Assembly: GCA_025453675.1 (NCBI GenBank)
Contig: JALOPW010000015.1
Location: 1-46,552 of the forward strand
Direction of reading: 5' to 3'
Length of the DNA stretch: 46,552 nt
Source: Methanolinea sp.
GTDB taxonomy: Archaea > Halobacteriota > Methanomicrobia > Methanomicrobiales > Methanospirillaceae
Below, one piece after another: positions 1 to 46,552 of the stretch (positions are counted from its first letter, which is position 1; every line of letters begins with the position of its first letter). The notes under the pieces are model-generated. The model ran no database searches and had not been told where the DNA came from. It saw only the letters and a list, made by a program, of their open reading frames with translations. Both the position numbers and the translations under genes were made by a program.

Positions 1-504
1 ATTGCCATCGTTGGCATATTGCTGGCCATAGGCGCCATATTACGCTATTTCCTGGCCATGCTGCACACCCCGCTGACCCCGAACATGATCATCGCCTTCT
101 ATTGCCTGGGGATCATCCTGGTCAGGCCAAAAGTGCTCGAAGCGCTCGGAATTGGGATTGTGGCAGGTATCCTCTCCATGCTGATCTCAAGCTCCATATT
201 CCCCCCGGCAAACCTGATCAGCGAGCCGATTGGGGCGCTGGTCTGCTTTGGGCTGTATGCACTCCTGAAAGGCAGGATCGGCGGGCCTGCCGTGGCTACA
301 TTTATGACCACCCTCGCAAGCGGCTTCTCCTTCGCGGCCATCGCCCTTCTCGCGGTTGCCCCCAAGATCCTGGATAAGTATTCCACGGTGTTTGGATTCA
401 TCCTGGTCTTTGTGCCCATCGTCGTGATCACCGCGGTCTTCAACGCCATCATCGTCCAAATCCTGTATTACCCGGCAAACAGGGTACTGAACAGGGGTTC
501 GTAG
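1..504 (+). CDS. ECF-type transporter S (substrate-binding) component, 5' end outside window
   Basis: A strongly hydrophobic protein with about five membrane segments. It lies directly before a double ATPase and an EcfT-like gene, so it should be the substrate-specific S component of an energy-coupling factor importer in the cytoplasmic membrane. The frame is open from base 1 and there is no convincing start (the first candidate is a TTG at 19), so the true start is probably upstream of the window. The stop TAG (502-504) abuts the ATG of the ATPase gene, implying translational coupling. The substrate (vitamin, amino acid or metal) cannot be told from the sequence. Confidence 0.7.
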   Translation: MAIVGILLAIGAILRYFLAMLHTPLTPNMIIAFYCLGIILVRPKVLEALGIGIVAGILSMLISSSIFPPANLISEPIGALVCFGLYALLKGRIGGPAVATFMTTLASGFSFAAIALLAVAPKILDKYSTVFGFILVFVPIVVITAVFNAIIVQILYYPANRVLNRGS

Positions 505-1941
505 ATGATTGAGCTCGAGGAGGTCGGTTATGCCTACCCGCAGGGGGAAAGAGAGGCAATTTCAGATGTCTCCCTCTCTGTCAGGCCGGGAGAGTGCATC
601 TTCATCACCGGCCCTTCCGGTGCGGGAAAGACCACCCTGTGCATGGCAGCAGCCGGCATTCTCGAGCATGAATACGGAGGGCAGAAGAGGGGCCGGGTCA
701 CTATCCAGGGCAAGGACGTGAAAGAATACCCTGGTCTCTCCGAGATCTCGGGCCTGGTTGGCATGGTCTTTGACGACCCCGAAGCCCAGCTCATCTTCAC
801 CACTGTTGAGGAGGAAATCCTCTCCGCACTCGAGAGACGGGGGCTCTCTCCCGAACAGATCGAGGCGCGCCTCGTCTCCATCATGGAGATCACCCAGCTC
901 CTGGCCCTGAAGGACCGGGCCCCTTATGCCCTCTCAGGGGGCCAGAAGCAGCGGGTGGTACTGGCCACCACGCTCGCGCTCGGCACGGACATCCTTATCC
1001 TCGACGAACCCACCGCCGAGCTCGATGAGCGGGGAACCAAAAGCATCGTCTCTGTCTTAAAAAACCTCAAGGCAGAGGGGAAGACCATCATTCTCACAGA
1101 GCATAAGTTTTCCCATTTCCGGGACCTTGTGGACCGCCTGGTGGTGATGGACATGGGAAAAGTCCGGTCCCTGGGCACGCCCGAAGACCTGGTCGGCGAT
1201 GAGTTTGTAAAAGGGGTTATACTCCCGGATTTCTCCGGGATACAGGACTTTTCTCTGCCTGCCCATCCTCCGGACCCGGCGCCTGTCGTCTCTGTGAAAG
1301 ACCTTGTGCACTGCTACGGCGATGTACCAGCATTGAGAGGGGTGAGCCTGGACATTACCCCGGGTGAATTCATCGCCATCGTGGGAGAGAATGGGTCTGG
1401 GAAGACCACCCTGATCAAGCATTTCAACGGGCTCCTCCGCTCCACCAGTGGAACAGTCACGGTGGACGGAAAGAATGCCGGGACTGCTCCTGTCTCAGAA
1501 CTTGCACATACAGTAGGCCTGGTATTCCAGAACCCGGACCACATGTTCTTTGCCAACACTGTGGCAGAGGAGATCAAGTTTGGCACCCTGAACCTCGGCA
1601 TCCCCCACCCGGACCAGGTCATGGAGAGAATGCTTGCAGAGACCGGCCTTCTCCATGCACGGGATCTCTACCCGCGCTGGCTCTCCAGGGGGGAGCGCCA
1701 GCGGCTCGCGATAGCCTGCGTGCTTGCCATGCAGCCAAAGGTCATCGTGCTTGATGAGCCAACCACAGGGCTTGACGGCAGGGAAGCCCGGGAGGTCATG
1801 GAGATCTTAAAACACCTCCAGCGGGACGGGCGGGCCATCGTGATGGTCACCCACAGCCGGCAGATGGCCGAGGAATGCACCGATCGGATCATTACCATGG
1901 AATCGGGGAAGATCTCATCTGATATCCGCAGGAGGGGGTGA
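505..1941 (+). CDS. ECF transporter ATPase with two fused ABC domains
   Basis: A 478-residue cytoplasmic ATPase that powers the ECF importer. Domain 1 has Walker A GPSGAGKTT near residue 36, signature LSGGQKQR near 143 and Walker B ILILDEPTAELDE just after. Domain 2 has Walker A GENGSGKTT near 294, a signature reading LSRGERQR near 393 instead of LSGGQ, and Walker B VIVLDEPTTGLD near 413. It corresponds to EcfA1 and EcfA2 joined in one chain, an arrangement seen in some archaea and bacteria. It sits between the S component and the T component (7-nt gap to the latter). The non-canonical second signature suggests the two ATP sites may not be equivalent; that is inference. Confidence 0.9.
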   Translation: MIELEEVGYAYPQGEREAISDVSLSVRPGECIFITGPSGAGKTTLCMAAAGILEHEYGGQKRGRVTIQGKDVKEYPGLSEISGLVGMVFDDPEAQLIFTTVEEEILSALERRGLSPEQIEARLVSIMEITQLLALKDRAPYALSGGQKQRVVLATTLALGTDILILDEPTAELDERGTKSIVSVLKNLKAEGKTIILTEHKFSHFRDLVDRLVVMDMGKVRSLGTPEDLVGDEFVKGVILPDFSGIQDFSLPAHPPDPAPVVSVKDLVHCYGDVPALRGVSLDITPGEFIAIVGENGSGKTTLIKHFNGLLRSTSGTVTVDGKNAGTAPVSELAHTVGLVFQNPDHMFFANTVAEEIKFGTLNLGIPHPDQVMERMLAETGLLHARDLYPRWLSRGERQRLAIACVLAMQPKVIVLDEPTTGLDGREAREVMEILKHLQRDGRAIVMVTHSRQMAEECTDRIITMESGKISSDIRRRG

Positions 1942-1948
1942 AAGGTCC

Positions 1949-2728
1949 ATGTCCGAGATCCTGCAGTATGTCCACAAGGATGGACTCTTTCACCGCATGC
2001 ACCCCGGAACCAAGATCTTCCTCATCATAGTGGTGGGCCTGATCACGATCCTCACCCTTGACATCGCCCTTCTCTGCCTTATCCTTCTCGCAGTCCTTGG
2101 TATGGCCCTTGCAGGCCGGGTGCTCAGGGAGGTCCTCCAGCAGATGGCCCTCATACTTGCCATGAGCGTGATCTTCATTCTCATCACCCTCATCACCATG
2201 CCGGACGGCCAGGTCCTCGGGTACCTCCTCCCGGGAGGCTACCTCCCGGTCACCACCGGTGCGCTGTATGCGGGTATCCTCCTCACGCTGAGGTTCGCCA
2301 TACTCATCATCTCATTCCAGGTGTTTGTGATCACCACCCAGCCGCGGGACCTGGTCAATACCCTTGAGAAGATCGGCGTACCGAGCGACTACAACCTGAT
2401 GTTCCTCATCGCGCTCCGGTTCATCCCCACCCTTCAGATAGAAGCCAGGAAGATCCACGAAGCCCAGCTTGCACGGGGATATTATCCGGGGCGGGGATTC
2501 ATCGGCAGAATAAAAAGTGTCGCGCCCGTGCTGATCCCCCTGGTCTCTAACGCTCTCTCCAGGGCCACGGTGCTCGGCCTGACCATCGATATGCGCGGAC
2601 TGCGCACCAGGGCCCGGACCCCCTTCCGGGAAGAGCGTCTGAATCTCCTGGACAAGGCGGTCATCGGCATCCTCGGCATGGTCCTGATCACATTCCTGGC
2701 CGCCACCATACTTCCCTTCTTTTTCTAG
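1949..2728 (+). CDS. ECF transporter transmembrane T component (EcfT/CbiQ family)
   Basis: A 259-residue membrane protein with an N-terminal hydrophobic block (residues about 22-55), further segments near 65-130, and a C-terminal segment near 235-258. The cytoplasmic region has the alanine/arginine coupling pattern of EcfT proteins (EARKIHEAQLARGY, then a second basic stretch ending MRGLRTRART), which contacts the ATPases. It is the last gene of the three-gene operon. The combination of S, double ATPase and T makes the family call firm; the substrate remains unknown. Confidence 0.88.
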   Translation: MSEILQYVHKDGLFHRMHPGTKIFLIIVVGLITILTLDIALLCLILLAVLGMALAGRVLREVLQQMALILAMSVIFILITLITMPDGQVLGYLLPGGYLPVTTGALYAGILLTLRFAILIISFQVFVITTQPRDLVNTLEKIGVPSDYNLMFLIALRFIPTLQIEARKIHEAQLARGYYPGRGFIGRIKSVAPVLIPLVSNALSRATVLGLTIDMRGLRTRARTPFREERLNLLDKAVIGILGMVLITFLAATILPFFF

Positions 2729-2778
2729 GTCCTGACCCCCGCACAACATTTTTATTCCGATGAATGCACCTCTCTCAC

Positions 2779-2916
2779 ATGCCTACCTGTAACGACTGTT
2801 TTCTCTACACCCCGGGGAAGGGAGGAAAGGAGGGAGAGTGCCGTATCAACGGGCCGGCTCCCCCCGATCGGGACGCAGACCGGTGCCCTTCGCGGACGTT
2901 CCGGCCGAAAGGATGA
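2779..2916 (+). CDS. Small four-cysteine protein, candidate iron-sulfur or zinc protein
   Basis: A 45-codon ORF starting ATG at 2779 and ending TGA at 2914-2916. The product begins MPTCNDCFLYTPGKGG and has cysteines at residues 4, 7, 21 and 36 (CxxC, then two single cysteines), ending CPSRTFRPKG. Four well-spaced cysteines in so short a peptide suggest one metal site. The pattern resembles the small cluster-binding proteins related to the benzylsuccinate synthase small subunits, but that is a memory-based resemblance. A T-rich stretch (2746-2757) lies upstream. It is GC-rich like neighbouring genes, whereas the following intergenic region is AT-rich, which supports real coding. Function unknown. 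Confidence 0.6.
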   Translation: MPTCNDCFLYTPGKGGKEGECRINGPAPPDRDADRCPSRTFRPKG

Positions 2917-3336
2917 GACAGGCCCCCCATTTATCTAGAATTTATACTCACAGTCAGGGGAATTGATCTCGCCCCCTCATCACAACCCCAGGACAACAAT
3001 TTCATGGTTATTTCCGAAATCAAATCGAAATCTTCTTTTAAAATCCTGAAGAAAGAAAAAAGGCACGTATAGAGGATTTTCTAGGTCAGGCCAAATAGAT
3101 CCCTCCGAAGGGCAATTTAGCCACGAATGTCGGGATTCTGAATATGTTGTCATCAAGGGTTAATTTCAGAATTGAACCGAAACCAGGCCAGATTCTCTTG
3201 TGTGCAGGGGCATCGCAGAGAGAGAATGAGTGTAAATCCAGCATTTCAGAATACGAAAAACACAGGATTCTTCTCTGAAATCCGGCTATCCTGGGCTAAC
3301 GGTGCCAATTATACCCTGATCATGAAAGGTGAACAC
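2917..3336. other. AT-rich intergenic region
   Basis: About 420 bp with base composition clearly more AT-rich than the flanking genes. I see no convincing gene. It carries A/T-rich stretches (around 2928-2950 and 3030-3060) that could hold the promoter of the PKD/Kelch gene. An in-frame extension of that gene reaches back to 3172, but it lacks a ribosome-binding site and the composition of coding DNA. Confidence 0.5.
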
Positions 3337-5388
3337 ATGTCCATTGCCATGAAATTGATCTTCACACTGGTCTGTTGCGGGATTATCCCTGCAGTAACCA
3401 TCGCCGGGTCACCAACCGCCTCGTTTTCCGTGAATCCTCACTCGGGACACGCCCCTCTCAACGTCTCGTTCACGGATACGTCAACAGGTTCCCCAACGTC
3501 CTGGGCATGGTATTTCGGTGACGAGGATTACCTCCACACACAATGGATTGAGCAGAATGGAAGTGCCCCATGGTACGGCCGGTTCGGACACGCCAGTGTG
3601 GTGTTGCCGGACGGAAGCATCATCATCATGGGAGGCGGCGGCGGGTATAAAAACGACGTGTGGCGTTCTTCCGACCAGGGGAGTACCTGGAACGCACAGA
3701 ACACCTCTGCAGGATGGACAGGGCGTGAATTCCATACCAGTGTTGCGCTCCCGGATGGGAGCATCGTGCTGATGGGCGGGTATAACGGAGCCTATTTCAA
3801 AGACGTCTGGAGATCGGTAGACCAGGGGGTCACGTGGACAAGGCAGACTGCCAGTGCTCCCTGGCCTGCACGTGCGAAGCATGCGAGTGTTGCACTCCCG
3901 GACGGGAGCATCATCCTCATGGGGGGATTTAACGGCGCATATTTGGATGATGTCTGGCGGTCTGACGACCAGGGTGTGACATGGACCTGCATCACTGCCC
4001 ATGCCGGATGGTCCGCCCGTTACGGAATGACCAGTGTCGTGCTGCCTGATAATCGGATTGCCATCATGGGGGGGATGTACGACAGTAGCGGAGCGAAGTA
4101 CTCAAGAGACCTGTGGATCTCCGCCGACAGGGGATTGACATGGGACCTGCAGAGCTATTCTCCGGGAGGAGTGCCAATCCCACGACGCTATCACAGCGGT
4201 GTTGCGCTTCCGGATGGGAGCATTCTGATTACTGGAGGAAGCTCCTCTGGAACTGCATACCTGAATGAATTGGTGCACCTCCGGGAGCAAGGCACATCCT
4301 GGTCTGTCCGGACATACAGTCTGCCCGGAGGAGAAGGCAGGTATCATCACAGCACCGTTGCACTTCCTGATGGCTGCATCGTGCTGATGGGAGGACAGAC
4401 CCCGAGTGGGATCAAGAATGACGCATGGCGATTCTCAACTGCGAACGGAGCACGGCACCCTGAACATATCTACGAGGGGGCAGGCACCTATTCCGTGACC
4501 CTTCAGGTATACGATGGAACAGGTTCCAACTCCACGACAGGGGGCGCGTATATCACGGTCAGCCCTGAACTCTCAGCACCTGGACCGATTGGGATCACGC
4601 CTGGAAAGGGTCAGAATACGGGGAAAATCAACATCACGAACCTGTCAGGAGCGAATTTCGATGTGCTCAATACCCCATCAGTGAGACTGAACCGTACCGG
4701 CTATCCCGATATTCTGGCCGGAGACGTCACTACCCCTTCGTCATCCCAGATCACCTGCACACTTGACCTGACCGGACAGCCTTCCGGCCTCTGGAACGTG
4801 GTGGTGGAAAATCCTGATCGAAAGACCGGGATTCTTGAGAATGCATTCAACATTACGAAGGGACCGCCGACTGCCTCGTTCAGCGGTTCACCCACATCCG
4901 GAAAGACGCCGTGCAGCATCTCTTTCACTGACACCTCGACCGGTTCCCCAACCAGCTGGCGATGGACATTCGGAGACGGGAAAACCAGTGACCAGAGGAA
5001 CCCCGCCCATACCTATACCGTAGCGGGAACCTACACGGTGGCACTGACAGTGCAGAATGAAGGAGGAACGGATTCACTCATAAGAAACGGGTACATCACG
5101 GTTACTGCCGCCCGGCCTCCGGTGATCACCTCGTTCAGCCCGGTAACAATTATTCATGGAAAAACTATAAATGTGGCAATTATCGGCAATTATTTCCAGA
5201 AAGGTGCGACCGCGAAACTCGTTCAGGGGGCTGTTACAATTCCTGTGAAGATAAAAACCCTCACGCCCCCGTCAAAGATCGCGGGGTCGGTCACCATTCC
5301 CGCATCGGCGAGGGGGAAATACAGTCTTGTAGTCACCAATCCCGACGGAGGAACGTGCACGAGGGCGAATGCCATCACGATAACCTGA
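3337..5388 (+). CDS. Secreted PKD/Kelch-like repeat surface protein
   Basis: A 683-residue exported protein. The start at 3337 is chosen because AAAGGTGA lies four bases upstream and a signal peptide follows at once (MSIAMKLIFTLVCCG, hydrophobic to about residue 24). Order: first half of a PKD domain (ending SWAWYFGDED near residue 65); six Kelch/BNR-like repeats, each with a DGSIxxMGG core followed in most by a DVWRSxDQGxTW strand; the second half of the PKD domain (HIYEGAGTYSVTLQVYDG); an IPT-like Ig domain; a complete PKD domain with WTFGDGKTS; and a C-terminal IPT-like domain. No C-terminal membrane anchor is visible. PKD proteins of this kind are common on methanogen surfaces and probably act in adhesion or the cell envelope; ligand unknown. 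Confidence 0.85.
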   Translation: MSIAMKLIFTLVCCGIIPAVTIAGSPTASFSVNPHSGHAPLNVSFTDTSTGSPTSWAWYFGDEDYLHTQWIEQNGSAPWYGRFGHASVVLPDGSIIIMGGGGGYKNDVWRSSDQGSTWNAQNTSAGWTGREFHTSVALPDGSIVLMGGYNGAYFKDVWRSVDQGVTWTRQTASAPWPARAKHASVALPDGSIILMGGFNGAYLDDVWRSDDQGVTWTCITAHAGWSARYGMTSVVLPDNRIAIMGGMYDSSGAKYSRDLWISADRGLTWDLQSYSPGGVPIPRRYHSGVALPDGSILITGGSSSGTAYLNELVHLREQGTSWSVRTYSLPGGEGRYHHSTVALPDGCIVLMGGQTPSGIKNDAWRFSTANGARHPEHIYEGAGTYSVTLQVYDGTGSNSTTGGAYITVSPELSAPGPIGITPGKGQNTGKINITNLSGANFDVLNTPSVRLNRTGYPDILAGDVTTPSSSQITCTLDLTGQPSGLWNVVVENPDRKTGILENAFNITKGPPTASFSGSPTSGKTPCSISFTDTSTGSPTSWRWTFGDGKTSDQRNPAHTYTVAGTYTVALTVQNEGGTDSLIRNGYITVTAARPPVITSFSPVTIIHGKTINVAIIGNYFQKGATAKLVQGAVTIPVKIKTLTPPSKIAGSVTIPASARGKYSLVVTNPDGGTCTRANAITIT

Positions 5389-5402
5389 AAGGAGTCCTGA
5401 GA

Positions 5403-5447
5403 ATGAACGCAATCATTGAAGGGAAGACAGTACCTGGTGAAGAATGA
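5403..5447 (+). CDS. Possible 14-codon upstream ORF coupled to the next gene
   Basis: ATG at 5403 is preceded by a strong Shine-Dalgarno-like GAAAGGAG (5387-5394). The frame MNAIIEGKTVPGEE stops at TGA 5445-5447, overlapping the ATG (5444) of the following exported protein as ATGA. This geometry is what a translationally coupled leader ORF would have. It may equally be chance, or the leftover of an older start. Only the ribosome-binding site and the overlap support it. Confidence 0.3.
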   Translation: MNAIIEGKTVPGEE

Positions 5448-6421
5448 GAGATAGTAATGTCAGCTTCCCGTGGTTCATTGCAGTCATATTTGTTGTCGCA
5501 ATCACCATCCCGGTATGTGCGGACGTCCCGGTCAACGCAACGCTGGAAACGACCGGCATCTCCAGCATGACCAGCCTCGACTGCATGGGGTCGGTCACGC
5601 ACACGAACTCGCTTGCGTGGCAGCAGTCGAGCACATCGCTCCATGACCCGCCGCTCAACCCCGGCGGCATCTATACCGTGTGGTTTGACCAATTTGGTAA
5701 TCCCGTGTATGGCTGGACTGCTGACCCGATGCTTGCGGAGTTGCTTGGTGAGCCGATTCCTCCCGGGGAGGTCAGATACACCGCCGGATACACGGCGACT
5801 GCCCTCGCTGCGCAGGGAACCACCCACCTGACCAGGATGATTGATGTCGACACCGGCAACAAGGCCGGAAATGAGGAGAATATCGGGGTCACCACCCACC
5901 TGGCGTTCCTCGCAGAAAATGGCCTGGGACGTGTAACCTCTGATGAAGACCTTCTCATCGATGCTGCAGGTACCCATACCACTGCAGAGAGTTCCACGCT
6001 CTGCCCCTTTGCCATGGATGACAGCCTCTTCATTCCCCCGTTCTGCAACGTGGTGCAGATGGGCAGCAGCATCGATCTTTCGCAGGGATCGATCTCAACT
6101 TCTGCAGGTGCACGATTCGTGTCAAAGTCGAATGATGTTCCCGTGACGATGGATTATTCCATAACCGGAGAGGGGATCTCCTCCGCTGGCATTCCCCCGT
6201 ATGCTTCAGGCTCGATGAGTGCCTACATACATGCACACCTCCAGGAAGGCCGGATGGTGGATATCACCCCGTTCAACCCTGATGCACCCCCGGATACGCC
6301 GAGAGGATTTGTCCCGATCCAATCTGCAGACGTCACCTACTCCGAATCGACATCCGCAGTGGGGGCAATCAAACTGTTTACGAAGGAGATGCACTACCAG
6401 TCAGTGAGGAACCTTCTGTAA
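5444..6421 (+). CDS. Exported protein of unknown function
   Basis: A 325-residue protein with an N-terminal signal sequence (hydrophobic WFIAVIFVVAITIPVCA, residues about 10-26, cleavage likely after VCA). GGTGA lies three bases before the ATG. The mature part is rich in Ser/Thr/Gly and Asn with few charged residues, as in beta-rich extracellular proteins. I recognise no family, catalytic motif or C-terminal anchor. It follows the PKD/Kelch protein by 55 bp on the same strand, so the two are probably co-expressed parts of the cell surface. Confidence 0.75.
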   Translation: MRDSNVSFPWFIAVIFVVAITIPVCADVPVNATLETTGISSMTSLDCMGSVTHTNSLAWQQSSTSLHDPPLNPGGIYTVWFDQFGNPVYGWTADPMLAELLGEPIPPGEVRYTAGYTATALAAQGTTHLTRMIDVDTGNKAGNEENIGVTTHLAFLAENGLGRVTSDEDLLIDAAGTHTTAESSTLCPFAMDDSLFIPPFCNVVQMGSSIDLSQGSISTSAGARFVSKSNDVPVTMDYSITGEGISSAGIPPYASGSMSAYIHAHLQEGRMVDITPFNPDAPPDTPRGFVPIQSADVTYSESTSAVGAIKLFTKEMHYQSVRNLL

Positions 6422-6658
6422 ATCACCCGCGAGTGATCGGGGGGAGAGAGAATTCCTCGCATCCTTTCTCCCTTGTGGTTGCCCCGGATTCATATGATTC
6501 ACTGAATATCTCTTTTTCGGCTATTCGCCATTACGTGTGGGAGAGTACTCATCTTTTTTCGAGCGATATGTTTGGGCTGCTGTCCTTGACTCCCGGCGAT
6601 CTCCTGCGTCATAAAATATTTCAGAGTGGTCGGGGTATCAAGGGGGGTTGAATACCAC

Positions 6659-6729
6659 ATGAAACGCACATGAGACAGCCGGGTCACATGCCCCGCTGAT
6701 GAAAACCGCAGATGCGGTTTTCATACCAA
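6659..6729 (+). repeat. Dispersed hairpin repeat, copy A
   Basis: A 71-nt sequence that recurs in inverted orientation at 40843-40914. About nine positions differ, so identity is close to 87% by eye. It starts ATGAAACGCACAT and ends in a perfect 12-bp inverted repeat with a 2-nt loop: arms 6699-6710 and 6713-6724 (ATGAAAACCGCA and its complement). It is non-coding and lies between an exported-protein gene and a decayed gene copy. It resembles a REP- or MITE-like interspersed element. Confidence 0.75.
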
Positions 6730-6767
6730 CACACTATGAACTCCTTTCAGGATTTCGGACATAAATT

Positions 6768-6792
6768 ATGAAAATGGCGAAGCCATTTTCAT
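6768..6792. repeat. Perfect 11-bp inverted repeat (hairpin)
   Basis: Arms ATGAAAATGGC (6768-6778) and GCCATTTTCAT (6782-6792) around a 3-nt loop. It lies 39 nt after the hairpin of repeat copy A. Both hairpins begin ATGAAAA and end TTTTCAT, so they may be related units of one element. No neighbouring gene end explains it as a terminator. Confidence 0.6.
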
Positions 6793-6926
6793 TAGAAAAT
6801 GGTGGCGATTCGGTGACTATTTGCCACCTCACTCACATGCAGGTTTCTATTCACCCTTACAAAATTGCGAAGAAACTCTTTCTCTTACCCTTCTCCTCAC
6901 CGGAAACACCTGATTACTGAGAGTGT

Positions 6927-7444
6927 CTCCCCTTCCACCCTGCGTTCCAGGAGAATCTCGCTCACGAACCCATGACCCGTGAAGATGTCAAGAACACGGT
7001 CAAGGCCGGTACCCGAAGAGAGAAGGAGGAGCACCCGTTCCCCTGGAGCAAGAACCCTCTTCACCTGCCCGGCAAACTTCCGGATCGCAAGTGTGCCATC
7101 CCTCCCTCTGTCGAGGACAAATTCCAGCAGGTCATCTATCCTCTCCCCCGTGAGGGTGGGGAGGTTAAGGGGGGATTGAAGATCACCATGTCGAAGGATC
7201 CCCAGATACCTTTCAAGAGATCCCCACGAACCCCCACCTTCCCAAGAGTCAGAGTCTTGCCGACATCATAGGCGTTGATATCGGTGGCAAGTACTTCAGC
7301 CCTTTCACCGATACCTGTCGCGATATGCCATCTCCCGCACCCAATCTCCAGGACACGGTCTCTTGGTTTCACTTCGTGGAGTGTAGTTTAAAGGAGGATA
7401 TAAGTATCCTCGTGGGGTAAAGAGACCGAGGTTGGGTCATGGAG
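6927..7444 (-). pseudogene. Decayed copy of the Mtq2/HemK-like methyltransferase gene
   Basis: The minus strand aligns with the intact methyltransferase gene at 8239-8796, shifted by about 1.35 kb. A conserved stretch still reads VLEIGCGRWHIATG, ATDINAY and FDMVIFNPP, matching the SAM-binding and NPP motifs of the intact copy. The N-terminal segment (7370-7440) and the part after NPP are frameshifted, and stops interrupt the frame. Substitutions are spread through the whole length, so this is an old duplicate under no selection rather than a sequencing artefact. Confidence 0.8.
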
Positions 7445-7686
7445 ATCCCAGGTTGGTGATGGTGGCGAAGTTTAGAGATACCTGGCCTCGGGCCGGGAGA
7501 AGTGGATCTCCTCGGATAGCTCTGAGAACATCAGATCCATCCCTCGGCCTGATCATTCCCGCGACATTTTTCAGGACATTTTGCACCGTCTTTTGTCTGT
7601 GGGAGAAGAGTGCCCTGACCATGTCAGCGTAGAGTTATATGTCGTGGATTGTGAAAACCGGGTCCCGTGAAAAAAGGTGTACGACC
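7435..7686 (-). pseudogene. Decayed 3' fragment of ksgA
   Basis: The minus strand encodes a 61-residue remnant reading MVRALFSHRQKTVQN and ending FATITNLGSP, matching the C-terminus of the intact KsgA at 8787-9557 (VRALFSHRRKTVRN and FATITNLGCS). Similarity stops near 7686, corresponding to about 9038 in the intact copy. The catalytic SAM-binding domain was therefore never copied, or has been lost. It is contiguous with the methyltransferase remnant, so one duplicated block carries both. Confidence 0.8.
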
Positions 7687-7730
7687 ATCGAATTTCCGGC
7701 CTACTTCATGAAACCGTTGACTCTCATACC

Positions 7731-7745
7731 AAATATTAATATTAT
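7731..7745 (+). promoter_or_regulatory. Probable TATA element for the repeat protein gene
   Basis: A/T-rich AAATATTAATATTAT lies about 20-34 nt before the ATG at 7765, the spacing of an archaeal TATA box for a transcript with a very short leader. No Shine-Dalgarno sequence precedes the ATG, which fits leaderless translation. Confidence 0.45.
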
Positions 7746-7764
7746 TGAAATGTAATTTCCCCTT

Positions 7765-8187
7765 ATGAAAAAGCCGTTACTTTCCATAGTTGCCCTTATA
7801 CTCGCATTAGTCCTTACTACTGTGCCTCCCGTTTCGGGGGCCTATAACCCGTTCGATGGATACACTCCCACGGATCCCAACTGGTACAACCCCTATAATG
7901 GATACCCGTTCGACGGTTACCCGTTCGGTGGTTACACTCCCACGGATCCCAACTGGTACTATAATGGATACCCGTTCGACGGTTACCCGTTCGGTGGTTA
8001 CACTCCCAGGGATCCCAACTGGTATAACCCCGACAACAACCCCGACAATGGATACCCGTTCGGTGGTTACACTCCCAGGGATCCCAACTGGTACAACCCC
8101 GACAACAACCCCGACAATGGATACCCGTTCGGTGGTTACACTCCCAGGGATCCCAACTGGTACAACCCCTTTGGTTATATATCTTGA
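7765..8187 (+). CDS. Small exported protein made of Gly/Tyr/Pro/Asp/Asn repeats
   Basis: A 140-residue protein: a signal peptide (MKKPLLSIVALILALVL to about residue 27, ending VSGA), then only repeats of the type GYPFGGYTPRDPNWYNP, with PDNNPDN linkers in later units. The mature part has no cysteine and almost no aliphatic residues and is rich in aromatic, Gly, Pro, Asn and Asp, suggesting an extended, possibly self-associating surface or matrix peptide. It lies between the decayed and intact copies of the methyltransferase/ksgA block, convergent with the intact copy. No family recognised. Near-identical nucleotide units show recent unit amplification. Confidence 0.75.
   Translation: MKKPLLSIVALILALVLTTVPPVSGAYNPFDGYTPTDPNWYNPYNGYPFDGYPFGGYTPTDPNWYYNGYPFDGYPFGGYTPRDPNWYNPDNNPDNGYPFGGYTPRDPNWYNPDNNPDNGYPFGGYTPRDPNWYNPFGYIS
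7915..8187 (+). repeat. In-frame tandem repeats of 66-69 nt
   Basis: Units begin with GG(T/A)TACCCGTTCGGTGG at 7915 (66 nt), 7981, 8050 and 8119 (69 nt each; the last diverges after the TACAACCCC). The 7981 and 8050 units are nearly identical. All lengths are multiples of three, so copy-number changes keep the reading frame and would only lengthen or shorten the protein. Confidence 0.9.
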
Positions 8188-8238
8188 GTGCCCCGCAAAG
8201 GATGCTGTTGCCGAAGAATAGTATACCCCCTTTTCATT

Positions 8239-8796
8239 TCATTCTCTGCGCATCGTGCACCTTATCACGTAAAGCGCCTCCCCTTCCACCATACATTCCA
8301 TAACAATCTCACTTTCAAATCCCTGCCATGCAATAATATCTCTGATATGGTCGATCCCTGTGAGAGATGAAATGAGCAGCAGTAATCGTCCCTGTGGTGC
8401 GAGCACCCTCCCCACCTCTTCAGCGAACTTCCGGATCACCTCAGTGCCATCCTTCCCTCCATCGAGGGCAAATTCCAGCCAGTCGTCTATCCTCTCCTCC
8501 GGGAGGGTGGGGAGGTACGGAGGATTGAAGATCACCAGGTCAAAGGGTCCCCGGACACCGTCCAGGAGGTCAGCACGAACCACCTCCACCCCAAGAGTCC
8601 GGGTCTCGCGGACGGCATGGGGATTGATATCGGTGGCAAGTACTTCCCCCCTTTCAGCGAGACGTGCGGCGATATACCCGCTCCCGCACCCTACCTCAAG
8701 TATACGGTCTCCTTGTTTCACTTCCGGGAGTACAGCCTCAAGGAGGAGATACGTGTCTTCGTGCGGCAGATAGACCTGTGGGTGGGTCACGAACAT
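8239..8796 (-). CDS. HemK2/Mtq2-type protein (glutamine-N5) methyltransferase
   Basis: A 185-residue class I SAM-dependent methyltransferase. The SAM-binding motif is ILEVGCGSGYIAARL (residues about 32-46), the acidic motif ATDINPHAV, and the catalytic NPPY motif sits in VIFNPPYLPTLP (about 88-99). NPPY is the hallmark of methyltransferases acting on a planar amide nitrogen. The archaeal HemK2/Mtq2 subgroup is known to modify the GGQ glutamine of release factor aRF1. It ends the large minus-strand translation cluster and overlaps ksgA by 10 nt, an order conserved in many archaea. Confidence 0.85.
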   Translation of the reverse strand: MFVTHPQVYLPHEDTYLLLEAVLPEVKQGDRILEVGCGSGYIAARLAERGEVLATDINPHAVRETRTLGVEVVRADLLDGVRGPFDLVIFNPPYLPTLPEERIDDWLEFALDGGKDGTEVIRKFAEEVGRVLAPQGRLLLLISSLTGIDHIRDIIAWQGFESEIVMECMVEGEALYVIRCTMRRE

Positions 8797-9557
8797 CCCA
8801 GGTTGGTGATGGTGGCAAAATCTTCGAGGTACAGGGCCTCGGGGCGGGAAGAGAGAATCTCTCCGGATAGACCTGAGAGCATCCTCTCCACCTGCAGCGG
8901 AGTGAGCATGCCCCCTGCACTCTTCAGGCAGTTCCGCACCGTCTTCCGGCGGTGGGAGAAGAGTGCCCTTACCACATCGGCATAGAGCCTCCGGTCATTG
9001 ATGGAGAAGAACGGTTCCCTGGGGACCAGGTGTACGACAGTTGACCTGACCTGGGGAGGCGGGGAGAAGGCCTGCGGGGGGAGGTCGAAGATCTTCCTGG
9101 CCGCACAGTAGGTCTGGACCATGATGGAGAGCCGCCCGCACTCTGGAGTGCCGGGATGCGCCAGCATCCTGTCCGCGAACTCGCTCTGGTACATCAGCAC
9201 CGCTTCGGTAAATCCGACCTCCAGGAGCAGGAAGGTAATCCTCGAGGATGCGGAATAGGGGAGGTTTGAGACCACCACGTCGAACGGTGGCAGTCTGCAG
9301 CGGATTGCATCTCCCTCTGTTAGGGTGAGGCGGCCTGAACGGATCTCCTCTGCAAAACCAATGGCCAGGCTTTCCACCAGTCCGGGATCAAGCTCCACCG
9401 CGTTGACCTGTGCACCCCTCTCCAGGAGGGCCCGTGTCAATGCCCCCCGGCCAGGGCCAATCTCGAGCACGGTTCGCCCCGCGACTTCTATAACCCCGGC
9501 GATGCGCTCAACCGCCCTCCGATCCACCAGAAAATGCTGATCGTTCCGCGCTCTCAT
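8787..9557 (-). CDS. ksgA: 16S rRNA (adenine1518-N6/adenine1519-N6)-dimethyltransferase
   Basis: A 256-residue protein with the family start RNDQHFLVDR, SAM motif VLEIGPGRGALTRALL and catalytic motif SNLPYSASS (NLPY), then the C-terminal helical domain (FSHRRKTVRNCLK). KsgA/Dim1 dimethylates two adjacent adenines in helix 45 of 16S rRNA during small-subunit assembly. The start at 9557 is chosen because it begins the conserved N-terminus and overlaps the upstream stop as ATGA. A longer in-frame extension to 9716 lies inside the DUF655 gene and is not real. A decayed copy of the 3' part lies at 7435-7686. Confidence 0.93.
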   Translation of the reverse strand: MRARNDQHFLVDRRAVERIAGVIEVAGRTVLEIGPGRGALTRALLERGAQVNAVELDPGLVESLAIGFAEEIRSGRLTLTEGDAIRCRLPPFDVVVSNLPYSASSRITFLLLEVGFTEAVLMYQSEFADRMLAHPGTPECGRLSIMVQTYCAARKIFDLPPQAFSPPPQVRSTVVHLVPREPFFSINDRRLYADVVRALFSHRRKTVRNCLKSAGGMLTPLQVERMLSGLSGEILSSRPEALYLEDFATITNLGCS

Positions 9558-10114
9558 CGGGACGTAAAGAGATGGTACTTGACAGAGGGGTCCTGCAGCT
9601 CCTCCATCACCCTGGCAATGATCATCTTCTCGGGGTGGGGGATGGACTTGATCCGCTGACTGATCTCGGTAAAACTCTCGAAAGGCTTCTTCTCCCGCTC
9701 CTGCAGGATCTCCCACATCAGCTTCTTCCCGATACCGGGCAGGAGATGAAGCATATGGAGCTTGGGGCTGATAGATATGGACTTGTTGAAGAACAGCACG
9801 AACTCCGGCTCTTTATCCTTCACAATCCGCTCCACGGCAAAGGGGAGCTCAAGACGGGCTGTCTGTGTGAGATCCTCGTAGCTGATCCGCCGCTTCACCC
9901 GCTCAATCTTCTCCCGATCCCCATCACCGATGTACACGCTCTCATGGATCTGGATATCAAGCGTCTTTGGGACCATCTCAAGGAGCTTGAACTGGGTCAG
10001 ACCCACCGCCTGGACCAGGGGCTCGCGCTTGAACACAGGGCGGGGATCATCGGGATGACCTTTCTGGAGGACATCCAGCACTATCGCGTTGACCTCCTTT
10101 TTTTCCGTCTTCAT
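9554..10114 (-). CDS. DUF655 family protein, probable nucleic-acid-binding
   Basis: A 186-residue protein of the archaeal DUF655 family. The C-terminal part holds a helix-hairpin-helix-like motif (LHLLPGIGKKLMWEIL, about residues 120-135), typical of nucleic acid binding; the N-terminal half looks like a small beta domain. It is found between rpoF and ksgA in many archaea, suggesting a role in RNA metabolism. I prefer the ATG at 10114, which has GAGGGG five bases upstream, over a TTG at 10126. It overlaps ksgA by ATGA. Confidence 0.85.
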   Translation of the reverse strand: MKTEKKEVNAIVLDVLQKGHPDDPRPVFKREPLVQAVGLTQFKLLEMVPKTLDIQIHESVYIGDGDREKIERVKRRISYEDLTQTARLELPFAVERIVKDKEPEFVLFFNKSISISPKLHMLHLLPGIGKKLMWEILQEREKKPFESFTEISQRIKSIPHPEKMIIARVMEELQDPSVKYHLFTSR

Positions 10115-10122
10115 ATGACCCC

Positions 10123-10473
10123 TCAAAAGTGTGTTTTGACGATCTCGATGATAGTATCGAGCTCGTCGGTCTGGAGGGTAAATTTCTCCTTGGCATAGAT
10201 AGCCCGGAGTTCGTCCCTGGTCCGGGGCATGGCATTGGCGATGCGGAAGGCAATGTCAGGCTTCATCTTCTCGACTTTCAGGAGTTCGCTCACCAGGAGG
10301 CGGGACTTCTCCGACGATGCCTTGGAGAGCTGATTGGCATGCTCAATACTCTTGCGGAGCTCGTACGACATCTCCTTCCCTGCGTCGATCCGCTCGGTCT
10401 CCACCTGGTGGAGTACCTCACGGAGCTCGGGAAGGGTTATCCTTTCCTCACGAATAATTCCCTTCACCTTCAT
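10123..10473 (-). CDS. rpoF: DNA-directed RNA polymerase subunit F (Rpo4)
   Basis: A 116-residue protein matching the archaeal Rpb4 homologue, which forms the RNA polymerase stalk with Rpo7. It begins MKVKGIIREERITLPELREVL, and the C-terminus holds the HRDC-like helical domain (PDIAFRIANAMPRTRDELRAI). ATG at 10473 has GGTGA five bases upstream. It lies between rpl21e and DUF655, a conserved archaeal order. Confidence 0.9.
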   Translation of the reverse strand: MKVKGIIREERITLPELREVLHQVETERIDAGKEMSYELRKSIEHANQLSKASSEKSRLLVSELLKVEKMKPDIAFRIANAMPRTRDELRAIYAKEKFTLQTDELDTIIEIVKTHF

Positions 10474-10507
10474 GCCAATCACCAAAATGTTCGCGTGTGT
10501 GGAGTGT

Positions 10508-10798
10508 TTACTTTTGTGCTTTTAGATGTTGCGGTCTGGCGATGACGATCTTCTCTTTCTGCCCATCCCGGATGGACAGGAGCCATGCCCGGCCACGCTG
10601 TCCGACCACCGTCCCGGTCATCCCGTGGAAGCGGCGGTGGGGCATACCCTTCTGGATGCTGGGTTCACAGACCACATGCACCTTCTGGCCGAGATCGAAC
10701 TTCTGTATGAGTGAGGTCACCGGGACCACCCCGCGCTTGCGCAGTTCCTTCTTGAACTTGTATCGTGTCTTCTTTCGTGGGCCATTATGATGCGCCAT
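10508..10798 (-). CDS. rpl21e: 50S ribosomal protein L21e
   Basis: A 96-residue basic protein with the family features: MAHHNGPRKKTRYKFKKE at the N-terminus, then the SH3-like core with KVHVVCEPSIQKGMPHRRFHG and TGTVVGQRGRAW. It is a component of the large ribosomal subunit. It follows pus10 by 5 nt and precedes rpoF, as in most Euryarchaeota. Confidence 0.95.
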   Translation of the reverse strand: MAHHNGPRKKTRYKFKKELRKRGVVPVTSLIQKFDLGQKVHVVCEPSIQKGMPHRRFHGMTGTVVGQRGRAWLLSIRDGQKEKIVIARPQHLKAQK

Positions 10799-10803
10799 GA
10801 TTC

Positions 10804-12033
10804 TTACTCTCCCTCGTTGTGTCCTTGCACCTGCACCACATCCAGGCTGTACACCCGGGCGGATCTCCCCAGGAGGCCGGAGAGGCTCGGCTCGGTCCTG
10901 CCCTGGTCCCCGGATATCAGCTCCTTGATGTAGAGGCCTGCTTCGCCGGTGACCTCCAGGATCACCATGGCGTTCTCTTCTCCCGCGATGCTGATATCCA
11001 GGACCCGGCGTTCCCGAACACGGTCTGCCCGGCGGTGTGCGACCCGGATTGGGGTGCGCTGGTTCACTTTTGCCCCTTTCAGGGCTCGGATTGCGGATTG
11101 GAGCTCATCTGTAGAGTATGGTCCGTCAATCTCGACCAGGATCCTGTATTTTTTATAACCCTTGGTCGATTTAATAATTTCCACCTCTTCCCTGGTGCTC
11201 CACCGTTCCAGCGTGACCGAGACCCTCCCCTCCGCATCCTGGTTGACGGTCCTCTCGATCTGTCCCAGATCCAGAAGCCGCACTTTGGGAGCCACCACCT
11301 CCATCACGAAGGGGCGGCCTGTTCCCACCATGAGTGCATCGATGTCCTCCCGCCCGGAACCATGCAGAACCGCGTTCTCGGCCGAGAAAAGCCGGATTAG
11401 GGGCCTTCCGATAAGCTCCTCCACCGAGTCCTGGTACTGTTTGCCGGTGAAATCGCACTTCTCGCACCCCTTCCCCTGGCAGGCCCTGCAGTGCCAGTGC
11501 GTCTGGGGAATACCGCGCTCCAGCTTGCGGTACCTCCCGTAGAAGAAGAGGGGATTGATCTGCACCTCCGTGATCTCCTCCGCCAGGTTGAGGATGACCA
11601 CGACCTCAGGCTGCTTCGGGTCCGGGGTCTTCCCGCTCTTCCTGGCCACTGCCTTCCCCACCTCGCGGTTCATCTCGGATTTCAGGGGCTCGGCATGGGC
11701 AAGGGAGAGATCGCTCCAGACAATCTCCTCGCTCTCTGCAATCAGGGGTGGGACCCGGGTGCCGATGACAAAACGCTGGAACTCGATCCCTTTCGTTGCC
11801 TCGATCACGCGATCTGCCCATTCCTCAACTCGTGAGAAGAGATCCCCGCATATCCAGCAGGGCCCTGGAAGGCTGATGGGCCGGTGCTCTTCCATGAACA
11901 GGGCGATACGGAGTGCTCTTCCCCTCTCTTCGTTGGTAAGGCCGAACGAACGTTTCCCGAAGAAGCGGCCAAGGCAGTGATCACATATCTCGCCATAGGC
12001 AAGTATCTTTGCCGCCTCTTCCAGGATCACCAT
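10804..12033 (-). CDS. pus10: tRNA pseudouridine(54/55) synthase Pus10
   Basis: A 409-residue protein. The N-terminal THUMP-like region carries zinc-binding cysteine pairs (ICDHCLGRFFG near residue 18, CWICG near 58; later CRACQGKGCEKCDF). The C-terminal catalytic domain contains the aspartate motif GSGREDIDALMVGTGRPF. Archaeal Pus10 makes pseudouridine at positions 54 and 55 of the tRNA T-loop. The start at 12033 gives the conserved N-terminus and lies within the last codons of trmY, so the two are coupled. The coupling is functional as well: TrmY methylates pseudouridine 54 made by Pus10. Confidence 0.92.
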   Translation of the reverse strand: MVILEEAAKILAYGEICDHCLGRFFGKRSFGLTNEERGRALRIALFMEEHRPISLPGPCWICGDLFSRVEEWADRVIEATKGIEFQRFVIGTRVPPLIAESEEIVWSDLSLAHAEPLKSEMNREVGKAVARKSGKTPDPKQPEVVVILNLAEEITEVQINPLFFYGRYRKLERGIPQTHWHCRACQGKGCEKCDFTGKQYQDSVEELIGRPLIRLFSAENAVLHGSGREDIDALMVGTGRPFVMEVVAPKVRLLDLGQIERTVNQDAEGRVSVTLERWSTREEVEIIKSTKGYKKYRILVEIDGPYSTDELQSAIRALKGAKVNQRTPIRVAHRRADRVRERRVLDISIAGEENAMVILEVTGEAGLYIKELISGDQGRTEPSLSGLLGRSARVYSLDVVQVQGHNEGE

Positions 12034-12602
12034 CCGGCCTGCCTCCGGTCGATCTCGTTCCACAGCACCGTGATGGCATGGTCAGCATGCAGCGCACGGG
12101 GGCCCACAGAGATGCGTTCCCTCTCTGCCAGCATCTCTTCTTCCATAGGGGTGAAATTCAGGTGATCGCTCAACAGGAACGCCTCGGGAAGATCATCCCT
12201 GCACCGGATATCCGTCCCCCCTTCGTCAAGCACTGAAAAATGGTACTTTCCAAGGAGGTCGGCAAGGCCTCCCCTCCGCACCTCCACACCCGGGGTGGAC
12301 TCCCGGAACTCCATGCCAACAGGGAGGCCCAGCGCCTTCTTGATCAGGGAACCCGCGCTCCTTTCGTCGGGACTGAGATAACGCACCCTCTCTCCCGAGA
12401 ACCGGATAGTCTTCGGGGGATCCGGCTCTCCGAGGAGCACGAGGTAGCACTCCACGTCTCTCCGGAACTCGTGAGAGAGGAAGAACGAGGCATTGATGCA
12501 CCGGCAGAGGACATCCATCCGGCCGGCACCCCCGGGCATATCCGAGAGGTTGTAGTCACCGGCCGTGCGGGCCAGGTGCCCCACCACGGCAATCCGAAGC
12601 AT
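12027..12602 (-). CDS. trmY: tRNA (pseudouridine(54)-N1)-methyltransferase TrmY
   Basis: A 191-residue SPOUT-class methyltransferase. It begins MLRIAVVGHLARTAGDYNL with the GGAGRMDVLCRCI segment typical of TrmY, and the C-terminal knot region is DLPEAFLLSDHLNFTPMEEE. It converts pseudouridine 54 in the archaeal tRNA T-loop to N1-methylpseudouridine using SAM. It overlaps pus10 and lies 8 nt after srp54. Confidence 0.92.
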   Translation of the reverse strand: MLRIAVVGHLARTAGDYNLSDMPGGAGRMDVLCRCINASFFLSHEFRRDVECYLVLLGEPDPPKTIRFSGERVRYLSPDERSAGSLIKKALGLPVGMEFRESTPGVEVRRGGLADLLGKYHFSVLDEGGTDIRCRDDLPEAFLLSDHLNFTPMEEEMLAERERISVGPRALHADHAITVLWNEIDRRQAGW

Positions 12603-12610
12603 TGCACTCC

Positions 12611-13930
12611 CTACATCCCGCCGAATTTCTTCATCATCCGCTGCATGTTGAACTTCCCCTGCCCTCCGCGGACGCCTTTCAATGCCTTCTTCATCATCTT
12701 GTAGTAGCGGAGAAGTTCCCGTACTTCTTCGGGAGAGGCGCCGGCACCCATGGCAATGCGGTGGATGCGTGAGCTTCCCATCACCGAGGGGTCATCGAGT
12801 TCGGGCCCGGTCATGGAGTCCATGATGATGCGATAGCGCTGCATCTTGGTACTGGTGACATCATAGGCATCCTGGGGGATCTCCATGTTTCCAAGAGGGA
12901 GCATGCTCATGATCTGCTTGAGCGGGCCCATCCGGTTCACCGCTTCCAGCTGCGCATACATATCACGGAGGGAGAACTTTCCCCGCAGCATGGCATTGAC
13001 ATCCACCTCCTGTCCCGCCATGGTCTCTTCGGCCCTCTCTACCAGGGCTTTTAAGTCACCCATGCCCAGGAGCCGCGAGATGAACCCGTCAGGCTCGAAC
13101 CGTTCCAGGTCATCGCTGGTCTCCCCGCTCCCGATAAAGACGATCCCGGACTTTGTCTCGGCAACTGCCGAGAGGGCCCCGCCGCCCTTGGCCGTCCCGT
13201 CCATCTTGGTGATAATGACCCCGTCGATGTTGATAGCCTCATGGAACCGGCGGGCCTGCTCTGCGGCCTGCTGACCCAGGGCGGCGTCGATAACCAGCCA
13301 CCTGTGTCGGGCAGCTGCGATCTGCTGGATATCGATGATCTCCTGTATCAGCTCGCCCTCCAGGGCATGCCGTCCCTGGGTATCGATGATCACCACCTCA
13401 GTCCCGGACATCGCAGGAAGACCCTCCCTGACGATCTTCAGGGCGTCCTTCTCTTTCGGATTCCCGAACACGGGCACGTTCATCCGGGTGCAGAGTGTGT
13501 TCAGCTGGTCGTATGCTCCGGGTCGGAAGGTATCAGCGCAGATGACCCCCACCCGGAGACCCTTCCGCTGGAAGTAACGGGCCAGCTTGGCGGTGGTGGT
13601 GGTCTTGCCACTCCCCTGCAGACCTGCCATCAGGATGATCTGGGGCTCGAGCCTCGCCTCCCCCGCAGAGCCTACCAGTTTCACGAGCTCCTGGTATACG
13701 ATACGGAGTACGTGCTCCCGCACCGTCATCCCTTTCGGGGGCTGCTCCTCGAGGGATCGTGTCTTGATGGCCTGGGAGAGCTGCATTACCATCTTCACGT
13801 TCACGTCGGCCTGGATGAGCGCCCTCTGCAGGTCTTTCACGAGCTCCTCTACCGCCGCCCGGTCCACCACAGTCTTCCCTGCAAGTTTCTTAAGGGCATC
13901 CTTGAGCGAGGTGCCCAGCCGGTCCAGCAT
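12611..13930 (-). CDS. srp54: Signal recognition particle 54 kDa GTPase
   Basis: A 439-residue protein with N, G and M domains. N-terminal helices [17 protein letters not shown] domain P-loop [15 protein letters not shown] (near residue 105), [11 protein letters not shown], and [14 protein letters not shown]; methionine-rich C-terminal M domain ([19 protein letters not shown]) binding the signal peptide and 7S RNA. It targets ribosomes making membrane or secreted proteins to FtsY. Its ATG shares one base with the ftsY stop (TGATG), so the two partners are translated in tandem. The usual DTAGR is DTQGR here, a common SRP54 variant. Confidence 0.96.
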
Positions 13931-14952
13931 CAGGACCCCACCCCAAGAAGTTCATCGACCACCTGTGCAGGAGAGAATGGGACGATATCATCGTATCCCT
14001 GACCGACACCAAGGAACATCACAGGTTTTCCGATAGTATGGGCGATGGAGATGGCCGCCCCGCCTTTGGCATCCATATCCGCCTTCGTGAGCACCACGGC
14101 GTCCGCCCCGACGGTCTTCTCGAACTCGTATGCCCTTACCACGGCATCGTTCCCGGCCACAGCCTCGTCGACGTAGACTACCAGGTCAGGCCTCATCACC
14201 CGCCGGATCTTCTCCAGCTGTTTCATGAGGTTGGCCCGGTTATGGAACCTGCCCGCTGTATCAGCGAGCACGGCATCGATGCGGTGGGCCTCCGCATACT
14301 GTACGGCATCGAAGAGCACCGCAGAGGGGTCTGCACCCGCCTGGTGCTGGATGACCTTGATCCCCAGCCGGGCTGCATGCACATCGATCTGCTCGAGTGC
14401 GCCTGCCCTGAAGGTGTCCCCGGCCCCGATGACCACCGAACACCCATGCTTCTTCAGGTAAGATGCCACCTTGGCCACGGTGGTGGTCTTCCCGGTCCCG
14501 TTCACCCCGGTAAAGAGGATCTTCACCGGGCGCTCGTGGCTCTGTATGTAGCTGAGCAGATCGAACCCCTGGCCAAGCACGCCCAGGAGGGCCCCCCGCA
14601 GGGCGGAGATGACGATATCATCCACGGACTCCCCGATCTTGCGCCGTTTCCCGGTGAGGTCCGCTTTTACCCTCCGTAATATCTCCTCGGTGACAGGGAG
14701 GGCGACATCATTCTCAAGGAGGACCATCTCCAGTTCAAAAAGGGGTTCCTCAACGTCTTTCTCAGCAATGAGGAACTCGCGGTCGGTTATCAGGACCTTG
14801 ACCCGGGTGAGGAGCGTGGGGTCTTTCTCGGACGCGGATCCTGCCTTCTCCATGGGAGGGGAAGCGATCCCGGCAGGAGAGGCGGTCCTCGCAATATTAT
14901 TCTCGAGCGTTCCCTGGACCTTCTGGAGCCTGGCCCGCAGCCCCTCAAACAT
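13930..14952 (-). CDS. ftsY: Signal recognition particle receptor FtsY
   Basis: A 340-residue SRP-type GTPase. A short A region is followed by the NG domain: P-loop [53 protein letters not shown] and [14 protein letters not shown]. It is the membrane-associated receptor that docks SRP and the translating ribosome at the translocon. I use ATG 14952, with GGTG a few bases upstream; an adjacent GTG at 14955 is an alternative. It lies between pfdA and srp54 in a conserved archaeal gene order. Confidence 0.95.
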
Positions 14953-14974
14953 CACGCACCACTACCCGGCCACA

Positions 14975-15433
14975 TTATCCCGATTCTTCGCCCTGGACTG
15001 GCCGGGCCTGCTGCATCTGGTACTGCTGGTAACCGGCCTCCAGGCGGCGGGCGATCTCGTTCATCTGGTATTTGAGCTGGTCCAGAGTCTCCACCACCTT
15101 CTTGGCGGAGGCCTCCATCTCGGTGAGGCGATCTTTTAAGTATTCCACAGCCTCCCCGCTGGTCCGCTCCACCACCACATCTGCCCCGATGTTCAGCAGG
15201 ACACGTTCCGGCTCTTCAATCCGGGCACGGACACTGACACCGGCGCCGATCTGCAGGAGCACCGTGTCATCAGGTGACTCCTTGATGCCTGAAATTGCAT
15301 CGATTGCTGCCAGTGCCTCAACTCTCCCCTCTTCAAGGAGCGCCAGCTGCTGGGTGAATATCTCGGCCTGCTGCCGGTATTCATTCAGGTAGAGCTGAAG
15401 CGACTGCAGCTCCCTCGGGTCGATCCCGTTCAC
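14975..15433 (-). CDS. pfdA: Prefoldin subunit alpha
   Basis: About 152 residues: N-terminal coiled coil (QSLQLYLNEYRQQAEIFTQQ), a central beta-hairpin region (VLLQIGAGVSVRARI and VLLNIGADVVVERT), and a C-terminal coiled coil (LKDRLTEMEASAKKVVETL). It forms the prefoldin hexamer with beta subunits and hands unfolded proteins to the thermosome. The start is not ATG: GTGs occur at 15445, 15442 and 15433. GGTGA five bases before the last favours 15433, just after the stop of the upstream ribosomal gene. Confidence 0.9.
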   Translation of the reverse strand: MNGIDPRELQSLQLYLNEYRQQAEIFTQQLALLEEGRVEALAAIDAISGIKESPDDTVLLQIGAGVSVRARIEEPERVLLNIGADVVVERTSGEAVEYLKDRLTEMEASAKKVVETLDQLKYQMNEIARRLEAGYQQYQMQQARPVQGEESG

Positions 15434-15434
15434 C

Positions 15435-15626
15435 TTACTCACCACTGAGTAGAGTAATGGATGTCACGGTGATATAACTTCTTTTCAGCCTGTGTTTGCT
15501 ACCGATAAGGGTAAATATACGCTCTTTCGCCTGGGCATCATTCGGGGCTTCCACCACTTTGGTGTAGGGGCGCCACTCGTCCCCCATCCTGAAATCGCCT
15601 TTCACCTCATATTTCTGATCTGCCAT
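15435..15626 (-). CDS. rpl18a: 50S ribosomal protein L18Ae (LX/L20a)
   Basis: A 63-residue protein starting MADQKYEVKGDFRMGDEW and ending in a short basic beta segment (KHRLKRSYITVTSITLL), the form of archaeal LX. It lies 6 nt after eif6 and before pfdA, the standard archaeal order. It is smaller than eukaryotic L18a, as usual in archaea. Confidence 0.92.
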   Translation of the reverse strand: MADQKYEVKGDFRMGDEWRPYTKVVEAPNDAQAKERIFTLIGSKHRLKRSYITVTSITLLSGE

Positions 15627-15632
15627 TCTCTT

Positions 15633-16295
15633 TCACTCCAGAAATCCAAACACGTCCTCTATTCTTCCAAGTTCAAACCCGGTTGTCTCAAGACCCGCTG
15701 CATAGCCCTGTTCGTTCACCAGGAGACCGGTACCGACAAGGCCGACGCCCCTGTTGATTGACCCTGTACCGACAGGCACCCCGGCGGCCTGCTCCAGCAC
15801 CTGGATCTCGGCCCTGGTACTCCGGGGATGTACCAGCACCCCCTTGTTGGTGGCAACTCCTGCCATCCCCACGGTCCTGACACCGCCAAGGGTGAGCGGA
15901 GTGACCGGCACTCCCAAAAACTCTCCCATCTCCCTGGCCATGCTCTGGGGCATATCAGGGTGGACCGCGGCAAAGGAGTCGTTCGCCATGATCACGTTGC
16001 CAGCGGCATTCATGGTATGCTCAAGCAGGAATACCGGTAAAAACTCCTCAAGGAGGGCGATCTCCTGTTCATACGCCATGCCGCTGACCACAAACCCCTT
16101 CCTGTTCCCGGTGAGGAGTGAGCCGACAATCTCGCTCCCCTGGATAGTGGTGAGGATGATCTCCACGTCCAGCAATTCCGCCAGTTCCTCCCGGAACTCC
16201 ACGGGGGCATTCGGCGGAACAACCGCCATTCCATCAAGGACCCTCGTGAACACCCCGATATTTGAGTCCCCGGAAAGGGAGATCGTCCTGTCCAT
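15633..16295 (-). CDS. eif6: Translation initiation factor 6 (aIF6)
   Basis: A 220-residue protein of the pentein-fold anti-association factor family, with repeated motifs such as [29 protein letters not shown] and [10 protein letters not shown]. It binds the large ribosomal subunit and blocks premature joining with the small subunit. The start at 16295 gives [16 protein letters not shown]; an in-frame extension to 16334 lies inside rpl31e. It follows the rpl31e stop by a single base. Confidence 0.94.
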
Positions 16296-16296
16296 C

Positions 16297-16560
16297 TCAC
16301 TCCTCTGCCAGTTCAGCCTGGACCTGTCCGTCATCGAACTTCATTGCCCGTACACGGATGCGCGAAGGAGGTTTCTCCGCACCCCTGTCCCAGACCCGCT
16401 CGTTGATGGTACGGTCCAGTTTCACGTCCTGGCTCTTCAGGTGCTTTGCCAGGAACTTCCGGATGTCCTTTATTGCAGTGTTGCTCCTCTTCCACCGCGG
16501 GGCCCTCTTTGCGTCCCGCAGGGGGATCACGTAAATCTGCTCCTGCATCTTGTCTGCCAT
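16297..16560 (-). CDS. rpl31e: 50S ribosomal protein L31e
   Basis: An 87-residue basic protein with the L31e pattern [23 protein letters not shown], a helix [12 protein letters not shown], and a final strand [13 protein letters not shown] choose ATG 16560; a GTG at 16569 overlapping the rpl39e stop is possible but adds only three residues. It lies next to rpl39e as in most archaea. Confidence 0.94.
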
Positions 16561-16565
16561 AACCC

Positions 16566-16718
16566 TCACACCTTCAGCGTACTCCTTCTCCAGTTACGCC
16601 TGCGGGGATGGGTCGAGACCTGACGCTTGGTCCGGATCATCACCCATTGTGGAACCCTGCGGTTCTGCTCGCACGCCTTTGCCAGGCGTATTTTGAATCC
16701 TTTGGTAGTTCTGCTCAT
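16566..16718 (-). CDS. rpl39e: 50S ribosomal protein L39e
   Basis: A 50-residue, very basic protein ([20 protein letters not shown], then [20 protein letters not shown] and WRRSTLKV). This is the full length and sequence type of L39e, which lines the polypeptide exit tunnel. A longer in-frame ORF runs back into the next gene but the family start is clearly the ATG at 16718. Confidence 0.95.
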
Positions 16719-16725
16719 GTGAATC

Positions 16726-17322
16726 TCATCCTGTTGTTGTAATGGTGCCAATGACCAGGGACTGTTCGTGTCGGGCGGGGAAATACTTCCCTGTGTCCTT
16801 GCCCCTGGCCCGGAACTCCTCCCTGATCTCCGCTTCATAATCCCCGTTCTGCAGGTTCCCGGTCTCCCCCCGGGCTATCCGCAGGTGCTTGCCTGCCAGC
16901 CGGTCCACTTCTCTCCTGGGGAACCCGAGGAGCGGACGGAGGTAGGAGCACCGCAGGGTGTCCTGCAGAGACTGCACCTCGTCCCGGGAGAGCATGGGAA
17001 CACGGTCATCGAACCGGGTGCCATCGGCGATAACCCGGTAACGGGTGCCGAGGGCCCGGAGCGCACTTTTATGCACCATCTGGATGGCATCGTTGGGGTA
17101 TCCCGAAGAGAGGATCATGTCCACGGCACGGGACAGGAGCCCTTCCTCAAATATCCACAGGTGCCAGGGATGACCCAGTGCCCGGGCAGCCTCCGCAACA
17201 GCGGGCAGACTGCGACCGGGGCTGAACACGAAGGTGTTCAGTTCCACCGTGTAATCACGGGAGAGGAGAACCGCTGCAAGCGAGCTGTCCTTCCCCCCGC
17301 TGAAGAGGACTCCGGCCTTCAT
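16726..17322 (-). CDS. PP-loop ATP-pyrophosphatase family protein
   Basis: A 198-residue protein with the N-terminal PP-loop motif [15 protein letters not shown] (SGGKDS, residues about 8-13), so it should bind ATP and release pyrophosphate, probably to adenylate a substrate. A later segment ([22 protein letters not shown]) resembles the second conserved region of N-type ATP pyrophosphatases. The substrate is unknown; RNA thiolation or amidation is possible given its place between pdcd5-like and rpl39e. Its ATG overlaps the upstream stop as ATGA. Confidence 0.8.
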
Positions 17323-17660
17323 CCTTTCCTGGTGATCTTGAAATCCTTCTTTGCCGGCTGCAGTTGCTGCAGCAGGGATTTCAGCTGTGCATCCGTGATC
17401 TTCTGCTTGAGACGACCGCTCTGGGCCAGCATCACCAGTTGCTGCTCCACTGCCCGGGCAAAATCAGGCTTGGTCAGCTTGATGGCATTGAGCCGCTCCC
17501 TCGCCTCCGGCTCCAGGATCTGCAGCAGGACGGAGTGAACCTGGGCATCCATCTGCTTCTGGCGCTCCATCTCCTCCTGCATGATCTGCTGATCGAAGGA
17601 CTGCTGCTGCATCTGCGCCATCCTCCTCCTCCGGAGTTCTGTCAGCTCGTCGTCTCCCAT
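17319..17660 (-). CDS. PDCD5/TFAR19-family DNA-binding protein
   Basis: A 113-residue basic, helical protein: an N-terminal Gln/Met-rich helix (ELRRRRMAQMQQQSFDQQ), then the PDCD5 core (LLQILEPEARERLNAIKLTKP and ITDAQLKSLLQQL) and a basic tail ([10 protein letters not shown]). The archaeal family is known from double-strand-DNA-binding homologues, but its cellular role is not established. ATG 17660 has GGTGA five bases upstream. It sits directly after rps19e, a very common archaeal pairing. Confidence 0.9.
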   Translation of the reverse strand: MGDDELTELRRRRMAQMQQQSFDQQIMQEEMERQKQMDAQVHSVLLQILEPEARERLNAIKLTKPDFARAVEQQLVMLAQSGRLKQKITDAQLKSLLQQLQPAKKDFKITRKG

Positions 17661-17670
17661 GTTCATCACC

Positions 17671-18108
17671 CTACTTGGGGGCTGGTGCCTTTCCTTCCTT
17701 GGCGATCCTGTCAGCCAGGCCATCCATGTAGGAGATACCTGCGGGGCTTACCTTGCGCCCGGTCTTGTCGTGCTGGATCATTCCTGCAGTCTCGAGCTGC
17801 TGGAGTGACTTCCGAAGGATCGAGCCGCTCCCCTTCCTGAACTGTGAAGGGCGGGAGCCCCTGTCCTTCTTTCCTCCATAGATAGAACGCATCCGCTGCA
17901 CGCCGATGGGGCCCTCAATGTAGACCCTGCGGAGGATGGAAGCCACGCGGACAAACCACCACTCGGGGTCCTGTGGGGGCATCTCCTTGTGCACTCCCGT
18001 CTTGGCGAATGCAGCCCATGCCGGTGGTGTTATCTCCGGCTTCTTCTTCAGTTCCTCGGCCAGGGTGCGGATGAACCTGTCGGCCGGAACATCATAGACG
18101 GTTGTCAT
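17671..18108 (-). CDS. rps19e: 30S ribosomal protein S19e
   Basis: A 145-residue protein with the S19e winged-helix core: TTVYDVPADRFIRTLAEEL at the N-terminus, DPEWWFVRVASILRRVYIEG, and RPSQFRKGSGSILRKSLQQLE. It is required for small-subunit maturation. It is the first gene of the minus-strand cluster that runs to about 8.2 kb, with a clear TATA element upstream. Confidence 0.95.
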   Translation of the reverse strand: MTTVYDVPADRFIRTLAEELKKKPEITPPAWAAFAKTGVHKEMPPQDPEWWFVRVASILRRVYIEGPIGVQRMRSIYGGKKDRGSRPSQFRKGSGSILRKSLQQLETAGMIQHDKTGRKVSPAGISYMDGLADRIAKEGKAPAPK

Positions 18109-18170
18109 ATGTAGTAGAACCTCACTGTCACCGATTTGATATAACAGTCTTTACTTATATGTTGCCTGCG

Positions 18171-18183
18171 CTTTTATATATTT
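18171..18183 (-). promoter_or_regulatory. TATA box of the rps19e-led cluster
   Basis: On the minus strand AAATATATAAAAG, an excellent archaeal TATA element, lies 63-75 nt before the rps19e ATG. That predicts a leader of roughly 35-45 nt containing GAGGT near the start codon. It lies between the converging end of the yhbY-like operon and rps19e, so it should drive the translation/SRP cluster. Confidence 0.65.
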
Positions 18184-18229
18184 CGAGCATGTGGCCCTTT
18201 CATGGCCGGCGCAGGGGATAACACGTGAA

Positions 18230-18475
18230 TTATCCGTGTTTTCGTTCCCCGATTACTGCGGTTCGTCCCCTGACCTCCAGAAGGTCCGCACCTGCACTCC
18301 GGGCCAGGTCTGCCGGGTCGACCTCGGTGTTACGCAGCCATTTGACTTTGATGCGGTGCCGCTTCTTCAACTGCTGGACCACTTCCTCGACCACCGTGGG
18401 CGTAAGACCCTGTTTTCCTATCCAGACGGTGGCTTTCATCTCCTGCATATCGGATTCGCGAGGGGTGTCTCTCAT
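18230..18475 (-). CDS. YhbY/CRM-domain RNA-binding protein
   Basis: An 81-residue protein. TVWIGKQGLTPTVVEEVVQQLKKR followed by IKVKWLRN matches the compact CRM domain of YhbY, including its GxxG-like loop position; the rest (LARSAGADLLEVRGRTAVI) fits the domain end. YhbY proteins bind rRNA precursors. Its ATG overlaps the rnp4 stop as ATGA, so it is translated with RNase P component 4. An internal start (18448) is possible. Confidence 0.85.
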   Translation of the reverse strand: MRDTPRESDMQEMKATVWIGKQGLTPTVVEEVVQQLKKRHRIKVKWLRNTEVDPADLARSAGADLLEVRGRTAVIGERKHG

Positions 18476-18786
18476 GTGTGCCTCCGCACCGGGAACCTCA
18501 TCTGCCTCCGGCAGGAAAGGCAGGTGACGACCACCCTCCCCCGGCTTATCCTGACCCGCATATTCACACCCGGTACTAGGAACCGCTGGCAGTGGTGGCA
18601 GAACTGCCTTCTGAACCGCCGTTCCAGGCGTACCCGCTGTTTCATGGATATCTTCCTCGCAAGGGCAACGTACCGGTCACTCAGGCCCGGTTCATAGGGA
18701 AAACACTCCCTGGCCTGGGAGAAGAGGATGGCGATGCGCTCGCGGGCAATGCGCCTGGTATCAGGATGAGACGTCCTTCTGGCCAT
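18472..18786 (-). CDS. rnp4: Ribonuclease P protein component 4
   Basis: A 104-residue basic protein with the Rpr2/Rpp21 layout: an N-terminal helical region (TRRIARERIAILFSQARE) and a C-terminal zinc ribbon with CHHC (in RRQFCHHCQRFLVPG) and CLSC (in VVTCLSCRRQMRFPV). It supports tRNA 5'-end maturation by RNase P. The start at 18786 removes a long non-conserved extension that overlaps purN. It lies between purN and the YhbY-like gene. Confidence 0.9.
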   Translation of the reverse strand: MARRTSHPDTRRIARERIAILFSQARECFPYEPGLSDRYVALARKISMKQRVRLERRFRRQFCHHCQRFLVPGVNMRVRISRGRVVVTCLSCRRQMRFPVRRHT

Positions 18787-18842
18787 GTGAACCTCCGTGG
18801 GGCGGGAGTGGAGAATGCACGAAGGCATCCTGTCCACCCCTT

Positions 18843-19463
18843 TCAGGCAGCGGGGCCTCCATCCGAAAGGAACACCCTGCGGCCTTTTATTGCCAGCTTT
18901 CCCTCGCAAAAGAGCTTTACTGCAAGAGGGAGGCACTGGTGCTCCTTGGCCAGGATGCGTTCCGAGAGGGTCTCCTCATCGTCTCCATCAAGGACCGGGA
19001 CGCAGGTCTGGATGATGATGGGGCCGGTGTCCATCCCTTCATCCACCAGGTGGACCGTGCACCCCGAGACCCGCACCCCGTACAGAATGGCCTGCCTCTG
19101 TGCATGGAGCCCGGCAAAGCTCGGGAGGAGGGCCGGGTGAATGTTGATAACTTTCCCATGGAACTCGCGAACGATTTCCACACCCAGTATTCGCATGTAG
19201 CCGGCCAGGACAAAGAGGTCCGCCTGAAGGCCCTGCATCGTCCTGATAAGTGCTGATTCATACTCAGCCTTTCCCGGATAGCCAGCATAGTCAATCACGT
19301 GGACAGGAATGCCTGCCTCCCGGGCGCGGGTGATGGCATAGGCTCCCGGGTTGTCAGTGATAAGCCCTACGCAGACGGCAGGGATCTCCCCGCAACGCAT
19401 GGCGTCGATGACCGCCTGGAAGTTCGACCCACGGCCGGATGCCAGGAATGCGATGCGTTTCAT
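18843..19463 (-). CDS. purN: Phosphoribosylglycinamide formyltransferase (folate-type)
   Basis: A 206-residue enzyme of purine synthesis that formylates GAR. Start MKRIAFLASGRGSNFQAVID, catalytic region INIHPALLPSFAG (Asn and His) and HLVDEGMDTGPII (Asp) are all intact. The PurN type uses 10-formyl-THF in bacteria; in methanogens the formyl donor may differ, which the sequence cannot show. Its ATG overlaps the stop of the CorC-like gene as ATGA. Confidence 0.92.
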   Translation of the reverse strand: MKRIAFLASGRGSNFQAVIDAMRCGEIPAVCVGLITDNPGAYAITRAREAGIPVHVIDYAGYPGKAEYESALIRTMQGLQADLFVLAGYMRILGVEIVREFHGKVINIHPALLPSFAGLHAQRQAILYGVRVSGCTVHLVDEGMDTGPIIIQTCVPVLDGDDEETLSERILAKEHQCLPLAVKLFCEGKLAIKGRRVFLSDGGPAA

Positions 19464-20740
19464 GACCTCGTCTCCTCCCCGGCATCTTTTCCTGCGCGAT
19501 GCTCTATCAGCTTCACCTTCACGATCCGGCGGGAGAGCATCTGGGTGACCACGAGCGAGATGTGGCTCTCCTTCATATATACGCTCTCACCGGGGTGTGG
19601 AATGTGCCCGAGACGCTCGATGATCAACCCTCCCAGGCTCTCGTAGGACTCGGAGACCGGCAGGGAGAGGTCAAGTTCGTCATTGAGATCCTCCACCCAG
19701 ACCTTGGCGTCCACCAGGTAGACTCCTTCCCCGATCTTCTGTATCTCAGGTTCTTCGCGGTCGAACTCATCCAGGATATCCCCGACAAGCTCTTCTAAGA
19801 TGTCCTCGACAGTGACGATCCCCACAAAACTGCTGTACTCGTCCAGCACGATTGCGATCTGCACCTTCCGCAGCTGGAGTTCCTTCAGGAGATCGTCGAT
19901 CTTCTTGCTCTCCGGGACGAAGAAGGGATCATACATCAAATCCTTGATGGGTATGTTCTTCTTCCCGGCAATCTGGCTGGAGAAGACGTCTTTTACGTTC
20001 AGCACCCCGATGATGTTGTCCATGTGCTCGTGGTAGACGGGAATTCTTGAAAAACCGGTCTCGTTGAAGAAATGCAGCGCTGATTCAAGCGTGCTCTGGT
20101 CGTCGATGAGTGCCACGTCCACCCTGGGAGTCATGATCTCCCTGGCGGTGGTATCCCCGAACTCGAGCACTGAGTAGAGCATCTCGCGCTCTTCCTGCTC
20201 GATTGCCCCCTCCTCCTTGCCCACCTCGATCCATTCCCGTATCTCATCCTCGGTCACGGTGGGTTCGGCCAGGCCATCTTCGATCGCTCTCTTCCTGGTG
20301 AATTTCTCAATAGCCCAGATGAGGGGTGAGAAGACGCGGGAGAGGAAGTAGATAGGTCTTGCGACTGTCAGTGCAAACCGTTCTGCATGACGGGTTGCAT
20401 ACATCTTGGGGCTGATCTCCCCGAAGATGAGAAGGAGGATGACCACCACCCCGGTGGCAATTCCCACCCCGATGTCTCCGAAGATACTGATGGTCACCGC
20501 GGTGGCGATTGCAGCAGCGGCGACATTCGCGATATTGTTCCCGATCAGGATGGTGATCAGGAAATGGTTGGGATTTTCCTTTAATTTCGCCAGGATATCA
20601 GATCCCGGTCTCTGCTCATTGACCAGGGTGCGGACCTTGGCCCTGGTGATGGAGATAAGCGCCACCTCGGAAGCCGAGAAAAATGCAGAGAGCATCAGGC
20701 AGAGGATGAACAGCAAAAGCAGTAAAAAATCCTCGATCAT
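19460..20740 (-). CDS. CNNM/CorC-type membrane protein (DUF21, CBS pair, CorC_HlyC)
   Basis: A 426-residue protein. The N-terminal DUF21 domain has about four membrane segments (LLLLFILCLMLSAFFSASEVA, HFLITILIGNNIANVAAAAI, VVVILLLIFGEISPK), then a CBS pair (REIMTPRVDVALIDDQSTLE and FGIV-type repeats near VGIVTVEDILEELVGDI), and a C-terminal CorC_HlyC domain. Members are linked to magnesium or other cation export. It is the first gene of the operon with purN, rnp4 and yhbY-like, and no gene nearby points to its ion. Confidence 0.88.
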   Translation of the reverse strand: MIEDFLLLLLFILCLMLSAFFSASEVALISITRAKVRTLVNEQRPGSDILAKLKENPNHFLITILIGNNIANVAAAAIATAVTISIFGDIGVGIATGVVVILLLIFGEISPKMYATRHAERFALTVARPIYFLSRVFSPLIWAIEKFTRKRAIEDGLAEPTVTEDEIREWIEVGKEEGAIEQEEREMLYSVLEFGDTTAREIMTPRVDVALIDDQSTLESALHFFNETGFSRIPVYHEHMDNIIGVLNVKDVFSSQIAGKKNIPIKDLMYDPFFVPESKKIDDLLKELQLRKVQIAIVLDEYSSFVGIVTVEDILEELVGDILDEFDREEPEIQKIGEGVYLVDAKVWVEDLNDELDLSLPVSESYESLGGLIIERLGHIPHPGESVYMKESHISLVVTQMLSRRIVKVKLIEHRAGKDAGEETRS

Positions 20741-20816
20741 TCAATCCACGCCGACTGAACGGCTGTTTTATCATTGTTCATATGTCCTGGGACACTACAT
20801 GTATCGTGCTGACATT

Positions 20817-21653
20817 TTATAAAACCGTCGATGATACGAAGCAGTCCTGCATGAATGCCATTTCTTTGGAGAGGAGGAGGATCTTCTCCTCTGATGAGAG
20901 GTCATGGGAGAAGTTGCGGTCTTCCAGCTCCAGTGTGAGGTTCCCGTCGTAGCCGGAGAGAGACAGGTAACGCAGGATCTCCCTCATCTCGTCCTTTCCA
21001 TCCAGGGGGAGGTGCATCTTCCCGTCCGCTGCCCTTCCGACGTGCACATTCACCAGCCGGTCTCCGCAGAGATCGATGTAGTGCCTGACCTCGTGCACCG
21101 ATACGCCCATGGCATGGGAGATGTCCAGCGTGAACCAGAGCCACGGCTCCCGGTCCAGGAGTTCCCGCATCCCCTCCGGAGTGCAGAGAAGGGAGTTGAC
21201 CTTCTGCTCCATGTTCTCCATGGCCACCCGCACGCCTGATCCAGAGACAGCCTTCTCCAGGGCCCGGATATACCTCGCGAACCGCTCGTAATCCGGGGCG
21301 CTGGGGGGCCTTTTTGCGGTTCTCCTGCCGGGATGGACCGTGACTAGCGAAATTTTTATCCGTGCGGCCAGCCTGACTGCGTCCACTGCATACTTCACCG
21401 ATACATCCGCAACCGCAGGGTTGACGGAGGTTGGGTTCAGGTCAAGAATGGGTGCATGGAGGGTCGGAGAGCGCAGTTCCGGGTATTCGCGCAGGCAGCG
21501 TACAAGTGCCTCCTCAGGCTGCCCGGAAAGCCAATAGGAGGGGGTCTCCACCCAGAATTCCACTGAGTCAAGGCCTGCCTCCACGATGCAGGAAAAAATC
21601 TCTTCCAGGGGATATTCATGGAAAAACATGCTGGAGACGGCGAAACGCACCAT
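20817..21653 (-). CDS. TIM-barrel sugar phosphate isomerase/epimerase family protein
   Basis: A 278-residue member of the xylose-isomerase-like/AP endonuclease 2 superfamily. Motifs placed along the barrel include GLDSVEFWVETP, SPTLHAPILDL, SLVTVHPG, VAMENMEQ, WFTLDISHAMG and LVNVHVGRAADGKMHLPL; these Glu/His/Asp residues usually bind a divalent metal. The substrate cannot be predicted. It is transcribed away from xseA, 38 bp apart. Confidence 0.82.
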   Translation of the reverse strand: MVRFAVSSMFFHEYPLEEIFSCIVEAGLDSVEFWVETPSYWLSGQPEEALVRCLREYPELRSPTLHAPILDLNPTSVNPAVADVSVKYAVDAVRLAARIKISLVTVHPGRRTAKRPPSAPDYERFARYIRALEKAVSGSGVRVAMENMEQKVNSLLCTPEGMRELLDREPWLWFTLDISHAMGVSVHEVRHYIDLCGDRLVNVHVGRAADGKMHLPLDGKDEMREILRYLSLSGYDGNLTLELEDRNFSHDLSSEEKILLLSKEMAFMQDCFVSSTVL

Positions 21654-21691
21654 GATCCTAATTCATTACCAACCGGCCATAATAGTTGTTG

Positions 21692-22945
21692 ATGACCTGG
21701 TACCAGCAGGGTATCTCAGAGGAACGAAACGGCCACACCACCGAAGTGTTCACCGTTTCCCAGGTCTCCGCCCTTGTCCAGGCGCTCCTGGATGACATGA
21801 GGCTGCAGGACATCTGGATCCGGGGAGAGATAACCAACCTCAAAATCCACGGCTCCGGCCACCGCTATTTTTCGCTCGGGGAGAAGAGCATGGATCATTC
21901 TGCAGTCCTCTCCTGCGTAATGTGGCGAAACGACGCCCAGCGGGTGAACTGCGAGCTTGGGGACGGCATGGACGTGCTGGTCTTTGGCTCCATAGGGCAT
22001 TACGCCCCCCAGGGCCGTTACCAGCTCTACGTAAGGGACATCAGGCCGGCAGGCCGTGGGGAGAAGCACCTCATGGTTGAGCAGTGGAAGGTGCAACTCG
22101 CCGCGGAAGGGTGCTTTGATCCGCTGAAGAAGAGGCCACTTCCGACCTTTCCTTCCCTGGTAGGGGTGGTCACTTCTGAGACCGGTGCAGTCCTCCAGGA
22201 CATTCGGAACGTGATATCCCGCCGTTATCCCCTTGAACTGGTGGTATCCCCCACCGCGGTCCAGGGGGAGGGAGCCCACCAGGAGATCGCACAGGCCCTG
22301 CACAGGGTGGAGGCCAGGGTGGAGGTGATCATCCTGGCGCGGGGAGGGGGGAGTTTCGAGGACCTGTTCCCCTTCAACCACCCGGACGTGGTCAGGGCGA
22401 TCTCCGCATGCCCTGTCCCGGTAGTGAGTGCCATCGGGCACGAGGTGGACGTGACACTGGCCGACTTTGCTGCCGATGTCAGGGCACCCACCCCCTCGGC
22501 AGCAGCCGAACTCGTGGTCCCCGACCGGGTCTCTGTCCTCGAATCCCTCGGAGAGTCCAGGAAGATGATGGGAAACCGGCTCCTCGCCAGACTGGACCGC
22601 GCGGGAGCAGATCTCTGCGAAGTACGGGAGAGACTCTCCCCCCGGAGGATTGGGCAGAAGGTGACCGCCCGGAGGGAAGACGTATCCATCCTCTCCGACA
22701 GGATGATCAGGGGGATCTCCTCCCGGATTGCCCTTGAGCGGGAGCGGTTGTCCGCGGCAGCTGAGATCCTTGCCGCAAGGAACCCCGCCCACCTCCTGCG
22801 GAAAGGCTATTGCATCCTGCAGAAGGAGGGGAGGGTGATCAGGTCTGTCGGCGAGACTGCCCCGGGGGACTTTCTCTCCCTCCGGCTTCGTGATGGAGAA
22901 GTTGACACACGGGTAGAGAGGGTATACCATGACCCAGAAATTTGA
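21692..22945 (+). CDS. xseA: Exodeoxyribonuclease VII large subunit
   Basis: A 417-residue subunit of the single-strand-specific nuclease ExoVII. N-terminal OB-fold (FTVSQVSALVQALLDD, IWIRGEITNLKIHGSGHRYF), then the catalytic domain with ARGGGSFEDLFPFN and SAIGHEVDVTLADFAAD, and a coiled-coil C-terminal region. It is a bacterial-type enzyme found in a subset of methanogens and overlaps its partner xseB. The ATG at 21692 is taken; two TTG codons precede it and no clear ribosome-binding site is visible. Confidence 0.93.
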   Translation: MTWYQQGISEERNGHTTEVFTVSQVSALVQALLDDMRLQDIWIRGEITNLKIHGSGHRYFSLGEKSMDHSAVLSCVMWRNDAQRVNCELGDGMDVLVFGSIGHYAPQGRYQLYVRDIRPAGRGEKHLMVEQWKVQLAAEGCFDPLKKRPLPTFPSLVGVVTSETGAVLQDIRNVISRRYPLELVVSPTAVQGEGAHQEIAQALHRVEARVEVIILARGGGSFEDLFPFNHPDVVRAISACPVPVVSAIGHEVDVTLADFAADVRAPTPSAAAELVVPDRVSVLESLGESRKMMGNRLLARLDRAGADLCEVRERLSPRRIGQKVTARREDVSILSDRMIRGISSRIALERERLSAAAEILAARNPAHLLRKGYCILQKEGRVIRSVGETAPGDFLSLRLRDGEVDTRVERVYHDPEI

Positions 22946-23111
22946 AGACCTGATGAAGGAGCTGAAGGAGATACTGGCAAAGATAGAGGACAACCAGACC
23001 GGGCTTGACGAGGCGATCGCGCTTTATGAACGCGGAGCGGTGCTGGTCCGGCAGGCCGAGGAACTCCTGGCCTCCGCAGAAATGAAGATCACGATGCTCG
23101 GAAGGGATTAG
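22929..23111 (+). CDS. xseB: Exodeoxyribonuclease VII small subunit
   Basis: A 60-residue helical protein, KFEDLMKELKEILAKIED followed by LDEAIALYERGAVLVRQAEE, matching the two-helix XseB form that binds the XseA coiled coil. It overlaps the end of xseA by 17 nt, so the subunits are co-translated. Slightly short at the C-terminus compared with bacterial XseB. Confidence 0.92.
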   Translation: MTQKFEDLMKELKEILAKIEDNQTGLDEAIALYERGAVLVRQAEELLASAEMKITMLGRD

Positions 23112-23120
23112 GCCTCGTCT

Positions 23121-23555
23121 TTACCCCGGCACGGTGACCGTCAGCACCACGGTGAGGGCGCTTCCCTTCCTGAGCGCCTCTACAAAATCCCGGGGGATGG
23201 TGCGAGCAGTGGTGTCCGCATCGACGGCCACCGTTCTCCCGCACACGTAATGGCTCCTCCTCCAGACCAGGTCGGTAGGGTGATCGAGTGTCATCGACGA
23301 GCTCCCCCGTGCACGGACCTCCACCACCATCCCTTCGCACGAGAAGACAGAGAGGAGGAGGGCATCATCCCTGCAGAGGAGGGCGCGGAACCCGGAAGGA
23401 AGGTCGCGGGCACCGCATTGTGCACCAACCCCGATGATGCAGTTCCCCGCAAGGGTGAGATCCTGCTCGCGGGTAATCTCGAGGGTTGTGGGGTGCTCTG
23501 CCGTCACCAGGGGGTGGCCACGGCAGGGGATAGTCACCTCTGCTTCACGGGTCAT
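23121..23555 (-). CDS. DUF371 family protein
   Basis: A 144-residue beta-rich protein recognised as the archaeal DUF371 family by RGHPLVTAEHPTTLEITRE near the N-terminus (residues 12-30), then IGVGAQCGARDL and LDHPTDLVWRRSHYV. The function is unknown. It converges with xseB (9-bp gap), and the strand change is clean. Confidence 0.8.
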   Translation of the reverse strand: MTREAEVTIPCRGHPLVTAEHPTTLEITREQDLTLAGNCIIGVGAQCGARDLPSGFRALLCRDDALLLSVFSCEGMVVEVRARGSSSMTLDHPTDLVWRRSHYVCGRTVAVDADTTARTIPRDFVEALRKGSALTVVLTVTVPG

Positions 23556-23687
23556 TTCCTGATAGCATGTGCCTGGTGACAGGAAAGAGGTGATGCCCCC
23601 GGGTACAGAGTTTCCCGGGTATAGTTCTGTGCAGGAGGAGTGTCACGTCGCCCCCGCAATTCCTGCATGACTTCCCGTACAGAATGG

Positions 23688-24527
23688 TCAATATTTGTAC
23701 CAGCGCCCTTTTTCGTCAAATTCACCCTGCAGGATCTCGGGAGTGACCTGGGAAGGTCCCTGGCAGGTTTCCTGGTAGAATACAGCTTTGAATGTGTAGA
23801 TGATATTTCCCGCCAGGGTGACCCCGATGACATACATTACCGCGGTAAGAAGGATCCCCTGGAATCCGAGCATCTCGTTCAGGATAGGCATGGAGAGGGC
23901 CTGGATCTGTGCGGGATCCATGGATACGAGGGGCAGGAGCTGATCATACAGGAGGCTGGTCCAGATGATTGCAAGCGGGATGGCAACCAGGAACACGATC
24001 CCGAAACTGGCAAGGAAGAACCCGACCACCCTCCCCGGGCGGTTCAACACCACTTCCACGCTCCGGCGGATGCAGTCAAATACCCGTCGGTCCTCGAAGA
24101 CCGCGGCCGTGTCGAAGAAGAAGGTGAAGAAGATCAGGGGGATGGTGCACCCCATGATTACGAAGGGGAGCACGGCCCCGATTGTTCCCATTATTGCGAG
24201 TGGTATGGCCACCAGGAAGACGGTAGCCAGCACTGCAAAGGCGATCACCAGCGAGGGGAGGAGAATCCTGAAATAATACGCCATTCCTCCTGCAAGATAT
24301 GCGCTGGCGTCACCTTCGCCGGAACGTATCTGGGTGTATGCCCCTGCCAGGAGGAACGGGATGAGAAGCGCCTCTAAAAACCATAACCGTGTGGCCAGGA
24401 AAGTCCCAAAGGAGTACTGCAGTATGAGATCCAGCGCGCCAAGCACCCCCGTCACGAGCCCTGGAAGCCAGAGGAATGGATTTTTCGAGAGGAGTACCAG
24501 CGCCCGTTTGAGCGAGTTCACAACCAT
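23688..24527 (-). CDS. Multi-pass membrane protein of unknown function
   Basis: A 279-residue protein with about six hydrophobic segments (for example PFLWLPGLVTGVLGALDLIL, LLPSLVIAFAVLATVFLVA, PFVIMGCTIPLIFFTFFF, VVGFFLASFGIVFLVAIPL) and a short Gln/Glu-rich cytoplasmic tail. The layout resembles archaeal DUF4013/DUF7847-like membrane proteins, but I am not sure of the family. ATG 24527 has GGTGA four bases upstream and follows the previous gene closely, suggesting one operon. Confidence 0.72.
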   Translation of the reverse strand: MVVNSLKRALVLLSKNPFLWLPGLVTGVLGALDLILQYSFGTFLATRLWFLEALLIPFLLAGAYTQIRSGEGDASAYLAGGMAYYFRILLPSLVIAFAVLATVFLVAIPLAIMGTIGAVLPFVIMGCTIPLIFFTFFFDTAAVFEDRRVFDCIRRSVEVVLNRPGRVVGFFLASFGIVFLVAIPLAIIWTSLLYDQLLPLVSMDPAQIQALSMPILNEMLGFQGILLTAVMYVIGVTLAGNIIYTFKAVFYQETCQGPSQVTPEILQGEFDEKGRWYKY

Positions 24528-24531
24528 CCGG

Positions 24532-25122
24532 TCACCGGTTCCTGGGCATGGCCACGATCTCCCGTACCTGCAGGTCAAAGAACGATGAGGTATGGGCAGG
24601 GCGGATGACGCAGACCGTATCTGCCCCGCTGGCGGTCCCGCCGACGGCGATGACCTCCTCTTCTATGGGAATTATCCCCTGGTCGGCGGCAATCAGGGTG
24701 CACTCCACCGCAACCTTCAGCCCAACGGCGACCACGCGGCGCAGGGCCTCCGCAACGGCCTCGGTGCGGGAACCCCCTCCCACTTTGGGGGACCGGGAGA
24801 AGGCACGCTCCATCCCCGAGAGGACGTGTGTTCCGGTCACGATCGGGATCTTCTCCTGCCTGAGGGTCCGTGCCGCCTCCTGGGAGAATTCCCATTCCCC
24901 GGGCCGGGAGAACCCCACCACGTGGGTGACCACCACGAGTTTGATTCCTGATCCACGCAGCATCCGATAGAAGGCGAGGGCGGTATCCCCCGAGGTGCTG
25001 GCCACCACCACCCGGGATATGTCCAGTTCCCTGGCCCGCTCCAGAGCGAACCTGGCGCAGTCAACCGTATTGGCCGGGCCAGGGGCATCGAAATAATAGG
25101 TAGTTCTCTCAATAAACGACAT
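24532..25122 (-). CDS. Pyruvate kinase C-terminal-like domain protein
   Basis: A 196-residue protein resembling the stand-alone pyruvate kinase alpha/beta (C-terminal) domain proteins of methanogens. N-terminal ERTTYYFDAPGPANT, a Rossmann-like core (ISRVVVASTSGDTALAFYR, IKLVVVTHVVGF) and a conserved later block (GADTVCVIRPAHTSSFFDL). No catalytic pyruvate kinase barrel is present, so it is not a kinase; a regulatory or ligand-binding role is inferred. The start at 25122 removes an extension overlapping the divergent OBG gene. Confidence 0.78.
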   Translation of the reverse strand: MSFIERTTYYFDAPGPANTVDCARFALERARELDISRVVVASTSGDTALAFYRMLRGSGIKLVVVTHVVGFSRPGEWEFSQEAARTLRQEKIPIVTGTHVLSGMERAFSRSPKVGGGSRTEAVAEALRRVVAVGLKVAVECTLIAADQGIIPIEEEVIAVGGTASGADTVCVIRPAHTSSFFDLQVREIVAMPRNR

Positions 25123-25165
25123 ACGCACACTAAGGTTAAGGTAGTACCAGGTAAAGGGAATTGCT

Positions 25166-26335
25166 ATGATCACGCTCGCACTCGCCGGAAAGCCTAACTG
25201 CGGTAAGTCGACCTTTTTCCGGGCGGCGACCATGGCCCACGCCGAGATTGCCAATTACCCCTTCACCACTATCGATGCCAACTTCGGGGTAGCCTATGTC
25301 CGTTCCGAGTGCCCCTGCAAGGGCATGGGACAGCGGTGCGGACACTGTGCCGACGGTATCCGGTACGTGCCGGTGAACCTCATCGATGTGGCCGGCCTTG
25401 TCCCGGACGCCCACAAAGGCAAGGGCCTTGGGAACCAGTTCCTGGACCACCTGCGCCAGGCGGATGCCATCATCCATATCGTTGATGCCAGCGGCTCAAC
25501 CGACACCGAGGGGAACCCCGTGGAGGTTGGGACCCATGACCCACGCGAGGATATCGCCTTCCTGAAGTACGAGATGACCATGTGGGTATACGGGATCCTC
25601 GAGAAGCACTGGGCCAGGCTGCAGCGGCAGGCCCAGTCAAAGACGTATTCCATCTACAGGGGTATCTCTGAGGTCTTCACCGGCCTCGGGATCTCCCCCG
25701 AGGACGTCCAGGACGCGGAGAGGACCGCCAGGGTCGACCTTATGCGGGCGGACCCGGCGGGGCTGACACGTTTCTGCGAGGAGATCGTGCATATCAGCAA
25801 GCCCATGCTCCCCATCGGGAACCGGGTGGACCTGGCACCTGCTCCCCTGGTCGAGCAGCTTCGGCCAGCCGGGCTCACGTTTGCCTCTGCAGCCGGAGAA
25901 CTTGCTCTCCGGAATGCAGTGGCGGGAGGCCTGATCACGTATCACCCCGGCGATCTTTCGTTCTCCATCGTCAGGGAGGATTCCCTCTCCCCTGCCCAGA
26001 AGGCAGGGCTGCAGACCATTGCCCAGGTGATGAAGGCCAATGGTGGGACCGGGGTGCAGCAGGCCATCAACAGGGCAGTGTATGATCTCCTCCGGATGAT
26101 CGTGGTCTATCCTGTCGAAGATGAGCACAAATTTTCTGACTCGCAGGGACGCATCCTCCCCGATGCATTCCTGATGAGGAGGGGCGCCACCCCGCGTGAC
26201 CTGGCCTTCCAGGTGCACACGGACATCGGAAAGGGATTCCTGTACGCCATCGACGCCAGAACCAACATGCGGGTGAAGGATACCCATGAGCTGAAAGACG
26301 GGGACATCATCCGAATTGTGAGTGCCGCGAAATGA
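25166..26335 (+). CDS. OBG-family GTPase with TGS domain (YchF-like)
   Basis: A 389-residue P-loop NTPase: ALAGKPNCGKSTFFRAAT (G1, residues about 5-17), YPFTTIDANFGVAY (G2), VNLIDVAGLVPDAHKG (G3), and HISKPMLPIGNRVD in the G4 position, where the usual NKxD reads NRVD. An insertion with four cysteines (SECPCKGMGQRCGHC, residues about 49-63) could bind metal. The C-terminal TGS domain covers about residues 320-389 (DIGKGFLYAIDARTNMRV). The family acts with ribosomes or as an ATPase in stress response. It diverges from the pyruvate kinase-like gene with only 43 bp between starts. Confidence 0.9.
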   Translation: MITLALAGKPNCGKSTFFRAATMAHAEIANYPFTTIDANFGVAYVRSECPCKGMGQRCGHCADGIRYVPVNLIDVAGLVPDAHKGKGLGNQFLDHLRQADAIIHIVDASGSTDTEGNPVEVGTHDPREDIAFLKYEMTMWVYGILEKHWARLQRQAQSKTYSIYRGISEVFTGLGISPEDVQDAERTARVDLMRADPAGLTRFCEEIVHISKPMLPIGNRVDLAPAPLVEQLRPAGLTFASAAGELALRNAVAGGLITYHPGDLSFSIVREDSLSPAQKAGLQTIAQVMKANGGTGVQQAINRAVYDLLRMIVVYPVEDEHKFSDSQGRILPDAFLMRRGATPRDLAFQVHTDIGKGFLYAIDARTNMRVKDTHELKDGDIIRIVSAAK

Positions 26336-26380
26336 CCGCGTTTGCCTGAAATGAAAGAGGAGAACGCTCAAACGTGAGAT

Positions 26381-26391
26381 ACTTTTATATA
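26381..26391 (+). promoter_or_regulatory. TATA box for the 106-residue protein
   Basis: ACTTTTATATA lies about 27-37 nt before the ATG at 26418. Archaeal initiation about 25 nt downstream of the TATA centre would give a leader of a few nucleotides at most, so this transcript is probably leaderless; no ribosome-binding site is visible. Confidence 0.55.
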
Positions 26392-26417
26392 TTGGCAATT
26401 GTAACCGGAGTACTAAT

Positions 26418-26738
26418 ATGGGTGGCGAGGTCTATCAGGCCCAGATATTGAGGAATTTCTTCGATACCATCACGGGTAACGACCGGAACCTTACCCGCAT
26501 CTATATGTGCGTGGTGAGCCTGGCCAAGATCCGGATGGAGCCCCCGGAGAAGTTCTCCTTCCTCATCGAGCAGCTGCGGAAGAGCAAGCAGCACAAAGAG
26601 CTCTCCGTTGATATCCTGGACTACATGTGCGATGTGGCTGCCCAGCTCGAGATTGCCGCGGTTCAGACCGCATTCGGTGTGAAGGAGATCGGGGAGATCC
26701 AGCAGGAATTTGGAAGCATCAGCATGGATTCCCTGTAA
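26418..26738 (+). CDS. Conserved-looking hypothetical protein
   Basis: A 106-residue, mostly helical soluble protein (MGGEVYQAQILRNFFDTITG, DRNLTRIYMCVVSLAKIRM, LSVDILDYMCDVAAQLEI). I do not recognise the family. It has its own strong TATA element, a probable leaderless start, and a T6 run (26747-26752) just after the stop, so it looks like a well-expressed single-gene unit. Two cysteines only, no signal peptide. Confidence 0.72.
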   Translation: MGGEVYQAQILRNFFDTITGNDRNLTRIYMCVVSLAKIRMEPPEKFSFLIEQLRKSKQHKELSVDILDYMCDVAAQLEIAAVQTAFGVKEIGEIQQEFGSISMDSL

Positions 26739-26833
26739 GGATACCATTTTTTCTGAATAGTGCGTGACCCCGCGAGAGAATCCGTGCCATCCCCATGAGG
26801 ATATGAAAGAGAAAAGCGGACAGGGGGGGCCCC

Positions 26834-27307
26834 TTATTTCAGGTTGAGGGGCTCCCGGTAACTCTCCAGGATCTGGAGCACGAAGTTCTGGTGCTCGTCC
26901 AGTGACTGCACGTCATCCGGGGACTGCAGGTAGGCGACCGTGTAAAGGAGAAGGAGGGCATTGTCAAGCTTCAATGACTCCTGGTCCTCGATCTCTTCTG
27001 CCTTGAGCGCCACGGCCAGGAAGGGGACATCCTGGGCATCGAAACCTACTGGTGAGAACTCTCCCACACGGGACTCCTCGAGGGCCATTGCCCGGTCCTT
27101 TATTATCTGCAGGGCTCTCCCGAGCACCCTGCCGGCCTCGTCCATGGGGAGTCTGGATGCGGCTCTCCCGGCATCTGCCACTGTCTTGGCATACAGTCCA
27201 AATTTGAAGGAAAGGACCGCAGACGCGATATCATGGGCGGTCTCCTGGTCAATATCCCGGAAGAATGGTGTCATTCGGCGGATATACTCATACAGGTATT
27301 TTTCCAT
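26834..27307 (-). CDS. Hypothetical helical protein, possibly the C-terminal part of a frameshifted membrane protein
   Basis: A 157-residue soluble, helical protein starting MEKYLYEYIRRMTPFFRDID. No known domain recognised. The frame stays open upstream beyond the ATG (to about 27466) and encodes hydrophobic, proline-rich sequence there. The preceding membrane-like sequence is in the neighbouring frame, so the original gene may have begun at 27665. Whether the short form is translated on its own from 27307 is open; AGAGGAAGATTCC before the ATG offers a plausible ribosome-binding site. Confidence 0.6.
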   Translation of the reverse strand: MEKYLYEYIRRMTPFFRDIDQETAHDIASAVLSFKFGLYAKTVADAGRAASRLPMDEAGRVLGRALQIIKDRAMALEESRVGEFSPVGFDAQDVPFLAVALKAEEIEDQESLKLDNALLLLYTVAYLQSPDDVQSLDEHQNFVLQILESYREPLNLK

Positions 27308-27665
27308 GGAATCTTCCTCTTTGGTAACGATTTTCGGGGATCTGAAACGGAGATGGAGCCTTACCGGCAGGATGGCGATACTGATGGCAAAGGGTGCCTG
27401 GGGGAGAAGCGAGGGCTTCGTTTCCAGTGGCACGATGAAGATTGGGAGGGCATAGGCCAGGTGCACACAGGGAGACGATGTCCATGCGGGGCTTGAGAGA
27501 GGCGAGGTATGCCAGGATTATCGCCCCGGCCACGCTTCCCCAGGAAAAGTCTGCTCTATCAGCGATGAGGCCTGCCTCCTGGAGGAGGATACCAGGGCCC
27601 GGGCCCCCGAATGAGACCAGGGGCACTGCGAGGGAGATCCGCAACTGAAGTCTCTTCTTCTCCAT
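27308..27665 (-). pseudogene. Possible N-terminal membrane portion of the 26834-27307 gene, in a shifted frame
   Basis: From ATG 27665 the minus strand reads MEKKRLQLRISLAVPLVSFG, LIADRADFSWG, SVAGAIILAYLASLKPRM and MDIVSLC, then leaves the coding-like frame near 27470. The adjacent frame continues LAYALPIFIVPLET, AISIAILPVRLHLRFRSPK, and joins the downstream gene without a stop. Removing one base near 27470 would restore a single 276-residue protein. Total length 832 nt equals 277 codons plus one base, as expected for a one-base insertion or sequencing error. Confidence 0.5.
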
Positions 27666-27829
27666 GTCAGGGTTATCAGATGAATGGAATGACAAGATAC
27701 CATTGAGAATGTGGCGATTCCACAAGAAAAAGATTTCAATATGCCATTCCGGCGGATCAGGGTGCCCGCGAAGAATGAGCAAAGGCCCCTCCCAGATGGT
27801 TTAAACGTCTGTGAGTGCTACCTTGTGGT

Positions 27830-29008
27830 ATGAAGGTGTGCATCATGTGCGGTGGGGAGGGGACGCGCCTTCGTCCGCTCACGTTCGAGCGCCCCAAACC
27901 CTGCATACCTATCGTGAACCGCCCTTCAATCCAGCACCTGGTCTCCCACCTCTCCAACCTTGGATTTCGTGACGTGGTGATAACCCTTGGATACATGGGG
28001 GAGGCCATCGAGGAAGCGCTTGGCGATGGCTCACTCTATGGGGCAGATATCCGTTACGTGCACGAGAAGGTCAAGCTCGGAACGGCCGGGAGCGTGAAGA
28101 ATGCCCAGAAGTACCTGGAAGATCAGGACTTCCTGGTGGTGGGGGGCGACCATGTCACGGATCTCAACCTCCTTGACTTCTACCGCGAACATGCAAGGCA
28201 CCACGCCATCGTCTCCATCGGGCTTATCAGCATCGACGAGCCCGGCGAGTACGGAATCGCAGAGATCGATGCGGACTTCCAGATAAAGCGGTTCAAGGAG
28301 AAGCCGGCCCCCGGTGAGATCTTCTCCAACCTTGCCAGCACCGGGATATACGTATGCAGGCCGGATATTTTTGATGCCATCCCTGCCGGGAGGAAATTTG
28401 ACTTCGCGAGGGATCTCTTCCCGCACCTCATGGAGAGCGGCCATGTGCTGCGGGCATGGCTCGCCCGGGGCAACTGGACCGATGTGGGCAATCCGGCATC
28501 CCTGCGCCAGGCTGAACGCTGGAAACTGCAGGAGATTCCCTACACCAGCATCAGCGGGGACCTGACGATTCGGGCAGGGCAGATCCAGGGGCCTGTGCAA
28601 CTCGGGAGTTCCTTTTCCATGGGTGTCAATTCGCGGCTTATTGGCCCGGTGGCCATCGGAGCGGGAACCGCGATCGGGGACCACGTCCTCATCGGGCCCT
28701 ATACCAGTATCGGGGAGAACTGCCTGGTAAAGAGCCAGGCCAAGATATTCTCCTCTTCTCTCTACAACCGCGTGGTGGTGGGGAGGAACAGCACCATTTC
28801 GGGGAGCATTATCGACAACGACACAGTGATAGGGGACGACTGCAGCCTGGAAAACGACACGGTGATCGGGCCCCGGGTTGTATTCAGGAACGGGGTGGTC
28901 GTGCACTCAAGGACCAGGATCTGGCCGGAGGTGGTGGTGCCGGATGGGGCAGTGGTCAAGGAGCACCTCTTAAACGACGATTATGCGGTGAAGTGCGAGG
29001 GGTCCTAG
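27830..29008 (+). CDS. Sugar-1-phosphate nucleotidyltransferase with hexapeptide-repeat C-terminus
   Basis: A 392-residue enzyme. N-terminal nucleotidyltransferase domain with CGGEGTRLRPLTFERPKPCI (residues about 7-26), VVGGDHVTDL as the metal/sugar site, and FKEKP. The C-terminal part has left-handed beta-helix hexapeptide repeats (IGPVAIGAGTAIGDHVLIGP, NSTISGSIIDNDTVIGDDC). This is the layout of GDP-mannose or glucose/GlcNAc-1-phosphate nucleotidylyltransferases, supplying activated sugars for glycans. The exact sugar is not resolved. The start at ATG 27830 removes a five-residue GTG extension. Confidence 0.88.
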   Translation: MKVCIMCGGEGTRLRPLTFERPKPCIPIVNRPSIQHLVSHLSNLGFRDVVITLGYMGEAIEEALGDGSLYGADIRYVHEKVKLGTAGSVKNAQKYLEDQDFLVVGGDHVTDLNLLDFYREHARHHAIVSIGLISIDEPGEYGIAEIDADFQIKRFKEKPAPGEIFSNLASTGIYVCRPDIFDAIPAGRKFDFARDLFPHLMESGHVLRAWLARGNWTDVGNPASLRQAERWKLQEIPYTSISGDLTIRAGQIQGPVQLGSSFSMGVNSRLIGPVAIGAGTAIGDHVLIGPYTSIGENCLVKSQAKIFSSSLYNRVVVGRNSTISGSIIDNDTVIGDDCSLENDTVIGPRVVFRNGVVVHSRTRIWPEVVVPDGAVVKEHLLNDDYAVKCEGS

Positions 29009-29790
29009 CCCCTCCGCACCAGCCGGTGGGTGATGGCCACCAGGGGGTGGCGGGCATAATCGAGGACCTGGATATCATCGAGCGACCGCAGGTTCATGGC
29101 CCGGGCAGTCCGCTCCATCCCAAGCTCGATATCCTCGTTCACCTCGATGACGTAGGCATCCAGGGTCTTGATGCCCATCTTCCGGGCGGCAATCGCCCTG
29201 TGGTGCCCATCGACCAGGATCAGTTTTCCCGGCCTCCTCACCACGATAAGGGGTTCTGCGAGCCCTTTTTTTATCTCGTATATCCTCCCTTCCAGCTCAT
29301 CTTCGTAGATGCGCGACTGGGTGGGGATGAGCTGGTCGATGGGGACTGCCTCTCTCTTCAGTTCAGGGGAGATCCCGTGAAGCGTCTTTAACGTGGTGAT
29401 GAAGTTGAAGACCTTTTCGGGGGAGACATGCTCGATCTGGGAGCGTATCACGTCGGTATTGGAGATGATCCCGAGCAGCCTGTTCTGCTCATCCACGACA
29501 GGGAGTTTCTGGATTCCGGAGCGGAAGATGACCCTGGCCGCATCATTGATACTCATATCCGGATCGGCCACGATCAGGTGTGCGGACATCACCTTCTGCA
29601 CGGGGGTGGACGTGGGCTGGAAGAGAAGGTCCCTGGCTGCCACGTACCCCACCACCTCATTTCCCGAAACGACAGGGAACCCGTCATGGCCGGTCTTCTG
29701 GATCTTCTCCATGACCTCCCTGACGGTCCCCTGTACGTCGACAGTGACCACGTCGTAGGTCATGTAGTCCCTGACCTTCTTCTTATCCAT
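29005..29790 (-). CDS. CBS-pair protein with ParB-like nuclease/N-terminal domain
   Basis: A 261-residue protein. Two CBS repeats (VRDYMTYDVVTVDVQGTVRE through GYVAARDLLF; VQKVMSAHLIVADPDMSIND through GIISNTDVIRS) are followed by a ParB/sulfiredoxin-like domain (VPIDQLIPTQSRIYEDELE, PLIVVRRPGKLILVDGHHRAIAA). DGHHRAIAA is the family's nucleotide-binding motif. No helix-turn-helix for centromere binding is seen, so it is not a partition ParB; adenine-nucleotide sensing is the likely role of the CBS pair. It converges with the nucleotidyltransferase by a 4-nt overlap. Confidence 0.85.
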   Translation of the reverse strand: MDKKKVRDYMTYDVVTVDVQGTVREVMEKIQKTGHDGFPVVSGNEVVGYVAARDLLFQPTSTPVQKVMSAHLIVADPDMSINDAARVIFRSGIQKLPVVDEQNRLLGIISNTDVIRSQIEHVSPEKVFNFITTLKTLHGISPELKREAVPIDQLIPTQSRIYEDELEGRIYEIKKGLAEPLIVVRRPGKLILVDGHHRAIAARKMGIKTLDAYVIEVNEDIELGMERTARAMNLRSLDDIQVLDYARHPLVAITHRLVRRG

Positions 29791-29842
29791 CGTATCTCAT
29801 TTCAGGGTGTAAAGACTAAAAACCATCGGAAAAAGAGAGATA

Positions 29843-30313
29843 TTATTCGATTTTAATGCGGCTTCCCCGCTCTTCTTTGGATTTTTTCATGCGTATCTCC
29901 AGGACCCCGTTCTTGAAACTGGCAGTGGCTCCCTTTTCAGTGACGTCGTGGGGAAGGGCAACCAGGCGGGCCTGGGATCCGTACATCCTCTCCCTGACAT
30001 AATACCCTTCATCCTTCTCCTCTTTTTCCATCTTCCTTTCGCAGGATATCTCCAGGGTATTGGGATTCACCAGGGAGATGTTGACATCGTCCTTGTCCAT
30101 TCCAGGGAGATCCGCCACAATCATGACTTCGTCATCATGCTCCCTGACATCCACCCGGAACTCCCCCCGAATCGCGGGGAGCATCCGGTCCGCCACTCCG
30201 CCGGGCGGGAGGAGACGCCCCCCGGCTCCCATGAACCGGTTCTCCATCTCCGCCATCATATCCTCGAAGTCGCGCATCATCCAGCCAAATGGGTATCTCC
30301 TTCTATATACCAT
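29843..30313 (-). CDS. Hsp20/alpha-crystallin small heat shock protein
   Basis: A 156-residue chaperone: N-terminal MVYRRRYPFGWMMRDFEDMM, alpha-crystallin domain (FRVDVREHDDEVMIVADLPG, INLSLV-type strand, then LVALPHDVTEKGATASFKNGVLEI), with the usual FKNGVLEIRMKK end and an IKIE tail in place of a classic IXI. It holds unfolding proteins in soluble complexes. A strong Shine-Dalgarno AAGGAGG lies nine or so bases before the ATG, and a GC-rich palindrome sits in the leader. Confidence 0.92.
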   Translation of the reverse strand: MVYRRRYPFGWMMRDFEDMMAEMENRFMGAGGRLLPPGGVADRMLPAIRGEFRVDVREHDDEVMIVADLPGMDKDDVNISLVNPNTLEISCERKMEKEEKDEGYYVRERMYGSQARLVALPHDVTEKGATASFKNGVLEIRMKKSKEERGSRIKIE

Positions 30314-30337
30314 AGGAAACCTCCTTCCCTTTGCCAG

Positions 30338-30349
30338 CGGCGTTCGCCG
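30338..30349 (-). promoter_or_regulatory. GC-rich palindrome in the leader of the Hsp20 gene
   Basis: CGGCGTTCGCCG is a short perfect stem (CGGCG/CGCCG) about 25 nt upstream of the hsp20 ATG, between the A/T-rich promoter region (around 30375-30390) and the Shine-Dalgarno. As RNA it forms a 5-bp hairpin next to the ribosome-binding site; as DNA it could be an operator. Which, if either, is not shown. Confidence 0.35.
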
Positions 30350-30467
30350 ATGGACTAACTTTATGTGAGGAGCTATAACTAATAAATATTGTGGGCACCT
30401 CTCTCCCATCTGCGCCTTATACCACCAGTCTGTAACGTTTATTTTCTGAAAAACCAATCTAGATAGA

Positions 30468-31172
30468 ATGAACGCTCGAGAAAAAGGAAAGGGAAAGAAG
30501 AAACCCGCATCACGCTGGACTGCCAAGAAGATTGGCATCATCATCATCGGAGTGGGTTTTGCGGTGATCATGGTGGTGAGCTCGCTCGGGATGGGCTGGC
30601 TTATGCACCTGAACCCGGCCACCAGTGGTGATGGCGCAGTCGTAGGTGTGACCCTGTATGACGGCATGGACCGCCCGGTTCTGACCACCAGTCACCGTAC
30701 CTTCAACACCACGTTCGATGCCGGGGACATGATATGGCTCTGCGGACAGTTTGCCATGCGGGTCAACGGGACCAGTCAGAACGAGCTCATCCCTGTCCCG
30801 GTCTACAATTATTATTACGGGGAGGCAAAATATGCCCTTTTCTCACCTGAATGGGACACTATTTCCAGAGAACTGCAAGGGATGAAGCAGGGAGAAACCC
30901 GCAAGATATATTTCCCCGCCATCCAGGGATTTGAGCGGGATATGACCGCAGAAGAGTTCGATGGCATTGGGGGCAACTACTCCACCGCCACCACGGGCCA
31001 ACAGATAGTGCTGGCCTTTGCCGAGAATCCGACAATATCCCTCGAAGAGAACGTGACTCCCAGCTACGTGATCCGCACGGGGTACGTCACCGGGAAGACG
31101 ACCGAGGGTGTAAGGGTCAACTATGCCTACCCCGTGGCGGAGATCTCTCTTATACAGGTCACCAAGGCCTGA
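30468..31172 (+). CDS. Membrane-anchored protein with FKBP-like C-terminal region
   Basis: A 234-residue protein. The very basic N-terminus (EKGKGKKKPASRWTAKK) leads into one transmembrane helix (IGIIIIGVGFAVIMVVSSLG, residues about 24-43); the rest faces outside and has several N-x-S/T sites. The segment ELQGMKQGETRKIYFPAIQG resembles the GMxxGE(K)xxxxxP pattern of FKBP peptidyl-prolyl isomerases. That is a weak family hint, and the active-site aromatic residues are not clear. It diverges from hsp20. Confidence 0.65.
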   Translation: MNAREKGKGKKKPASRWTAKKIGIIIIGVGFAVIMVVSSLGMGWLMHLNPATSGDGAVVGVTLYDGMDRPVLTTSHRTFNTTFDAGDMIWLCGQFAMRVNGTSQNELIPVPVYNYYYGEAKYALFSPEWDTISRELQGMKQGETRKIYFPAIQGFERDMTAEEFDGIGGNYSTATTGQQIVLAFAENPTISLEENVTPSYVIRTGYVTGKTTEGVRVNYAYPVAEISLIQVTKA

Positions 31173-31182
31173 AATAACGGAG

Positions 31183-31194
31183 CTTTTTTATAAT
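31183..31194 (+). promoter_or_regulatory. TATA-like element for the thioredoxin-like gene
   Basis: GCTTTTTTATAA lies about 22-33 nt before the ATG at 31215, in the 42-bp gap after the preceding gene. The spacing predicts a leaderless or nearly leaderless transcript. The same T-run may terminate the upstream gene. Confidence 0.45.
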
Positions 31195-31214
31195 TCCCCT
31201 CCATCTTTTTCTGC

Positions 31215-31475
31215 ATGGCATTACGAGTGGTGTATTTCTTCCAGGAGGGCTGCATGGCCTGCCACGAACAGGAACCAATAATTGCAGAGGTTGAAAAAAA
31301 CTGCGGTATCAGGGTTGAATCAATCAATCCCCTCAAAGAAAAGGCGTCAATAAAAGACCACCGCCTTTCCGTCACTCCCACCATCCTGGTGTTCAGGGAT
31401 GGAGTTGAAGTGGAACGTTTTGAAGGCCTGGTTCACCAGGAACAACTGGAAGAGTCCATCCGCCGCCACCTATAG
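31215..31475 (+). CDS. Thioredoxin-like protein
   Basis: An 86-residue thioredoxin-fold protein. The active-site motif is CMAC (in FFQEGCMACHEQE, residues about 14-17), followed by the cis-proline region VTPTILVFRDG and C-terminal helix. It is compact like archaeal thioredoxin/glutaredoxin types and probably acts as a cytoplasmic disulfide reductant. CMAC differs from the common CGPC, so its redox potential may differ. It overlaps the convergent zinc-finger gene by 6 nt. Confidence 0.85.
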   Translation: MALRVVYFFQEGCMACHEQEPIIAEVEKNCGIRVESINPLKEKASIKDHRLSVTPTILVFRDGVEVERFEGLVHQEQLEESIRRHL

Positions 31476-32051
31476 CGGGTAGGCAAAGATCCTCTTGATC
31501 TGCCGGGCCTCTGCCTTTGCACCTTCTCTCCAGAGGATCCCACCGCCCCGCACTTTTATCCGCGAGACCCGGATTCTCCTTTGGCCAGCCTTGTAGACCT
31601 CCCCGACCACGAACGGTTCCTCCCCCTGCACCTGTATCAGCAGGGAGGCAGTAGTCCGTCCGGTGTGAAGGGCGATTCGCACCGCCACCTCCTCGACCTT
31701 CCTGGTCCAGAGGGTGGTGATTTCGGTGCTCGTCGCTTTTTTTACCCTTGACTCCCCCCGCTCGATGGATGTCACCTCCACACCGATATACTCTTCGCCG
31801 CACTCGGCCACGAGATGGTCCCCAAGGCGGCAGGGCTCCCCTGGCTCCATCTCGACCTGGCATACCCTGGATATCCCTTCTACGCTCACGATGGCTTTCA
31901 CCTGGACGGGTTTCTTCTCCTTCGCTGCTGAAAAGGGGTGCACGCTCCCGCATTCGATGCACCTGGCCAGGGGATTTCTCCCAATGGCCACCACCTGATG
32001 CTCAGTCTCAACGCCGCACACCGGACAATGGAACTCCTCGATCCTCTCCAT
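31470..32051 (-). CDS. HVO_0476-family zinc finger protein
   Basis: A 193-residue archaeal protein. The N-terminal zinc ribbon has two CxxC knuckles (FHCPVCGVETEH and ARCIECGSVHPF, residues about 9-37), followed by beta-rich domains ending in a basic region (RRIRVSRIKVRGGG, AEARQIKRIFAYPL). The family is conserved across Euryarchaeota, but its function is not established; a nucleic-acid role is plausible. Confidence 0.82.
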   Translation of the reverse strand: MERIEEFHCPVCGVETEHQVVAIGRNPLARCIECGSVHPFSAAKEKKPVQVKAIVSVEGISRVCQVEMEPGEPCRLGDHLVAECGEEYIGVEVTSIERGESRVKKATSTEITTLWTRKVEEVAVRIALHTGRTTASLLIQVQGEEPFVVGEVYKAGQRRIRVSRIKVRGGGILWREGAKAEARQIKRIFAYPL

Positions 32052-32274
32052 CTCCCTTCACCCTTCCTTGTATACCATTGCATTCTCCCTGCAATATACA
32101 CTCTGACCCTGCACCTGAAATCCCGACCGGGAGATCAGCGCAAAAGGGCGCTACCGCACATACCCTGCCACCCATCTCTCCACGAGGTGCTCCGCACCTT
32201 CGAACCCCGGTCAACCCGCGGCCGCTTCACGCTGATACCTTATATGGTGGAATGCCTGTGAAAATTCTCCCGCC
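32052..32274. other. Structured intergenic region
   Basis: Two hairpins are visible: AGCGC/GCGCT around 32138-32153, and AGGTGC/GCACCT (32185-32190 and 32194-32199). Both flanking genes are on the minus strand, so the region holds the promoter of the DUF92 gene's neighbour and the end of the zinc-finger gene's leader. A GGTTCGAA-like string on the minus strand near 32200 does not fold into a tRNA. Confidence 0.4.
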
Positions 32275-33474
32275 CTACCAAATCATATAGGAGAGCGCTA
32301 CCGCACACACTCCTCCACCCAGTGTTGCCAGGAAATTCGTCCCGGCGTTTCCTACCATCCCGGGGTTCTCCATCAGGGCTCCCACCAGGCTGTCGATGTT
32401 GGTGCCGATGAACCCCGCCAGGGTGCAGACCATTGCGGTGGGGAGGTCAATGATTCCCAGCAGATAGGCGAGCAGGGAGACGATGAGTGCGCCAATGGTT
32501 GCCACAACCTCGCCCGTGAGCGTGACTCCGCCATTGGTCCCGGCCGGAACACGCTCGAAGGTGGTGATCATAAATGGCTTCCCGCCCGTCACCCCGATCT
32601 CGCTTGCCATGGTGTCCCCGGCAGCGGTGGCAACACTCCCCACGAACAGCGCCAGGAAGACCGGTGAGCCTGTCACCCCCCAGAGCACTGCGGATGCGGC
32701 ACAGACGCTCCCATTCGCAAACACGTTCAGGTATCCTCTGGCCCCTCCGTGAATCTGCTCCACCCCCATATGCAGTTTATACTCGTATTTATACCTGGTA
32801 CTGGCCGATCCCAGGATGAAAAACGCCAGGACCACCAGGAACCAGCGGATATCGGCAAAGATGATCAGGATTATTCCTATCAATGCACCAGAGAAGAGCC
32901 CGCTCACGTCCGCAGTTTTTGTCCGGTAGGAGAAGTACCCAAAAGAGAAGGCGATGGCCACCGCGATGGCAATCAGGGCTATTTCTGCATGGTAATTCAG
33001 CTCATCGATCAGGAACATGGTCATCGCAATTCCAAGCGCTTCGATCATCAGGGCATCCTCCCGCTCTTTGAGGATGGCTTTCAGGAGAACCGCGACCACC
33101 ACCCCGAAGAGCACGACGAGGGGAGCCCAGGTACGAAGGTAGGCCATGACCAGGGTGCAGCCCACCAGTGCAGCGGCGATATATGCAATATAGGAGTAGA
33201 GCCGCTCCTCTGTCTCCTGGAATGCCAGCTCCCCCATCACCAGGATAGTGAGAGTACAGGAGAAGACGAGGAGTGGGAGGATGGAGATGCCATAGAGGAG
33301 CGCGATGGGGATGAGGGCCAGGGCCAGGAACCTGGTCTTCCTGATGAGATAGAGGACAAGGGAACAGAGCACCACCATGATGGCCAGGAACCACGGTGGC
33401 TGGACAATCGGTGCGATGAGGATGAAAGAGAGCACCAGAACTGCGGCGAGACGCTCCCCCAGTCTGTTCATCAT
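32275..33474 (-). CDS. DUF92/TIGR00297 family integral membrane protein
   Basis: A 399-residue protein with about ten membrane segments. The C-terminal half has the DUF92 hallmarks: SATRYKY-like segment (GSASTRYKYEYKLHMG), RGYLNVFANGSVCAA, FVGSVATAAGDTMASEIGV and PAGTNGGVTLTGE. Relatives include the plant phytyl-phosphate kinase VTE6, so an isoprenoid-phosphate kinase role in lipid metabolism is a reasonable inference. The N-terminal half (extra segments) has no match I recognise. Confidence 0.82.
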   Translation of the reverse strand: MMNRLGERLAAVLVLSFILIAPIVQPPWFLAIMVVLCSLVLYLIRKTRFLALALIPIALLYGISILPLLVFSCTLTILVMGELAFQETEERLYSYIAYIAAALVGCTLVMAYLRTWAPLVVLFGVVVAVLLKAILKEREDALMIEALGIAMTMFLIDELNYHAEIALIAIAVAIAFSFGYFSYRTKTADVSGLFSGALIGIILIIFADIRWFLVVLAFFILGSASTRYKYEYKLHMGVEQIHGGARGYLNVFANGSVCAASAVLWGVTGSPVFLALFVGSVATAAGDTMASEIGVTGGKPFMITTFERVPAGTNGGVTLTGEVVATIGALIVSLLAYLLGIIDLPTAMVCTLAGFIGTNIDSLVGALMENPGMVGNAGTNFLATLGGGVCAVALSYMIW

Positions 33475-33636
33475 CCTTTTTTTGTTAGTCCCGGGGGGAT
33501 AAGAGCTTTTGTCAGGGGATGAGGGTCTTCATTCTCCGACCGATCCCCATCTCTGCCGCGTTCTGCCGATCCCGGTCAGCGAGGCAGTATTTGCATTCGA
33601 TTAGGTATATCTGCTGCGAACACCCATATATAAAAA

Positions 33637-36231
33637 ATGTCGCCGTCTTTGGATCTCCCCAAGAATTACGAGTTTTCGGAGGTGGAACGGCGCTGGCAGA
33701 GCGTCTGGCGCGACGAAGACCATTACTTTGACCCGGCATCCACAAAGCCAAAGTACATCATCGACACCCCGCCTCCCTATCCCACCGGCACTTTTCATAT
33801 CGGGAATGCCTTCAACTGGTGCTATATCGATTTTATCGCCCGGTACCGGAGGATGAGGAATTATAACGTCATGTTCCCCCAGGGCTGGGATTGCCACGGC
33901 CTGCCGACAGAGGTGAAGGTGGAGGAGATCCACGGCATCACCAAGAACGATGTCCCAAGAGAAGAGTTCCGCAGGATGTGCCGGGATCTGACACTCTCCA
34001 ATATCGAGAAGATGCGTCGTACCCTTCGCCGCATGGCCTTCTCTGTCGACTGGAGCCATGAGTACATCACCATGCTCCCTGCCTACTATGGAAAGACCCA
34101 GCTCTCTTTTTTGAAGATGCTGCAGGGCGGCTATATATACCAGAGTGAGCACCCGGTGAACTTCTGTACCAGGTGTGAGACCGCCATCGCCTTTGCTGAG
34201 GTGGCGTATGAGCCACGGGATACCACCCTCAATTACTTCGACTTCGATGGCCTGGAGATCGCCACCACCCGGCCCGAGCTGCTGGCAGCATGCGTCGCGG
34301 TGGCCGTCCATCCCGATGACGACCGTTACCTGGGCATGAGGGGCAGGAGCCTCACCGTCCCACTCTTCGGCTATTCCGTCCCCCTCATCACTGACCAGGC
34401 AGTTGACCCTGCGTTCGGGTCCGGTGCGGTGATGATCTGCACATTCGGGGACAAGCAGGACGTGCACTGGTGGAAGCAGCACAACCTGGACCTCCGGAAA
34501 GCAATCGACCGGCAGGGTCGTATGACCGGAATCGCCGGGAAATATACAGGGATGAAGACCTCCGCGTGCCGGAACGCCATCCTCGACGACATGAAAAGGG
34601 AGCAGATCCTCACCCGCCAGGAACTCCTCGAGCAACGGGTGGGAACCTGCTGGAGGTGCAAGACCCCTATCGAGATCATGAGCGAGCGGCAGTGGTTCGT
34701 GAAGATCACCCCTTCCGCCATCATGGAGGCCGCAAAGGAGATCACCTGGAATCCCGAGCATATGTTCCTGCGTATGGAGAACTGGGTGGAGCAGATGGAG
34801 TGGGACTGGTGCATATCCCGGCAGCGCATCTTCGCCACCCCTATCCCTGTCTGGTTCTGCACCTCCTGCGGGGAGATAGTGCTGCCTGCAGAAGAAGACC
34901 TCCCCATCGATCCCACCACTGACCGGCCTGATCACCCCTGTCCCCGTTGTGGTTCACGGGACTTTTCCGGGGAGGAGGATGTCCTGGATACCTGGATGGA
35001 CTCATCCATATCAGTCCTGAATGTCACAGGCTGGGACGGGGGATCCATTCCCCCGCTCTTCCCGGCCGAACTCCGGCCCCAGGGACACGACATCATCCGC
35101 ACCTGGGCATTCTATACTATCCTCCGGTCTGTGGCCCTCACCGGCTCGCGGCCATGGGACCAGATCCTTATCAACGGCATGGTGCTCGGGGAGGACGGCT
35201 ACAAGATGAGCAAGAGCCGTGGAAATATCATCTCCCCCGAGGAGATCATCGAGAAGTACGGGGCTGATGCGCTGCGCCAGTGGGCAGCCGCCGGTGCTGC
35301 CACAGGGTCAGACATCATGTTCAACTGGAACGATGTCGTTGCCGCATCCCGCTTCCAGACCAAGCTCTGGAACATTGCCCGTTTCGTTCATCTCCAGCTT
35401 GAGCGCCAGGAATATTCCCGTGAAGCGCCGGTGACCGCACTCGCGGACCGCTGGCTGATGGCCCGCCTCTCCGATACGGTGCGGGAGGTGACCGCCGCCA
35501 TGGAGGCCTGCCAGTTTGATCGGGCCCTGAAATCGATCAGGGAATTCTCCTGGGACGTGCTCGCAGACAATTATATCGAACTCGTCAAGGGGCGGCTCTA
35601 TGCACATGACACCAGCCGTGACGGGGCCTGCTGCGCATTGCATGCTGCACTTGACACCCTCTGCCGCCTGATGGCCCCGTTCACCCCCTATTTTGCCGAG
35701 GAGTGTTACTCGTATCTTGACCAGGGGAGCGTACATGCGAGCGGATGGCCGAAGGCTTTCACTGAGGACTCCGAGGTCCGGGCGAATGGCGACCTGCTGG
35801 TCAGAATCGTGGCAGAACTGCGCAGGTATAAACACGAGAAAGGCATGGCCCTCAATGCCCCGCTGGGCAGGGTGGCAATCTTCTCATCCCCCATCACTGA
35901 TGAGAGCGGGGACGCCGCAAGAGCCTTGAATGCCCCGCTGAAATGGCACAGAGAACCCCCTCACCTTGAGAGAGTCCCGGGAGAACTGCAGTTCAACATG
36001 GCGATCATAGGGCCGAGACTCAGGAAGGAGGCAGGCGCGTTCATGAAGGCTGCAAAGGCCCTTCCCCCTGCCCTTCAGGAGAACCCGCCTTCAACTATTG
36101 ACCTGGGGGGGATGGAGATTGCGGTGCCGGAGGGTGCGTTCTTCCTCCAGTACCGCTACCTTGAGGCAGGGGAGCAGGTGGATGTGCTCACCGTCGACGA
36201 CGTGATCGTGACGATTCACACCACTCCCTGA
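33637..36231 (+). CDS. valS: Valyl-tRNA synthetase
   Basis: An 864-residue class I synthetase. HIGH-type motif FHIGNAFNW near residue 52, the large CP1 editing insertion, zinc-type cysteine pairs ([22 protein letters not shown]) in the middle, and KMSKSRGN near residue 525. The tRNA-anticodon domain follows. It charges tRNA-Val and edits threonine. Start [20 protein letters not shown] matches the family. The last 44 nt overlap the convergent tmk gene. Confidence 0.95.
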
Positions 36232-36808
36232 TCACATGTTCTGCAAAGGAGGCAAGCTCCTCCTCTCCCTTCTCTGCATCCATAACCACGAAGCGTGAGG
36301 GATCTTCTCCGGCCAGGTGCAGGTAGTGTTCCTGGACCCGGGCCAGAAGGGGTGCTTCCTCGAAGTGTTCTTTTTTTCCAGCCTTTATTTTTCGCGATAG
36401 CGCCACTTCCACAGGGAGGACGAGGAGAAGGGTATGGTCTGGGGGAATGGTCCATCCATCATGCACAGCCCGCAGCCAGGCCAGCGGATCGGGGAGTATC
36501 CCCTCAAGTGTTGCCCACTGGTAGGCGTATCTGCTGTCAGTGTACCGGTCGGAGATGACAGGAGCGCCTCTCGCGAGCGCAGGTCGTATCACCGTCTCCA
36601 GATGGGCGGCGTGATCCGCGGCAAAGAGGAGAGCCTCAGTCACGGGGTCAACCTCCTCGGCAATGGCTCTTCGCACCTGTTCCCCGATCCAGGTGGACCC
36701 GGGCTCCCTGGTAAAGACCGGCCTGAGATCTGAAAGCGTGTGCTTGAGGGAGGCAAAGAGGGTACTCTTGCCGCTGCCGTCAATCCCCTCCAGGGTTATC
36801 AGGACCAT
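36188..36808 (-). CDS. tmk: Thymidylate kinase
   Basis: A 206-residue enzyme that phosphorylates dTMP to dTDP. P-loop [13 protein letters not shown] (residues about 6-18), [14 protein letters not shown] (DRx/REP region), [13 protein letters not shown], and a short lid ([12 protein letters not shown]). It overlaps valS by 44 nt at the 3' end and the upstream HisA/F-like gene by 10 nt, so it is probably co-expressed with the latter. Confidence 0.93.
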
Positions 36809-37470
36809 CTGCCCCTCCGGACGTTTTCCAGTGGTATGGCACCCCGGTGGAGAGCGGTAGCCACGATTGCACCGTCAAATCCCAGTTCTGCAAGCCTGTC
36901 CAGGTCATCTGGACTGCCTACTCCTCCCCCATACAGGAGTGGCTTCTCATATACCTCGCGGAAGCCAGCAAGAGAGGGGGAGAGAAACCCCCCGCCCGTA
37001 CCCACCGCCCCTACGTTGAGAAGAATAGCCCCCTGAAAACTCCATTGCCGGGCTTTTTTAAGGAGGATAAGGGGTTCCTCACCCGAGGGGATGACGCGCC
37101 CGTTGCGCACGTCCAGACTCACATATCCTCCCGGGTAGGAAGAGAGGTCGGCCTGTGTGGTCTCGGTCGCGGCAATGTCTGTGATGCCCCGCTGGTTGAG
37201 GTAGTCGGCCGGGCCATGGCAGCCCCTGTCCAGATAACAGGTGCTCACCAGGGCACTGCAGGCGATAGCCTCGGCCCGGTGGTCCCCGATCCCCATGATC
37301 CGGTCCAGATCGGCGATATAGAGGTGCCTGGGGGAGAGGGCTCTGAGGTATCCTTCAGGGTCTGCAGTTGGCGAGAGGCCCCATGTGAGCGGGCGGTAGG
37401 TGTCCCGGTTCCCTGATGATCCATGCACCACCTGCCCGGCCTTCAAATCCACGGCCAAAATCAAATCCAT
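36799..37470 (-). CDS. HisA/HisF-related TIM-barrel protein
   Basis: A 223-residue (beta-alpha)8 protein of the archaeal hisA/hisF-related group. MDLILAVDLKAGQVVHG resembles the HisA N-terminus; LYIADLDRIMG gives the first aspartate and SLDVRNGRVIP the second-half motif; LLYGGGVGSPDDL and GAIVATALHRG match the phosphate-binding loops. The group lies near methanofuran or cofactor genes in methanogens. Its reaction is unknown. It is divergent from mfnB, with 43 bp between the starts. Confidence 0.85.
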   Translation of the reverse strand: MDLILAVDLKAGQVVHGSSGNRDTYRPLTWGLSPTADPEGYLRALSPRHLYIADLDRIMGIGDHRAEAIACSALVSTCYLDRGCHGPADYLNQRGITDIAATETTQADLSSYPGGYVSLDVRNGRVIPSGEEPLILLKKARQWSFQGAILLNVGAVGTGGGFLSPSLAGFREVYEKPLLYGGGVGSPDDLDRLAELGFDGAIVATALHRGAIPLENVRRGRWS

Positions 37471-37513
37471 GCTATAGCGCAATCACTATTAGCCAGCAGG
37501 ATCATTAAATCCT

Positions 37514-38200
37514 ATGCAATTATTGGTCAGCCCGAGGGACATTGAGGATGCCAGACGTTCTCTTGCCGCTGATATCGTGGACGTGAAGAAACCGTCCGAA
37601 GGATCTCTGGGAGCAAATTTCCCCTGGGTGGTGCGGAGCATCAAGGGCATTTCTGTAAAACCAGTCAGTGCCGCTATCGGGGATTTCGATTTTCGCCCGG
37701 GTGGAGCGGCCATGGCCGCATATGGGGCTGCATGCGCAGGGGCTGACTTTGTGAAGGTGGGGCTGATGTTCGATGGATCGGGGAGGGCCAGGGAGCTGAT
37801 CCAGGCAGTGGTCAGAGCCGTCAAGGAAGAGTTCCCCGAGAAGAAAGTGGTGATTGCCAGCTACTCGGATTACCGGCGGCTGGGAAGCATCTCGCCTTTC
37901 TCCATGTCACCACTGGCCGCGGAGGCAGGAGCTGATGTGGCGATGGTGGACACGGGGATAAAGGACGGACGAAGCACGTTTGAATTCATGAACGAAGAGT
38001 CGCTTGTGGAGTTTTGCACCACGAACCAGGAGAGGGGGTTGAAGACTGCCATCGCCGGTTCCCTCAAGTTTGAAGATATCCCTGCCCTCAAGAGGATTGG
38101 TCCCGATATCATCGGTGTCCGGGGGATGGTCTGCGGGGGAGACCGAAATTGCGGCATCCAGGAAGAACTGGTGGACCGGCTGGTCAGGATGGTGCATTAA
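37514..38200 (+). CDS. mfnB: (5-formylfuran-3-yl)methyl phosphate synthase
   Basis: A 228-residue TIM-barrel enzyme formerly called DUF556. Motifs include LLVSPRDIEDARRSL, IVDVKKPSEGSLGANFPWV (the catalytic lysine region), FDFRPGGAAMAAYGAA, GADFVKVGLMFDG, GADVAMVDTGIKDGRS and VRGMVCGGDR. It joins two glyceraldehyde-3-phosphates to the furan core of methanofuran, the C1 carrier for the first step of methanogenesis. This gene is the clearest methanogen marker in the window. guaB follows by 2 nt. Confidence 0.94.
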   Translation: MQLLVSPRDIEDARRSLAADIVDVKKPSEGSLGANFPWVVRSIKGISVKPVSAAIGDFDFRPGGAAMAAYGAACAGADFVKVGLMFDGSGRARELIQAVVRAVKEEFPEKKVVIASYSDYRRLGSISPFSMSPLAAEAGADVAMVDTGIKDGRSTFEFMNEESLVEFCTTNQERGLKTAIAGSLKFEDIPALKRIGPDIIGVRGMVCGGDRNCGIQEELVDRLVRMVH

Positions 38201-38202
38201 CC

Positions 38203-39669
38203 ATGTTCCGGGAGAAGCTTGAAGCCCCCCTGGCCCTGACCTTCGACGACGTCCTCCTCATTCCTGCCCCCTCCCTGATAGAGCCGAATGAAGCAGATAT
38301 CCAAAGCCGGTTCTCCCGCAATATCCCCCTGAACATGCCGCTCGTGAGTGCTGCCATGGACACGGTGACAGAATCTGCGATGGCAATGGCACTCGCCCGC
38401 GAGGGGGGGATAGGGGTGATCCACCGGAACATGTCCCCCGAACAGGAGATCGAGGAGGTGCACCGGGTAAAGCGGGCAGAGGAGCTGATAGAACGGAATG
38501 TCCTCTCCGTGAACCCCGGAACCAGCGTTTCGGATGTAGAGCGCCTGATGATGGAACATGGCATCGGGGGGGTGCCGGTACTCGAAGACGGAAAGATCGT
38601 GGGGATCGTCAGCCGGAGAGATGTCCGGGCGATAGCCTCCCGCCGGGGCTCCGAGAGCGTGCAGGCCATCATGACCAGGCAACCCATCACTGCCAGCGAG
38701 GATATCTCGATGGAACAGGCGCTCGAGATCATGTACACCAACAAGGTGGAGCGGCTACCGGTAGTGGACTTGGAAGGTCACCTGATAGGGATCATCACCA
38801 TGCAGGACATCCTGGAGAAACGCCAGTACCCGAATGCCATCCGGGATACAAAGAAGAAACTCAGGGTCGCAGCAGCGGTCGGACCTTTTGATATCGATCG
38901 CGCCAACCGCCTGGACGAGGCCGGGGTCGATGCCCTGATAGTTGACTGCGCCCATGGCCATAACCTCAACGTCGTGAAATCTATCCGGGATATCAAGGGA
39001 AGTGTGAAGGCGGACGTGGTGGCCGGGAATATAGCCACCAGGGAGGCGGCCCAGGACCTCATCGATACCGTCGACGGGTTGAAAGTGGGCATCGGCCCGG
39101 GATCCATCTGCACCACAAGGATCGTTGCCGGGGTGGGCGTACCCCAGATCACCGCGATCGCGAACGTTGCGGATGTGACACGGGGGACCGGTATCCCGGT
39201 CATCGCAGACGGAGGTATTCGCTACAGTGGTGATGTGGCCAAGGCAATCGCTGCTGGTGCAGACTGCGTGATGATCGGGAGCCTCTTTGCGGGTACCGAT
39301 GAGTCGCCGGGGAGGGTGATCACCATGAAAGGACGTCGTTACAAGCAGTACCGAGGCATGGGATCGCTCGGCGTGATGAGCGGCGGGATCTCGAGCGACC
39401 GCTACTTCCAGAAGAAGGAGATCGGGAAGACCAAGTTTGTCCCTGAAGGAGTAGAAGGAGTGACACCATATGTCGGCACTGTCTCCGACGTGGTCTACCA
39501 GCTTGTCGGAGGCCTGAAATCCGCCATGGGATACACGGGGTCCCGGACTATCAAGGAGATGCATGAGAAGACAAGGTTTGTGTGCATCACCGCTGCAGGG
39601 CATACTGAGAGCCACCCCCACAATATCATGATCACCGACGAGGCTCCCAATTACCGGATCTCGGATTGA
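38203..39669 (+). CDS. guaB: IMP dehydrogenase
   Basis: A 488-residue enzyme that oxidises IMP to XMP, the first committed step of GMP synthesis. TIM barrel with [13 protein letters not shown], a CBS pair insert (about residues 95-210), the catalytic cysteine loop [33 protein letters not shown], and the flap region [15 protein letters not shown]. Start ATG 38203, 2 nt after the mfnB stop. A longer in-frame ORF from 38149 overlaps mfnB and is not used. A T8 run follows the stop. Confidence 0.95.
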
Positions 39670-39702
39670 ACATCCTATCCTCTTTCGATCTGAAAAATAC
39701 TG

Positions 39703-39710
39703 TTTTTTTT
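39703..39710 (+). terminator. T-run terminator after guaB
   Basis: Eight T residues about 34 nt after the guaB stop, typical of archaeal intrinsic termination. It ends the mfnB-guaB unit before the independently promoted regulator gene. Confidence 0.5.
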
Positions 39711-39736
39711 GCGGCGTTATGAGGGGCCAAACCACT

Positions 39737-39749
39737 AAATTATATATAC
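39737..39749 (+). promoter_or_regulatory. TATA box of the regulator/Hsp20-like operon
   Basis: TAAATTATATATA lies about 26-38 nt before the ATG at 39775. Initiation about 25 nt downstream would leave a leader of only a few nucleotides, so the first gene is probably leaderless; no Shine-Dalgarno is seen. Confidence 0.6.
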
Positions 39750-39774
39750 AGCAAAGACTAACATAAAGTAATCA

Positions 39775-40392
39775 ATGCTGGATCAGGTAGAGGTCGCCAG
39801 AATCCTCGATATTTTGGGAAACCGGAACAGGCGTCGGATCATCGAGCTGCTCAGGCAGAAACCGTGCTTCGTCACCGAGATATCCGACCGCCTGGTGCTC
39901 TCCCCAAAAGCGGTAATAGAGCACCTCCAGCTAATGGAACGCGAGGAGATCCTCTCTTTTCGCCTGGACGAACGGCGGCGGAAGTACTACTTTCTCGCAA
40001 ATGATATCGATGTGATGGTCAGGCTGCTCCGGCAGGAGCAGATCACCCTGGTGATGAGGGACAATTCCCACCGGCTCCGCTCCTCACTCGCCCGCCTCCA
40101 GAAGATGGTGGAGTCAAGGGAAGAGATGGCAGAGAGCCTGAAGAACCTGGAGAAGGATATCGACCAGCAGATCAAGGAGATTATCTCTTTTGGCCATGAC
40201 GTGCTGGAGAATGAGACACAGATAGATCTCCTCATCAGCCTGGCGCATTGCAGCCTCACGCTCCAGGAGCTCTCCGAGCTCGTGGAGGCTCCAAGAGATG
40301 CCGTATCCGATAGTCTTGAGAGGCTGCGGAAGAAACAGATTGTCGAGCGGGAAGGGGAGACCTACCGTCTCTGTGATGCTCATGCCCAGTAG
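39775..40392 (+). CDS. ArsR-like winged-helix transcriptional regulator
   Basis: A 205-residue protein. The N-terminal wHTH (VARILDILGNRNRRRIIELL, VTEISDRLVLSPKAVIEHLQ, then a basic wing RRRKYYFL) is followed by a long coiled coil (SSLARLQKMVESREEMAESLKN) and a second short wHTH-like C-terminal segment (LTLQELSELVEAPRDAVSDS). Dimeric DNA binding is expected. It overlaps the next gene, an Hsp20-like protein, by 11 nt. That stable pairing in methanogens suggests it controls or responds to the chaperone; the signal is unknown. Confidence 0.86.
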   Translation: MLDQVEVARILDILGNRNRRRIIELLRQKPCFVTEISDRLVLSPKAVIEHLQLMEREEILSFRLDERRRKYYFLANDIDVMVRLLRQEQITLVMRDNSHRLRSSLARLQKMVESREEMAESLKNLEKDIDQQIKEIISFGHDVLENETQIDLLISLAHCSLTLQELSELVEAPRDAVSDSLERLRKKQIVEREGETYRLCDAHAQ

Positions 40393-40822
40393 AGAGAATC
40401 CCTACGATGAGTTCATCAGGAACCTCGCGAGGATGGTGGAGGACCTGCTGAAGAACATGCCCCAGGATGAGACCCCTCATATCATAGGCTGCACCATTAT
40501 CACAGGAAACGGACCAAATCCACCCCCCTTTCTCTTCAATACCGGCCAACAGGAGGAGGAGGAGATCAGCTTCGAGGTGATCGATGCGCCCGACCGGGTC
40601 TTTGTGACTGCAAGGCTCCCGGTCAACCTGCAATCAGCACCGTATGCGGATATTACCCCGGATTCCCTGCATATCGTGGTAAACGAGAGAAGGACCAAGG
40701 TGCAGCTCCCATGCCGCGTGGATGTGATCCACAGCTTCTACCAGGTCCGTCACGGCGTGATCGATATTATCCTGAAGAAGAAGCCGGTGAATGCAGCAAG
40801 TGCTGGCATTGGGAGCGGGTAA
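40382..40822 (+). CDS. Hsp20-like (alpha-crystallin/CS-fold) protein
   Basis: A 146-residue protein. The N-terminal helix (NPYDEFIRNLARMVEDLLKN) is followed by a linker, then a small beta domain (ISFEVIDAPDRVFVTARLPV, ITPDSLHIVVNERRTKVQLP, GVIDIILKKKPVN) like the alpha-crystallin or GvpH fold. It lacks the A-x-x-x-n-G-v-L core of typical Hsp20. ATG 40382 has GTGA five bases upstream, inside the end of the regulator gene, so it is translationally coupled. Confidence 0.8.
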   Translation: MPSRENPYDEFIRNLARMVEDLLKNMPQDETPHIIGCTIITGNGPNPPPFLFNTGQQEEEEISFEVIDAPDRVFVTARLPVNLQSAPYADITPDSLHIVVNERRTKVQLPCRVDVIHSFYQVRHGVIDIILKKKPVNAASAGIGSG

Positions 40823-40842
40823 GAGACCGGTGGACCCTCTTT

Positions 40843-40914
40843 TTGGTATAAAAACCACATCCGCGGTTTTCATCAGTGGGGGCTTGTGACCCGACAGTCT
40901 GATGTGCGTTTCAT
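40843..40914 (-). repeat. Dispersed hairpin repeat, copy B
   Basis: The minus strand here matches copy A at 6659-6729 over 71-72 nt with about nine differences. It again ends in a near-palindrome (ATGAAAACCGC / GTGGTTTTTAT). It is 20 nt after the Hsp20-like stop and 44 nt from the nrdD stop, that is, between two converging genes. The hairpin is conserved by paired changes only in part (one arm G, other T), so it is slightly eroded relative to copy A. Confidence 0.75.
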
Positions 40915-40946
40915 TCAAATTCCCTTCTGATCCAATGTGCGCAGAG

Positions 40947-40954
40947 AAAAAAAA
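40947..40954 (-). terminator. T-run terminator immediately after nrdD
   Basis: Eight A residues on the plus strand, hence T8 in the nrdD transcript, only 4 nt after the TAA stop. This argues that the short nrdD is a settled gene end and not an assembly break within coding sequence. Confidence 0.5.
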
Positions 40955-40958
40955 GAAT

Positions 40959-43142
40959 TTACGCCTGAATCCTTCCCGCGCTGGACACCCACTCCGAGAT
41001 CCGGTTCTTGTCTTCACGTAACTCCTTGAACTGGTGGAGGGACACGGTGAGATCGCGGGTGAAGGCAAAGTACCCTATCTGGGTGGTTTTGCAGAGGTTC
41101 ATGGCCATCTCCATCAGGCCTCGCGGGTCAGGCCTCGACTCGCCGAGCCAGATGTGGAAGATATTTCCACCGTCGACGATGGGAAAGAAGACATGTTCGA
41201 TGGCCATCCTTTGTGCCATGGTCACATTGGCCCCCGGGGCGACGTGGGTCCCGTTGGTGTAGTAGATGGGGAGATCCCTGGTGGTGCCGAGCTCGGGGAG
41301 GGCTTTTTCAAGGTTCCCTTTTATCACTTTCATGGCCCCGTCGCGGTACTCCTTGTTGAGGAGATCGGCGACCGAAAAACGCTGCCCGGTGGTCTCTGCC
41401 GGGGTCCGGGCAAGCGCAATGGTCATGTGGTGACGTTTTGAGAGCTCGCGGGTGTAGAGCTCCATCTTGGTCATCGCAAGCACTGCCAGGGTGAAGGCCT
41501 CCTTCGACTCGTGCAGTTGGGACCCGATATGGTGCTGGACCATCTCGTTCACCCCCACCACCCCGATGGTATATACTAGCCCGTCCAGGTCAACGGCAAC
41601 CGATCCCCGCTCCCCGGTAGCGGGGTCTCGCGGCCGCTGCATGGCAAACGGCATCCTCCCCTGGGACCGGATGGTCTCAAGCCACCGCCTCTTGATTCTG
41701 AAGACCTCCACGCACATGTCCATGAGTGCCCGGAGCTCGGCAAAGAGCCGTTCGTTGTCCCCTTCGGCCCTGTATGCAGCACGCGGGCAGTTGAGGGAGA
41801 CCACCTGCCAGGACCCCATGGAGAAGTGCTTGCCATCCTTGAAGTATAGTTTTTCGTCGAACTCGGAATCCTGGTCTGCAACTGCTGAGAACTGGTAGGC
41901 ACAGCACTGGTAGCAGGAGATTCCCTTGCCGGCACCCCTATAGGCAGGTATCTGGTTGTCGTAATAGGGAGTACCGAACTTCGAGGCCAGCTCGAATGTG
42001 AGGAGGTAGAGGTCCTGGTAGGTGGGAAGGTCCGGGTGCGCATCGTTGAAGGCCTGGTCCTCTTTTAAAAACTCAGGCTCGATGCTGATCTCCGGTTTCG
42101 GGAAGCTGAAAGGTTTTCCCCAGGCATCTCCCTCCATCATAACCTCCATCAGCGCCTTGAAGAGGAGCCGCACCTCACGTTCCAGCTCGCCATAGGTGCG
42201 CCGGGGCCCGGACGCCCCGTCCCATACCTTCCCCCGGAACACGCAGGGCTTGTCTTTCCAGAGGGATGGCACCCCTGGGCTGAGCTGCACCGATGAGAAC
42301 ACGAGCTGCCCCCCGCGGGCCACCATCATCTGGGTCATCTCGTAGACAAACATCTGCATGAGCTGCTTGATCTCCCCGTAGTCCATCCCCTCGAAGTAGG
42401 GAGAAAGGAACGTGAGGAAGTTGTAATACCCCTGCCCACCGGCGAAATTGGTCTGGGCGCTCCCCAGCGCCTTGACCGCGTGCAGCACTGCCACCTCCGC
42501 CCTCCTGGCAGGCCCTGCCACCGATGCCTTGGTGCCGTTCCCATCAGGCATCAGGCCGTAGTAAAAGAAGTAGCGGAGGTCCCAATCCTGGCAAAAAGGT
42601 CTTGTTCCAAAGTATTCCAGATCGTGGATGTGAATGTCCCCGGAGAGGTGGTGGTCCGCAAGGTGGGGGGGCAGTTGCAGAAGGTATTGCTCTTTGCTGA
42701 TCTTGTCAGCCTTCTTTTTATGGGAGGTCTCTGCATTCTCCTGGAGGTTGGCATTGTCCTTGGCCTCGAATCCCCGGCCGACATCGATCAGGTGCGCATC
42801 AAAGACCGGTGTCCCCACCCTGGTGCAGACATTCCGGTATTGCACCATCCCCCTCTCCAGGAGGGTGATGTTCATGATCTCCCGGATGAGGGGTCCGCTC
42901 AGGGTGCGAAGCTCCATGGACTTGATCCTCTCCTCCACAAGCTTTGCGATCTCCTGGGCCACCTCCTCTGACGCGCTCTCGTACCCGTAGAACGTGGAGA
43001 CGAGCTTCGTCTCCTCCACAATCTGGCGCACAATCCTTTGCCGGTCCCACTCCAGGATATGCCCGTCCGAGGTCCTGACAGGGGGCATGCTGGGGATGAA
43101 TATCCCATCAAGAGTGGACTGGCGCGTATCCCGGGTGGGCAT
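40959..43142 (-). CDS. nrdD: Class III anaerobic ribonucleoside-triphosphate reductase lacking the C-terminal glycyl-radical segment
   Basis: A 727-residue protein that begins with an ATP-cone (VRTSDGHILEWDRQRIVRQI, about residues 20-110) and continues with NrdD barrel motifs: GDIHIHDLEYFGTRPFCQ, SAQTNFAGGQG, SPGVPSLW, SCYQCCAYQ, NCPRAAYRA, and near the end TTQIGYFAFTRDLTVSLHQF. Class III enzymes normally end with a zinc-binding CxxC pair and a glycyl-radical motif of the RVxGY type. Here the chain stops GRIQA with neither. It is coupled to an upstream redoxin gene (TAATG). The reductase makes dNTPs without oxygen; how this version forms a radical is unclear. Confidence 0.88.
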   Translation of the reverse strand: MPTRDTRQSTLDGIFIPSMPPVRTSDGHILEWDRQRIVRQIVEETKLVSTFYGYESASEEVAQEIAKLVEERIKSMELRTLSGPLIREIMNITLLERGMVQYRNVCTRVGTPVFDAHLIDVGRGFEAKDNANLQENAETSHKKKADKISKEQYLLQLPPHLADHHLSGDIHIHDLEYFGTRPFCQDWDLRYFFYYGLMPDGNGTKASVAGPARRAEVAVLHAVKALGSAQTNFAGGQGYYNFLTFLSPYFEGMDYGEIKQLMQMFVYEMTQMMVARGGQLVFSSVQLSPGVPSLWKDKPCVFRGKVWDGASGPRRTYGELEREVRLLFKALMEVMMEGDAWGKPFSFPKPEISIEPEFLKEDQAFNDAHPDLPTYQDLYLLTFELASKFGTPYYDNQIPAYRGAGKGISCYQCCAYQFSAVADQDSEFDEKLYFKDGKHFSMGSWQVVSLNCPRAAYRAEGDNERLFAELRALMDMCVEVFRIKRRWLETIRSQGRMPFAMQRPRDPATGERGSVAVDLDGLVYTIGVVGVNEMVQHHIGSQLHESKEAFTLAVLAMTKMELYTRELSKRHHMTIALARTPAETTGQRFSVADLLNKEYRDGAMKVIKGNLEKALPELGTTRDLPIYYTNGTHVAPGANVTMAQRMAIEHVFFPIVDGGNIFHIWLGESRPDPRGLMEMAMNLCKTTQIGYFAFTRDLTVSLHQFKELREDKNRISEWVSSAGRIQA

Positions 43143-43411
43143 TATGTACCCTCGAGAAAATGGAGGACCTTCTCTTCCTGGAGTGCACCCGCAGCGAACA
43201 TATCGGCAGAGGTGAGAAACCTGGCGGCCTGCTGGAGGACCGGGGCCTCGGTGACGAAAATGCCGTTGATACGCAGTTCTGTGAGCGATTCTGCGGTGGA
43301 AAGATCCCGCTCCTGGAATGGCATGGCCTTCTGCCTGAGGTAGTGCTTCAGGGTATCGCAGTTCGGACAGAATTCCAGTGTATATACAATTAGGTCGTTG
43401 GTTGTGCTCAA
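43142..43411 (-). CDS. Glutaredoxin/NrdH-like redoxin
   Basis: About 89 residues of thioredoxin-fold protein. Active site CPNC in LIVYTLEFCPNCDTLKHYL (residues about 7-25), then GIFVTEAPVLQQ in the cis-proline position. The stop overlaps the nrdD start as TAATG, so it is almost certainly the reductase's electron donor; methanogen class III enzymes are known to use such redoxins rather than formate. The start is taken as TTG 43411 (GGGGGG-rich stretch upstream); the upstream AT-rich in-frame extension to 43525 looks like promoter. Confidence 0.8.
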   Translation of the reverse strand: MSTTNDLIVYTLEFCPNCDTLKHYLRQKAMPFQERDLSTAESLTELRINGIFVTEAPVLQQAARFLTSADMFAAGALQEEKVLHFLEGT

Positions 43412-43592
43412 ATGCGTCCCCCCGATAATCAGCTGAATCAATGATAGCTCTTCCGTGAAAAAATATTTGTTGATCTGATCGTAATTGTAACAGCAGAAAT
43501 AAGAATTTTCAGGGAAAAGACACATTAAAACCGGGATAGATTATGAACCACCAGACGGTCCAAGAATGTGAGCCGGCGCGGGAAGTGTGCTG

Positions 43593-44132
43593 ATGGACAG
43601 GCTCTTTGTGGCAGTGGAACTTCCCGCCGAGGTGAAGGGGGGGCTCGGCGGCATACAGGACTCCTTGAGGAAGAGCAGTGCCAGGCTCACCCTGGTAGAT
43701 CCGGCAATCATCCATATCACCCTCAAGTTCATTGGCGATACCCCGGAGTCCGCAACGGGGCAGATTGCGGAGGTGCTCGGAAAGGTGGAGGGGGTCCCTT
43801 TCCCGCTCCAGGTGAAGGGGATAGGAGGGAACAATTCAAGGCAACCCCGCGTCATCTGGGCACACGTGGACGATGGAGGGAGGTGCGGCCTCCTGCATAC
43901 CCAGATCGAGGACCTGCTTGCTCCTCTCGGGATCAGGAGAGAGGACCGCGCGTTCCGTCCCCATGCGACGGTGGCCAGGGTAAAAGAGTTCCACCCTGAT
44001 CTCCTGGAATGCATCAGGCCTTTCCGGGACAGGGATCTCGGAGGGGGAATGGTTCGGGGATTTACCTTGAAAAAGAGCGTCCTGACCCCGCGGGGACCGC
44101 TCTACCAGGACGTAAAGGAAGTGCTCTTTTGA
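43593..44132 (+). CDS. thpR: RNA 2',3'-cyclic phosphodiesterase (2H family)
   Basis: A 179-residue 2H phosphoesterase with both HxT catalytic motifs: HITLKFIGD near residue 42 and HATVARVK near 128. Start MDRLFVAVELPAEVK is the family form, at ATG 43593. ThpR opens cyclic phosphate ends and was formerly called 2'-5' RNA ligase. It overlaps cca by 4 nt (TTGA), a pairing found in many archaea, both acting on RNA 3' ends. Confidence 0.93.
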   Translation: MDRLFVAVELPAEVKGGLGGIQDSLRKSSARLTLVDPAIIHITLKFIGDTPESATGQIAEVLGKVEGVPFPLQVKGIGGNNSRQPRVIWAHVDDGGRCGLLHTQIEDLLAPLGIRREDRAFRPHATVARVKEFHPDLLECIRPFRDRDLGGGMVRGFTLKKSVLTPRGPLYQDVKEVLF

Positions 44133-45523
44133 CCAGGACACCTCTTGAAGAGGAGGTGCTCGCGGTAATCAGGCCCACTGCCGCAGAAACCCGCCTCATC
44201 CACGAGGTGGCGGAGAGGATCCTCTCACGGGTGGAATCCACGGGCAGGGCGTCTGCCATGATGGTGGGATCGGTCGCACGGGGGACCTGGATCCACGGCG
44301 ACCAGGACCTGGACATCTTCCTCCTCTTTGACCCGTCCCTCTCAAGAGAGGATCTTGAGTCACAGGGACTCGCACTCGCCCGGGAGATCGCCGCGGCCGA
44401 GGCTGCCGGTTTCCGGGAGAAGTACGCCGAGCACCCCTACATCAATGCCCGGATCGACGACCTTTCCGTGGACCTTGTCCCCTGTTACAGGGTCGAGTCC
44501 GCCGCCCGAATCCAGAGCGCGGTGGACCGCACCCCCTTCCACACCATCTACATAAGGGAGAGGATCCAGCCGTTCGTGGACGATGTCCTTCTCCTCAAGC
44601 AGTTCGCAAAGGCCGGAGGGATTTACGGGTCCGACCAGATGACGGAGGGGTTTGCAGGATACCTCTGCGAGCTCCTGGTCCTCCACTACGGAGGTTTTCT
44701 GCCGCTCCTCGAGGCTGCGGCCCAATGGCGACCGGGAGTGATCCTGGACCCCGAGGGACACAGTGCCAAAGAGTTCACCGAGCCACTAGTGATGGTGGAC
44801 CCTGTGGACCCCGCAAGAAATGTCTCGGCCTCGGTCTCCCTCACCCGGATGTGCGAGTTCATCGAGCTCGCCCGCGGGTACCTGGAACACCCCTCGAGGG
44901 CGTTTTTTTTCCCACCTCCCCGCCCGGTGCTCACCATCGACGAGGCGGCCGATCTCCTGGCGAGAAGGGAGACGTTCCTCTACGCCATCACCCTCTCCAC
45001 CCCCCCATACATCGAGGACATCGTGGTCCCGCAACTCCGGAAAAGCCTTGATGCCCTCCGGGCCATGCTTGACCGGCACGGCTTTCTCGTGAACAGGGCC
45101 GACTGCGAGATGCACGAGGAGCAGTCCATGCTCCTCTTTGAGCTCCTGGTGGAGGAGCTCCCCGCGGTGAAGCGTCATGCCGGCCCCCCGGTCTGGAACC
45201 GGGTCAATGCCGCGAAGTTCACCACCAAGTACCTGGAGGCAGATGAACGGGGTTTCTTCTCCGGGCCCTTCATCGAGGAGGGGATCTATGTGGTGGAAAT
45301 TCGCAGGCCCTATACCCGGGCAGTAGACCTGCTCCGGTCGGAGCAGGTGCTCCAGGTGGCGCTCGGGAAGCACGTGAAGCAGTCGCTCGAGGTCTCCCAC
45401 CTCGTAAGCCGGGGCATCGAGTGCTACCGGGAGGAGTTTGCGCCGTTCATCTCGGGATTCCTCCAGAAGTCGTCACCGATGATGTGGATCGAGAGGGATG
45501 GGAAGAGAAGCGACCGATCCTGA
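44129..45523 (+). CDS. cca: CCA tRNA nucleotidyltransferase (class I, archaeal)
   Basis: A 464-residue enzyme that adds CCA to tRNA 3' ends. Polymerase-beta motif GSVARGTWIHGDQDLDIFLLF (about residues 56-76, GS and DxD), then SVDLVPCYRVESAARI with the third carboxylate, and QFAKAGGIYGSDQMTEGFAGY in the central domain. The start is TTG 44129, overlapping the thpR stop; no later ATG precedes the catalytic motif. Composition and length fit the archaeal family. Confidence 0.94.
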   Translation: MTRTPLEEEVLAVIRPTAAETRLIHEVAERILSRVESTGRASAMMVGSVARGTWIHGDQDLDIFLLFDPSLSREDLESQGLALAREIAAAEAAGFREKYAEHPYINARIDDLSVDLVPCYRVESAARIQSAVDRTPFHTIYIRERIQPFVDDVLLLKQFAKAGGIYGSDQMTEGFAGYLCELLVLHYGGFLPLLEAAAQWRPGVILDPEGHSAKEFTEPLVMVDPVDPARNVSASVSLTRMCEFIELARGYLEHPSRAFFFPPPRPVLTIDEAADLLARRETFLYAITLSTPPYIEDIVVPQLRKSLDALRAMLDRHGFLVNRADCEMHEEQSMLLFELLVEELPAVKRHAGPPVWNRVNAAKFTTKYLEADERGFFSGPFIEEGIYVVEIRRPYTRAVDLLRSEQVLQVALGKHVKQSLEVSHLVSRGIECYREEFAPFISGFLQKSSPMMWIERDGKRSDRS

Positions 45524-45593
45524 TAAGAGAGAATAAGAGGCTCGACACCTTTCCTTCGTGAAATTCATTCCTTTTTTCGACTTGACCGGTTTG

Positions 45594-45608
45594 ATACCTT
45601 TATATAAT
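45594..45608 (+). promoter_or_regulatory. TATA box of the pilin-like gene
   Basis: ATACCTTTATATAAT lies about 29-43 nt before the ATG at 45637, a good archaeal TATA element in the 113-bp gap after cca. It implies an initiation site about 10 nt or less upstream of the start codon. Confidence 0.6.
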
Positions 45609-45636
45609 TACCCACGACAAATAATCCATCATCTCC

Positions 45637-46134
45637 ATGCCATCCAGACCCCGCGAGGAGGCACTTTCCGAGGTTATCGGGTTTATCCTGATACTCGCAC
45701 TCATTGCCGCTCTCGCCTCGCTCTACCTCACCTACGTGGTCCCTGCACAGGGGAGGGAGGTTGAGATACGGCAAATGGCCGGGATCAATGACCAGTTTCT
45801 CGGCTACAAGACCAGTATAGACTCACTCTGGATCAACGACCAGCCCAATGTTCCCATCTCCAGGACCTTTACCCTTGGAACCCTCACCGGCCTGACACAG
45901 GGTTCCTTCGTGATACCATTGTTCCAGCCTTACCCGTCGAGCGGGACGATGGTGGTGAACGGGAGGGGGGAGAGTATCACTCTCAGTGTAGATGCCCTGG
46001 TACAGGGATTTCCGGGATCGCAGATGCCGAATTTGAACCCGGTGTATTTCGATCCTGACCATATCTATCTACAGGTCATGTCCACAAATATTTCAAAGGG
46101 TGGGGGTGTAACTACTTACGCCTACTTCTGGTAA
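45637..46134 (+). CDS. Archaeal type IV pilin-like protein, apparently frameshifted
   Basis: The 165-residue ORF starts with a class III signal peptide: a basic end (MPSRPREEALSEVIGFILIL), then the hydrophobic helix IALAAL-type ALIAALASLYLTYVV, as in archaeal pilins processed by PibD-like peptidases. The extracellular part is beta-rich and low in charge. The frame stops at TAA 46132-46134, but the next frame is open and continuous from about 46116 to the window end. The real protein may therefore be longer. Confidence 0.75.
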   Translation: MPSRPREEALSEVIGFILILALIAALASLYLTYVVPAQGREVEIRQMAGINDQFLGYKTSIDSLWINDQPNVPISRTFTLGTLTGLTQGSFVIPLFQPYPSSGTMVVNGRGESITLSVDALVQGFPGSQMPNLNPVYFDPDHIYLQVMSTNISKGGGVTTYAYFW

Positions 46135-46552
46135 TTGGACTATATTGCTAAATATAACCAGGATCAGTGCGTCAAGTGCAGTTATGCCCAGTCCCGTTGG
46201 GACTGTTCCCACTTCCACTTATGATCCTAATAATGTCGCAAAATGGGGAGAAATCGATCTATGGATAACAAACTCCTTAAATCAATGGGCATCTAAAGTC
46301 AATACCAGCCTTTCATCAACATCCAATTCAAGTCCGTATATCACAATGACCCTTATTAAAAATAACAATCCAGTTTTTTCTGATCTGCCAATCGTGAAAA
46401 ATATACAGAATAATGTCTGGTATACCATTGATGTCATGGATGATGCATATGGACTGGAAAATCAGTTGAATTATCCATTTACACTCCATATAACCAATTC
46501 AACCAGCAATTGGATTCAATATCGGTATCCTGTAACAGTTGGTTACATTCCA
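46135..46552 (+). pseudogene. Probable continuation of the pilin-like gene in the +1 frame, cut by window end
   Basis: An AT-rich stretch encodes an uninterrupted frame (TPTSGNWTILLNI, PVGTVPTSTYDPNN, EIDLWITNSLNQWASK, IVKNIQNNVWYTIDVMDDAY, LNYPFTLHITNS) with no stop to 46552. The content (Asn, Ser, Thr, aromatic) suits the C-terminal part of an archaeal pilin. It lacks its own start before ATG 46184 and is one base out of phase with the 45637 ORF. The 3' end lies outside the window. Confidence 0.55.

Follow-up and report, generated by a model that had tools for sequence, protein, structure and literature searches.

To our knowledge, every class III ribonucleotide reductase characterized so far carries its glycyl radical within the catalytic chain itself. 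In the canonical NrdD proteins used here for comparison (structures 1h78, 4coi, and 8p23, which we take to be those of phage T4, Thermotoga maritima, and Prevotella copri, respectively), the glycyl-radical domain (GRD) is the C terminus of that same chain. The NrdD considered here is encoded in a stretch of 46,552 nucleotides from Methanolinea sp. (the window, hereinafter). It shares with the canonical enzymes the homology over the barrel (profile positions 1 to 510), the cysteines, the presence of a candidate NrdG-type activase, and an adjacent redoxin gene, but its GRD has a gene of its own, on another contig, and carries an added N-terminal Cys-rich half. From homology and conservation, we consider it about 88% probable that this NrdD acts as the catalytic chain in a class III reductase of two chains, with the glycyl radical on a separate GRD protein of 128 amino acids, an arrangement seen across the order Methanomicrobiales. 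An order of methanogens thus seems to keep the glycyl radical on a separate small subunit. It thereby becomes possible to test whether a free domain can be charged with a glycyl radical that then acts in trans in the everyday working of the enzyme, beyond the repair of oxygen damage. The arrangement also suggests that spare-part proteins exist for ribonucleotide reductase, can become obligatory, and are used by viruses.

The stand-alone GRDs validated as spare parts are YfiD/GrcA and Y06I of phage T4, as of 2021 for pyruvate formate-lyase (PFL) only, and the authors note that spare parts might exist for other glycyl-radical enzymes (PMC8683613). In both cases a small GRD protein completes a larger catalytic chain (by prediction, in the order), and such proteins are found in cells and viruses. 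However, the spare parts are of the PFL type, whereas the GRD described here is of the NrdD type, and its partner has no GRD of its own; with no full-length NrdD present that it could repair, the GRD protein would be indispensable, and coexistence with a full-length NrdD is seen only in relatives outside the order. Ribonucleotide reductases in two chains are also known, as NrdJa/NrdJb, in which one chain holds the barrel and the other has zinc-finger domains at its C terminus (PMC4520616, PMC9669993). The division into a barrel and a second chain is alike, but those enzymes belong to class II and their second chain carries no stable glycyl radical; in the available portion of PMC9669993, which describes split class II, we found no mention of a split class III enzyme. 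Phage nrdD genes are likewise encoded in several pieces, owing to introns or inteins or to fragmentation that is unexplained (PMC3653736, PMC12363816), although the breaks fall inside one gene region, many of them as insertions, whereas here the chain is divided between two domains, with the second piece encoded at another site of the genome. Methanosarcina mazei has an nrdH-nrdD-nrdG operon, two genes of which, nrdD and nrdG, group by expression with viral genes upon MetSV infection, with nrdH close by (PMC9694453). It resembles our locus in the redoxin gene beside nrdD, but its NrdD has its own GRD and its nrdG is part of the operon rather than elsewhere. The nearest full-length relatives of the window NrdD, from other families of the phylum, are ca. 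64 to 71% identical to it and differ in being fused, i.e., in carrying their own GRD. In the full-text literature searched, mostly from open-access journals, we found no account of a class III reductase in two chains.

The nrdD gene and its surroundings

The nrdD gene (positions 40959 to 43142, minus strand) codes for 727 amino acids that, judged from family models and alignment, correspond to the catalytic chain of a class III ribonucleotide reductase and stop short of the GRD. The product matches class III models only, the Pfam family NRDD (PF13597) over profile positions 1 to 510 of 562 (444 bits; cutoff, 26.2) and TIGR02487 over positions 1 to 529 of 581 (467 bits; cutoff, 326). Since the NRDD match stops at position 510, the piece absent from the chain is the GRD. 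The C terminus reads ...TTQIGYFAFTRDLTVSLHQFKELREDKNRISEWVSSAGRIQA and is followed by a TAA stop codon, ATTC, and a run of eight T residues on the same strand (40947 to 40954, minus strand), read directly and located 4 nucleotides after the stop, just as originally described; this run looks terminator-like and agrees with a true end of the gene. In an alignment with 15 fused relatives, the window protein ends 25 poorly conserved residues past TQIGYFAFTRDLTVSL, where the fused chains go on into a C...CPxC...SRVTGY...WN domain. The zinc cysteines of the GRD and the RVxGY motif are missing from the chain, as in 30 of 30 split loci, which bears out the claim that this NrdD stops without a CxxC pair or glycyl motif. 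The cysteines C184, C410, C413, and C414 are kept in all 40 aligned NrdD proteins (25/25 split and 15/15 fused) and are the predicted active-site cysteines of strand 1 and the finger loop. As the GRD is absent from the chain and present in trans on the 128-amino-acid protein, we count this NrdD as a two-chain variant rather than a canonical enzyme. At the N terminus, no Pfam match to an ATP-cone was obtained at an E value of ≤0.001, and residues 25 to 265 align to residues 12 to 251 of 8p23, which presumably bears an ATP-cone.

A frameshift or assembly error near position 40960 that restores the motif was considered and ruled out. When the whole window was scanned in six frames for R[VIL]xGY, two chance places were found, neither with CxxC before it and [WF]NxGK after it; therefore, no frameshift conceals a glycyl motif nearby, and the glycyl domain is present in no frame of the window. 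The related loci (L007 to L036) stop alike: the distance from the first residue of the QIGYFAF-type motif to the end of the chain is 39 to 47 residues in 30 of 30 (exactly 40 in 20 of them), and a glycyl motif after it was found in none. Together with the listed barrels of the order, none of 150 reaching past profile position 524, these results confirm that the gene truly ends here. The description of this reductase as being without its glycyl-radical tail thus applies to the gene, though probably not to the enzyme as a system. A disulfide had been considered for C684 (present in 25/25 split and 0/15 fused proteins), an idea weakened by the cysteine found at that position in a fused viral NrdD (L222).

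Immediately upstream of nrdD there is a gene for a small glutaredoxin-fold, NrdH-like redoxin with a CPNC motif (43142 to 43525, minus strand; PF00462, 26.2 bits; cutoff, 22.9), whose stop codon overlaps the start codon of nrdD by one base. The ATG at 43525 is the furthest upstream, and the true start is probably internal to this open reading frame (ORF). Of the 30 split loci, 29 have a similar redoxin ORF flanking the barrel, with CP[NK]C in 26, and a glutaredoxin-like gene also adjoins the NrdD of the viral contig described below. It seems likely that this redoxin is the reductant of NrdD.

The separate glycyl-radical protein

The genome to which the window belongs (1.84 Mb, 53 contigs, 94% complete) matches PF13597 at two places only, the barrel (positions 1 to 510) and a second place on another contig (positions 506 to 562, 54 bits). 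The latter is a gene for a protein of 128 amino acids (contig C24, 44308 to 44691, plus strand) located downstream of pyrF, the identity of which was checked. It is the stand-alone protein with CxxC and RVxGY that the original prediction proposed to search for, while the full-length second NrdD that would make the window copy a pseudogene was not found by profile search in this 94% complete genome. The protein begins MEKYPWYCMHWSEEQ and has a Cys-rich, zinc-ribbon-like N-terminal half followed by a C-terminal NrdD-type GRD (residues 74 to 125) with CPLCGAPVCPECGS and SRVTGYLQEVSGWNAGKQQELKDR, including RVTGYL. Among its family matches, those to the C termini of NrdD models are strong and those to zinc ribbons weak, and no PFL-type GRD family appears among its 13 Pfam matches (E ≤ 1) or 11 NCBIfam matches. 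The best match to a solved structure is also the C terminus of an NrdD (8p23, residues 697 to 738; E = 4e-7). The AlphaFold model is middling (mean pLDDT, 76.7; residues 101 to 128 at 59 to 68) and gave no match when compared with the PDB. Across 16 aligned GRD proteins (set A1, taken from the 30 stand-alone loci L037 to L066, with our own sequence read from L002), no variation occurs in the zinc-ribbon cysteines or between Q97 and L105, a segment that includes SRVTGYL. A second set (A2) comprised 42 of 83 loci, L139 and L144 being dropped because of a stop close to the beginning of the retrieved frame.

NRDD matches were found in 203 of the 232 genomes of the order. None of the 150 barrels listed, ranked by E value, extends past position 524 of the 562-position profile, whereas a full-length NrdD of the ordinary kind would top this ranking. 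The open frames of the listed barrels are either of ca. 730 amino acids or of ca. 1,200 amino acids with the match broken near profile position 53, and neither form goes past position 524. One genome (G120) contains an additional NrdD of 569 amino acids, of another kind. Outside the order, in a sample of 392 genomes of the phylum, the listed NrdD proteins end at positions 560 to 562, with two exceptions (G439 at 485 and G485 at 492), and in one family with lower scores (f7) NrdD is fused where the whole gene is seen (6 of 7 genomes).

With the 128-amino-acid protein as the query, a stand-alone GRD was found in 201 of the 232 genomes of the order, in listed open frames of 120 to 256 amino acids. 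Ten of these 201 are weak matches (E values of 2e-6 to 7e-4) in a single genus, g25 (25 genomes, G020 to G044, among them G037 and G039, placed by their numbers), without which the count is 191 of 207. In g25, no genome (0/25) has an NRDD match; a profile search found no GRD in the 9 genomes sampled, and none of the weak query matches (10/25) is convincing. This joint absence of NrdD and GRD may be the result of a single loss event. The 16 remaining genomes without a GRD match (of 207) are all drafts, with 70 to 570 contigs and 62 to 93% complete, and both pieces are present in all 25 single-contig genomes outside g25. Among the best 80 of 137 relatives, records with the stand-alone GRD are titled Methanolinea, Methanoregula, Methanofollis, Methanospirillum, and Methanoculleus, among others, and 78 of the 80 loci have a pyrF-like ORF upstream of it within the stretch analyzed, mostly within 260 bases (60 distances). 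The GRD gene is not adjacent to nrdD in host genomes. Relatives of the stand-alone GRD were also detected in at least 12 genomes outside the order, in short open frames; nine of the 10 genomes fetched (L097 to L106) have a full-length NrdD as well, and that of G513 is not among the NrdD matches listed.

A proposed two-chain enzyme

The original prediction suggested a search for nrdG. The NrdG2 model TIGR02495 matches a protein on contig C29 with 134.2 bits, only just above its cutoff of 131.15, which makes it the best candidate activase for the NrdD/GRD pair, but the classic NrdG model TIGR02491 scores above its cutoff nowhere in this genome. A radical-SAM protein on contig C41 was considered as NrdG and set aside in favor of NrdG2, since it falls below the cutoff of 126.1 (86.7 bits in the genome search, 85.8 with hmmscan) and belongs to a different-looking cluster, beside a DUF1257 protein and an AAA ATPase. 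The genome also codes for a reductase of class II, in which B12 makes the radical, as a separate NrdJ protein of 550 amino acids (TIGR02504, 620 bits; cutoff, 400); hence, the class III enzyme need not be essential.

The strongest single evidence that barrel and GRD belong together comes from a viral contig of 135 kb (L225), found when viral contigs were searched with three queries (the GRD alignment, the window NrdD, and a GRD protein of a genome beyond the order). Four genes follow one another there, each overlapping the next: a GRD (4349 to 4780; Pfam NRDD, positions 508 to 562), a glutaredoxin-like redoxin with CPNC (4777 to 4998; Pfam Glutaredoxin), a barrel-only NrdD (4992 to 7007; Pfam NRDD, positions 1 to 513, plus an ATP-cone), and the catalytic chain of a ferredoxin:thioredoxin reductase (ORF 6955 to 7260, scanned from 6991; Pfam FeThRed_B). 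L225 is one contig, and two further scans, which reached close relatives only, found no second viral contig with the whole set.

The catalytic logic of the two-chain enzyme can be drawn from homology as follows. A radical-SAM activase, for which NrdG2 on C29 is the best candidate, would abstract a hydrogen from the glycine of RVTGY on the GRD protein, and this protein would dock into the barrel at the site taken in an ordinary NrdD by its C-terminal domain. The glycyl radical would then generate a thiyl radical on the finger-loop cysteine, in the C410-C414 region, and the NrdH-like redoxin encoded beside nrdD would re-reduce the active site.

Other functions have been weighed against this one. 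The barrel might be a remnant, or act without radical chemistry, with the GRD protein doing something else (for instance, as a zinc-ribbon regulator) and NrdJ carrying out all the reduction. The presence of NrdJ, the existence of a genus that lives without NrdD, and the distance between the two genes in host genomes would all fit, but both pieces are retained throughout the order with near-invariant functional residues, their genes overlap on the viral contig together with those of two redox partners, and they are missing from the same genus, all of which makes such a remnant very unlikely. By the same token, the order-wide conservation and the conserved barrel cysteines disfavor an inactive or truncated copy, one of three options offered by the original prediction, the others being a radical formed by another route and a separate protein supplying it. 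The last of these is strongly supported by the GRD protein with CxxC pairs and RVTGYL in the genome and the order and by the presence of the NrdG2 candidate. It could also be argued that the GRD protein is a repair part only, as YfiD is for PFL, and that the barrel normally obtains its radical in some other way. Such a role is suggested by the coexistence of related stand-alone GRDs and full-length NrdD outside the order (9 of 10 fetched genomes) and by the proposal that spare parts for other glycyl-radical enzymes are possible (PMC8683613). However, it is hardly credible in a genome that has no full-length NrdD, within an order whose listed barrels are all short (the extra 569-amino-acid NrdD of G120 being of another kind).

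Origin of the split and viral relatives

In a midpoint-rooted tree of 25 of the 34 uninterrupted split barrels and 15 fused ones, all the split proteins cluster together (SH-aLRT, 100) within the fused ones, next to the fused L072 (support, 86). A second barrel tree, with 14 of those 25 split barrels and rooted on two fused proteins, recovered the split group with 95/100, with no clear nearest relative. Since the split barrels group together among the fused ones, the built-in GRD was probably lost once, in the ancestor of the order. The viral barrel of L225 is neither placed inside the split group nor excluded from it (AU test, p = 0.41).

The GRD itself may have a different history. In a tree that includes the zinc site, 32 stand-alone GRDs, cellular and viral, are set apart from 23 fused ones with 99/99, values obtained with upstream columns that are not homologous and a bootstrap that had not settled (L106 and L221 left out). 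With the 40 core columns alone (L106, L221, and L126 left out), the stand-alone grouping drops to 81/78, and a tree placing the GRDs of the order with the fused ones is marginally disfavored on this core (AU test, p = 0.062). In addition, a compact CxxC-x4-CxxC-x2-H site is found in all 34 stand-alone GRDs of the set and in those of the viral contigs L225, L228, and L229, but in none of the 23 fused ones. Considering both the GRD trees and this shared site, we favor the derivation of the GRD subunit of the order from a pre-existing family of stand-alone, spare-part GRDs, by replacement. A rival course, simple fission, in which the GRD would be the original tail of the ancestral nrdD relocated to another site, concerns only the origin of the split and not its function. 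The shortness of the 40-column core, the 81/78 grouping, and the lack of a clear rejection in the AU test leave room for it, while the 99/99 separation (with the caveats given above) and the compact site, confined to the stand-alone proteins, speak against it, and on balance we find fission doubtful although far from negligible.

In a wider scheme, the free-standing NrdD-type GRD family of the archaea of this phylum and of viruses would be an exchangeable radical cofactor. It would have replaced the built-in domain in the ancestor of the order, turning from a repair part into a compulsory subunit that is charged apart from the catalytic chain, and viruses would carry either the GRD alone, which could supply the host enzyme, or the full kit of GRD, redoxin, barrel, and reductase. 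We put this scheme forward tentatively, at slightly less than even odds.

Besides L225, stand-alone GRDs were found on the viral contigs L219, L220, L221, L228, and L229. In isolate phages and plasmids, tblastn searches for a split NrdD gave only partial matches. The features annotated at the best 20 of 27 phage matches are anaerobic-reductase genes, except for one hypothetical protein, several records being unannotated; a second phage search returned five records, two annotated as the reductase and three without annotation, and the plasmid search returned two, one place being in nrdD and the other without an annotated feature. Two of the stand-alone GRDs from outside the order or from viruses look damaged, L106 departing from the family after the motif and L221 having an insertion in it. 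One of the viral scans also recovered short GRDs of another type, with CE[VI][YW]SR[VI][VM]GY, in L230 to L232.

Surroundings and variants of nrdD in the Methanomicrobiales

In the window, nrdD has two nucleotide-metabolism neighbours no more than 5 kb away, the genes for dTMP kinase (36188-36808, minus strand) and IMP dehydrogenase (38149-39669, plus strand). Elsewhere in the order, many barrel-only NrdDs, whose glycyl-radical domain (GRD) lies on a separate protein (the split form), have open frames roughly 1,200-1,670 aa long in which the match to the NRDD profile is interrupted near position 53 (e.g., G051:C15:622793, given as genome, contig and position); in the one at G046:C1:340357-344883, it is interrupted near position 263 too. 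These interruptions are probably inteins. The single-contig genome G052 has two barrel-only NrdD places of equal score (C1:285076 and 300796), some 16 kb apart, and in G120 the split form coexists with an additional fused NrdD of a divergent kind, with a frame of 569 aa (G120:C1:590703-592373, locus L126). The NRDD search of the order's genomes gave no match in any of the 25 genomes of genus g25 (family f3; G020-G044).

Zinc site and activase-like genes

Stand-alone GRDs retain four cysteines at the zinc site, compactly arranged, while the zinc-site region of the built-in GRD has three in 11 of 23 fused NrdDs (loci L071, L073, L075, L076, L081, L083, L115-L117, L119, and L120). Radical-SAM activase-like genes were found at L004:1432-2274 and L096:6701-9309, the latter lying in a cluster in which DUF1257 and an AAA ATPase that bears a CDC48-like domain come after it.

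Stand-alone GRDs outside the order

An ORF for the catalytic chain of ferredoxin:thioredoxin reductase lies near the stand-alone GRD in 2 of 10 loci outside the order (L097:4941-5231, PF02943, 88 bits; L098:5894-6190). Genome G285 carries a full-length NrdD alongside its stand-alone GRD (L106:4819-5160), the reading frame of which diverges from the family shortly past the RVTGYL motif, and this GRD is possibly decaying. In genome G503, the GRD frame (88 aa, L104:4712-4975) adjoins two ORFs, one large and primase-like and the other recombinase-like, surroundings that, judged by eye, look like a mobile element.

GRDs on viral contigs

The viral contig IMGVR_UViG_3300044712_001062 codes in overlapping genes for a GRD, a glutaredoxin-like redoxin, a barrel-only NrdD, and a ferredoxin:thioredoxin reductase chain (L225:4349-7260), the last of them followed by an ORF of the cytidine/dCMP-deaminase family. 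The stand-alone GRDs of four other viral contigs (L219:3694-4074, L220:4998-5408, L228:2377-2727, and L229:4713-5183) resemble the phage T4 spare-part protein. In an unsystematic inspection of limited stretches of these four loci, a barrel gene was not noticed. One more viral stand-alone GRD (L221:5070-5396) has its glycyl motif broken by about a dozen additional residues after RVTG.
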